Positions 1-38,277 of a DNA stretch of 38,277 nucleotides are shown in pieces. The translations under genes were made by a program, and so were the position numbers. The first letter of the stretch is position 1; each line of letters opens with the position of its first letter. This DNA comes from a virus. The DNA is taken from the IMG/VR virus record IMGVR_UViG_3300042868_003903, positions 1-38,277 of that record; one strand, given 5' to 3'. Under the pieces are notes generated by a model. That model was not told the DNA's origin. It worked only from the letters and a program-made list of their open reading frames with translations, and ran no database searches.

Positions 1-127
1 ACATGTTGATCTCCTCGTAGCCGAGGATGCCTTCGCCCATCATGCCGTTCTTGAACTGGCGCGAGATCGTGCTGGTCGGGTTGAACAGGCCCTTCATGCC
101 TTCCACCAGGCCCGCGTTGGCCGCCGG
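1..127. repeat. Terminal direct repeat, left copy (circular-assembly overlap)
   Basis: These 127 bases are identical to bases 38151-38277. The coat-protein gene passes through them in frame, so the molecule is circular or circularly permuted and one copy is redundant. The exact length of 127 is a common assembler k-mer, which points to an assembly overlap. P22-type headful phages have permuted ends, so a fixed biological end is not expected here. Confidence 0.95.
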
Positions 128-625
128 ATTGACCGTGGCGTAACGCGGCGACATGACAGCGGCAGCCTCGTTCAGTTTCTGCTGCGCTTGCAGCAGCACC
201 AGCGAGGTGGCCGGCGTCGTGCCGGGGGTGCCGACAGACTGGAAGATGTCCTTGTACGCGTTGGCGACATCGGCGTCGATGCTGGCCGCGAGTTGCGAAA
301 CCCGGGGCTTGAGCACGCGATCAGCGAAGTCGTCCAGCGACAGGGCCATCTCGGCCGAGGTGAAGTTGACGCCGATGTGCTTCTGCGAAGCGATCGTCAG
401 CGTGGTGAACTGCTGCTGCACCTCTTGCACTTGCAGCGCAGCACCGTCGGTGACCAGCGCGCGATCCGGCAGGCGAATGCGCAGCGTGTCGCCGATCTTG
501 GCGCCTTCGACGGCGAACGAATCGTCGTACTGACGATTCACGTTGCGGGTGATGACCAGGTTGTTCTCCAGGATCTCCAACGCTTTGTTGGTGATCATGT
601 CGATGGTCAACAGACTTTGAGCCAT
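1..625 (-). CDS. Major capsid (coat) protein, P22 gp5-like, N-terminal part of a gene split by the window ends
   Basis: This is the amino-terminal 208 codons of the coat protein. The gene continues from base 38150 to its stop at 37564, giving 403 residues in total, close to the roughly 430 of P22 gp5. The ATG at 625 follows an AAAGGA ribosome site at 8 bases. The start (MAQSLLTIDMITNKALEILE) and the following stretches about oriented fusion to a beta-rich body (RQYDDSFAVEGAKIGDTLRI) and QFTTLTIASQKHIGVNFTSA are typical of the P22 coat family. It forms the icosahedral shell on the scaffold encoded directly upstream. The frame is intact across the join: the internal ATG at 38256 equals base 106 and lies 173 codons from the start. 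Confidence 0.9.
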   Translation of the reverse strand, partial: MAQSLLTIDMITNKALEILENNLVITRNVNRQYDDSFAVEGAKIGDTLRIRLPDRALVTDGAALQVQEVQQQFTTLTIASQKHIGVNFTSAEMALSLDDFADRVLKPRVSQLAASIDADVANAYKDIFQSVGTPGTTPATSLVLLQAQQKLNEAAAVMSPRYATVNPAANAGLVEGMKGLFNPTSTISRQFKNGMMGEGILGYEEINM

Positions 626-642
626 GACAGATTCCTTTCAGT

Positions 643-1413
643 TCAACGAACGCGATTCTTGGCTTCCCACTGCCTCATCTGCCGCTGCCGCTCGGCCTCG
701 ATCCACTGGCTGGTGGTCATGTTCTTCACAGACCTCGGGTCAGTGGTGTCGTACGTCGTAGACGCAGACCTGGCGGTAACAGGCGTGATCGGCGTGGGGG
801 CCGCAGAGGTTTTCTTTACCGGCGGGCTCGACTGCACTTTGGCTTCGATCCTGCCGATTTCCTTGGCCTGCAAATAAGCCGGCAGCCGAGAAATCCGCTC
901 CGCTTCCTTGGGATTGCTCCCGAGGTAGTACGCAACATCCGGCCCCACGTCAGAGGCTTGGATGGTCTGCGCCATCAGGGTCGTGATCGGCAGCTTCGGG
1001 TTCAGCGCGACTTGCTCGAAGTCGTCGTACTTTTCCCGGGCCGCTTCTTCGCGCTCCTGATAACTTTCCAGCAGGGCTTCCTGTTGCTGCCGCTGCTCAC
1101 GCTGCTGAACCAGTTCTTGCGCCTTGCGTTCGGCAAGCGCTTGCGCGTACTCGTCGACGTTGGCGAACTGATCCGCAGTGGGTGCGGGGGCGGTAACGGG
1201 TCGTTGCTGGGCAGGTTGCGTGAGCTTCCTTTCCCACTTGCGCTGCTCTTTTGCGAGCCGCTTGGTGATCAGTGCGTCGACTTCCTCTTGCGTGAAAGTC
1301 TTTGACTGTTCAGCCGGCGCATCAGTAGCGACATCCGGGGTGGCCGTCACCTCGGGCGCTTGCACGGTTTCCGCTGGCGCGGTGTCCGCTACGGGCAGTT
1401 GATCTGCGTCCAT
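643..1413 (-). CDS. Capsid scaffolding protein
   Basis: A 256-residue, highly charged protein that lies immediately upstream of the coat gene, the position of the scaffold (gp8) in P22. The N-terminus is acidic and Ala/Pro/Thr rich (about residues 1-40). It is followed by long Glu/Lys/Arg/Gln-rich helices (about 40-190) including QREQRQQQEALLESYQEREE, predicted coiled coil. The C-terminus is short and basic (WIEAERQRQMRQWEAKNRVR), matching the coat-binding basic tail of known scaffolds. Scaffolds direct procapsid assembly and leave before DNA packaging. The role is inferred from composition and place; sequence identity in this family is usually low. Confidence 0.85.
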   Translation of the reverse strand: MDADQLPVADTAPAETVQAPEVTATPDVATDAPAEQSKTFTQEEVDALITKRLAKEQRKWERKLTQPAQQRPVTAPAPTADQFANVDEYAQALAERKAQELVQQREQRQQQEALLESYQEREEAAREKYDDFEQVALNPKLPITTLMAQTIQASDVGPDVAYYLGSNPKEAERISRLPAYLQAKEIGRIEAKVQSSPPVKKTSAAPTPITPVTARSASTTYDTTDPRSVKNMTTSQWIEAERQRQMRQWEAKNRVR

Positions 1414-1475
1414 GTGATTCCGTGGAATCCCCGGTCAACGGGCCGGTACGATGGCGCGGAATATACCACGCTAAT
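1414..1475 (-). promoter_or_regulatory. Leader before the scaffold gene, possible internal late promoter
   Basis: This is one of the few gaps of more than 20 bases in the late operon. Read leftward it contains a TATATT hexamer (1465-1460) and, near the scaffold start, the inverted repeat GATTCC-AC-GGAATC. No convincing -35 hexamer is seen, so promoter activity is only a possibility. Confidence 0.2.
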
Positions 1476-1733
1476 TTATTCGCCGCGCGCTTCTCTTTCC
1501 ATCGGCGCGTTGCGGTATCCGTATCGAATGATCTGCCACAGATAGGTCGCGTAGTATTTCACCGTGCCCATGCGCTGCCACTGCTGCCAGTGAACCTGCT
1601 CGTGGCGGATCAGGCTGTCGGAGTACATGTGCTCCGGCAGGATGTAAATGCCCCACGGGGCCAGCGCCACGCCAGCGAAGCCCGTGCGTCGCAGCACCCA
1701 GGCGATGATTCCGCGTGCGGGCTTGGGCGTCAC
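1476..1733 (-). CDS. Small HExxH metallopeptidase-like protein
   Basis: An 85-residue protein with a zincin motif HEQVH at residues 44-48 inside a helix (LIRHEQVHWQQWQRMG), and a Glu at about 79 (NAPMERE) placed like the third zinc ligand of gluzincins. A hydrophobic stretch lies at about residues 18-32. The start is GTG at 1733 and overlaps the stop of the preceding gene as GTGA, indicating translational coupling. It sits between a fibre-associated gene and the scaffold. The target is unknown; a virion-maturation, host-wall or anti-host role are all possible. The fold is far below the size of normal peptidases, so catalytic activity is an inference from the motif. Confidence 0.6.
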   Translation of the reverse strand: MTPKPARGIIAWVLRRTGFAGVALAPWGIYILPEHMYSDSLIRHEQVHWQQWQRMGTVKYYATYLWQIIRYGYRNAPMEREARGE

Positions 1734-2200
1734 AGCAGCGGCTCCGAGGTGGGCTCTACGATGTCTTCGGCCACAGGCTCGTCAGGCTGCACAATTTGCA
1801 GGCCGAGACGGCCCATCGCCACCCAGGGGTCTTGCGGCGTCATGTCGGCGCGTGCGAATAGGCCCTCGACGTCTTCCAGCGTGCATTCCACCGGCGGCTC
1901 GGCCTGCTGGCAGGCAGCGTAGACGTGATCCGGCCTACCGGGGTAGGAATCGACCATCACCCATTGGCCGGGTTGATCGGGGTCAGGCTGCTGCCATTCC
2001 CACCACTGGCAGGGCGCCATCACCTGATAGCCCTCGGGCACATACCCTGTGCTGATGTAGTGCGTGGCTGGCGCTTTGCCGTCTGCGCTTAGGCCGGTTT
2101 GCCACATGTGCTGGTCGCTGTTGGCGAACATGTTGGCGATGGAGCGGCCTAGCGGGGCGTCGGCGGCGTCGAGAATCATTGTGCGGAAGACGTCGGTCAT
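1730..2200 (-). CDS. Hypothetical protein downstream of head-spike fibre
   Basis: A 156-residue soluble acidic protein, rich in Trp, Gln and Pro (CQWWEWQQPDPDQPGQW at about residues 63-79). I do not recognise the family. The ATG at 2200 has a GAGGC ribosome site, and the gene follows the fibre gene after 9 bases, so it is probably co-translated with it. Proteins in this position are often fibre chaperones or small virion parts, but no chaperone motif is visible. The C-terminus is a low-complexity acidic tail (DEPVAEDIVEPTSEP). Confidence 0.65.
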   Translation of the reverse strand: MTDVFRTMILDAADAPLGRSIANMFANSDQHMWQTGLSADGKAPATHYISTGYVPEGYQVMAPCQWWEWQQPDPDQPGQWVMVDSYPGRPDHVYAACQQAEPPVECTLEDVEGLFARADMTPQDPWVAMGRLGLQIVQPDEPVAEDIVEPTSEPLL

Positions 2201-2209
2201 GGTGTGCCT

Positions 2210-4246
2210 CTAAATCTGGATGCCGGTCTTCCCCGCAACCCAATTCTCCATCGCAGCAATGTTGCCGGCAGATACGGCGCTGCCAACCACTGCTAAAGAG
2301 TAAAGGTGGCCGTTGAGCCAGAAGGTACTGTTGTTGCGAGAGCCGATGTAGAGCGGATAGGTGCCGAAGTTGCCGGTTCCAGCCGAACCAGATGGGGAGT
2401 CTTGCTCAACAATACCGTTTACTCTTGGAATAAGCTCTGTAGATATTGATGCTCCGGCAATATCCATTATTGAAGACACAACATTAGAAATTGGCGCCGC
2501 AAACGTTGCTGGCAGATATTCGGCAACACTTGTGCCGCTTACAGTTGCGTAATAGTTTTGCGCTCCATTAGTGGCAGGCCCCCTTAATTGGAATGTTCCG
2601 TTTGTTGTACTTGCGTTTGAAGACAACTCAGTAATAGTTCCAATGGTGGCATCACTCAACTTCCTAACCCCCGCAAACACCCCAACCTTATCCGTCGCGG
2701 ACAGGTTCAGATTCGCAGGCGTGTACATCCCATCGTCAATGCCGTCAAACCGCAGGTACAGCGGGAAGCCGTTGGTGTCGTAGGTGTTGGCGTCAGCAAT
2801 GCGCTGGTAGGCCGGGATGTTGGCGCCGATGTTGGCGGGGCGGAGGTCGGCGCCCCAGAAATATAAACCAGCCGATCCTATACCGAGGTATGTTGTGTTG
2901 TTATTTCCTGTGGCAAGACCAACAGTTAGATACACCGTAGAGGCGCCAGCAACACCAGTCAAACTAACTCGCCACCATCCGTTTCCAACATTTTCTGGCG
3001 TTCCAGCAGTGTATCCCGCAGCCACAGTTCCCCATAGACCAGTATCTGGGTTAAACCAAGAATTAGTGTTATTTCCAACATTAAAGCGCAGCCATCTATT
3101 TTGTCCCGCACTTTTTACATAAATGCTATATGTGTACGTTGCGGACGAAACAGCACTGGTAAGTGTCCAATAAGCGGAATGCGCAGATGATGCAGTATCT
3201 TCTTGAATATAATCAGCAGTATTGCCGCCTAACGGATCAAGCGTGGCGGTGGTGTTTGCAACAGAACCAGAACCAAAAGCGTTTAGGGCAGATTTCGTCC
3301 ACGCCCCATTATCAAACTCCTCCGAATATGTCAACAAATTCACCCGCGCCCGCAATTCGGGCCGAGAAGTGGAGGAGCCAGGGGCGATGGAGACGGCGTG
3401 GTTGCCGGGGAGCGTGGAGTACCACGATGATGTGATCGGCTGGTACAGTGGAAGCGTGTTGGCTTCGGAGGCTAGGCGGAGGTCGGCGCCCCAGATGTAG
3501 ATGCCGGAGGTGCCGTCGCCGGTAAAAGTTTCAGATGCAGAGCTATTGGAAACAACTACAGCAAAACTGCTTCCAGACGGCAGGCTAGAAATAATTCCAG
3601 CGCACCTGTACCAGCCATTGCCAACAGGAGTTATGGTTGCACTTGATAGCCCACTACCAGTAGCCGGACCAACGACAACTCCACTAGACAAGTCAAAAAA
3701 TGTTCTTGACCCGGGGCTTCCTTGCCCAAAAGACAAAAACGAGTATTCTGCGGCTTTGGCGTAAATGGAAAATGCATGTGGAACTAGAAAAGTACTGCTT
3801 ATGACTTGAGTTATTGTGTGAGTTGCATTATTGGTGTTGGCAATAAGTTTGTCAGCAGTTGTGGTGCCGTCAGGCGCAACAACAACATTTACCCACGGCG
3901 GCGTTCCCGTCGTGTTTATGTTGCCTTTCGCCCACGCCGCATTATCAAACTCCTCCGAATACGTAAGCAAATTCACCCGCTTGGCACCGTTCGTGCCAAC
4001 GCCGTTCTGACTCTTATCCAGCATCAACCCCACCGGCACCGCAGCACCCTGCCCCGGCATTGCCACGGGCGTGGTGCCAACAGAGGTGTCGAACATCGTG
4101 CTCAGGTCACTCGGGTCGTACCAAGCGCCGGCTACGGTGCCGCCTTCAAACAACTGGGACGGGTCAAACTGCTGGACGCCGAACCCGGCTACCGACCCCA
4201 GGCCGATGGGCAGGCCGTTGCGGATGGGAACGCCAAAGAACGGCAT
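2210..4246 (-). CDS. Head-spike/tail-fibre protein with duplicated carbohydrate-binding-like domains
   Basis: A 678-residue virion surface protein. Residues 1-60 form a short Gly-rich head-binding region, and about 50-75 carry WYDPSDLSTMFD. Two homologous beta-domains follow, each opening with VNLLTYSEEFDN and closing with YIWGADLR or YFWGADLR: about 92-270 and about 303-480. This NLLTYSEEFDNAAW signature belongs to the phage head-spike fibre family. The C-terminal third (about 490-678, YLRFDGIDDGMYTP ... YIGSRNNSTFWLNGHLYSL) looks like a LamG/concanavalin-type lectin. The likely role is binding of host surface glycans. The gene is noticeably richer in A and T than its neighbours, and the two domains keep a near-identical DNA block, pointing to recent duplication. 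The ATG at 4246 has a GAGGCG site. Confidence 0.8.
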   Translation of the reverse strand: MPFFGVPIRNGLPIGLGSVAGFGVQQFDPSQLFEGGTVAGAWYDPSDLSTMFDTSVGTTPVAMPGQGAAVPVGLMLDKSQNGVGTNGAKRVNLLTYSEEFDNAAWAKGNINTTGTPPWVNVVVAPDGTTTADKLIANTNNATHTITQVISSTFLVPHAFSIYAKAAEYSFLSFGQGSPGSRTFFDLSSGVVVGPATGSGLSSATITPVGNGWYRCAGIISSLPSGSSFAVVVSNSSASETFTGDGTSGIYIWGADLRLASEANTLPLYQPITSSWYSTLPGNHAVSIAPGSSTSRPELRARVNLLTYSEEFDNGAWTKSALNAFGSGSVANTTATLDPLGGNTADYIQEDTASSAHSAYWTLTSAVSSATYTYSIYVKSAGQNRWLRFNVGNNTNSWFNPDTGLWGTVAAGYTAGTPENVGNGWWRVSLTGVAGASTVYLTVGLATGNNNTTYLGIGSAGLYFWGADLRPANIGANIPAYQRIADANTYDTNGFPLYLRFDGIDDGMYTPANLNLSATDKVGVFAGVRKLSDATIGTITELSSNASTTNGTFQLRGPATNGAQNYYATVSGTSVAEYLPATFAAPISNVVSSIMDIAGASISTELIPRVNGIVEQDSPSGSAGTGNFGTYPLYIGSRNNSTFWLNGHLYSLAVVGSAVSAGNIAAMENWVAGKTGIQI
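3299..3347 (-). repeat. Duplicated 49 bp block in fibre gene, copy 2
   Basis: This block matches 3932-3980 at 45 of 49 bases. Both encode the VNLLTYSEEFDNAAW-type opening of a fibre domain. Base conservation higher than needed for the protein suggests recent domain duplication or gene conversion. Confidence 0.85.
3932..3980 (-). repeat. Duplicated 49 bp block in fibre gene, copy 1
   Basis: Partner of 3299-3347 (45 of 49 identical). It marks the start of the first head-spike fibre domain. Confidence 0.85.
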
Positions 4247-4258
4247 AGCAGCGCCTCG

Positions 4259-4561
4259 TTACTGGATGTTGATGGGCTTGGCGTACACGGTGCCGCCGCC
4301 GGTGACCTGAATCGCGCTCACGCGCCAAGGTGCGCCGGTGCCGCCGGGCACCTTGAACGGGATCGGCGTGTTGGGCGGGATCGGCGTGTCCGCAGTGGTA
4401 GCCGTGGCGCTTTCGCCAACGCGGACGTACGCCGCAGTGGTACACCACACCACCACGCCTTGCGGGCCTGCGGGCCAGGTGCCGGTGTTGCCGGCCGTGC
4501 CGGTGTAAGACGCCGTGCGTGCGGTGAACGTTGCGTCGTCGAGGGGGTTGAGCAGTTCCAC
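4259..4561 (-). CDS. Small hypothetical virion-type protein
   Basis: A 100-residue Thr/Ala/Gly/Pro-rich protein with expected beta structure (VSAIQVTGGGTVYAKPINIQ at the C-terminus). The start is GTG at 4561 with an AAGGAG site 7 bases upstream. It lies between the fibre and the DUF5856-like gene in the head module. The composition fits a minor capsid or fibre-adaptor protein, but I recognise no family, and this role is inference from place only. Confidence 0.7.
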   Translation of the reverse strand: MELLNPLDDATFTARTASYTGTAGNTGTWPAGPQGVVVWCTTAAYVRVGESATATTADTPIPPNTPIPFKVPGGTGAPWRVSAIQVTGGGTVYAKPINIQ

Positions 4562-4571
4562 AGTGGGCTCC

Positions 4572-4934
4572 TTACGCCAAGAATTTCAGCTTGTACAGGG
4601 TGCTGTAAAACAGCGCCAGAATCTCGTCGAGGATGTTCTGCAGCGGCGTGCATTCCTTCTCAACGACGTCGTAGCGCTCGTCCATGATGGTCTGCGCCAT
4701 GTCCTCAAGGAACTCCACCACGTTGTTCGTCTTGGCCGCCGACTGCAGTTCGATCGGGCCGATCAGGCCGTACTTGCCCTGATACGCCTCGGCGAACTTG
4801 TCCGCCAGATCGATGATCTCGTCGTAGAACGCGCCCAGCGCTTGGTGCTTGGCGTACGACCGCGTGTTCAGATGCACGCTGTGCGCGACGTCGCGCGACA
4901 GGAACAGTTGGCCGATGAACTTTTCGCAACTCAT
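4572..4934 (-). CDS. Helical phage protein, DUF5856-like
   Basis: A 120-residue all-helical protein that opens with a conserved phage motif (FLSRDVAHSVHLNTRSYAKH, residues about 11-30) followed by LGAFYDEIIDLADKFAEAYQGKYG. From memory this matches DUF5856, whose helical pattern recalls ferritin/Dps-like four-helix bundles; that relationship is uncertain. The ATG at 4934 overlaps the portal stop as ATGA, so the two are translationally coupled. The function is unknown; neighbours place it with the head genes. Confidence 0.75.
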   Translation of the reverse strand: MSCEKFIGQLFLSRDVAHSVHLNTRSYAKHQALGAFYDEIIDLADKFAEAYQGKYGLIGPIELQSAAKTNNVVEFLEDMAQTIMDERYDVVEKECTPLQNILDEILALFYSTLYKLKFLA

Positions 4935-7084
4935 ACTGGCATTCCTTGCGGTGCGGCCGTAGGCATCTGGCCCTGCATGGCGATTGACATGTCACCCACG
5001 GTGGCGATGTCGCGCATGGTCTGCATGATAATCTCTTGCACCTGTTCCGGCGTCATGCCGGTCTGCACAGCCTGCAAGCGGCGCGTTTCGGCCTCGTACG
5101 CTTTAATCTCGGCGTCAGCCTCGGCCTTGAACACGTCTACGCGCATCTTCTGCGCTTCCATCGACTGCTGGACGTTCTGCAGCATCTGCTGCATGGCCTG
5201 CATCTCTTGCGTCAGCACCTGAATCTGCTGGTTCGCAGCCTGCAGCGCCGGGTCGTCCTGATCCTGTAGCAGCTTCGGATCGATGGTTTTGCGCAGGCGC
5301 TCAGCCAGTTCTTCCGCGCCAGGCCAGTCCATGTTCTTGACGAACAGGTCGCCGGCCACAGCCCACAGCTGCGGCGAGCCTTGCAGGATCTGCGACATGG
5401 CGTCCATCGCTTCCTGCCGCTTCGTCAGGTACGACGGGCCGGTAGTCACCACGACGTCGTATTTGCCGACCCCTGGGTTGTAAATCTTCTCGATGGTGAT
5501 GCCGTTCTGATCCTTCAACTCGCGCACCGGCTCGGGCTGCATCGGGTTGATCTTGGCCATCGACGTCTGGCCGTCCATGCCGATGATCCGCGCGATGCGC
5601 TGCGTGTCGTAGATCTTCGGGATCATGTCGATGATCTGGCGCGTCACATGGCGGATGGCCCGAGCCAGGTTATCCACATAATGGTAGGTTCCGGTATCGC
5701 TCTGAGCCTGACGAGCCAGAATAGCGCGGCCCGATCGTTCGTTGGAAGTCGCGCCGAGGGATGGATCGTATTGGCCCGTGGTTGCCTTGATGTCGTCTGA
5801 GGCGCCCATCTTGGCGGCGATAAGCCCTTGCTGCGCCATCGGCGGCTGCGCTCGCTGAGGAAGCGGGAAAGAGTTTCCGGCTCCATCTGTGGCATCAGGG
5901 TTTACCTCCAGATACGGCCAGTTCTGCGTGTTCGCCGTCTTCCACTGGTGCTCGTAGCCCTCGAATTGCCCGCCGTACCCGATGAACGGCGCCTTGGGGG
6001 CCAGCGCAAGCATTTCGGCTTCCTGCGACACCCAGTAGTTGTACATGCGCTGGGCGTCCTTGGCGTTGCGCACTAGGCCCGAGATGTGGATTTCCCCGTC
6101 CACCTCAAACTCGTTGCCTACCACGCGCACCACCGGGATGTATTTCCCAACCCAGTCCCGCTCCTCCAGAACCTCGAAACCGTTGGTTTTCATCCACTTC
6201 ACCACGCGCTTGGACGACTCGCGCGTGCGCAGCGGCTCCATGCCCATCGCTTCCATCTGGCGGGCCTCAAACGACCCCTTGAATGCCGTCATGCCGCCAG
6301 GATAGAGGTTCAGCGTGGCCTTGACCTCGTCGACGTAGAAATACTCCGCGATCCGAATGACGTCTTCGTTCAGCCAGTACCCCATCGACGCATCGCCCAC
6401 GCCTTGCGTGCGCAGCGTGGTAATCGGCGTAGCATCCGGGAACATCCGCTCAAACTCGCTGATCGTGATGTCCTGCGTGATAAAGCAGTACCGCGCATCC
6501 GACCCGCAGGGGTCTTGGATCATCGGGTCCATGTACACGCTAAACGCGTTGCGGATGCGGCCGATGCGGATGTCCTGATCGAACGTGTCCTCGTCGCAGT
6601 ACTCCGTCAGCAGGCGGATATACCCCTCGCCAAACGTGACCTGATTGTCGCAAGCCGTGTCGTACGCCACGTCGGCGTCAGACATGTACTCGATGTGCCG
6701 CACGATGCCGTCGAAAATCTCGGCAACCTCGGGGTCGGCGCGGTCGTCGGCAGGGATGACCTTGCCGCTAGGGCGGTTTTGGCGCTGCTCGTTGGTGACG
6801 TTGCGAACGTGCTGCGGCAGTTTGTTGATCGTCAGGCACGGCCTGGCGTTTACCGTCTGGCCCTGCACGCTACCGCGCGTGGCCAGCACGTCCTGCGGCC
6901 ACTGCCAGTTGTTGTCGGGGCTGCCGGCCATGAACCGCAGATCATCCAACTCAGCCTGCCGCGTGAGCGAAAACGCAGACTGAGCGGACTGCATCCGCGA
7001 CCGCATTTCTGCCAGCAGTTCAGAGCGGTCCGATCCGCCGTTGGCAACGCGCTCCGCGCCGCCGATGCCGTCATCCCGTGCCAT
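4931..7084 (-). CDS. Portal protein, P22 gp1-like
   Basis: A 717-residue portal, the size expected for P22-type portals (725). It forms the dodecameric ring at one capsid vertex through which DNA is packaged and ejected. Typical features are an N-terminal helical region with LDDLRFMAGSPDNNWQWPQD, then INKLPQHVRNVTNEQRQNRP, a middle part with ATSNERSGRAILARQAQSDT, and a long Gln-rich C-terminal coiled coil (about 600-690, QQIQVLTQEMQAMQQML) corresponding to the P22 barrel. A GTG at 7120 would add 12 residues but overlaps the upstream small gene. The ATG at 7084 lies one base after that gene's stop and is preferred. Confidence 0.92.
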   Translation of the reverse strand: MARDDGIGGAERVANGGSDRSELLAEMRSRMQSAQSAFSLTRQAELDDLRFMAGSPDNNWQWPQDVLATRGSVQGQTVNARPCLTINKLPQHVRNVTNEQRQNRPSGKVIPADDRADPEVAEIFDGIVRHIEYMSDADVAYDTACDNQVTFGEGYIRLLTEYCDEDTFDQDIRIGRIRNAFSVYMDPMIQDPCGSDARYCFITQDITISEFERMFPDATPITTLRTQGVGDASMGYWLNEDVIRIAEYFYVDEVKATLNLYPGGMTAFKGSFEARQMEAMGMEPLRTRESSKRVVKWMKTNGFEVLEERDWVGKYIPVVRVVGNEFEVDGEIHISGLVRNAKDAQRMYNYWVSQEAEMLALAPKAPFIGYGGQFEGYEHQWKTANTQNWPYLEVNPDATDGAGNSFPLPQRAQPPMAQQGLIAAKMGASDDIKATTGQYDPSLGATSNERSGRAILARQAQSDTGTYHYVDNLARAIRHVTRQIIDMIPKIYDTQRIARIIGMDGQTSMAKINPMQPEPVRELKDQNGITIEKIYNPGVGKYDVVVTTGPSYLTKRQEAMDAMSQILQGSPQLWAVAGDLFVKNMDWPGAEELAERLRKTIDPKLLQDQDDPALQAANQQIQVLTQEMQAMQQMLQNVQQSMEAQKMRVDVFKAEADAEIKAYEAETRRLQAVQTGMTPEQVQEIIMQTMRDIATVGDMSIAMQGQMPTAAPQGMPV

Positions 7085-7085
7085 G

Positions 7086-7232
7086 TTATCTCTTGCCCTT
7101 CGCAGGCGCCTTTGCGGCACGTTGCGTGTTGTACGCGATGGCCACCGCCTGCTTCTGCGGTTTGCCGTGCGCCATTTCGGTCTTCACGTTCTTGCGAAAC
7201 GCTTCTTTGGACGCGGATTTCACCAGCGGCAT
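7086..7232 (-). CDS. Small basic phage protein (48 residues)
   Basis: This 48-residue basic protein reads MPLVKSASKEAFRKNVKTEM at its start and GKPQKQAVAIAYNTQRAAK after it. That pattern is a widespread small-protein family found next to portal and terminase genes in many phages. A strong GGGAGG ribosome site lies 4 bases before the ATG. It is packed between the HExxH protein and the portal. The function is unknown; the high Lys content would fit nucleic-acid contact. Confidence 0.8.
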   Translation of the reverse strand: MPLVKSASKEAFRKNVKTEMAHGKPQKQAVAIAYNTQRAAKAPAKGKR

Positions 7233-7233
7233 G

Positions 7234-7899
7234 TTACCTCCCAGGGATGACAGGCTGCGCGCGGCGCGCCAGATCCATTAGAACAGAAAATTCGGTGGCG
7301 TACGTTGGGTCAACGTGCGGCGGGGCGTCGGGCCGATTTTTTGTGTTGTCAACAGTGCTGCCCATGCCAAACGCAGGCAATTCATCTGAAGAAGAGCGAT
7401 AGCCTTTATTTTGATTGACCCAATCTGGCGCAATTTTTTCAGCAGTTTTTCGTCTGTTATATTCATACAGACGCCAGCCAATAATTCCAGATTCTTTGTA
7501 AACAAGTTTTTCAAATGCGTCTACAAATTGCTTTTGCGCTGGCGTCAATTTTGTGCCTTGTTTTTCTTGGTTTTTTATCTCGTAGTATTGATTGTACATT
7601 TGAGCGTCAGCGGCATGAGTTAACTCATGTAGCACTGTTGACGGCCCTTGACCAGACCGAATTGTAATTTTTCCTGTTTTTGGCAACAGCCCGCCAATCA
7701 AAGGATTTTGCTCAAATTCTCCTTTATAAGGGTAAAATACTTGAGTTTTTATTGGCGGCATCATTCGTCTTGCCGACAAATAATCCACCAATTCGCCGTA
7801 TTGAGGAAATTGCGCCGCGCGTTGCAACAAATCAAACGTTTCGTCTGATTGTCGAACCAAAGCATTTTGAGCCTTTGGCGTTAGCGCGTTGCGGGGCAT
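7234..7899 (-). CDS. Putative zinc metallopeptidase (HELTH motif)
   Basis: A 221-residue protein starting at ATG 7899 (MPRNALTPKAQNALVRQSDE) with a GGGGA ribosome site. Residues 91-95 are HELTH in the context GPSTVLHELTHAADAQMY, the zinc-binding and catalytic motif of many metallopeptidases. The downstream PAFGMGS and YATEFSVLMDLA regions may supply further structure. A longer reading to 8007 would run through the preceding small gene and is unlikely. The gene is clearly more AT-rich than the terminase and portal genes around it, suggesting separate acquisition. Similar phage proteins are often virion-associated or of unknown role. Its place between terminase and portal is unusual for a lysin. 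Specificity is unknown. Confidence 0.7.
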   Translation of the reverse strand: MPRNALTPKAQNALVRQSDETFDLLQRAAQFPQYGELVDYLSARRMMPPIKTQVFYPYKGEFEQNPLIGGLLPKTGKITIRSGQGPSTVLHELTHAADAQMYNQYYEIKNQEKQGTKLTPAQKQFVDAFEKLVYKESGIIGWRLYEYNRRKTAEKIAPDWVNQNKGYRSSSDELPAFGMGSTVDNTKNRPDAPPHVDPTYATEFSVLMDLARRAQPVIPGR

Positions 7900-7900
7900 G

Positions 7901-8059
7901 TCATTTCCCCTTCGGTTTGGCCGTTTTGGCCGACTCGCGGAACGCTTTTGCCGTAGGCGCGCCAGGTGAGCCGGGTTTGCGCATCTTTTCGCCGCTGCCG
8001 GCAGCAATGCGCTCGCGTTTGGCGTGGATATTGGCGTAGAGACCGGGTTTCGTGGCCAT
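7901..8059 (-). CDS. Small basic phage protein (52 residues)
   Basis: The 52 residues begin MATKPGLYANIHAKRERIAA and continue GSGEKMRKPGSPGAPTAKAF. This is a pattern I know from many phage genomes near the terminase, with no assigned function. A GAGG site precedes the ATG at 8059. The TGA stop lies one base before the next ATG. The protein is rich in Lys, Arg and Gly and is probably disordered. Confidence 0.8.
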   Translation of the reverse strand: MATKPGLYANIHAKRERIAAGSGEKMRKPGSPGAPTAKAFRESAKTAKPKGK

Positions 8060-8072
8060 TTTTACCTCGCAT

Positions 8073-8327
8073 TCAGCATTTCCAGCGCTTCAGCGCGGCT
8101 TTGGCGCGCTCGCCGTCTTTGGCGTTTGCCGCAACCGATCCCATTCGGGCGCAGAACGATTTCTTCCGCGCTGCGTCAGCCTCAGTCTTCGGGTTCGGCG
8201 CCGGAGCCTTCAGATTCGACCCCGTTTCGCGGTTGTACTTTTCGCGGCCCTTGGCCGTCAGGCCAGCGCCCTGCTTCGTGGGCAGCTTTTCGCCTCGACC
8301 AACGCTCAGAGACACCGACTTCGCCAT
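8073..8327 (-). CDS. Conserved small phage protein, DUF6321-like
   Basis: An 84-residue protein with the conserved start MAKSVSLSVGRGEKLPTKQG, the block GLTAKGREKYNRETGSNLKA and the C-terminal signature KKSFCARMGSV ... RAKAALKRWKC. From memory this is the DUF6321 family, common beside terminase genes. The paired Cys residues (C-terminal CARM and final KC) are conserved in the pattern I recall. The function is unknown. Confidence 0.82.
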   Translation of the reverse strand: MAKSVSLSVGRGEKLPTKQGAGLTAKGREKYNRETGSNLKAPAPNPKTEADAARKKSFCARMGSVAANAKDGERAKAALKRWKC

Positions 8328-8336
8328 AACAGACCC

Positions 8337-9869
8337 TCAGTGCGCCATCCACCCGGCCGACTGCATAGCGCCACCATGCGTCGTGACCACCCGGTGCTGG
8401 CTGCGGGGATTGTACTCCCTGTGCGCTACCGGGAACGCAAACGTTACCGCCAGTGCGTCAGCAGCGTCGGGCGAGGCCAGGCCCCTGTTTTTCATCTGCT
8501 CTTTCGTCTCCAGCGCAATCGCACCAGACGAGTTCGGCTTCGTGCGCGGGCCGCACAGGTCTTTCTTCAGGTTCCTGTCGTCCTTGATCGACCCCGTGCG
8601 CAGCCACTGCTTCATCGCACCCCACATCTCAGCCCGCTTGTTCTGGTACGCCTTCTGATCCTTTGCCTTCCAGCCAAAATTCACGCCGCGCACCTTATAC
8701 CGCTGCTCCAGCAGTCTGTCCAGCACGCCCGCGCCCAGGCCGCCCTCGTCGATCACCGTCAGCACCGGCCGAAAATCCTCGATCGCCTCAATGACGTGCC
8801 CCACCACCGTCATCGTGTCATCGCCCCGGAACCGCCGAATCTCCAGCACATCCCGCCCCCGACGCGCCACAATAATCGTCGCGTCCGCGCCGTATCGCGC
8901 GGGGTCCACCCCCAGCACCACAGGCGCATCCGGGTCGCGCATCGGCATGCGCTTCGCGGCTTCTTCCACCAGCCCCAGCGGGATGAACTGATATTCATCC
9001 GCGCCGGGAAACTCGCCGTATACCTCGACCATTGCCTGCGGCGAATCTTCGCCGTACTCGTCAATAATCGCCTGGTACACGCCTTTATCGGTGTCCTCCA
9101 CCGTTCTGGCGTCGATGTTTTGGGTGCTCCAGAAGTTCCGCTTGGCGTTAAAACACTCGAAAAAATACCCCGAATTTCGGCGCGGGTTGCTGAACGCACA
9201 CCAGAATCTGTGCGGCGTGTTCTCGGTGAAAAACCCGGCTGCCACGCTCCAGATACTGTCGGGAATACCACTGGCTTCGTCAAACACGACCATCATGCCG
9301 TCGTCGTTGTGCGCGCCAGCGTAAGCGTCGGGGTTTTCTTCGCTCCAGAGCTTACCCTCCGCGCCCCAGTAACGCGTACCTTTTTTGAGGTCGCGCTCCA
9401 CCAGTTCGGTGAGCCACTTTGCCGGCACGATGCGCGTCGCACTGATCTCAAACCAGTGCGAGTTCATCAGCATCGCCAGCCACTTCGTAATCTCGGCCCA
9501 GGTCACGCTGCGCAGCTGCGCTTCGGAGTTCGCGCTGACAATCACGCTCGCCCCGATCCGCGTCGAGAGCATCCAGAGCACCAACCAACTCACCAGCGCC
9601 GACTTTCCGATCCCGCGCCCCGAGGCCACCGCCAGGCGGAATACCTCGTACAGATCTCGCGTGCCGTTTGCCTCGATGTGCGCCCGTATCTTCCGCAGAA
9701 TATCCCGCTGCCATTTACGCGGGCCGGTGCGCTTTTCCAGCGGCGTGCCTTTTTCGCCCCATGGAAACACAAACATCACAAACGCTTCGGGGTCGTCGCG
9801 GAGCTTTGCGCTCCACAGGCGACTCATCAGCGCCTGTTCCTCCTGCGGAGTGTATTTCGTCGTCTGCAC
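8337..9869 (-). CDS. terL: Terminase large subunit
   Basis: A 510-residue packaging motor that cuts concatemers and drives DNA into the procapsid. The ATPase domain has a Walker A at about 83-90 (SGRGIGKS) and a Walker B plus catalytic Glu at about 193-198 (VVFDEA). The C-terminal RNase H-like nuclease shows the acidic triad region: D322 in LGVDPARYGAD, D374 in VIDEGGLG, and the SPDAADALAVTF motif at about 467-478. The start is GTG at 9869 with a GAGGAA ribosome site. The small subunit lies 12 bases upstream. The P22-type virion set suggests headful packaging, but the mechanism cannot be read from the sequence alone. Confidence 0.95.
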   Translation of the reverse strand: MQTTKYTPQEEQALMSRLWSAKLRDDPEAFVMFVFPWGEKGTPLEKRTGPRKWQRDILRKIRAHIEANGTRDLYEVFRLAVASGRGIGKSALVSWLVLWMLSTRIGASVIVSANSEAQLRSVTWAEITKWLAMLMNSHWFEISATRIVPAKWLTELVERDLKKGTRYWGAEGKLWSEENPDAYAGAHNDDGMMVVFDEASGIPDSIWSVAAGFFTENTPHRFWCAFSNPRRNSGYFFECFNAKRNFWSTQNIDARTVEDTDKGVYQAIIDEYGEDSPQAMVEVYGEFPGADEYQFIPLGLVEEAAKRMPMRDPDAPVVLGVDPARYGADATIIVARRGRDVLEIRRFRGDDTMTVVGHVIEAIEDFRPVLTVIDEGGLGAGVLDRLLEQRYKVRGVNFGWKAKDQKAYQNKRAEMWGAMKQWLRTGSIKDDRNLKKDLCGPRTKPNSSGAIALETKEQMKNRGLASPDAADALAVTFAFPVAHREYNPRSQHRVVTTHGGAMQSAGWMAH

Positions 9870-9881
9870 GCAATTCCTCGG

Positions 9882-10337
9882 TTATACCGGGCCCATTTCC
9901 GCCAGCGCCTGCGGCGCGAGCCGGGGCCGGATTTCTACCGCATCCTCAATCACTTCCGCAGCCTTTACGCGCTTCTCGGCCATCTCCAGCGCCGCAGTGA
10001 TCGAGATCGACTGCGCGACGTCTACCTGTACCTGCTGCTTCGCTACCCAGTCGTGCCTGTGCCGCAGAAACTCCAGCGCCGCCTTCGAATCACCCGCTTC
10101 CGCGGCCTCGTACAACGTCTTCGACATCGTCATCTCGCTGTCCGCCCGGCCCTTCATTTCCGCGATCTCTGCGATCGGGTCCATCAGCTTCAGCCGCGCC
10201 AACTCAACCGGCAACATTCCCGCAGCCAGCGCCAGCGAATCGCCGCGCAGTCCCAGTTTCGCGCCCTCGTAAATGCGCTCCAGCATCGCGGGCGTGGCTT
10301 TTAACTCTCTGGCGGTGATGGGGAGGTCGCGGAACAT
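9882..10337 (-). CDS. terS: Terminase small subunit
   Basis: A 151-residue protein at the head of the late operon, directly before the large terminase. The N-terminal half has a helix-turn-helix-like pattern (ITARELKATPAMLERIYEGA, then LRGDSLALAAGM) that would recognise the packaging start. The middle contains EAAEAGDSKAALEFLRHRHD, a common small-terminase oligomerisation region. The ATG at 10337 borders the gene-free repeat region, so the pac-like site could lie in this gene, as in P22, or in the array beside it. Confidence 0.85.
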   Translation of the reverse strand: MFRDLPITARELKATPAMLERIYEGAKLGLRGDSLALAAGMLPVELARLKLMDPIAEIAEMKGRADSEMTMSKTLYEAAEAGDSKAALEFLRHRHDWVAKQQVQVDVAQSISITAALEMAEKRVKAAEVIEDAVEIRPRLAPQALAEMGPV

Positions 10338-10487
10338 GTTTTGGAGCGTAGCGATGTCGCGAGTTTACGCCAAGCGTGCGAGATTTTTGAATGCAAAAAA
10401 TTTGTCTGGGGGCGAGCAAAAGCGTTGCAAAAAAAAATCGGCTGCGGGGGGTCCGTACCATTGACCGCCCGTCGCTCGGACCCCACC

Positions 10488-10506
10488 GGGGCTGGGGGTG
10501 GGGGGG
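10488..10506 (+). other. Potential G-quadruplex tract
   Basis: The + strand carries G4-CT-G5-T-G7. The last run can supply two tracts of three, so four G-tracts with very short loops are available. This is a structural possibility only. Confidence 0.4.
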
Positions 10507-10736
10507 TCCGTTCGCGCCCCGAACAACCCCGATACCCTACCCCGTACCGTATTCCGGCACACCTGGGCGGCACCTGGGCGGCAGCGCCGACCCCCGGGGG
10601 CTATGCCTCCGCCCGCCGATAGCCCCCCCGACCCCCCCGTCAATAGCCCCCCGACCCTCGAAGACCCCCGAAAACGTCAAAAACTGCCTCATTTTTGTGC
10701 AACTCTGCGAGGGCAAATAGCCCCCCGTCGCCCCCG

Positions 10737-10774
10737 ATAGCCCCCCAACTCGCCGGGGGGCAGTGGGGGGCTAT
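10737..10774. repeat. Perfect 10 bp inverted repeat (array hairpin 1)
   Basis: ATAGCCCCCC at 10737-10746 pairs with GGGGGGCTAT at 10765-10774 around an 18-base spacer. It has no U-tract on the right side, so it is not a simple terminator. Confidence 0.85.
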
Positions 10775-10814
10775 GCTCAGACAAGACCCCCCACCTGCGA
10801 AACGATAGCCCCCG

Positions 10815-10855
10815 ATAGCCCCCCGAGGCTTGGGGGCAGTGGGGGGCTATGCTTT
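10815..10855. repeat. Perfect 10 bp inverted repeat (array hairpin 2)
   Basis: ATAGCCCCCC at 10815-10824 pairs with GGGGGGCTAT at 10841-10850 around a 16-base spacer. It is followed by GCTTTTT, so on the + strand it could also act as an intrinsic terminator. The spacer shares GGGGGCAGT with hairpin 1, showing that the two hairpins are duplicates. Confidence 0.8.
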
Positions 10856-10859
10856 TTCG

Positions 10860-10916
10860 ATAGCCCCCCATAGCCCCCGAAATCAATCGGGGGGCTAAAG
10901 GGCTATGGGGGGCTAT
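10860..10916. repeat. Large inverted repeat with 17 bp perfect arms (array hairpin 3)
   Basis: The arm at 10860-10876 (ATAGCCCCCCATAGCCC) is the exact reverse complement of 10900-10916. An inner CCCG/CGGG stem can extend the structure around AAATCAAT. Each arm is a tandem double repeat unit. This is the strongest cruciform-forming site in the window. Confidence 0.85.
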
Positions 10917-11117
10917 GGTTTCCGAAATCGCTTTTACCCTCCCATTCTTCTAAACCTATAGAGAAATCCATAGCCCCCCATAGCCCCCCTAGAGTGAACA
11001 CCCCGTTTTTCGTAGCCCCCCGATTTCGCCCCTCTGGAAGCTGTAAGTTTCGCGTAAGGAAACGCTGCGACACTGTCTCTGTCGTGCCGATGGGCGGTGC
11101 GGAACAGGAGTAGAGAG

Positions 11118-11306
11118 ATGACGACGATGAACCCCGGATACGCGGCCGATGTCTGGCGAGTGCTGCAGGCTCAAGCACTGGCGCGCGCTGAGCGCGACGC
11201 TGGGCTGGCGCTGGCTGTGTGCGACGGATACGACAGTGAGCGCGGCCGTTACATTGAAGTGCAGCGCCCGAGCTTGGAATGGGTTTTGTTCTGGGCTGAG
11301 CGCTGA
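11118..11306 (+). CDS. Small early protein, first gene of the rightward operon
   Basis: A 62-residue protein starting MTTMNPGYAADVWRVLQAQA. The ATG at 11118 has AGGAG 7 bases upstream; a longer reading from 11097 lacks this spacing. It is helical in the first half and contains a beta-like SERGRYIEVQRPSLEWVLFW end. The family is not recognised. As the first gene next to the control region it may be an immediate-early host-takeover protein, which is inference from position only. Confidence 0.65.
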   Translation: MTTMNPGYAADVWRVLQAQALARAERDAGLALAVCDGYDSERGRYIEVQRPSLEWVLFWAER

Positions 11307-11350
11307 CGAATAACCACGGGCCTACGGGCCCGGTAATAGGAGTGATGACG

Positions 11351-11542
11351 ATGAACGGAAACGAACTGAGCCTCGGCCGGAACCACGCGACGGCTGACAC
11401 CGTGAGCATGACTGCGGGCCATGACGGCTCTGCACCGTGGTTTCGGGTCGATATCCGCTGGAACGACGGCGCCCACGTTTACATGGTGCATGACACTGAG
11501 GCCGAGGCCCGTGAGCACGCGCGGCGGCTCGGGTTTGCTTGA
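11351..11542 (+). CDS. Small early protein
   Basis: A 63-residue protein with a likely alpha-beta fold: APWFRVDIRWNDGAHVYMVH followed by DTEAEAREHARRLGFA, a pattern seen in small uncharacterised phage proteins. Three in-frame starts are clustered (GTG 11342, ATG 11345, ATG 11351). The AGGAG at 11338-11342 is 8 bases from the ATG at 11351, which is preferred. The function is unknown. Confidence 0.6.
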   Translation: MNGNELSLGRNHATADTVSMTAGHDGSAPWFRVDIRWNDGAHVYMVHDTEAEAREHARRLGFA

Positions 11543-11552
11543 GGCGGAGGCT

Positions 11553-11861
11553 ATGAAAACTTTGCGAGATGCAGCGCAGCAAGCGCTGGAGGCTCTGGAA
11601 TCGGGGCTTTCGTTCCCGTTAAGCGGGCGAGTAATACAGGATTTGCGGCAGGCTATTGAGGAGCACGATGCCATGACAATGACCCGCTACGAAACTTTGA
11701 TAGCAATCGCAGCCGACAACCTGCAGGCCCTGCGGGCTTGCGATGTGTTTCGCGTGCTGTCCGAAGCCCCGGCCGACGACCGCGAAGGCTTGGCGGATTG
11801 GATTGCTGCCGGCCGGCCTGATTTGGCGGCCGAATGCGCCGAATGTTTGGCTGATCTGTGA
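11553..11861 (+). CDS. Early protein with TLRxAAQQALEALE N-terminal module
   Basis: A 102-residue helical protein. Its start (MKTLRDAAQQALEALESG) matches the starts of the genes at 21746 and 22762 and, more weakly, 23672, defining a paralogous small-protein family in this genome. The second half (ITIAADNLQAL-like, then VLSEAPADDREGLADWIAAG) is unrelated to those of the paralogues, so it is modular. A GGAGG-type site (GGCGGAGG) precedes the ATG at 11553. The function is unknown. Confidence 0.65.
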   Translation: MKTLRDAAQQALEALESGLSFPLSGRVIQDLRQAIEEHDAMTMTRYETLIAIAADNLQALRACDVFRVLSEAPADDREGLADWIAAGRPDLAAECAECLADL

Positions 11862-11872
11862 GGACAACCCCG

Positions 11873-11962
11873 ATGCACGACACCCCCCTAACCCCAACCT
11901 GCGTGGCGTTCGCCGTCGCATTCGGCCTCGCCCTGGGCGCCCTGGTGGCGCTTGGGCTGTAA
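11873..11962 (+). CDS. Predicted 29-residue single-span membrane peptide
   Basis: The short frame MHDTPLTPTCVAFAVAFGLA plus LGALVALGL has one uninterrupted hydrophobic segment at about residues 10-29. GAGGA lies about 8 bases before the ATG. It fits the operon spacing exactly, following the previous stop by 11 bases. It could be a small inner-membrane early peptide. Evidence is limited to frame, ribosome site and hydrophobicity. Confidence 0.45.
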   Translation: MHDTPLTPTCVAFAVAFGLALGALVALGL

Positions 11963-12029
11963 GCCCCGAGTCAGTAAACCCGCAGACACTGAACCAGCCC
12001 CGATTCGGGGCACACACTGGAGAACGACG

Positions 12030-12299
12030 ATGAGCACGTATAACGGCTGGAAGAACTATGCGACTTGGCGCGTAAGCCTTGAGGTTTTCGACGGCATGAC
12101 TGCCGACCACTTCACCGGCGGCAGGTGCCCGATGCCGTCGGAACTGAAGGACGACCTCCGCGCTTACGTGGAAGAACTGATCGAACAGACCACGGAGCCC
12201 GGGCTGGGGCGCGATTACGCAATGGCCTTCCTGCAGGATGTCGATTGGTGGGAAATCGCAGACCACCTGATCGAAGCCAACGAAGACGCTGCGGCATGA
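12030..12299 (+). CDS. Early protein, DUF7249-like (YNGWKNYATW motif)
   Basis: An 89-residue acidic protein beginning MSTYNGWKNYATWRVSLEVF, a recognisable start shared by many phage and plasmid proteins (from memory DUF7249). The middle has ELKDDLRAYVEELIEQTTEP and the end AFLQDVDWWEIADHLIEANE. The ATG at 12030 follows CTGGAGAACGACG, nearly the same initiation region as at 12467. The function is unknown. It is strongly negatively charged, as DNA-mimic and host-takeover proteins often are, but this is not evidence of that role. Confidence 0.75.
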   Translation: MSTYNGWKNYATWRVSLEVFDGMTADHFTGGRCPMPSELKDDLRAYVEELIEQTTEPGLGRDYAMAFLQDVDWWEIADHLIEANEDAAA

Positions 12300-12451
12300 C
12301 CCCCGCGCCCGACACCCCCGCAGAGCCCCTACGCGGGCCGCTGTGGCCGTTTCCGCCCGCGCTGCTGGACTACCCCAGCATGCCGCCCTGCGCGCGCCCT
12401 GTGCCGCGCTATAGCCCGCCGCCGGCAGATACGCCGGAGGCGTTGTTTTGA
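12296..12451 (+). CDS. Small Pro-rich protein
   Basis: A 51-residue, very Pro-rich frame (MTPAPDTPAEPLRGPLWPFP at the start) whose ATG overlaps the previous stop as ATGA. The coupling supports translation, but high GC also creates such frames by chance. No family is recognised and the product is probably disordered. Confidence 0.45.
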   Translation: MTPAPDTPAEPLRGPLWPFPPALLDYPSMPPCARPVPRYSPPPADTPEALF

Positions 12452-12466
12452 CACTGGAGAATGACG

Positions 12467-12661
12467 ATGAGAATTGATGGAATGACCCCGCGCGATTTGG
12501 CGCCATATATCTGCCAATGGTGCGAAGATGAAATAGCCGCGCGTATGTTGCAGCGCCTGCGCGACGCAGACTATCCGCGCACCGAAGACGTGCCGGAATT
12601 TGTATGGGATCAAATGCTGCATCGTTCGATGCGTGAGTGCGACGAGCCGGGGATTGAGTGA
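12467..12661 (+). CDS. Small early protein
   Basis: A 64-residue acidic protein (MRIDGMTPRDLAPYICQWCE at the start, then VPEFVWDQMLHRSMRECDEP). The Cys pair in ICQWCE could bind metal, but no second pair is present. GGAG lies 7 bases before the ATG at 12467; an ATG at 12461 is too close to it. The stop overlaps the next start as TGATG. Function not recognised. Confidence 0.6.
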   Translation: MRIDGMTPRDLAPYICQWCEDEIAARMLQRLRDADYPRTEDVPEFVWDQMLHRSMRECDEPGIE

Positions 12662-12918
12662 TGCCCCTACTGTTCAAAAATCTTGAACGCCCGCCCGACG
12701 ACCTGGCGCGCGGCATCGCCGCCGCCGAAGCGGTGTTCGCCGCCGCCGGTGTCACGCCCGCCGCCTGTCACGCCGACGTGCAGCGTGCCCGCCACGGCTC
12801 GCAGACATGGTACGCGGCAGCGCGGCTATGGTACGCAGCAGAAAACGCCGCCGTGCGCGCTGCCTGCGGCTCCTGGCGCGACGCGCCAATGGCGGTGGCG
12901 CTGGAGTTCGAACCGTGA
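12661..12918 (+). CDS. Small Ala-rich early protein
   Basis: An 85-residue Ala-rich helical protein (ARGIAAAEAVFAAAGVTPAA ... WYAAARLWYAAENAAVRAAC). Its ATG at 12661 overlaps the previous stop as TGATG. A short repeat (WYAAARLWYAAEN) lies at about residues 51-63. The family is unknown; it is part of the coupled early operon. Confidence 0.6.
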   Translation: MPLLFKNLERPPDDLARGIAAAEAVFAAAGVTPAACHADVQRARHGSQTWYAAARLWYAAENAAVRAACGSWRDAPMAVALEFEP

Positions 12919-12977
12919 TCGCCGCGCTGATCGCGATTCTGATCGCACTCCTGCTAGCCCTGCTGCTGGATCTATAA
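12915..12977 (+). CDS. Predicted 20-residue membrane peptide
   Basis: The frame MIAALIAILIALLLALLLDL starts at a GTG that overlaps the preceding stop (GTGA) and ends at TAA 12975-12977. It is one continuous hydrophobic span, so a membrane peptide is plausible. At this length chance cannot be excluded. Confidence 0.35.
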   Translation: MIAALIAILIALLLALLLDL

Positions 12978-12980
12978 TCC

Positions 12981-13007
12981 ACGCGTCGACGCACTCGGTC
13001 GACGCGT
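12981..13007. repeat. Perfect 10 bp inverted repeat after the early operon
   Basis: ACGCGTCGAC at 12981-12990 is the exact reverse complement of 12998-13007, separated by GCACTCG. There is no T-tract after it. It lies in the 3' region of the early operon just before the terminator and may be an RNA-stabilising hairpin or a protein site. Confidence 0.7.
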
Positions 13008-13034
13008 CTGTCTCCTAGGGCGAAAGCCCGTTCT

Positions 13035-13070
13035 GCCCCCGGTTGAGCCCGTCTCCCGGGGGCGTTTTTT
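13035..13070 (+). terminator. Rho-independent terminator between convergent operons
   Basis: GCCCCCGG (13035-13042) pairs perfectly with CCGGGGGC (13056-13063) and is followed by GTTTTTT. It ends the rightward early operon. The last T is the first base of the opposing operon's stop codon, so the two operons converge precisely here. Confidence 0.85.
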
Positions 13071-13297
13071 CACTTGCCGGCAGGAGGATCGAGTTCCGCG
13101 ATCGCGTCGCGCACCTCCTCAACCATAAATTCCAGTCGATTGATTGAGTCGGCAATCGTATCTGCGGCGTAAATAATGGCCTCGGTCAAGCTGCCGACCT
13201 GATGCCCCAGTGGACCTTTGAACGGAATCGCATCTGTCGGGGTGATGGCTGCTGCCAGCCTGCTGATTGCGTAACCGATGTCTTCAATGTCGCGCAT
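13070..13297 (-). CDS. Small helical protein, last gene of the leftward replication operon
   Basis: A 75-residue protein (MRDIEDIGYAISRLAAAITP at the start) with a C-terminal helix DTIADSINRLEFMVEEVRDA. AAGGAG is placed 8 bases before the ATG at 13297. It follows the primase-helicase by about 60 bases. The short amphipathic helices could form a coiled coil. The family is not recognised. Confidence 0.65.
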   Translation of the reverse strand: MRDIEDIGYAISRLAAAITPTDAIPFKGPLGHQVGSLTEAIIYAADTIADSINRLEFMVEEVRDAIAELDPPAGK

Positions 13298-13356
13298 GGT
13301 AGCGGCTCCTTGTGGTTGAGTTGATGATGGATGTCGTGTAGTTCGACGGCCATGTT

Positions 13357-15687
13357 TCAGTCGTCAGCAGTGCGCCGGAACGCGTGAACGGTCGCAGTGT
13401 GCGCCGTCTCCGCAGCGTCCCGGGCCTCGGTTTTCGTGCCGCGCCAGTCTGGTGACAGCCAGATGTGGCGGCGTGTGCCATAGCGCTTCGTCTTCACTAG
13501 GCCGACGTCAACCCACCCGCACTCTGACAGCGCGTGCAGCAGTGCGGGGACGTTCAGACGGACATTCTGTGGCGCGTGATCCTGCAGCCGATCCACGACC
13601 GCTTGCCACGGGCCGCAGGCGAACCCGTGCCGGAACTCCAGCGCTTTCTTTTCGATGCGCTCGATGATCCACGATTCTGCCGACGTGCGCGCACTGCCGA
13701 CCATGATCGACTTCGCATCGGTCCACGGCGGGGTCGCTGCCGGGTTGAATCGGCTCACATCACGCTGCCGCAGGTATGCCGCGCCAGCTTGCAACCCACC
13801 GGCTTTGAAATAGCTCCACAGGGCAAGCGAATCCTCCTCGCGCATCCTCGGGGCATCTGTCCACGTCACCCACCAGCGCCGATCCTCTGATGGGATCGCA
13901 ATCGCGTCCCTATAGTTCGTCATGCCGATGACGAGCGCCTGATTTAGGACCGATATGGGATGCTGGCCCTTTCTCTGCACGGTCAGCAGTTCCGGCGGTG
14001 CGGCCAGAATTGGCTTTAGCCGGTTTTCCAGTGCGCGACGGTCGATGGCTTCGCTCTGCCGCAATTCGTTGAAAATGATGACCTCATTTTCGAGGAAATA
14101 TCCCCAGACCTGCTGCAGTTCTGCCGCCTCGACGCTGGTGCAGTTGGTCTTGTTTTCCCCGCCGATCGCGTACAAGAGCGGTGCTATCATTGAGTCTTTG
14201 CCCGCGCCAGGAACGCCGCCGATGAGCAGCGCGTGATTGATCTTCACGCCAGGGTTTTGAACCTTGAACGCCATCGCGTCGAGCAGGTGCTGCCTCTCCG
14301 CCGGATCCGAGATCAGCCGCTCGACGTGCGCCAGCCACGGGCCAGGATCGCCGCCGACGCAGTCAGGGCGGGCGTTGCGCCACTTGTTCCCATACACCTG
14401 CCCGACGTGCTCGCACAGAACCGCGCGCCCAGGCGCATAGGTAATCCCCTGCAGCATCCTGCCGCGCATCGCCGCGCGGTTTTCGTCGTACGACGTAGCC
14501 GCCTCGACCCGGCGCGCTGCGCCTGACGTACTGGCGTGGATGCTGTGGCACCGGACGTGCCGGTACAGTGCGTTGAACGAGTTTCGCGTGTACTCCACGC
14601 ACTGCTGGATGTCGAAATAGGCATCGTCAGGCACGACGTAGGCGAACCGCTTATGCCACTCCCCGACCTCCAGCAACGACGGGTCGCGCTCGTCTGCTGC
14701 GGCCTGCGCTTGCGCGTGCTCCTCGTTCTGCGGCTCATCCGGCCCCGCAGGTTTCGGCGGCTCGGGTTCCGGTTGCTGCGCGAACACGCTGGTGCGCGGT
14801 GCGATCCAGGCTCGCGCCTCCTGCCACGACGCGAACCCGCTATCCGCAGCGTCCCACCCGTCAGGCATCCCCGTCGGGTCGATGACCTTGACCTCGGGGC
14901 AGTGCGGCGCCAGCATGGCCGCAAGGCGCTGCATCGTCTGGATGCCAGCGTCGTCGGCGTCTGGCCACAGGAGGACTTTGCGCCCGTGGATCGGCTTCCA
15001 GTCGGCGCGGTTGACAGCCTGCCCGCCACCGGGCCAGGTGCAGACGACGTAAGGCCCTGAGATCTGCGCCGCCGCGTCTGCGGCTTTCTCGCCCTCGACG
15101 ACCAACACAGGGTCTGCGCTGCGGGCCTCCAGTTCCTGCAGCCGGTACAGCGGGCGCGGGACGGGCCACTGGCCCATACCCCAGGCCTGCCCGTCATACG
15201 TCCACGGGACGATTTGCTTGCGGGTGTTCGGGAAATCGTAGCGGGCGACGTAGCCGAGCACCTCCCCGTTGCCGTCCCAGTATGTCCAGCGGGCCGACGG
15301 TGCGCCGTATAGCGGGTGGACGCACTCGCAGTCCGCTGCCGCCTCGGGGACGGGCGTGACGACGGTTCTGGGGGGTTTCGTCGGTTTCGCTGGTCGCGCT
15401 GGCGCTGCCGCCGCGCTGCCGTCGTCTAGCTCGCGGTAGGCCTCGGCCATCGTCAGTTCGTGGATCGCAGCGTACAGGTCGATGAGGTCCCCGCCCCTGT
15501 CACTGGTGGCGAAGTCGGCCCACCGGCCCGACAAGAGGTTGACACTGAGCGAGGCGCCCTCGCCGCCGCTGAGATCACCGCAGACCCATTCGTGGCCCCG
15601 TCGCCTGCCGCCGGGCAGCCACTGGGGGACGAGGGTTTCGCTGCCCAAGAGGAGGCGCTGCGCGAGCGCGTTGAAGTCGAGTTTCAT
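13357..15687 (-). CDS. TOPRIM primase-helicase
   Basis: A 776-residue replication protein. The N-terminal region (about 28-75, GHEWVCGDLSGGEGASLSVN, then GGDLIDLYA) resembles the zinc-binding primase domain. A TOPRIM domain follows at about 192-275 with VLVVEGEKAADAA and the acidic pair WPDADDAG. After a Pro/Glu linker (about 300-335), the C-terminal half is an SF3/DUF5906-type helicase with Walker A GGVPGAGKDS at about 490-499 and Walker B VIIFNE at about 536-541. It would unwind and prime phage DNA, relying on the host polymerase since none is encoded. The ATG at 15687 overlaps the transporter stop as ATGA; an upstream extension would run through the transporter gene. Confidence 0.88.
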   Translation of the reverse strand: MKLDFNALAQRLLLGSETLVPQWLPGGRRRGHEWVCGDLSGGEGASLSVNLLSGRWADFATSDRGGDLIDLYAAIHELTMAEAYRELDDGSAAAAPARPAKPTKPPRTVVTPVPEAAADCECVHPLYGAPSARWTYWDGNGEVLGYVARYDFPNTRKQIVPWTYDGQAWGMGQWPVPRPLYRLQELEARSADPVLVVEGEKAADAAAQISGPYVVCTWPGGGQAVNRADWKPIHGRKVLLWPDADDAGIQTMQRLAAMLAPHCPEVKVIDPTGMPDGWDAADSGFASWQEARAWIAPRTSVFAQQPEPEPPKPAGPDEPQNEEHAQAQAAADERDPSLLEVGEWHKRFAYVVPDDAYFDIQQCVEYTRNSFNALYRHVRCHSIHASTSGAARRVEAATSYDENRAAMRGRMLQGITYAPGRAVLCEHVGQVYGNKWRNARPDCVGGDPGPWLAHVERLISDPAERQHLLDAMAFKVQNPGVKINHALLIGGVPGAGKDSMIAPLLYAIGGENKTNCTSVEAAELQQVWGYFLENEVIIFNELRQSEAIDRRALENRLKPILAAPPELLTVQRKGQHPISVLNQALVIGMTNYRDAIAIPSEDRRWWVTWTDAPRMREEDSLALWSYFKAGGLQAGAAYLRQRDVSRFNPAATPPWTDAKSIMVGSARTSAESWIIERIEKKALEFRHGFACGPWQAVVDRLQDHAPQNVRLNVPALLHALSECGWVDVGLVKTKRYGTRRHIWLSPDWRGTKTEARDAAETAHTATVHAFRRTADD

Positions 15688-16166
15688 GCGAGCACCTGCT
15701 TGCGCGACAAAATCCACGCCCACACTGCGCCACCAGCGACCTTCGCTACGAACTGCGCCAGCACGATCTGAGGCATCAGCGCGCCAAACGCCAGCGTTGG
15801 AAAAACCAGAGAATCTACTGCGGCACCCGCAACGTTTGATCCATTTGCACGGAACATCCAACTGCCGCGCAGACGCGCAAAGGTTGCCCAGTCCACCACT
15901 GCTGCCGCAGTGAAGGCCGCAGACGACGCGATGGCGATCATGCCTGCCGTAGGGTTGAGCAGGTAGGTCAATCCGCCAGTTCCGGCAATCAGTGTGCCCA
16001 TTTGCCATATTCGCAGGCGAACGTGGAGCCAGTCGCGCAGTGCCAGGTCGAGCCCGATCAACACGAAAGCATTGATCGGTGAAACCCACGGGCCGAATGC
16101 GGCCACGGATAGGTTGGCAAGGATCATTGCCGCAGCGTAGGCGGCGATTGCAATCATCATCGTCAT
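15684..16166 (-). CDS. VUT-family (YhhQ-like) queuosine-precursor transporter
   Basis: A 160-residue integral membrane protein with about five hydrophobic spans. Family-typical motifs are ILANLSVAAFGPWVSPINAF near the N-terminus, FVLIGLDLALRDWLH, the NPTAGMIAIASSAAFTAAAV span, FRANGSNVAGAAVDSLVFPT, and VAKVAGGAVWAWI. VUT/YhhQ proteins import preQ0/preQ1-type 7-deazaguanine precursors across the inner membrane. The ATG at 16166 overlaps the stop of the TGT/DpdA-like gene as ATGA, with GGAG 5 bases before it, so transporter and base-exchange enzyme are co-translated. It is slightly shorter than bacterial YhhQ (about 220), yet the conserved core is present. Confidence 0.85.
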   Translation of the reverse strand: MTMMIAIAAYAAAMILANLSVAAFGPWVSPINAFVLIGLDLALRDWLHVRLRIWQMGTLIAGTGGLTYLLNPTAGMIAIASSAAFTAAAVVDWATFARLRGSWMFRANGSNVAGAAVDSLVFPTLAFGALMPQIVLAQFVAKVAGGAVWAWILSRKQVLA

Positions 16167-16840
16167 ATCAACTCCACTTGTAGTGCCCGTGGCTTCCAAG
16201 CCGTGGGCGGGTTGCTCTTGTTGATGCGCTTGGCCATACAGCCTGCGCACTGCGTCTGCTCTGCGTGATGCAAAGCCACATTGGTGCTGTCTGCGCTAGA
16301 CAGCGGCCACTGCTCGGTTCCCTGCGCCAGCATCCGCATCCCGTGCGTCCACGGTAGGCGTGCGTGCGCCTTGACCAATGCGTTGAAAGCCTCATCCATC
16401 CTAGCCGCCCATGCGGGCGATCCAACCTGCCAGTACTGCCCCGAGGAACCCAGTGCAACCCGGCCCCAGTCATCCACCAGTTCCAGCAGGTAGTCAATCG
16501 GCAGTCCGAGGTGCCACACCGGCATCCCAAGTGCGCGAGGAAATGGCCAGGTCTTGACCATTTCGCGTTGCTGCTCGACCGACCCGTCGATCACATCGGG
16601 CACCACGCCCCAGTGCGGGTGCGCCAGCAGCGGGTCGACCCACTCATAGAACCCATGCAAGTCAAACTCCGCGCCGCGGGTCTTGGCAGAGAACGCGCCG
16701 TTGTCCAGCATCAGAGACTGCCCGATGCGCAGGCAGGTTTTGAGGTTGTCGGGGCGCGCAAAGCTCACGCAGAAGTGTTGGCCTGCCATCGATTCCAGCG
16801 CCCAATTAGGCGTGATTGGCGTGCCGTGGTAGTGAATCAC
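16163..16840 (-). CDS. dpdA: TGT/DpdA-like DNA 7-deazaguanine base-exchange enzyme
   Basis: A 225-residue protein with the TIM-barrel pattern of tRNA-guanine transglycosylases. LMLDNGAFS (D46) corresponds to the TGT motif DSGGFQ. VVPDVIDG (D82, D85) follows. GSSGQYWQVGS at 131-141 corresponds to the TGT glycine loop. MRMLAQG then SSADSTN (D184) corresponds to the MGVG and nucleophile-Asp region. A Cys pair CAGC (198-201) with nearby His191/192 could bind zinc. It is much shorter than tRNA TGT (about 375), as expected for phage DpdA-type proteins that act on DNA. The GTG at 16840 overlaps the VRR-NUC stop as GTGA. The enzyme would swap guanine for a deazaguanine in phage DNA. Sequence-level assignment is by motif; substrate is inferred from the adjacent transporter. 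Confidence 0.75.
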   Translation of the reverse strand: MIHYHGTPITPNWALESMAGQHFCVSFARPDNLKTCLRIGQSLMLDNGAFSAKTRGAEFDLHGFYEWVDPLLAHPHWGVVPDVIDGSVEQQREMVKTWPFPRALGMPVWHLGLPIDYLLELVDDWGRVALGSSGQYWQVGSPAWAARMDEAFNALVKAHARLPWTHGMRMLAQGTEQWPLSSADSTNVALHHAEQTQCAGCMAKRINKSNPPTAWKPRALQVELI

Positions 16841-17331
16841 GCCTCCCCCAGCAGCCTGACGGCATCGTCCACACTGCGGCAAACCCCAGCCACGCCACCC
16901 GCAGCGCGGATCGACGCGAGGAACTCCTCCTGCCCCGGGCGCATCCTGCCGGTGCGGCTCTTGACCTCGATGGCCAGCGTGCGACCGTCTTTCAGCGTGC
17001 CCATGATGTCTGACATCCCGCGCGCGGTGTTCGCCCGGATATAGCGCACGCTGCCGTCGCGGTTGCGCTCTTGGAACGTGCCGGAGTTCTGGCGCCAGCA
17101 CATTGCCACGCGCGGGTGCCGGTGCAGCATCTGAATGATCGCCCGCAGGATCTCGGCCTCTGACGGCTGGCGCGGCTCGTCTGGCGCAGGCTCGCGCCTC
17201 GGGCGCTTCTTGGGTTCCGGCGGAATCGGCAACTCCCGCGCGGGCTTGCCGCTGAGTGCGGCGTACAGCGCCTCGGTCTGCTGGTTGCGGAGCATCTGCT
17301 CTCGCAGGGTTCGTCTGCCTCTTTCGGTCAT
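16837..17331 (-). CDS. VRR-NUC domain nuclease
   Basis: A 164-residue protein. The N-terminal 55 residues are a basic, Pro-rich extension. The VRR-NUC (PD-(D/E)xK) fold follows: SEAEILRAI at about 57-65, GMSDIMG with catalytic D108, IEVKS with E122 and K124, and PGQEEFLASI with Q134. Phage VRR-NUC proteins are structure-specific or Holliday-junction-like nucleases used in replication and recombination. The ATG at 17331 overlaps the upstream stop as ATGA, and its own stop overlaps the DpdA-like start. All key residues are present, so activity is likely. Confidence 0.87.
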   Translation of the reverse strand: MTERGRRTLREQMLRNQQTEALYAALSGKPARELPIPPEPKKRPRREPAPDEPRQPSEAEILRAIIQMLHRHPRVAMCWRQNSGTFQERNRDGSVRYIRANTARGMSDIMGTLKDGRTLAIEVKSRTGRMRPGQEEFLASIRAAGGVAGVCRSVDDAVRLLGEA

Positions 17332-18092
17332 GCTGCCAACCTCATAAAAACGCTGGACCAAACGTCCTGCGGATCGTTGCGCCAGGTCCGGTGCGTCCAA
17401 ATCTGCGCCACGTTGCCCTTGGGCAGCCCGCTCATCCGCACGGCTTCCATCAGGCTGTTGCAGGCCCTGATGCGGCGCACCATCTCCCAGGTGATCTTCG
17501 ACCGAGACTGCCTGACGAGCGCCATCTTCGCGCTCCAGGCTTCGCCGCCCGGGCGCCTGCCGGCCGCGATTGCTTGGTTTTGCGTCACCGATCTGGTGAC
17601 CATCGCAACGTGCGCCGGGTTGCAGCAGCCGCGCGTCCCGCAGGTGCTGGATGCCACCATGTTAGCGGGGGGCTCCGCGTCGTTCATTTCCCGCCAGATC
17701 AGCCTGCGCAGATAGGCACGCTTGCCCTTGTAGTACACGACAGGCGCGCCGGATTCCGTCACTACGCCGCGCCAGATCAGGCAGTCGCCCTCGCCCTCGA
17801 CGGTGTTGTTTTCGAGTCGGGTCTTCAGCCACTCGCTGAGGTTCCGCTTCCGGCCCTTTTCCTGCTTTTCCTTCGCCGCCACCTGCGGCGGCTCCATGTC
17901 CGTCGGCATCCACACCGACATGCGCCCATTGTTCTCGACGCGCACATAGCCCGCGTAACGCATGTTTTGCAGCGACGAGCGCACCGTCTTTTTGGGCATG
18001 TCGCCCAAGTGCTGCATCAGCATCGAAAGCGTTGCCGGCTGCTCGCGCCGCACGACCTCCAGCACCCGCTGGTTCGTTCGCCCCAGTTTCAC
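17328..18092 (-). CDS. Winged-helix plus HNH-like protein, first gene of the leftward operon
   Basis: A 254-residue protein. Residues about 1-65 form a winged helix (VLEVVRREQPATLSMLMQHL, then KKTVRSSLQNMRYAGYVRV). The middle (about 100-175) resembles an HNH_3-type endonuclease: CLIWRGVV, a YLRRLIWREMN helix and CGTRGCCNPAHVAMVTRS. The expected first His of the HNH core is replaced (NMVASSTCG), so it may be a catalytically weak DNA-binding relic. The C-terminus has SKITWEMVRRIRAC and a second helix-turn-helix-like end. The GTG at 18092 with AGGAG is preferred over a TTG at 18122. It may regulate this operon. Confidence 0.65.
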   Translation of the reverse strand: MKLGRTNQRVLEVVRREQPATLSMLMQHLGDMPKKTVRSSLQNMRYAGYVRVENNGRMSVWMPTDMEPPQVAAKEKQEKGRKRNLSEWLKTRLENNTVEGEGDCLIWRGVVTESGAPVVYYKGKRAYLRRLIWREMNDAEPPANMVASSTCGTRGCCNPAHVAMVTRSVTQNQAIAAGRRPGGEAWSAKMALVRQSRSKITWEMVRRIRACNSLMEAVRMSGLPKGNVAQIWTHRTWRNDPQDVWSSVFMRLAA

Positions 18093-18248
18093 TGTCCACT
18101 CCTGTTGTTGTCGGGGGCGCAATCATGCCATGCTTGCCGAGGCACGCAAAGCCCGCGTGAAACAGTGGGTCATTGAGTGAAGTTGCGTTGACTTGCGTAG
18201 TCGATCGTGGCAACATTCGCCCGTCCCCACACAACACAGGAGCAGACG
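18093..18248. promoter_or_regulatory. Divergent intergenic region between replication and recombination operons
   Basis: These 156 bases separate two divergent operons and must drive both. On the + strand TTGACT (about 18190) is followed 17 bases later by CAACAT, a poor -10 match. No strong promoter or operator symmetry was found by eye. Confidence 0.35.
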
Positions 18249-18653
18249 ATGAGGACAAGCCACTGGTACTACGACCCTGACTACGGCCCGTACACGGGTC
18301 ACCCGCACGATCCCAGAACCGACCACGACGGCGTGGACCTCGACCTGGAGGCCGCGAAGGACGAGATCGCTCGGACGCCGCTGTTCGTGACTGACTGGCT
18401 CGCTCATGAGGCGACCACTGACGAGACGCCCCTTGACCTGCAGGCCGTGCCGGCCGAACTGCAGCAGGCCACTGCTGATCAGTTGATCGCCCTGGTGTTT
18501 GCCGGTCACATCGACCGCATCGTGCCCGCAGTGTACGAATTGCGCGTGCGCTATCTGCGGGCCAAGGACGGCGACATTACCTCGCGTGCTTGGGAAAAGT
18601 ACGAGGACGAGATCAAGCGCGCTGATTTTGACGACAACCACTTCTGGTTCTGA
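18249..18653 (+). CDS. Hypothetical acidic protein preceding the exonuclease
   Basis: A 134-residue, strongly acidic protein (MRTSHWYYDPDYGPYTGHPH at the start, then DLDLEAAKDEIARTPLFVTD). The C-terminal end RADFDDNHFWF is acidic-aromatic. CAGGAG precedes the ATG at 18249. It is the first gene of the recombination operon, 13 bases before the exonuclease. I do not recognise the family. Position suggests an early or recombination-linked role, but nothing in the sequence confirms it. Confidence 0.65.
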   Translation: MRTSHWYYDPDYGPYTGHPHDPRTDHDGVDLDLEAAKDEIARTPLFVTDWLAHEATTDETPLDLQAVPAELQQATADQLIALVFAGHIDRIVPAVYELRVRYLRAKDGDITSRAWEKYEDEIKRADFDDNHFWF

Positions 18654-18666
18654 AGGAGACCGCAGC

Positions 18667-19302
18667 ATGATCCTCGAAACCGCAGACCAGCGATCCGACG
18701 ACTGGTACGCCGCCCGCTGCGGCAAGGCCACCGCCAGCCGATTCAAGGACGCAATGGCCACGCTCAAAAACGGCCAGCCAGCGCAGGCCGCGAAGGACTA
18801 CCTGGCGGAACTCGTCGTCGAGCGCCTGACCGGCCAGCCCGTCCAGAAGTTCACCAACGCCGCCATGCAGTGGGGCACCGAGCAGGAAGCCGCTGCCAGA
18901 GCCGCCTACGAGGCCCGCACGGGCATCGAGGTTGAGGAGACGGGCTTCGTCGCCCACGACACCCTGTATGCCGGCTGCAGCCCCGACGGCTTGGTGGACT
19001 GGGACGGGCTCATCGAGATCAAGTGCCCGTACAACACGGGCGTCCACATTGAAACCCTGCTGTCTGGCATGTCTGCGGATCACATGCCGCAGGTACAGGG
19101 CCAGATGTGGATCACTGGCCGCGAGTGGTGCGATTTCGTTTCCTGCGATCCCCGGATGCCTGAGCCGCTGCAGTTGTACGTCCAGCGCATCCAACGTGAC
19201 GAGGCGTTCATCGCCGACCTCGAACGTCGCGTCTCGTCTTTCCTGTCGGAGGTCGGCACCCAAGTCGAGGCGCTGCGGCGTCTCGCGGAGAGCAAGAAAT
19301 GA
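18667..19302 (+). CDS. YqaJ/lambda-type exonuclease
   Basis: A 211-residue PD-(D/E)xK exonuclease. It has the YqaJ signatures RSDDWYAARCG at about 9-19, WGTEQEAAAR at 69-78, AGCSPDGLV with D107, LIEIKCP with E117 and K119, and MPQVQGQMWI with the Q142/Q145 motif. Such enzymes resect double-stranded ends 5' to 3' to give 3' single strands for the partner annealing protein, found here three genes downstream. GGAGA precedes the ATG. All active-site positions are kept. Confidence 0.92.
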   Translation: MILETADQRSDDWYAARCGKATASRFKDAMATLKNGQPAQAAKDYLAELVVERLTGQPVQKFTNAAMQWGTEQEAAARAAYEARTGIEVEETGFVAHDTLYAGCSPDGLVDWDGLIEIKCPYNTGVHIETLLSGMSADHMPQVQGQMWITGREWCDFVSCDPRMPEPLQLYVQRIQRDEAFIADLERRVSSFLSEVGTQVEALRRLAESKK

Positions 19303-19550
19303 GCGATACCAAGAAGCGCCCCTATGTGCGCACCCTGAAGGCCTGGACCGTAATGGACGCGGAGGGCAACGAGCGACTGGTGCGGGCCTACACCGCAGCA
19401 GACGTGCTGCGCCACGTCACGCCGCAGTTCGTGATCGCGCCCGCCACGCACGACGACATCATCACGCTGATGGCTTCCGGCGTCATGGTGGAGACCGTCG
19501 GCCTGCCCGAAGCCGCCCCTGCCGACGAACCCGCCGGCCTGACTGACTGA
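19299..19550 (+). CDS. Small hypothetical protein in the recombination operon
   Basis: An 83-residue protein starting MSDTKKRPYVRTLKAWTVMD, with an alpha-beta pattern and a disordered acidic tail (PEAAPADEPAGLTD). The ATG overlaps the exonuclease stop as ATGA. It is regularly the kind of small gene found between exo and annealing genes. The function is unknown. Confidence 0.65.
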   Translation: MSDTKKRPYVRTLKAWTVMDAEGNERLVRAYTAADVLRHVTPQFVIAPATHDDIITLMASGVMVETVGLPEAAPADEPAGLTD

Positions 19551-19564
19551 ACTGGAGCACTGAA

Positions 19565-19927
19565 ATGAACATCACTGACACCATCGAACAAGAGATCCAG
19601 GCCAAGGGCGCCAATGTGGGGCCGCGCATCACGCCGGCCGACATCGAGGCCAATATCAAGGAGTGCCATTACTTCACTGCGCTGGACGGCGTTGATGGGC
19701 ACTTCCGCGGTGGCCCAGAGGCTCAAGCCTGCGATGGAAAGGCGCTTGGCTTGCTGACCTTCTGCGTCCTCGTGCTGCGTAACGGCTTCACCGTCACCGG
19801 CGAGTCGGCATGCGCCAGCCCCCAGAACTTCGACGCCGAGATCGGCCGCAAGATCGCCCGACAGAACGCAGTCAACAAGATCTGGCCCCTCATGGGCTAC
19901 GAGCTGCGCTCGCGTTTGGCTGCCTAA
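19565..19927 (+). CDS. Gp49-family phage protein
   Basis: A 120-residue protein of the Phage_gp49_66 type (PF13876, by memory). It contains VGPRITPADIEANIKECHYF, LGLLTFCVLVLRNGFTVTGE, SACASPQNFDAEIGRKIAR and KIWPLMGYELRSRL. The pattern ITP..IEA.I....Y and G.S.C....NF....G...A...A is characteristic. GGAG lies before the ATG at 19565. The role is unknown; the family is common in early and late phage operons. Confidence 0.85.
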   Translation: MNITDTIEQEIQAKGANVGPRITPADIEANIKECHYFTALDGVDGHFRGGPEAQACDGKALGLLTFCVLVLRNGFTVTGESACASPQNFDAEIGRKIARQNAVNKIWPLMGYELRSRLAA

Positions 19928-19936
19928 TCAACCCAC

Positions 19937-19959
19937 GGGGCGGGAAACCGCCCCATTTT
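19937..19959 (+). terminator. Hairpin with short T-run before recT-like gene
   Basis: GGGGCGG (19937-19943) pairs with CCGCCCC (19948-19954) around a GAAA tetraloop and is followed by ATTTT. It may be a partial terminator or attenuator, or a 5' stabiliser of the RecT-like mRNA, since the ribosome site follows at once. Confidence 0.55.
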
Positions 19960-19969
19960 GGAGACTGAT

Positions 19970-20746
19970 ATGACCGCACTTGTCCCAGTAGACCAAATCG
20001 AGCGCATGGCTCTGAGCGTCGCACGCAGCGGCCTGTTCGGAGTCAAAACCCCGGACCAGGCAATGGCCTTGATGCTGATCGCCCAGGCCGAGGGCCTGCA
20101 CCCCGCCATCGCCGCCCGCGACTACCACGTCATCAACGGCCGCCCCGCCCTGCGCGCCGATGCCATGCTGGCCCGCTTTCAGTCCGCAGGCGGCAAGGTT
20201 GAGTGGGGCGAGTACACCGACACGCGCGTGGTCGGTACGTTCGCGCACCCGCAGGGTGGCAGCGTTCGCATCGAATGGACGACCAAGATGGCGCAGGACG
20301 CAGGCCTGACCCGCAACCCGACGTGGAAGTCCTACCCGCGCCAGATGCTGCGCGCTAGGTGCATTTCGGAAGGCATCCGCACCATTTACCCCGGCGTCAC
20401 TGTGGGCACCTACACGCCCGAGGAGGCCGCAGATATGGAACCCGTCCGCACGCAGCCAGCACCGCCGCCGCTGGTTGAGGAAGTCCCGCCACCCGCCACG
20501 GTGGACGTGGACAAACTGGTGAAAACCATCCAATCTGCCGCCACGCTGGAGTTCCTCGAACTGCTGCGCCCCGACATGCGCCGTGTGCCCAAGGGCAAGG
20601 ACCGCGACCGCGTGGTAGCCGCAGTGCAGCGCCGCGCCGACGAGATCCGCGCCGAGAAGGCCCCGCCTGTGGACGCCGAGATCCGCGCCGAGCAGGCCCC
20701 GCCTGTGGACGCGGAGATCGTTGATGCAGAGGAGGGTGCGGTATGA
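19970..20746 (+). CDS. RecT-like single-strand annealing protein
   Basis: A 258-residue protein. The core (about 25-150) has PDQAMALMLIAQAEGLHPAI, DYHVINGRPALRADAMLARF, VRIEWTTKMAQDAGLTRNPT and WKSYPRQMLRARCISEGIRT, the conserved RecT-type pattern. It would anneal the single strands made by the YqaJ-type exonuclease. The C-terminus (about 160-258) is Pro/Glu rich and carries a 12-residue tandem repeat (EIRAEKAPPVDA / EIRAEQAPPVDA). ATG 19970 with TTGGAG is chosen over a GTG at 19958 inside the hairpin. Confidence 0.85.
   Translation: MTALVPVDQIERMALSVARSGLFGVKTPDQAMALMLIAQAEGLHPAIAARDYHVINGRPALRADAMLARFQSAGGKVEWGEYTDTRVVGTFAHPQGGSVRIEWTTKMAQDAGLTRNPTWKSYPRQMLRARCISEGIRTIYPGVTVGTYTPEEAADMEPVRTQPAPPPLVEEVPPPATVDVDKLVKTIQSAATLEFLELLRPDMRRVPKGKDRDRVVAAVQRRADEIRAEKAPPVDAEIRAEQAPPVDAEIVDAEEGAV
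20642..20713 (+). repeat. 36 bp tandem duplication in the recT-like gene
   Basis: Two adjacent 36-base units (20642-20677 and 20678-20713) differ at two positions. They add a second EIRAE(K/Q)APPVDA unit in frame to the disordered tail. The high identity suggests a recent slip event. Confidence 0.85.
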
Positions 20747-20919
20747 CGGAGGAAAAACTGCTGACAGCGGAGGAGCTCGCCGAGCGATGGGTAGTCGCCG
20801 TTCGCACGCTGGAAGGCTGGAGGAACGCAGGCAAAGGCCCGGTGTGGCTGAAGATCGGCGGGCAGATCCGCTACAGGCTCGCTGACGTTCTGGCTTACGA
20901 AGCGGAGGCCGAGCGATGA
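20743..20919 (+). CDS. Excisionase/MerR-type helix-turn-helix protein
   Basis: A 58-residue DNA-binding protein: LLTAEELAERWVVAVRTLEG, then WRNAGKGPVWLKIGGQIRYR and LADVLAYEAEAER. This matches the HTH_17/excisionase helix-turn-helix with its wing. The ATG overlaps the RecT-like stop as ATGA. With no integrase in the genome an excision role is unlikely; transcriptional control is the better guess. Confidence 0.8.
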   Translation: MTEEKLLTAEELAERWVVAVRTLEGWRNAGKGPVWLKIGGQIRYRLADVLAYEAEAER

Positions 20920-21065
20920 ACACCAGAATGCTGCGCCGCGCGCGCGCCCTGTGGGCATCCGGCGACCGCCGGACGGATCGGCACAACACCCGGCAGTGGA
21001 TCCGATCGATCCGCCTGCTGGGCGACAAGTGGCTGCTGGCAGTGCCGGCAAGGAGGATCAAGTGA
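20916..21065 (+). CDS. Small Arg-rich protein
   Basis: A 49-residue, very basic protein (MNTRMLRRARALWASGDRRT, then WIRSIRLLGDKWLLAVPARR). Its ATG overlaps the HTH stop as GATGA, and its stop overlaps the next start as GTGA. Coupling on both sides supports translation. It may contact nucleic acid. Family unknown. Confidence 0.6.
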   Translation: MNTRMLRRARALWASGDRRTDRHNTRQWIRSIRLLGDKWLLAVPARRIK

Positions 21066-21292
21066 GCGCCCCGTTTATCGCTGTCGGCCCCGAAAATCTC
21101 GGCGAACCGTTGTCCAGCATGCTGACGTGCCCACACTGCGGCGCAGAGCACGCGATAGAACACAGCGGGCCGAGCAAGCAGCTTGCGGCAGATGGATCGT
21201 GGGAGGCGGGGCCGTCTGGACTGTTGCAGTTCTACGTCTGCCCGCAGGCGGGAACGTTCCTCGTTGGGATTGAGAACAGGAGGATCAGATGA
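21062..21292 (+). CDS. Small protein with a CPHC zinc-knuckle-like motif
   Basis: A 76-residue protein starting at GTG 21062 (coupled as GTGA). LTCPHCGAEHAIEHSG gives one CxxC pair, and FYVCPQAGTF a further Cys. It has a beta-rich C-terminus GTFLVGIENRRIR. The pattern recalls small zinc-ribbon proteins but the second pair is incomplete. Function unknown. Confidence 0.6.
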   Translation: MSAPFIAVGPENLGEPLSSMLTCPHCGAEHAIEHSGPSKQLAADGSWEAGPSGLLQFYVCPQAGTFLVGIENRRIR

Positions 21293-21465
21293 CCGACAGA
21301 CAATGCTGCGACGGCCTGTGTATGCAGGGCCGGTCTTGCCCGTACCGCGAGGCTTGCACGCTGGAGGATTCGCCGCACCCGAAGCGCGACATCGCGTTTG
21401 AGGTGCTGTGCTGGGTGGCGGGCGTCGTCACCGTGGTTGCGATTGTGGTGGGGGTGGTGGGATGA
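21289..21465 (+). CDS. Cys-rich small membrane protein
   Basis: A 58-residue protein with four Cys in the first 24 residues plus one more (MTDRQCCDGLCMQGRSCPYR, then EACTL). One C-terminal membrane span follows (VLCWVAGVVTVVAIVVGVVG). The ATG overlaps the previous stop as ATGA, and the stop overlaps the next start. A membrane-anchored metal-binding or disulfide peptide is plausible. Not recognised as a family. Confidence 0.6.
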   Translation: MTDRQCCDGLCMQGRSCPYREACTLEDSPHPKRDIAFEVLCWVAGVVTVVAIVVGVVG

Positions 21466-21749
21466 GCACGCAGGCTAAAGCACTGCGGCTGGCCGATGAG
21501 CTTGATGCAGTTCCAGAAACAGGGGCAGATCCTGACTTGATACAGGAAACCGCCGCCGAACTGCGCCGGTTGCACGCTGATGCCGAGCGCTACCGCTACC
21601 TGCGCAACCGCAACCCGCAGGAAATCCTACCTGTCATCGGCCCTGCCGCAGGGGTGTGGATCGACTGCGACGACGAGAACGGGGAGTTGACGCTCCTCAC
21701 CGGCGAAGACGCTGATGCCGCTATCGACGCGGCGATGGGGAAGAAATGA
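21462..21749 (+). CDS. Small hypothetical phage protein
   Basis: A 95-residue acidic protein: ALRLADELDAVPETGADPDL, ETAAELRRLHADAERYRYLR and a C-terminal GEDADAAIDAAMGKK. The pattern AELRRLHA..ERYRYLR...... is common among small phage early proteins of unknown function. It is coupled at both ends by ATGA overlaps. Confidence 0.75.
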   Translation: MSTQAKALRLADELDAVPETGADPDLIQETAAELRRLHADAERYRYLRNRNPQEILPVIGPAAGVWIDCDDENGELTLLTGEDADAAIDAAMGKK

Positions 21750-22135
21750 CCACCCTACGAACCGCCGCCCAGCAGGCGCTGGAGGCGTTGAAGTCATGCA
21801 GCGCCGTACCGCACTGGCCTGCGTTGCAGCCCACTATCACCGCCCTCCGCGACGCGCTGGCGCAGGAGGAGCAGGAGCCTGGGCAAGCAGAGTGCGAAAA
21901 ACTCGCTCACTGGATGCGCAGCATGGGCTACGCCACCGGCCACGGCGACACCATCGAAGACCTGCTGGACCACCTCGGCACGCAGATTGCGGAGGGGCTG
22001 GAGGCCGAGGTGCTGATGGAACGCGAGGCGTGTGCGAAGGTGTGTGACGAGTTGGCGGATGTCAGCAATCTTGTGTACGCAGGGCGCGCAGCAATGCACT
22101 GCGCCGCCTCCATTCGAGCAAGGAGCAAGACATGA
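21746..22135 (+). CDS. Hypothetical protein, TLRxAAQQALEAL family
   Basis: A 129-residue protein. The N-terminus MTTLRTAAQQALEALKSCSA and the following LRDALAQEEQEP are shared with the gene at 22762, with 28 identical bases at 21853-21880. The C-terminal part has LEAEVLMEREACAKVCDELA and a Cys-containing AAMHCAASIRARS, common in phage accessory genes. ATGA coupling at both ends. Function unknown. Confidence 0.75.
   Translation: MTTLRTAAQQALEALKSCSAVPHWPALQPTITALRDALAQEEQEPGQAECEKLAHWMRSMGYATGHGDTIEDLLDHLGTQIAEGLEAEVLMEREACAKVCDELADVSNLVYAGRAAMHCAASIRARSKT
21853..21880 (+). repeat. 28 bp exact direct repeat, copy 1
   Basis: Identical to 22869-22896; it encodes the ALAQEEQEP segment in two paralogous genes. 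Exact identity over synonymous positions points to recent duplication or recombination. Confidence 0.85.
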
Positions 22136-22308
22136 AACAACGTACCAGAATCAGAAGACTCAAGGCTCACCTCTACCCGTGGTGGATCTACGCAGCCCGC
22201 CGCCGGGCACATGTGCGGGCCATTCGAGTCAAACTGAGCGCTGCGCTGCGAGAGGCTTACGAAAGGGAGCAAGCATTACCACCGAAGCCATCCACGTCGT
22301 CCCCCTGA
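22132..22308 (+). CDS. Small basic protein
   Basis: A 58-residue basic protein (MKQRTRIRRLKAHLYPWWIY, then ARRRAHVRAIRVKLSAALRE) with ATGA coupling to the previous gene. Its 3' end overlaps the next frame by 34 bases. The family is not recognised; composition fits a helical nucleic-acid- or membrane-surface-binding peptide. Confidence 0.55.
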   Translation: MKQRTRIRRLKAHLYPWWIYAARRRAHVRAIRVKLSAALREAYEREQALPPKPSTSSP

Positions 22309-22442
22309 ACGACCTGCGCGAGCATAACGCCAGCGCGGACTGCTGGTGCAAACCCACCGAGGAGGATGAGTGGCCCGGTGTCTGGGTGCATCACTCGATG
22401 GACAAGCGCGAAGAGTACGAGCAAGGAAGGATGACATCATGA
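22275..22442 (+). CDS. Small conserved protein (HVVPLNDLREH...CWCKP) with a possible ATT start
   Basis: About 55 residues. The frame encodes HVVPLNDLREHNASADCWCK followed by PGVWVHHSMDKREEYEQGR, a pattern I recognise from many phage small proteins. No ATG or GTG is available at a sensible place. ATT at 22275 follows GGGAG by 6 bases and gives the expected N-terminus, so a rare ATT start is proposed. Longer readings would run through the two genes upstream. The stop overlaps the next ATG as ATGA. Confidence 0.6.
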   Translation: MTTEAIHVVPLNDLREHNASADCWCKPTEEDEWPGVWVHHSMDKREEYEQGRMTS

Positions 22443-22765
22443 CCGACAGAGAACTACTGGAGTTCGCTGCGAAGGCGGCGAGACTGGATTACTCCTCGCA
22501 AGATGGTCGCGTCAGTGACTGGCGTCCAGGTCGAGAAAATGTACTCGTTCCTTGGAACCCTCTTGACGACGACGGCGATGCGCTGCGGCTGGCGGTGAAG
22601 TTGGGAATCATCATTGAGTACCGCCGAGAAATCCCCGCCTGCTTTGCGTACCACTACAACTCAAATCTTGAGGTCGTACAGCGCAACGATCAACTTGACC
22701 CCTACGCCGCCACCCGCCGCGCCATCGTACGTGCTGCGGCAGAGATTGGGAGGAACATGGCATGA
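22439..22765 (+). CDS. Hypothetical phage accessory protein
   Basis: A 108-residue protein: MTDRELLEFAAKAARLDYSS, WNPLDDDGDALRLAVKLGII and DPYAATRRAIVRAAAEIGR. This is a familiar phage accessory pattern of unknown function (resembling NinX/DUF2591-like small proteins). It is coupled by ATGA to both neighbours. Confidence 0.75.
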   Translation: MTDRELLEFAAKAARLDYSSQDGRVSDWRPGRENVLVPWNPLDDDGDALRLAVKLGIIIEYRREIPACFAYHYNSNLEVVQRNDQLDPYAATRRAIVRAAAEIGRNMA

Positions 22766-22962
22766 CCACACTGAGACAGGCAGCACAGCAGACGTTGGGC
22801 GCGTTGGAAGGCGAGCTACCGGGTTGGCTTACTCCGGCGCAAGCAAGGGCAATCATCGCCCTGCGCGCCGCGCTGGCGCAGGAGGAGCAGGAGCCTAAGC
22901 CATGCCCAACCTGCGAAGCCTTGGCCCGCACGGTAATGATGGATCAGACAGGGAGAGCTTGA
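22762..22962 (+). CDS. Small protein, TLRxAAQQALEAL family, with CPTC motif
   Basis: A 66-residue protein: MTTLRQAAQQTLGALEGELP, then IIALRAALAQEEQEPKPCPT. It is a truncated paralogue of the gene at 21746 with a different C-terminus (CPTCEALARTVMMD) containing one CxxC. ATGA coupled to the previous gene; its stop overlaps the next start as TGATG. Confidence 0.7.
   Translation: MTTLRQAAQQTLGALEGELPGWLTPAQARAIIALRAALAQEEQEPKPCPTCEALARTVMMDQTGRA
22869..22896 (+). repeat. 28 bp exact direct repeat, copy 2
   Basis: Identical to 21853-21880, within the paralogous small gene at 22762. Confidence 0.85.
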
Positions 22963-23318
22963 TGCGACCAGATAACTGCCCCATCGGCGGGCACCCATGC
23001 CAGTCGCTTTGTGTTGACGCATGCACCGCCCAAGTTCGCCGCGACGCGCAGCAGGAGCAGGTGGCGCCCTACGCCTGGATGGCTGTCGGAGGTTCAATCT
23101 GGCGACACAAAACCAGCGAAGACGACGTGCCCCTCTACACCCACCCACCCCGCCGCGAGTGGCAACGGTTGACGAATGAGGAGATGTACGGTTTGTATCG
23201 ACGCGCAGGACTGGAGGCGTATTACCCGCGAGATGGTGTGGTGCAGGGCGACTACGACAGGCGGATTGAAGCATATGCCCGCGCCATCGAGGCCAAGATA
23301 AAAAAGAAGAATGCATGA
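22962..23318 (+). CDS. Hypothetical phage protein
   Basis: A 118-residue protein. The N-terminus is Cys-rich (NCPIGGHPCQSLCVDACTAQ). The middle (APYAWMAVGGSIWRHKTSED, VPLYTHPPRREWQRLTNEEM) and the C-terminal RRIEAYARAIEAKIKKKN match a common phage accessory family whose hallmark is the PLYT.PP.R.W..LT.EE segment. Function unknown. Coupled by TGATG and ATGA overlaps. Confidence 0.75.
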   Translation: MRPDNCPIGGHPCQSLCVDACTAQVRRDAQQEQVAPYAWMAVGGSIWRHKTSEDDVPLYTHPPRREWQRLTNEEMYGLYRRAGLEAYYPRDGVVQGDYDRRIEAYARAIEAKIKKKNA

Positions 23319-23557
23319 CCCTCCCCGCCGACGTCGCCCGCTGCGCGGGGTACGGTGCTGCCGAGTGCAACACCTGCCGCCGCTACACCGATCCGCCGCA
23401 TGAGCGGCAGACATGGACAGGCCCATGGGAACTCGAAGGGGTTCCTTGTGAAATGAGGATACCAAGTGGCCAAACGAACCGGATCCAAGCAATCCAAGAT
23501 CGTCGACATGATCGGCCTGCTGGTGCGCGCACCGCGTACGATAGCCGAGTTGGTTGA
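23315..23557 (+). CDS. Small Cys-containing protein with a C-terminal overlap extension
   Basis: An 80-residue frame. The first half (CAGYGAAECNTCRRYTDPPH, then GPWELEGVPCEMRI) matches small phage proteins that normally end near the last Cys-Glu-x-Arg. Here no stop occurs there, and about 30 extra residues run through the start of the next gene in another frame (overlap 23466-23557). A lost stop codon is the likely cause. Confidence 0.6.
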   Translation: MTLPADVARCAGYGAAECNTCRRYTDPPHERQTWTGPWELEGVPCEMRIPSGQTNRIQAIQDRRHDRPAGARTAYDSRVG

Positions 23558-23681
23558 ACTCACCGGCATGGACCGCACAGCGCTTTACTGGTGGCTGAGA
23601 CTGATGACGGAGGAAGGATTGCTGCGCTGCGAAAAGCTTGGCAGGTTTCACGTCTACCACTGGAGCGCACCATGCAAATAA
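23466..23681 (+). CDS. Winged-helix DNA-binding protein
   Basis: A 71-residue protein with a clear winged helix: KIVDMIGLLVRAPRTIAELV, ELTGMDRTALYWWLRLMTEE and GLLRCEKLGRFHVYHW as the wing. The start is GTG at 23466 with GAGG 8 bases upstream. It is likely a transcription regulator of the phage or host. It overlaps the previous frame by 92 bases and the next gene by 10. Confidence 0.8.
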   Translation: MAKRTGSKQSKIVDMIGLLVRAPRTIAELVELTGMDRTALYWWLRLMTEEGLLRCEKLGRFHVYHWSAPCK

Positions 23682-24076
23682 CACTCAGCCAAGCCGCCCA
23701 ACGCCTACTGGACGCCCTCGCCGCCGCCATGCCGTATGCACCGCACCGCGCAGAGTTCGACATCGTGGCAGATGCGGCCGACGATCTGCGCGCCGCACTC
23801 AAACGCGAGGAAGAAGCCCTAGCGTGGCTTGAGGAGCGCAAGCGGCACTGGAGGCGAGAACTGGAGCGGATGCGCGCCGCACCCGAATGCCCGCACGGCT
23901 CTGATGAGGCGTGCAAGCTGTGCTATCTGGAGCAACAGGCAACGCCACAGCAAGACCCAGAGCTATCCGCTGCCCTCGGCTACCCAGGAGGCATTAGCGA
24001 TCCCGTGCTGAACCGCGTGGAACTGCTGCGCATGGTCGCGGAGATGCGATTGGCGCAACTTGCCGCGCCTCAATAA
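23672..24076 (+). CDS. Hypothetical protein, last gene of the rightward operon
   Basis: A 134-residue helical protein. Its start (MQITLSQAAQRLLDALAAAM) is a distant member of the TLRxAAQQALEAL group. It has a long charged helix (KREEEALAWLEERKRHWRRE) and two Cys pairs split by spacing (CPHGSDEACKLC), possible zinc ligands. It ends inside the last codons of the opposing endolysin gene (overlap 24070-24076). Confidence 0.7.
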   Translation: MQITLSQAAQRLLDALAAAMPYAPHRAEFDIVADAADDLRAALKREEEALAWLEERKRHWRRELERMRAAPECPHGSDEACKLCYLEQQATPQQDPELSAALGYPGGISDPVLNRVELLRMVAEMRLAQLAAPQ

Positions 24077-24441
24077 CTCCAAATCGTCGGCGTCTCCCGC
24101 AGATCGACGTGCAGGAACCTGCCGATGCCCTTCTGCTGGACGCCGACGCCCTTGAACCCCGCATCGAGCGCCAGGCGCAGCAGCGTGACGGCCTCGGAGC
24201 CGCTGATGCCGATGTCCGCAGCCAGGCCCGTCGTGTGCATCCCAGGATGCACCTTCTGGGCCTCCACAGGGTGCTGTGGGCAGCGATAGCCACTGGTGAT
24301 GTGCAGAGGCTTGCCGTAGGCGCTGCGCAGCGCCTGAAGGCGTTCTAGGAACTCCGGGCGCATCTCGTTGCGTCCGCAGCCGCAGCGGCAAGTGAACTCC
24401 TCGCGGGTGAAATTGGGGTAATTAGACCATTGAATGGTCAT
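24070..24441 (-). CDS. Endolysin, M15-type D,D-/L,D-peptidase
   Basis: A 123-residue Zn peptidase of the peptidase_M15_3 type. It shows LHITSGYRCPQHPVE at about 46-60, HPGMHTTGLAADI with Zn ligands H69 and D76, and the third ligand H111 in RFLHVDL. It cleaves peptidoglycan cross-links for lysis or for septal wall damage. No signal peptide is seen, so it needs the holin(s). The ATG at 24441 has GGAGG; the longer reading to 24507 overlaps the HNH gene and lacks support. It is the last gene of the late operon. Confidence 0.9.
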   Translation of the reverse strand: MTIQWSNYPNFTREEFTCRCGCGRNEMRPEFLERLQALRSAYGKPLHITSGYRCPQHPVEAQKVHPGMHTTGLAADIGISGSEAVTLLRLALDAGFKGVGVQQKGIGRFLHVDLRETPTIWSY

Positions 24442-24952
24442 GTCGCCTCCATTCATTTCTTGCAAGCGCGTTGACGTAAGCAACATGCACTCCAAAACGC
24501 TTGGCAATCTCTGCTCGGCGCTCTTTTGCGGAAACAGCGGCTCTAATGTCTAATACATCTTTTGACGACAGCTTAGCGTTGGGACATTTTTCTCCAGCAA
24601 GAAAAGTTCCGTGCGTTAGCCTATCTTTGGAATTTTCTGCGCGAGTTGCCCACCGTAAATTTGATGAAGTGTTGTTAGTTCGAACACCATCATTGTGAGC
24701 AACCTCGTGCAAATCAGTTGGCGGCTCACCATGAAACGCCATGCACACCAATCTGTGAACAGCAAATGTTTTTGCAATTCCTTTTGCGCAAAGGCTTACA
24801 TAACAATACCCGGTGCGCTTGTTAATTTTTTGTTTAATGGCGCCAGTTTTTGTTCCTTGTGAAGGCAAAACCCTGGCAATTTCTCCAAAGTTGCTAACCA
24901 AATATGCCCGAGAAAATTCGGGCACTGGCACGGGCATCCATTCAGCGTCCAT
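24422..24952 (-). CDS. Homing endonuclease, NUMOD4-HNH type
   Basis: A 176-residue selfish nuclease. The NUMOD4 motif lies at about 5-30 (WMPVPVPEFSRAYLVSNFGE). The HNH core spans about 64-105 (AVHRLVCMAFHG, HEVAHNDGVRTNNTSSNLRW). A C-terminal helix-turn-helix region follows (KLSSKDVLDIRAAVSAKERR, IAKRFGVHVAYVNALARN). The DNA is AT-rich compared with its neighbours, a sign of separate origin. It is wedged between the holin-like gene (TGATG overlap) and the endolysin (20-base overlap). It may have inserted without breaking the lysis genes. Confidence 0.9.
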   Translation of the reverse strand: MDAEWMPVPVPEFSRAYLVSNFGEIARVLPSQGTKTGAIKQKINKRTGYCYVSLCAKGIAKTFAVHRLVCMAFHGEPPTDLHEVAHNDGVRTNNTSSNLRWATRAENSKDRLTHGTFLAGEKCPNAKLSSKDVLDIRAAVSAKERRAEIAKRFGVHVAYVNALARNEWRRHDHSMV

Positions 24953-25119
24953 CACTGCCGCCGCTTGTCCCACACGCTCCACGTCACGCCAGCCGCAGCG
25001 GAAGCGCCGCTGATGATGGCGTCCATCGTGCCGCCGTCAATGCCCCACTTGACGGCAAAGCCGCCAGCCAGAGCCGTCAGGATGTGGCGCACAAGCGCCT
25101 GAATGATCGTTGCGTTCAT
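24952..25119 (-). CDS. Small holin-like protein, Pam3-gp28 type
   Basis: A 55-residue protein: MNATIIQALVRHILTALAGG, then FAVKWGIDGGTMDAIISGAS and AAAGVTWSVWDKRRQ. The pattern ALVRH.LTALGG...  ... WS.WDKR matches the Pam3-gp28 putative holin family, with two weak hydrophobic spans. It lies between the secreted protein and the homing gene. The ATG at 25119 overlaps the previous stop as ATGA. Confidence 0.78.
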   Translation of the reverse strand: MNATIIQALVRHILTALAGGFAVKWGIDGGTMDAIISGASAAAGVTWSVWDKRRQ

Positions 25120-25388
25120 AGTTTCTCCGGTTCACGAAAAGCGCCAATCGGCACCGTGGAATAGTCCCCGTCCAACCAAGCAATGCTCACCTGATCCGGT
25201 GGCCGCACCAGCCAGCACCCACTGATGGTGCGTTTGCCGTCAGTGATCACCGCCCACAGCGCACGCTCTTGACACGGGCCTGCGACGTTGTGCAGTTCCA
25301 GACGGATGTTCTGGTGCGTGGCGATGGCCACGACGTTAGCGTTCGCGGCACCGGCCGCGAGGAGTAGAGCCAGTGCCGCGTGTTTCAT
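25116..25388 (-). CDS. Small secreted/periplasmic protein of the lysis cassette
   Basis: A 90-residue protein with a signal peptide (MKHAALALLLAAGAANA, cleavage expected after ANA). The mature part has two Cys (GPCQERAL, SGCWLVRP) that may pair. No lipobox Cys is seen, so it is not an Rz1-type lipoprotein. The position between two holin-type genes suggests a spanin- or antiholin-like job, but this is inference. ATGA coupled at both ends. Confidence 0.65.
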   Translation of the reverse strand: MKHAALALLLAAGAANANVVAIATHQNIRLELHNVAGPCQERALWAVITDGKRTISGCWLVRPPDQVSIAWLDGDYSTVPIGAFREPEKL

Positions 25389-25591
25389 TCCCCGTCCCTG
25401 CCAAAGAAGTGCAACCGTCCCCAGCGATACAGCAGAAAGCCGATCTGGAGAACGAGGTAGAGCAGTGTCGCCCAGAGGATCATGTCGTTGACCTGCATAC
25501 CGGCGATTGTGGCACCCGCTACCGTCACAGGGGGAGCCGCCTTTGTGACTTCTGTCACGATGTCCGACTTTTGCTCTAAGGTGAGGTTCAT
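25385..25591 (-). CDS. Putative holin with one membrane span
   Basis: A 68-residue protein with a soluble N-terminus (MNLTLEQKSDIVTEVTKAAP) and a strong hydrophobic segment (VNDMILWATLLYLVLQIGFL) at about residues 34-53. A charged tail (YRWGRLHFFGRDGE) follows. This layout fits small phage holins encoded after ejection genes. The ATG at 25591 overlaps the preceding stop as ATGA. Confidence 0.75.
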   Translation of the reverse strand: MNLTLEQKSDIVTEVTKAAPPVTVAGATIAGMQVNDMILWATLLYLVLQIGFLLYRWGRLHFFGRDGE

Positions 25592-27648
25592 GGCGCGGTC
25601 AGGGCGTTGATGGGTTCGGGGGCGAGGGCGTTTTCTGCCTTGCGAGACAGTTCGCCGATTGTCGGGGCAACTGCCGCGCGCGCCGCAGGAATGACTGCTT
25701 GGCCGACGCCAGACGTGGAAATGTCAGTGACAAGGCGCAGCAGCTTCTGGCGCTCTTTTACCGGTAAGCCATCCAGCAAGTCAATCATTCCCTGATTAGA
25801 CTCGGCCGCTTTGCGGATCATGTCAATGGTCTTCTTGTCAACGCGCTTTTCGACGTCGGCAAGCCGCATATTCGCAGCCGTGATCGTTGGGCTGAACCAG
25901 TTGGGAAGCCGCAACTTTGCGCGATTGGCTTCTAGGATTTGCGCCAGCTCGCCCCTGCCGCCTGCAGCCTTTTCTGCCGCCAGTTTGTCCGCCTCAACGA
26001 TGCGCGCAACCTTGTCCAGCGTCGGCATCTCTGCGGTCATCTCTTTGAAGATGCTGTAGCGGCCAGGCCCGAAGATCGCCTCCACCGCATCAGGGTTGTC
26101 GCCGCGCACCAGCCTGACGTAATCCTGCGGGTTCCCCTTGAACATGTCCAACGCCTGCGCGGCCATTTGCTTGCGCGCAATAACGTCCATGCCCTTGCTG
26201 TAAGTGTCAAGATATTGACGCCACCCAGTGCCGCCCGCCTGCTCAATCGCGTTGTCAATAAGCGGGCGGAACTTATCCACAACTGCCGCAGTGACCTTTG
26301 CTGCCGCTTTCGGATCGTCCTGCTTCAAGACATCCCGCACGCGCTGCGCCACGCCTTCTTTGCGCAGCGTGTACAGGTCGTGCGCGTCAATGACACCACC
26401 GTTGCGCTGCGCGAGCGTGAGCAAGTCGTCTTTCAGCAGTGACATGACTCGCGTCACATCCGTGCTGGCGCGAATGCCGGGCGTGTTGAGCGTTGTGTCA
26501 ATTCGCTGCACCACAGGATTGATGTCCAGTGGACGCAGCCCGTACGCCTCTAGGCTTCCAATCTGCCGATCAATAAAATCCCGCTCGGCTCGACGCTGGC
26601 GGGAGATGTCTGCAAAAAGATTGGACGCCTCCTGCTGTTGGGCTCCAGCCGCCGCTTGCACGCGGGCTGTTTGCCGGGCGCTGACGGATGGAATTTGTCC
26701 AGGAACCACGCGCTGCAACTGCTGAACGGCAGACTCCGTGCGTTGCGCGGCTTCAGTGCCCGTTCTGCCGGCTTCTTGCAGCGCCGACACCATTGAGCCC
26801 TGTTTCTGCTGCCTGCGAGGCACCAGCGCATTCATCATCCGCTGGGCCTCATTGGCCGCAGCAAGCTCCGTTTCACGCATCGGCGACGTGATGTCGGTCA
26901 GTTGCTTCTTGCCGGCTTCCGCAGTCTCGCGCGCCGCAGTGGCTGACGGGCCGCCCGCTAGGCCGGCCAATTGACCCTGCGACAGAGCCTTCTGCCGGCG
27001 CGCAACGTCCGCAGCAAAGTCTGTGGGCTCAAAGGCCAACAGTGCTTGCCAAGCCTGCCGAGGCGACCCCGCCGTCGCTTGGGCCGGCGTCATGCCAAGT
27101 TCTGCGCCTTGCAGTGCGGCGCGAAGATTTGCGGCTTCCGGCCCCGCAGCCTGCCGAGCAATGTTGACGGCTTTGTTCTGCGGCAGCGATCGCAGGTAGT
27201 CCAGTCCACGCGCGCCAGCACGAATAGCAGACGCGGCACCTCGTCCAATCAGTTCGCCGGCAACCGCTTCCTGTACCGCGCCCTGCACGTCAGGTTGCTG
27301 ACCTTGCAATAATTCCGCTCCAGTGCGCGCCCCAGTGAAACCGGCAATACCGCCGGCAACGCCGCCTATAGCTGCGGGCACGGGGCCAGCGGGGGCCATT
27401 GCGGTAGCGCCTCGGATTGCACCGCCGGCGCCCGCAAGCATTTCCGCAGACGGTTGAAGCGCGCCAACAATCTGACCGACGTTGCGCTGGACGCCTTGCG
27501 CAACCCTGCGCCCAACAGGAATCTCGGCCGCAGGCGGCGCCTGATACGGTCCAGCACCCGGAATCTGTCCTGGCGGTGTTGCAGACGCTTCTGCCCTGCG
27601 ACGACGTGCTCGCGCAACCGCAAGCGCGCGCTGCTGCTCGACAGTCAT
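25588..27648 (-). CDS. Ejection/internal virion protein (large, helical)
   Basis: A 686-residue, Ala/Gln/Arg-rich protein in the position of P22 gp16. It has a Gly/Ala-rich segment at about 65-115 (MLAGAGGAIRGATAMAPAGP ... GGIAGFTGARTG) that could insert in a membrane. Long helices and NFSP-like NWFSPTITAANMRLADVEKR follow near 600-625. It is expected to enter the cell with the DNA. The ATG at 27648 overlaps the previous stop as ATGA. A longer reading to 27687 is rejected as it overlaps coding sequence. Assignment rests on size, order and composition. Confidence 0.7.
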   Translation of the reverse strand: MTVEQQRALAVARARRRRAEASATPPGQIPGAGPYQAPPAAEIPVGRRVAQGVQRNVGQIVGALQPSAEMLAGAGGAIRGATAMAPAGPVPAAIGGVAGGIAGFTGARTGAELLQGQQPDVQGAVQEAVAGELIGRGAASAIRAGARGLDYLRSLPQNKAVNIARQAAGPEAANLRAALQGAELGMTPAQATAGSPRQAWQALLAFEPTDFAADVARRQKALSQGQLAGLAGGPSATAARETAEAGKKQLTDITSPMRETELAAANEAQRMMNALVPRRQQKQGSMVSALQEAGRTGTEAAQRTESAVQQLQRVVPGQIPSVSARQTARVQAAAGAQQQEASNLFADISRQRRAERDFIDRQIGSLEAYGLRPLDINPVVQRIDTTLNTPGIRASTDVTRVMSLLKDDLLTLAQRNGGVIDAHDLYTLRKEGVAQRVRDVLKQDDPKAAAKVTAAVVDKFRPLIDNAIEQAGGTGWRQYLDTYSKGMDVIARKQMAAQALDMFKGNPQDYVRLVRGDNPDAVEAIFGPGRYSIFKEMTAEMPTLDKVARIVEADKLAAEKAAGGRGELAQILEANRAKLRLPNWFSPTITAANMRLADVEKRVDKKTIDMIRKAAESNQGMIDLLDGLPVKERQKLLRLVTDISTSGVGQAVIPAARAAVAPTIGELSRKAENALAPEPINALTAP

Positions 27649-28856
27649 TTCCACAGCGCTTTCTCCTCGTCGGTCATGTACTTCCAATCTTCTGGGTCAA
27701 CGCCAGCAGGAACTGCGGATGACTGGGGTATTGCAGCGCGAACCGCAGGCCGTGCGGCTGTAGCTTGCGCTTGAGCCCTAGACTTTTCCATCAGGCGAAT
27801 GATGGTTTGCGCCGCCTCTTTGCGAATTTTTGTAGGGACAGTCGGATCCGCCAAGCGGCCAGCGGCTTCTTTGTACGATTGCGTGTCTTTGTCAGACTGC
27901 GGTCCTTCAAAACGAGGGATGTTTTTCAGCACCAAGTCAGCAATTGGTTGCAATTTGCCGATTGCAATCGCGCCAGGCGTCGCAACGCCAACCATTCCGG
28001 CGGCGATGTCAGTTGCAGCGCCGATGCCGCTACCCGTGGACTGATCAATCAAACCGCCCGGCTTGCTGATGTCTTGAAGCTCCTTGATTGTGGTTTCAAG
28101 GCTAGATGCTTTTTGTCGAGCCTCCAGTTGAGTTCTTTCTTCAAGCGCTGTCGGCCGCCCTTCTGCCAACTCCACGCGCCTGCGTTCAAGCCGCAGGCGT
28201 TCCTCATTTTGTGCAATTTGACGATCAAGCCTTGCGGTAGCCTGCGCATCCCTGCTCGCTTGCGCTTGAACGCGCTGACGCTCAAGATCCAACCGTTGCG
28301 CTTCCAACTCGGCGCGTTGCCGATTAATGCCTCGCGCCTCTGCCGCTCCCGGCGCTTCCGGCGCCGCGCCCATCGCTTGCGACACAACCTCTTGCCGGAA
28401 AGTCGGGCTTGATGGGTTCATGTCAATGAACGCAACCCTGTCGCCAAGTGGTACCCTTTCCAGTTTTGGTGCTGTTTCCGGTTTTGCGCGATACAACTCC
28501 TGCCCACCCGGCGATACAAGGGCTTCTCCCGGCCTAACCACTGACGGTCGCTGATCAGCCCTCCCCGCACGCGCAGCATTCACCATCTTGACACCCAGCT
28601 CCATCTGCGCCTGTGTCTTGCCGTGCATCTGCAAAAGCGTGCCAATCTCCTCTGGATCGTAGCCGCGCTGGCGAATCTCTTGCAGCGCTTGCTGTTCCGC
28701 CATGCTTTGCTGCGACTGCATCTCCTCCTGCCGCATCTGGCGCATCGCATTCAGCGTCGGCTGGATCTTGGCGAACGACTCAAACTGCGACTCCGGTTGA
28801 TACCGGATCTGCGGGATGTTTCGCGCTTGCGAGATGATGCTTGCGTCAATCGGCAT
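27645..28856 (-). CDS. Ejection/internal virion protein (coiled coil)
   Basis: A 403-residue protein in the position of P22 gp20. A long coiled coil spans about 170-260 (RQRAELEAQRLDLERQRVQA, then ERTQLEARQKASSLETTIKE). It is followed by a Gly-rich hydrophobic segment (GAATDIAAGMVGVATPGAIA). The C-terminus (PEDWKYMTDEEKALWK) is a motif common in phage internal virion proteins. Likely ejected with DNA to help build the channel; role inferred from context. Confidence 0.72.
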   Translation of the reverse strand: MPIDASIISQARNIPQIRYQPESQFESFAKIQPTLNAMRQMRQEEMQSQQSMAEQQALQEIRQRGYDPEEIGTLLQMHGKTQAQMELGVKMVNAARAGRADQRPSVVRPGEALVSPGGQELYRAKPETAPKLERVPLGDRVAFIDMNPSSPTFRQEVVSQAMGAAPEAPGAAEARGINRQRAELEAQRLDLERQRVQAQASRDAQATARLDRQIAQNEERLRLERRRVELAEGRPTALEERTQLEARQKASSLETTIKELQDISKPGGLIDQSTGSGIGAATDIAAGMVGVATPGAIAIGKLQPIADLVLKNIPRFEGPQSDKDTQSYKEAAGRLADPTVPTKIRKEAAQTIIRLMEKSRAQAQATAARPAVRAAIPQSSAVPAGVDPEDWKYMTDEEKALWK

Positions 28857-28857
28857 A

Positions 28858-31002
28858 TCAGCCCCCAGCGCCGACGGAGCGGCCGTAGATGTCTAGAAAC
28901 CTTCCAAACAGCTGGTTCTGCTGCTGCTGGTTCTGGTAGTTCTGATAGGCGCCAACCGCACCGCCGACGCCACCCATGTAACCGCTGGTGCGATTGATCC
29001 GCCCCGCCGCCAGTGCATTCGCGCCCTGAGACATTGTTTCCCCTGCCGTCTGGCCAAACTGCTGGGCCGCAGAGCCCAACTGACCGCCGACAGTTTGCCC
29101 CAATCCGGCGATGTTGGCTAGGCGGTTGTACGCGTTGCCGTACTCGCCCGAGGCGAAGTCCTGCGCGTACCGCTGACCCGCCTTGATTGCACCGCCAGAC
29201 AGCATGTTGCCCCGCGCGGCCTGCACGCGCTCCAGCGCTTTCATGCCCTCGCCCAAGCGGAAGGCGTAGCCGGGGTCCATGTCCAGCAGTTGCTGGGGCT
29301 GGGCGGGTTGGCCGTCGAGGCCCATCACGCCGGCCAAGCGGTTCAGCGCAGACTCGCCACGCGCGCGGTACGGCTCCAGCAGGCTTTTCTGGTACTTAAA
29401 CTGATCTTCCTGCAGTTTGAGAGCGTTTGCCGCCGACTGCGCCTGGATGTTCGCCGCGTCCTTCGCCGCTTGGCCCGTTAGATACCCGCCTGCCAGGCTG
29501 CCGAACGCACCCAGCGCCGCAGCGCCTGCGGGCGTGCCGATGTACTTGAGGAAGTCGTCGACGACGGGGATGCCGGTGAGGCCGGCTGCTGCTCCTGCGG
29601 CAGCGCCCGCCCCCAATGCCGAGCCTGCGGCAGCGCCTGCGCCAAGAGTTCCGCCAAGCGTTAGGCCACTGGCGTCAAGGCCGTCGCCGCCGCTAGCGCC
29701 CGGTGTAATGCCGGTGCCGCCAGTAATTGATCCGCCCGGCGTCGCAGCAATTCCGTTACCAACAGGCGCACCCGCAGCACCGGCCGCCACACCCGCACCC
29801 GCTACGCCTGCGGCAGTGCCTGCGGCTCCGAGGCCGGCTCCGGTGTCGGCAACAGTTCCTGCGCCTGCGGCTTGCCCGGCGGTTTGGCCGGCAGTCAAAT
29901 CAACGGTTGCCACGCCGCCGGGTGAAGTAACGGCGGCGCCTTGCGTGAAATCAGCAGTGCCGCCAAGGTTTGGCGACAGATCTTCCATCGTGTACGGCGT
30001 CTGATCCGTGGCCAACGCATTTCCCGCCGCCGCAGCCCCGCCCGTCGCCAACGCATTTCCGGTTTCCGGAAAATACATCGCATTTGCTCTAGCTGCCCTG
30101 ATATACGCCATTTCCGGCGTTGAGCCAAGAGCAATTTCTGCGTCGTAAACCGTTCGCCCGTAATCAGACAGGCTGGCGTAAGCGTTGTCCAAATTTGTTG
30201 GCGATAGCAATTCGTCGCCAATAAAAGGCTCGTCAAAAAACTCCCCTGCCGAAACATCCACATCGGCCACGCTGCCGGCAACGTCCCCCGCGTCACCAGC
30301 TGCAGCAACGACGTCTTGCAAGCCTTCCGGCGTCAGATCCTTGACGAAATCGATTGCGTCTTGGACGTAGGGCTTGACCATCTCCCCGATGGCTCCCGTG
30401 GCCCCGCCAATCAGCGCGTTCTTGATGACGTCTTCTGCGTCGCCGCCAGACAGTGCGGTTCCAGCGCCGCTGGCCACAGCGCTGCCGATGGCGGATTGGA
30501 CAGTTGCCGATGCAGTGGGTGCAATGGCTGCGCCGATGCTGGATGCGTTGCCCGTCAAAATAATCTGGGCAAACGGCGCAACAAACCCTTTGAAAAACGA
30601 TGAGCCAATGGACTTTTCGCCAGTCTGAAATTCTTGCACCGGATTGCCAGACGAGTCCAATAGCCCCATCTGCAAGGTCCAAGACCCAGATCCGCCAAGC
30701 GTTCCTTTGCTGCGTGACGGGTCCACCCCCATCTGCAGGCCGCGCTCATTGAGCGTGCGCTCAATCAGATCGGACGAATAGTAAGGCCTGGAAAAATCGC
30801 CAGAGTCGGCCGAAAAAGACGATACCGCATCAGGCTTGATGCCCAGCGATTCCATCAGGCCTTGAGCCTGTTTAACCAACTCGGCGTAATACGCGCGATC
30901 AGCCTGACTGCCGCCTGACACTTGCCAGGCGTTGTTTTGCATGTCGTAGCTGGCGCCAGTGATGCCCTTTTTGCGCAGATCGTCAAGCGTAACGTATGCC
31001 AT
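28858..31002 (-). CDS. DNA-transfer/ejection protein
   Basis: A 714-residue protein in the P22 gp7 area. The middle third (about 350-500) is a Gly/Ala-rich low-complexity region, probably flexible or membrane-active. The C-terminal part is typical of phage DNA-transfer proteins: KYQKSLLEPYRARGESALNR, DMDPGYAFRLGEGMKALERV and SGEYGNAYNRLANIAGLGQT. These are injected with the genome. The ATG at 31002 has an AGG site. The gene has no overlap with the fibre gene upstream. Confidence 0.82.
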   Translation of the reverse strand: MAYVTLDDLRKKGITGASYDMQNNAWQVSGGSQADRAYYAELVKQAQGLMESLGIKPDAVSSFSADSGDFSRPYYSSDLIERTLNERGLQMGVDPSRSKGTLGGSGSWTLQMGLLDSSGNPVQEFQTGEKSIGSSFFKGFVAPFAQIILTGNASSIGAAIAPTASATVQSAIGSAVASGAGTALSGGDAEDVIKNALIGGATGAIGEMVKPYVQDAIDFVKDLTPEGLQDVVAAAGDAGDVAGSVADVDVSAGEFFDEPFIGDELLSPTNLDNAYASLSDYGRTVYDAEIALGSTPEMAYIRAARANAMYFPETGNALATGGAAAAGNALATDQTPYTMEDLSPNLGGTADFTQGAAVTSPGGVATVDLTAGQTAGQAAGAGTVADTGAGLGAAGTAAGVAGAGVAAGAAGAPVGNGIAATPGGSITGGTGITPGASGGDGLDASGLTLGGTLGAGAAAGSALGAGAAAGAAAGLTGIPVVDDFLKYIGTPAGAAALGAFGSLAGGYLTGQAAKDAANIQAQSAANALKLQEDQFKYQKSLLEPYRARGESALNRLAGVMGLDGQPAQPQQLLDMDPGYAFRLGEGMKALERVQAARGNMLSGGAIKAGQRYAQDFASGEYGNAYNRLANIAGLGQTVGGQLGSAAQQFGQTAGETMSQGANALAAGRINRTSGYMGGVGGAVGAYQNYQNQQQQNQLFGRFLDIYGRSVGAGG

Positions 31003-31010
31003 GATTCACC

Positions 31011-32264
31011 TCACCCAATCCGCCAGTTGGTGCCGTCGCTGAACACGGGCACGACGTTCGCGCCGCCGCCGGCCACGATCGAATGAAAAGTCGTTGCGTT
31101 GGCGTCCGTCACCACAGCGCGAGCGCCTGCGCCAGCAGTGCCTGCGGCAACCAGCGCCGCCACCGTCTGCGTGCCGTTGTTGATCCACTTTGCGCCGACA
31201 GTCATCGTCAGGCCAGGCACGCGCATCGACGTGATGCTGTTGTTGCCCAGCGTGATTTCGTTGCTGACGCCTGCGGCAGAAACATCGGCGTCGTAGCCGA
31301 TGACGATGTTGTTGCTGCCAGTGGTCAGTGCATCGCCGGCTTGAAAGCCCAAGGCCACGTTGTTTGCGCCAGAAGTCAGCGCACCCAGCGCCGACGCGCC
31401 CACCGCCGTGTTGTTGCTGGTGGTAGCTGCATCCAGCGCATTCCACCCAACGGCAACGTTGTACGCGCCCGTAACTACCAGCAGCGCCGCATCTTTGCCC
31501 ACCGCAGTGTTGCCGGTGCCGCTGGTGTTTGCCCCCAGCGCCGAACGCCCCACGGCCACGGCATCGCTGCCGGTGTAAGCATCCAGCGCCGCGTAACCCA
31601 CCGCCACGTTGTCAGCGCCCGTAGACACCAGCAACAGCGCATCGCTGCCCAGCGCTGTATTGCCCGCACCAGACGTCGCCGCATTCAGCGCCCGGTAACC
31701 GACGCCAGTGTTGTAATTCGCCGTGCTCGCAGCCGTCAGCGCCTGATAGCCCACCGCAGTGTTGTAGTCACCTGAGGTGTTGGCATCCAGCGCCTCGGAG
31801 CCCAGCGCCGTGTTCTGGAAGCCGTCGATGTTGGCCGTCAGGGCGTTGTAGCCCACCGCCGTGTTGTTTGACCCCGTGGTGTTGCTGTCCAGCGCCGTGT
31901 CGCCCACAGCGATGTTGGTGGCCACGCTGCCGGCACCCAAGCCGACTGCGACACCGATGGCTTTCGCCAGTTCGTACGACGCAAAGATGTTGTCGTCGGT
32001 CTTGATAGTCACTGCAGCAGACGTCTGCAGCACGAACTTGTACGACGATCCTTCCGTCAGCCAAATTTGCGCGGGCGTGCGGCCGGCGCTGTCCAGCACG
32101 ATTGGGTTCGCGTTTGCCGTGCCGCCGCTGCTGCTGGTGTATGTCGCCGCAGGCGTAGTGGTGCCGGCAGCGTAGGTGTAGATCAGGCCGCCGGCCAGCG
32201 GGTTGCCGTTGTTGTCGAAGAACTGCGCCCCGGCGCCAGCGTAAGGGGAAAGCGAAACGCTCAT
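31011..32264 (-). CDS. Tail fibre with YadA-head-type repeats
   Basis: A 417-residue fibre. The N-terminal part (about 10-70) has AQFFDNNGNPLAGGLIYTYA, GTTTPAATYTSSSGGTANAN, DSAGRTPAQIWL, the virion-binding domain seen in many phage tailspikes and fibres. About 110-340 consists of about 15 degenerate 14-residue repeats of the type NTAVGYQAL / NVAVGYAAL, the trimeric YadA-head left-handed roll. The C-terminus (VVPVFSDGTNWRIG) is a common phage fibre ending. Expected to be a trimer that binds a host surface receptor. Confidence 0.85.
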   Translation of the reverse strand: MSVSLSPYAGAGAQFFDNNGNPLAGGLIYTYAAGTTTPAATYTSSSGGTANANPIVLDSAGRTPAQIWLTEGSSYKFVLQTSAAVTIKTDDNIFASYELAKAIGVAVGLGAGSVATNIAVGDTALDSNTTGSNNTAVGYNALTANIDGFQNTALGSEALDANTSGDYNTAVGYQALTAASTANYNTGVGYRALNAATSGAGNTALGSDALLLVSTGADNVAVGYAALDAYTGSDAVAVGRSALGANTSGTGNTAVGKDAALLVVTGAYNVAVGWNALDAATTSNNTAVGASALGALTSGANNVALGFQAGDALTTGSNNIVIGYDADVSAAGVSNEITLGNNSITSMRVPGLTMTVGAKWINNGTQTVAALVAAGTAGAGARAVVTDANATTFHSIVAGGGANVVPVFSDGTNWRIG

Positions 32265-32271
32265 GGTGCTC

Positions 32272-33234
32272 TCACTGTTGAATCTGGGTTACCGCCAGCA
32301 CGACGGCGGGGGCTGCTGGGGCAAACGCAGTGGCTGCGACATTATCCACCGTAATGGCGGTGTTGCTTGCGGCATACATGACCTCGATGTAATCGTTTGC
32401 TGCCAGCGAGAAAAACTCACTCAGAGCCATCGGGCTGTATCCATTGTTGATGTTGATTGTCACAATCCGCGCCGTTGACGGAATGTCCGTGCCGTTTTTG
32501 CGATACCACACCCAGACGTTTTTGTCGCTTGCGTTGCTGCTGCTGATCTGCACCGTTGTGTTGAAGTGGTACAGCCCAGATTCAGGCACAACGATGCGCG
32601 AGGCGGGCGAGCCGATGCTGATGCCTTCTGCAATTAATGCGCTGTCAAACGTCAACTCATACGCCGTGTTGGTTAACGCTGGCGTCTGATCCGTGGTCTT
32701 TACAAACTCGCCGTAGTACTTCTGCTGCTCAATTGTCGGCCGCACGAAGATCACGCCGTCAGTCGCGCTCTTGACCAACACTGCCGCCAACGGAATCACG
32801 TTGTCCGGCGCGGTGGGCTTAACGTTGGTAAACGCGCCCGCCACCGTTGGGCTGGCGTACAGGATGTCGCCCACGTTGAACGCACTGGTGTCGATTCCTG
32901 TCACCGGCCCCCAGACGCAAGCCAGGCCCGTGGCGCCGTTGTCGGGAATGGTTTCGTCCAGCACGCCAAGGATGTACAGCGACGGTGTGGAGCCGTCAGC
33001 AAGGTACTTGGCCACCGACAGCACGTTAGCCGCACCGACGCCGGCAAAGCCCACCACGGTGCCTTTGAACAGCGTTGCGCCAGTGGAGTTCTGCACCAGC
33101 GTGAACGTTTCTCTGCTGGCTTGGCCGATGCTTTCTTGCAGCAGTGAGAAGAACCGGAACCACGCACGCGTGGTCAGCGCCCCGCCGTCCACCAGCGGAT
33201 CGCGGGATGCCGGGACGCGGGGCAGCGTTTGCAT
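32272..33234 (-). CDS. Virion structural protein between gp10-like and fibre genes
   Basis: A 320-residue, beta-rich protein. It opens with ALTTRAWFRFFSLLQESIGQ, a helix common in phage tail proteins, followed by ATLFKGTVVGFAGVGAANVL and ILYASPTVAGAFTNVKPTAP. The C-terminal half (about 180-320) looks like a C1q/TNF-type or collagen-end domain (FNTTVQISSSNASDKNVWVW, NDYIEVMYAASNTAITVDNV). It is likely a fibre adaptor or tail-tip protein. The family name is not certain. Confidence 0.75.
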   Translation of the reverse strand: MQTLPRVPASRDPLVDGGALTTRAWFRFFSLLQESIGQASRETFTLVQNSTGATLFKGTVVGFAGVGAANVLSVAKYLADGSTPSLYILGVLDETIPDNGATGLACVWGPVTGIDTSAFNVGDILYASPTVAGAFTNVKPTAPDNVIPLAAVLVKSATDGVIFVRPTIEQQKYYGEFVKTTDQTPALTNTAYELTFDSALIAEGISIGSPASRIVVPESGLYHFNTTVQISSSNASDKNVWVWYRKNGTDIPSTARIVTININNGYSPMALSEFFSLAANDYIEVMYAASNTAITVDNVAATAFAPAAPAVVLAVTQIQQ

Positions 33235-33235
33235 C

Positions 33236-34936
33236 TTAGGCGCTCGTCGGCGTGGCCGTCAGTTCAGCGCCCATGATGGCAATCTTCACCGGGTCGCTTC
33301 CGCTGATCTCGTACACGCGATCCCGCAGCTTGGTGGTCATGCCCAGCCTGCGCCAAATCACGCGCTTGCCGTACTCGCCAATCTTGCCCATGTTGGCCCA
33401 GTGCTCGTTGCCCCATGTGTGTCCGCCGTCGTCGGACCAGCGGAGCATGACTTGGGGGTCGGTGGACGTAGGTTCACTTAGGTAGGCAGCATATTTTGCG
33501 GGGTACAAGCGCAAAATGCTTGACATAGCGCCAAGCATGTAATTTCTTGCGTTGTTTGATATTGGGTCATTGGCAACGTATTTAAGAACAGTTGTTGCAT
33601 CAGTCAAAACAACTGTTCCGCTGTTATCAATGTCTCCCAATCTTCTTGTTCCGTAAAATTCGTTAAACAATGTATTTTCTGGCTCAAGTCCAACGGAAGC
33701 GCGAATGAGAGCCAAAGCAACTGCTGTCCAATTTATTGGAACAACTGGAAATACTGCCCCAGTCTCGCAATCCAATTGCAGCGCATGATGCGCAGTGCGC
33801 TTCAGATTGTTTTGCCCCGTAGGCAACGCCCTCCACGAACGCAACCACCGCTGCGTAGCCCCACTATCGTCGTACACTTCGGGGTCAAACGCGTAAAGGC
33901 TGCCGCTCTCCCAGTCCCCCACCAGCACCTGACCAGCGTAATTTGCTTGACAGTTACTCCGGTGCCTACGGAACTGCACCCCATCCCACGCCGCCCGTTC
34001 GTGCCACGCCCCAGTGGCCACGTCAAACACCCACGTCGCCTGCGCGGTCGGGAACGTCAGCACATAAAACGAGTGCCCGTCCTGCTGGTACGAATAGCCG
34101 ATGGCGTCGTTTAGCACGCCGTACTGCTGGATCTGCCACTCCACAGCGTGCGTGCTAACGCGTTGCGCGTTGTAGCCGTTGTTGCGGTACACGATGCCGT
34201 TGCCGCGAGCGTCCGAGCCCAGCCAGAACACGCTGTTGTCCAGCTTGGCTACGCTGTACGGCGCGAGGCAACCCGTTTCCATGAACGCGCCTTGGATGCG
34301 CTGTAACGGAAAGTCTGCGGCTCCAGCGTTGAACCAGACCTCGATGGTGTTGTTCCCGAACAGCCACACCTCGCGGTGGTCCACCATCAGCGAGACAATG
34401 TTGTCCGGGTTGCCCTCGGCGCTGGCAAAGTCCAGCGGGTCGATCTGCGTGCCGTCGTTCAGCGATGTCACCCAGAAGCGCTGGCTATTGGGCTCGTTAA
34501 ACACGAAGTACCCATCAAGGTAGCCCACCGTCACCGCGCCAGGAAAATCGACGTCAGTGATCTGCGCGAACACGCCCGTGTCGGCGTTGTAGATAAACGC
34601 GTCAGGGTTGCATGCGACGAACAGCTGCGTGCCGTTGTCCGACATGCTCACCGGCCCGCTGCCGTTGATCAGCCCCAGTTCCGTCACGGCGAAGTTGCCG
34701 TCAGCGCGGTACAGTTTGCCGCCAGACGCGACGTAGAGGAAGTCGCCAAACTTCCACATGCCACGGATCGGGCCGTCGCCTACGGTGGCCACCAGACGCA
34801 GCCCGGGGCACCGCTGTAGGAACGCAGGCTCTTTGCCGCCGTCGGGCACGACCTCGGGGAACAGGTTGACCATGCGGCTGTCGGCCGCGTTGACCGACCG
34901 CGCCACATAGGACGATCCGAGGATGGGCGTTTTCAC
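33236..34936 (-). CDS. Tail/DNA-stabilisation protein, P22 gp10-like, with inserted dockerin/EF-hand-like segment
   Basis: A 566-residue protein; P22 gp10 is about 470. It starts at GTG 34936 with MKTPILGSSYVARSVNAADS, RMVNLFPEVVPDGGKEPAFL, RCPGLRLVATVG, the gp10 family hallmark. It plugs the tail under the portal with gp4. Residues about 396-493 are an extra, AT-rich segment: ALALIRASVG and LGDIDNSGTVVLTDATTVLK, where D435, D437, S439, T441 and D446 fit an EF-hand/dockerin loop. The family sequence resumes as DPQVMLRWSDDGGHTWG. The GTG overlaps the gp4-like stop as GTGA. Confidence 0.88.
   Translation of the reverse strand: MKTPILGSSYVARSVNAADSRMVNLFPEVVPDGGKEPAFLQRCPGLRLVATVGDGPIRGMWKFGDFLYVASGGKLYRADGNFAVTELGLINGSGPVSMSDNGTQLFVACNPDAFIYNADTGVFAQITDVDFPGAVTVGYLDGYFVFNEPNSQRFWVTSLNDGTQIDPLDFASAEGNPDNIVSLMVDHREVWLFGNNTIEVWFNAGAADFPLQRIQGAFMETGCLAPYSVAKLDNSVFWLGSDARGNGIVYRNNGYNAQRVSTHAVEWQIQQYGVLNDAIGYSYQQDGHSFYVLTFPTAQATWVFDVATGAWHERAAWDGVQFRRHRSNCQANYAGQVLVGDWESGSLYAFDPEVYDDSGATQRWLRSWRALPTGQNNLKRTAHHALQLDCETGAVFPVVPINWTAVALALIRASVGLEPENTLFNEFYGTRRLGDIDNSGTVVLTDATTVLKYVANDPISNNARNYMLGAMSSILRLYPAKYAAYLSEPTSTDPQVMLRWSDDGGHTWGNEHWANMGKIGEYGKRVIWRRLGMTTKLRDRVYEISGSDPVKIAIMGAELTATPTSA
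33460..33750 (-). other. AT-rich domain insertion in the gp10-like gene
   Basis: The base composition falls sharply here compared with flanking DNA. The encoded segment (residues about 396-493) interrupts the gp10-type sequence and carries one dockerin-like calcium loop. It looks like a foreign domain added in frame. Confidence 0.65.
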
Positions 34937-35652
34937 GTCGGCGTACCCGCGTACACGTTGAACCGGCGCAGCCTGCGGTTGACGAGGTTGTACGGAATGC
35001 TCATCAAGTCATCCGGGTTGTTGATGCGCTTCAGATTGCGCTTGGACGACATGGCGATGCGCTGCACCGTGGGCGGGGCCTCGACGCCAAACTCGGCCGC
35101 AATCTCGCAGGCCAGGTTGTACTTGAAGCACCGCAGATAGCCCGGCGGGAACGACAGCGTGGTGTTCAGCAGCGCAGGCTGCGACAGTTCCTGCACGCTG
35201 ATGATGTGCCACTCCAGATCCTTGCTGGGCACCGGGTACACGGTCATCGTGATGTCGGGGAACGTCATGTTGGTGAACATGACCTGCGGATACGTCGACG
35301 TCACAGTTTTCAGCGCAATACCGTTGTACTGCTGCTGGTTGATCATGGCAATGCCGAACGACACGCCAGATTCCGGGTCGCGGAAATACGTCGAGTCGTC
35401 CACCAGCACCGGCCGGTTGCCGACGAAGTTCCCCGTCGGCCCCAGCGTGCGCGTGGCGGTGTTTGCCGGCCAGGTAAACACCTGATCCTGCGTGCTGTAG
35501 ACCGCTAGGCGCTCGACGCTCCACGAATCGAGCATCTGGTTCAGAGCCGCCAGCGCATCCTGTGACGTGGCGGCGGAGGGCGTTTCGCCCTCGGCAAGCT
35601 GGCCGATCAGCCGCAGTGCGGCGTTGATCTGGTCACCGGCTGTGGTAGACAT
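34933..35652 (-). CDS. Head-completion/tail accessory protein, P22 gp4-like
   Basis: A 239-residue protein: AALRLIGQLAEGETPSAATS, DALAALNQMLDSWSVERLAV, then YSTQDQVFTW. This is the gp4-type N-terminal core (P22 gp4 has 166 residues), which closes the portal ring after packaging. The extra C-terminal region (FPPGYLRCFKYNLACEIAAE, ending PYNLVNRRLRRFNVYAGT) is typical of the larger members. It overlaps the next small gene by 20 bases. Confidence 0.87.
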   Translation of the reverse strand: MSTTAGDQINAALRLIGQLAEGETPSAATSQDALAALNQMLDSWSVERLAVYSTQDQVFTWPANTATRTLGPTGNFVGNRPVLVDDSTYFRDPESGVSFGIAMINQQQYNGIALKTVTSTYPQVMFTNMTFPDITMTVYPVPSKDLEWHIISVQELSQPALLNTTLSFPPGYLRCFKYNLACEIAAEFGVEAPPTVQRIAMSSKRNLKRINNPDDLMSIPYNLVNRRLRRFNVYAGTPT

Positions 35653-35824
35653 CGGCGGACTCCCGTCGCCGCCTGCGCGCAGTCAGTTCGTTGACGGCAA
35701 CCTGGGGCGATTCCTCGCCCGGAGTATACCTTTCCCATCCGTTGCGTTCATCTTCTTCTGCCTCCAGATCCATCGTGGCAACCTTGGTGCCGTGAATCGG
35801 GTGCTTCATGTAGATGACGGGCAT
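35633..35824 (-). CDS. Small conserved virion-module protein
   Basis: A 63-residue protein starting MPVIYMKHPIHGTKVATMDL, a conserved pattern next to gp4-like genes in related phages. It is acidic in the middle (EAEEDERNGWERYTPGEES) and basic at the end (TARRRRRESADVYHSR). It overlaps both neighbours by 19-20 bases, which supports coupled translation. Function unknown. Confidence 0.78.
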   Translation of the reverse strand: MPVIYMKHPIHGTKVATMDLEAEEDERNGWERYTPGEESPQVAVNELTARRRRRESADVYHSR

Positions 35825-36495
35825 AGGTCGCCTCCGGGCCTGCGGCGCAGGTACATGTGATAGTTGCCGGGATACGCTTTGTCGGCGCTGTGGTGCGTGA
35901 TGTCCACATCCGGAATCAGCCAGATTGAGCCGCCGCAGTCGTTCCAGTTGCGGCTGAAGGCGTAGTCCTCGCCGTACCAGATGCCTTTGTGCGCGCCGTG
36001 GTTGAATAGGTCAACGTGCGGCTTGTGCGCCTTGCCGTACATAAGGTGCGGGTACGCGCGCATGAACTTCTCGATTGCCGCCTCGGTCACGCGCAAAAAC
36101 CCTGCGGGCACCCACTCTGCGTGGATAGCGCCGTCTGCCAGGCGCACGATGGGATGCCCACCCGCGTCGGTGAACAGGCAGCCCATGTAGTCTTCCTCGT
36201 CCCGCTTGAAGCGATACGTTCCAGCCACAACCTCGCCCTCCGTCTGGATGAGCTTCAGCAGCGCTTCCGGCGGGAACGATACGTCGTGGTCAAGGAAAAT
36301 GATCTGATCCGCGCCCGCATCCAGTGCCTTGCGCAGCATGACGTTGCGCGCTTGGCTGATATACGGGTTGCCGACTTCCATCACCATCTGGTGCGTGATG
36401 CCTGCTGCATCCAGTGCCGGTACAGCGGCCTCTATGGCCTCCAGAAGCGCTGAATGCGGGCGGGTGAGGGTAGGCACACACAAGACGACTTTCAT
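35806..36495 (-). CDS. Glycosyltransferase, GT-A (family 2-like)
   Basis: A 229-residue enzyme-like protein. It has the GT-A start MKVVLCVPTLTRPHSALLEA, then ISQARNVMLRKALDAGADQI and IIFLDHDVSFPPEALLKLI, where the DHD corresponds to the DxD metal/nucleotide-sugar site at about residue 74. GEVVAGTYRFKRDEEDYMGC and VPAGFLRVTEAAIEKF also fit GT-A proteins of phages. Encoded inside the head operon, it could glycosylate a virion protein or a host surface molecule. It overlaps the methyltransferase as ATGA. Confidence 0.82.
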   Translation of the reverse strand: MKVVLCVPTLTRPHSALLEAIEAAVPALDAAGITHQMVMEVGNPYISQARNVMLRKALDAGADQIIFLDHDVSFPPEALLKLIQTEGEVVAGTYRFKRDEEDYMGCLFTDAGGHPIVRLADGAIHAEWVPAGFLRVTEAAIEKFMRAYPHLMYGKAHKPHVDLFNHGAHKGIWYGEDYAFSRNWNDCGGSIWLIPDVDITHHSADKAYPGNYHMYLRRRPGGDLCPSST

Positions 36496-37001
36496 TGCGT
36501 CACGGGCCTTTGTGCGGTAATCATCAGTTGGTGGTTGTTAGACGGGCCGGCGTGGCGGATTTCAAACCCGGCGTGCTCGACAAAGTCGATCAGCGTCTTG
36601 CGGACGAACCCGTACTTGTGCGCCATGTACGGATTGCTCTGCACCAGTCTGGCCATGCCGTAATACATGTCCAGCCCCGTGACCGGGCCTGCTGGCGATT
36701 CGTAGACGACGGTGTTGTCGGGCTTGATGCCCTCCAGATCCGGCACTATGGCGATGAGGAACCCACCCGGTATCAACACGCGGTGCAGTTCTTTCAACGC
36801 TTGCACGATTTCGTGCGGCGGCATGTGTTCCAGCACATGCGAACAGTATGCGATGTGGTATTGGCCAATGTCCCCCATGTCGGTCATGGGAGCAACAAAG
36901 TCAGGAGAGACGCCCGGATCAATGTCCAGACGAGTCTCCTGACCCCGTATCCACTCGGGAAGCGGCTCTCGGCCGCATCCCGCATGAAGCACCTTGATCA
37001 C
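36492..37001 (-). CDS. SAM-dependent methyltransferase (class I)
   Basis: A 169-residue protein with a Rossmann-type SAM site: VLHAGCGREPLPEWIRGQ (motif I), TRLDIDPGVSPDFVAPM (acidic loop), YHIAYCSHVLEHMPPHEIVQ and LKELHRVLIPGGFLIAIVPD (motif near the fifth strand). This is the Methyltransf_11 pattern acting on small molecules, glycans or proteins rather than on DNA bases (no DPPY/NPPF motif). The GTG at 37001 overlaps the upstream stop as GTGA. Coupled to the glycosyltransferase, suggesting that the two modify the same product. Confidence 0.85.
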   Translation of the reverse strand: MIKVLHAGCGREPLPEWIRGQETRLDIDPGVSPDFVAPMTDMGDIGQYHIAYCSHVLEHMPPHEIVQALKELHRVLIPGGFLIAIVPDLEGIKPDNTVVYESPAGPVTGLDMYYGMARLVQSNPYMAHKYGFVRKTLIDFVEHAGFEIRHAGPSNNHQLMITAQRPVTQ

Positions 37002-37291
37002 GCGGCCTTGGCCAAGCCGAGTGCGTCCAGCGTGTTCATGATGTCGATCACGGCAGCCTTCAGCGCCGTGGTGACATCAGCAGACGACGCGGTGCCGACA
37101 GCCGAGGTGGCCACGGCAGCGGTGCGCTGGGTGATCGGCGTCGTGCCGTAGAAACCGACCTTGCCGGTGGCAGACGGTTGCATCTGCACGGGCTGGCCGC
37201 TGCGGCCGACGTTGAGGGTTTCCTCGACGTTGCCATCGCCCATCTGCTGGCCATCGCCAATCTTGGGCGCTTCGAAGTTTGCGTTCGACAT
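36998..37291 (-). CDS. Head-fibre-like protein, paralogue B
   Basis: A 97-residue protein. The N-terminal half is Gly/Gln/Asn rich (IGDGQQMGDGNVEETLNVGR). The C-terminal half GKVGFYGTTPITQRTAAVAT, then SADVTTALKAAVIDIMNTLD is a head-fibre-type end (Phage_fiber_2-like, from memory). It is highly similar to the neighbouring gene at 37310 in this C-terminal part. AAAGGA precedes the ATG. Likely decorates the capsid as a trimer through the C-terminal helix. Confidence 0.72.
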   Translation of the reverse strand: MSNANFEAPKIGDGQQMGDGNVEETLNVGRSGQPVQMQPSATGKVGFYGTTPITQRTAAVATSAVGTASSADVTTALKAAVIDIMNTLDALGLAKAA

Positions 37292-37309
37292 GATGTTCCT
37301 TTCTGGCGC

Positions 37310-37564
37310 TTACGCGCCACCCTTCCACAGGCCAACAGCCTGCAGCGTGTTCATGATCTCGATGACAGCGGCTTTCAGAGCCGTGGTCACATCCGCGCTG
37401 CTGGCGGTGCCAACAGCGGACGTGGCCTGAGCCGCGCCAGAACGTCGCGTGACAGGCGTGGTTCCGTAGAACCCGACGGTGCCACCGGACTTGCCGATGA
37501 TTGCGCCGTCGAGTTCCGGATCCTCGAATGCCACACCAATTGCTTTGGTGTTCGGCATTTTCAT
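37310..37564 (-). CDS. Head-fibre-like protein, paralogue A
   Basis: An 84-residue protein directly after the coat gene. The N-terminus (MKMPNTKAIGVAFEDPELDG) is unlike paralogue B, while VGFYGTTPVTRRSGAAQATS and SADVTTALKAAVIEIMNTLQ are shared. The ATG at 37564 overlaps the coat stop as TGATG; an ATG at 37558 with GGGGG is an alternative. A tandem duplication produced two capsid-decoration candidates. Confidence 0.72.
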   Translation of the reverse strand: MKMPNTKAIGVAFEDPELDGAIIGKSGGTVGFYGTTPVTRRSGAAQATSAVGTASSADVTTALKAAVIEIMNTLQAVGLWKGGA

Positions 37565-38277
37565 CACCCCCACATGCGAACGGCCATCTGCGGGCGGATG
37601 ACGCTGTACCCGTACAGCACGTCAATCCGGCACGGCATCCGGTCGTTGTTGATGTCGTACTGGCGCACGATCCGCATCGAGATCCCGTTGTGCACCTTTC
37701 GGCTGGCCATGTCCACGCCTTGCGGCAGCATCAGGTCAGCGGTGGCAAACGTGATCGCGTCCTTGTGGTAGATCAGGTTCTGCGGGTAGCCCGTCGAAGC
37801 CGCACCGAGGAAGGTGACGACATCGCTGGCGGTCGGCAGCTTGCTGACCGTAGCCAGGGCTTGCGTGGGCGCGTACACGGCCGGCAGGAACTCCACGTCC
37901 ACGAACTCGGTGGAGGCCGAGGTGACCGTGTTCTGCACCACGAACTGCTGCAGCGAGCCGGTGGACTCGCGGGTCTGCGGGTTGACCGCAAACACGCCGG
38001 CGATCGTGAACACGTCGCCCGGCACCAGCGTGAGGCCGTCGGTCACGTTGTCCAGCGTCAGCTTGGTCGCACCGTTGGTCAGCGTGGTCTTCACGATCGG
38101 GGTGTCCGAACGCGAGGCCGAGCCGGTGGTGTGGACCTTGATGGACTGCGACATGTTGATCTCCTCGTAGCCGAGGATGCCTTCGCCCATCATGCCGTTC
38201 TTGAACTGGCGCGAGATCGTGCTGGTCGGGTTGAACAGGCCCTTCATGCCTTCCACCAGGCCCGCGTTGGCCGCCGG
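37564..38277 (-). CDS. Major capsid (coat) protein, C-terminal part of the split gene
   Basis: Carboxy-terminal part of the P22 gp5-like coat protein; unique bases are 37564-38150, the rest repeats bases 1-127. It includes GLFNPTSTISRQFKNGMMGE, GILGYEEINMSQSIKVHTTG, LVPGDVFTIAGVFAVNPQTR and the C-terminal IDVLYGYSVIRPQMAVRMWG, all typical of the P22 coat family. The internal ATG at 38256 is not the true start; the gene begins at 625. Confidence 0.9.
   Translation of the reverse strand, partial: PAANAGLVEGMKGLFNPTSTISRQFKNGMMGEGILGYEEINMSQSIKVHTTGSASRSDTPIVKTTLTNGATKLTLDNVTDGLTLVPGDVFTIAGVFAVNPQTRESTGSLQQFVVQNTVTSASTEFVDVEFLPAVYAPTQALATVSKLPTASDVVTFLGAASTGYPQNLIYHKDAITFATADLMLPQGVDMASRKVHNGISMRIVRQYDINNDRMPCRIDVLYGYSVIRPQMAVRMWG
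38151..38277. repeat. Terminal direct repeat, right copy (circular-assembly overlap)
   Basis: Identical to bases 1-127. Removing one copy gives a closed circle of 38,150 bp and an intact coat gene. Confidence 0.95.

Follow-up and report, generated by a model that had tools for sequence, protein, structure and literature searches.

The phage genome analysed here carries a gene for a small DpdA-like base exchanger (dpdA) that overlaps a gene for a Vut_1-type membrane protein (VUT), in the midst of replication genes. The dpdA-VUT pair is confirmed as a real arrangement and not a chance one. It is a widespread unit, the recurrence of which we have not seen published, though an earlier description is possible. 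By its profile and by a conserved histidine, the enzyme appears to be DpdA-type and not tRNA-TGT-type, and both lines of comparison support this. The best explanation of the pair, which we consider probable, is that the two genes form a unit for modifying DNA with 7-deazaguanine by salvage alone, expressed together with the replication genes of the phage. We infer that its target is DNA, that preQ0 is the substrate base, that VUT transports this base and that the modification is protective. In this phage, DpdA modification would take a compact form that works by salvage alone.

The pair within its operon and genome

The window, that is, the whole stretch of 38,277 nucleotides analysed, has a 127-bp direct repeat at both ends. 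This repeat fits a circular or permuted genome of 38,150 bp that is very probably complete; an earlier sequence-only reading had already called the genome complete and circular. Besides the pair and its neighbours, the window encodes the proteins of a tailed phage (portal, terminase, scaffold, major head protein, head closure and DNA ejection protein), together with RecT-like and exonuclease genes; no phage tRNA genes were found in it. A small SAM methyltransferase is encoded amid the structural genes (36492-37001, minus strand; Methyltransf_11, E 9.7e-8), and a protein in which an HNH nuclease is joined with a helix-turn-helix-like domain is encoded just upstream of the VRR-NUC gene (17328-18122, minus strand). 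The operon runs on the minus strand in the order VRR-NUC, dpdA, VUT and primase-like protein:

16837..17400 (-): VRR-NUC nuclease, upstream neighbour of dpdA (Pfam VRR_NUC, E 9.3e-9)
16163..16840 (-): DpdA-like base exchanger, 225 aa, GTG start (PHROG 887, AF2 barrel, 9g DpdA profile match)
16163..16166 (-): ATGA overlap, dpdA stop over VUT start
15684..16166 (-): Vut_1/COG1738-type membrane protein, 160 aa, putative 7-deazaguanine importer (Pfam Vut_1, PHROG 4899)
13357..15687 (-): primase/helicase-like replication protein, downstream neighbour of VUT (PHROG DNA primase, E 1.6e-22)

All three junctions are 4-base stop/start overlaps: GTGA between VRR-NUC and dpdA, and ATGA both between dpdA and VUT and between VUT and the primase gene. 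Such overlaps usually accompany translational coupling. The dpdA-VUT overlap and the primase/VRR-NUC setting of the pair had both been described from the sequence and are borne out, the setting by the Pfam and PHROG assignments of the neighbours. A Shine-Dalgarno scan performed no better than chance, and a DNA-level search for the operon in phage records gave no match. In comparison with locus L003, both genes show purifying selection (dN 0.063 and dS 0.69 for dpdA; dN 0.14 and dS 1.57 for VUT).

The VUT/YhhQ-type partner proposed for the enzyme is upheld by a Pfam Vut_1 domain above the gathering score (E 1.4e-10, 42.2 bits against a cut-off of 27.2), and the product belongs to PHROG 4899 (E 1.1e-36), though it scores under the NCBIfam equivalog cut-offs for YhhQ (TIGR00697, 21 against 50.95 bits; PRK11212, 19.4 against 252). 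Simple hydropathy finds about 5 hydrophobic segments in it, and one homologue is annotated with six helices. COG1738 members are known transporters of Q precursors (PMC5372724, PMC11130926). FolE, QueD/PTPS, QueC, radical-SAM domains (which cover QueE), QueF and DpdC gave no match in the window, with models that do detect their targets in control genomes. The reported lack of FolE, QueD, QueE and QueC thus holds, and QueF and DpdC are likewise absent.

Fold and active site of the DpdA-like enzyme

The dpdA product belongs to PHROG 887, 'queuine tRNA-ribosyltransferase' (E 1.5e-44), and its GTG start is backed by homologues beginning at the same residue. Searches of Pfam (to E 1) and NCBIfam gave no match. 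Relatives occur in 102 records of the phage collection, all of them below 60% identity. An AF2 model made from 70 diverse relatives (pLDDT 91.5, pTM 0.89) is a minimal (beta-alpha)8 barrel with its eight strands in barrel order; it replaced a poor earlier model from 28 close relatives (pLDDT 61.8). When Foldseek's own PDB candidates were re-ranked with VIA-align, 50 of the 50 entries listed belonged to the TGT family (Z 13.2-14.7, about 200-216 residues). The best were Cap10 in complex with CdnD (Z 14.7) and an archaeal TGT (Z 14.0), and Zymomonas TGT reached Z about 13.4 with an rmsd of about 3.0-3.2 A over about 203 residues. Foldseek on its own listed only generic TIM barrels from the PDB, at weak E-values (0.015 and above); among viral models, it matched ones bearing the name queuine tRNA-ribosyltransferase, at best with E 7e-9. 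Sequence searches of the PDB yielded nothing credible.

Three codons were assigned by alignment to residues of the characterized enzymes:

16703..16705 (-): D46 (in DNGAFS), counterpart of 9g D72 and E. coli TGT D89 (motif alignment)
16343..16345 (-): H166, counterpart of 9g DpdA H196, absent from E. coli TGT
16289..16291 (-): D184 (in ADSTN), counterpart of 9g D215 and of the E. coli TGT nucleophile D264

Residues H5, G6, P8, D46, D82, H110, G131, H166, R169, D184 and S185 are invariant among 70 relatives, and D46, H110, H166 and D184 align by sequence with 9g D72, H141, H196 and D215. The Asp pair D46/D184 named in the sequence-only reading is thus confirmed. Its TGT/DpdA-like identity is also borne out, by PHROG 887, by the profile match to 9g DpdA and by the TGT-family structural matches, and the structural comparison that it had suggested returned the TGT fold, both aspartates being placed by sequence alignment. 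Of the refuting outcomes that it had named, none of those open to computation was observed. Its list of TGT-type motifs needs one qualification: DNGAFS, VPDVIDG, GSSGQYWQVG, ADSTN and a CxxC (CAGC) are all present, but the CxxC is kept only in close relatives and is lost in others, such as those in Pam5 and RHph_X2_30.

The enzyme shares its fold and the Asp pair with tRNA TGT (PF01702), but differs from it in profile, zinc motif and an extra histidine. The family profile scored 48 bits against 9g DpdA (hmmsearch, E 8.7e-17 in a two-sequence search) and -0.9 bits against E. coli TGT, and the hhalign probability was 96.4% for 9g DpdA versus 0.4% for E. coli TGT. PF01702, on which E. coli TGT scores 560 bits, is not matched by the DpdA-like protein. 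The tRNA-TGT zinc site CxCxxC...H was not found in it, the single CxxC being the only such motif. At the corresponding motif E. coli TGT reads MGVG, without a histidine, in a comparison of motifs rather than of superposed coordinates; the conserved DpdA histidine (9g H196) is missing in DpdA2 (PMC6884629). With 9g DpdA the window enzyme has in common the TGT-like core and the counterparts of D72, H196 and D215, although the two differ in length (225 aa versus 317 aa).

Recurrence of the pair in phages and bacteria

The recurrence of the dpdA-VUT pair is the part worth reporting. Loci were collected via dpdA, with divergent relatives added for the cluster counts, so the counts measure the share of dpdA loci with VUT nearby. 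VUT is beside dpdA in 72 of the 79 close IMG/VR loci where the neighbour is visible, and it lies within 1.5 kb of dpdA in 47/74 clusters at 80% identity and in 12/17 at 60% identity. In these clusters VUT is always on the dpdA strand, and both gene orders occur. Within the 74-cluster set, some dpdA clusters have no VUT neighbour, notably the enterobacterial ones around MED16. Dozens of IMG/VR contigs carry the pair, as do the sequenced isolates PEAT2, Pam5, RHph_N3_2, Opt-719 and AB3P2. In Pectobacterium PEAT2, Pseudanabaena Pam5 and Rhizobium RHph_N3_2, dpdA and VUT adjoin, as in the window, or have one small gene between them, and the PEAT2 pair is likewise beside a primase, but in a different gene order. 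No study of the pair as a unit in these three phages was found in the texts consulted, and YhhQ homologues were reported to show no correlation with any phage group (Hutinet 2019, PMC6884629). A dpdA relative with the same score as the Salmonella-phage ones is also found at 202-894 of OR850331.1 (hit H9), a 1,719-bp 'Staphylococcus phage' record that is possibly mislabelled.

Counted in reverse, 21 phage records match the VUT product and at least 14 of them also have the dpdA family alongside, which was not seen in the 7 mEp021-type records among the 21. In Enterobacteria phage mEp021 (L085, 3929-5196) the PHROG 4899 VUT homologue overlaps a PHROG 757 DNA methyltransferase gene instead of dpdA, and it might feed another DNA modification. 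We considered whether this adjoining gene, annotated as a cytosine methyltransferase, is a hidden DpdA and rejected the idea (PHROG 757, hhalign probability 0.6%).

Phage 9g encodes FolE, QueD, QueE-like and Gat-QueC proteins beside dpdA for its own precursor, whereas the window phage has none of these genes. In this it resembles the dpdA-only 'group 3' phages 7-11 and MED16 (Hutinet 2019), which have the same enzyme family without synthesis genes. The MED16 protein is 37% identical to the window enzyme; the Salmonella 7-11 protein is annotated alike and was matched via its Salmonella relatives at about 33%. Unlike the window phage, Pantoea MED16 and Salmonella 7-11 have no VUT adjoining dpdA. 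Vid5 and EC151 combine a Vut_1-type preQ0/preQ1 transporter with dpdA, much as here, but also have the synthesis genes that are absent here. Salvage through a preQ0 transporter was proposed for phage Vid5 in 2018 (PMC6266253) and for EC151 in 2021 (PMC8310023), and dpdA-only phages were described in 2019 (PMC6884629). Since these, together with dADG in dpdA-only relatives, are published and the pair occurs in isolates, the novelty claimed in the sequence-only reading was overstated.

The published levels of modification vary widely. DNA of MED16 and Salmonella 7-11, which have dpdA without synthesis genes, contains 354 and 50 dADG per 10^6 nt (PMC8306585, PMC6884629), so that about 0.13% and about 0.02% of G is modified, against about 30% in CAjan or Rosebush. 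Mycobacteriophage Orion, with dpdA alone, has no modification. On an E. coli plasmid, 9g DpdA alone produced 790 dPreQ0 per 10^6 nt from host preQ0 (PMC6884629), compared with about 45,000 dG+ when Gat-QueC was added. For phages with the dpdA-VUT pair, no published modification measurement was found.

The nearest cellular dpdA relatives (64-69%) are in Betaproteobacteria, and both have a VUT neighbour. Most bacterial genomes with dpdA relatives have QueC and can therefore make preQ0, and 17 of 18 have a tRNA TGT match. Full QueC is missing in 3/7 bacterial genomes with the pair versus 0/10 without VUT (one-sided Fisher p about 0.05), a trend that is only suggestive because the three QueC-lacking genomes are MAGs. 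Pairs without a convincing full-length QueC were seen in Devosia, Rhizobium and Rhizobiales MAGs (L277, L282 and L283). A bacterial Vut_1 gene lies just beyond queC in two genomes (G003:C1 and G010:C52), which ties the transporter family to the pathway there. In Caulobacter phage DMCA (L088, 2705-3726), a 98-aa QueD/PTPS-like gene with a marginal Pfam score overlaps a dpdA relative.

Proposed salvage and its alternatives

We hypothesize that VUT provides the infected cell with more of a 7-deazaguanine base, most likely preQ0, with preQ1 or queuine possible. The DpdA-like barrel would then exchange guanine in phage DNA for the imported base by the TGT mechanism, with D184 as the nucleophile on C1' and D46 as acid/base, probably blunting host restriction. 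The salvage proposal made from the sequence is supported in part, by the TGT fold, the Asp pair, the DpdA-type profile and histidine, the Vut_1 partner, the lack of synthesis genes and the recurrent, strongly conserved pairing. We also count for it the replication neighbours, the occurrence of the pair in isolates, the dADG found in MED16 and 7-11 despite their lack of synthesis genes, and the QueD-like gene that overlaps the DMCA relative. The low dPreQ0 from 9g DpdA alone suggests that precursor supply may limit the reaction, leaving a role for a transporter. If precursor delivery does limit DpdA, the importer would fill, in salvage, the place of a synthesis enzyme. Low dADG in MED16 and 7-11, which have no VUT neighbour, fits supply limitation and also fits host-made modification. 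What we count against salvage is the very low modification in these two phages, part of which could come from host enzymes, its lack in Orion, and a VUT score below the YhhQ equivalog cut-offs. As most of the bacteria with relatives have QueC, import is not obviously needed there.

The same fold could serve tRNA or another RNA instead of DNA, the transporter feeding a Q-type top-up that favours phage translation. The database label of the family and the very little DNA modification in tested relatives agree with this. We nevertheless judge it unlikely: PF01702 is unmatched and there is no profile similarity to E. coli TGT, the TGT-type zinc motif is not common to the family, and the DpdA histidine is present. 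Moreover, the operon around the gene is one for DNA replication, the phage has no tRNA genes, and nearly all the bacterial genomes with relatives already have a tRNA TGT. That VUT has a role apart from DpdA (another substrate or membrane alteration), the pairing reflecting shared operon ancestry, seems to us quite improbable. The mEp021 homologue next to a methyltransferase gene and the unreached equivalog cut-offs speak for it, but the linkage is kept in divergent dpdA clusters and in either gene order, a pattern that descent from a single operon would not readily produce, and COG1738 has known Q-precursor transporters.

In a counter-defence reading, the barrel would act, like Cap10 of type IV CBASS, on a host defence protein conjugated to a deazaguanine. 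Cap10 belongs to the TGT family but has been reshaped so that it binds a protein with a modified N-terminus (PMC11996544). Cap10 is also the best single structural match, but by a Z difference of less than 1 from the archaeal TGT, so that the two are tied. The sequence is nearer to the DNA-acting DpdA, and an importer would be no help in removing a conjugate; we give this very little credence. Low modification in relatives might also mean that the genes are degenerate or non-functional passengers, which the strong purifying selection on both genes and the invariant catalytic residues make highly improbable.

Returning to DNA modification by salvage, a bolder and rather doubtful version is that modification depends on base from the surroundings or from lysed neighbours, which would make restriction resistance nutrient-dependent and non-genetic, with a base that is perhaps not preQ0. 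If true, a base other than preQ0 would yield a nucleoside in DNA that the standards employed to date have missed.

Synthesis genes are lacking in the largest group of dpdA phages described so far, and the origin of its precursor was left open (PMC6884629). The conserved dpdA-VUT pair is a concrete candidate answer, namely that the phage carries its own importer. A well-conserved 225-aa enzyme and its putative importer could be moved together into laboratory E. coli, for which LC-MS read-outs are published.
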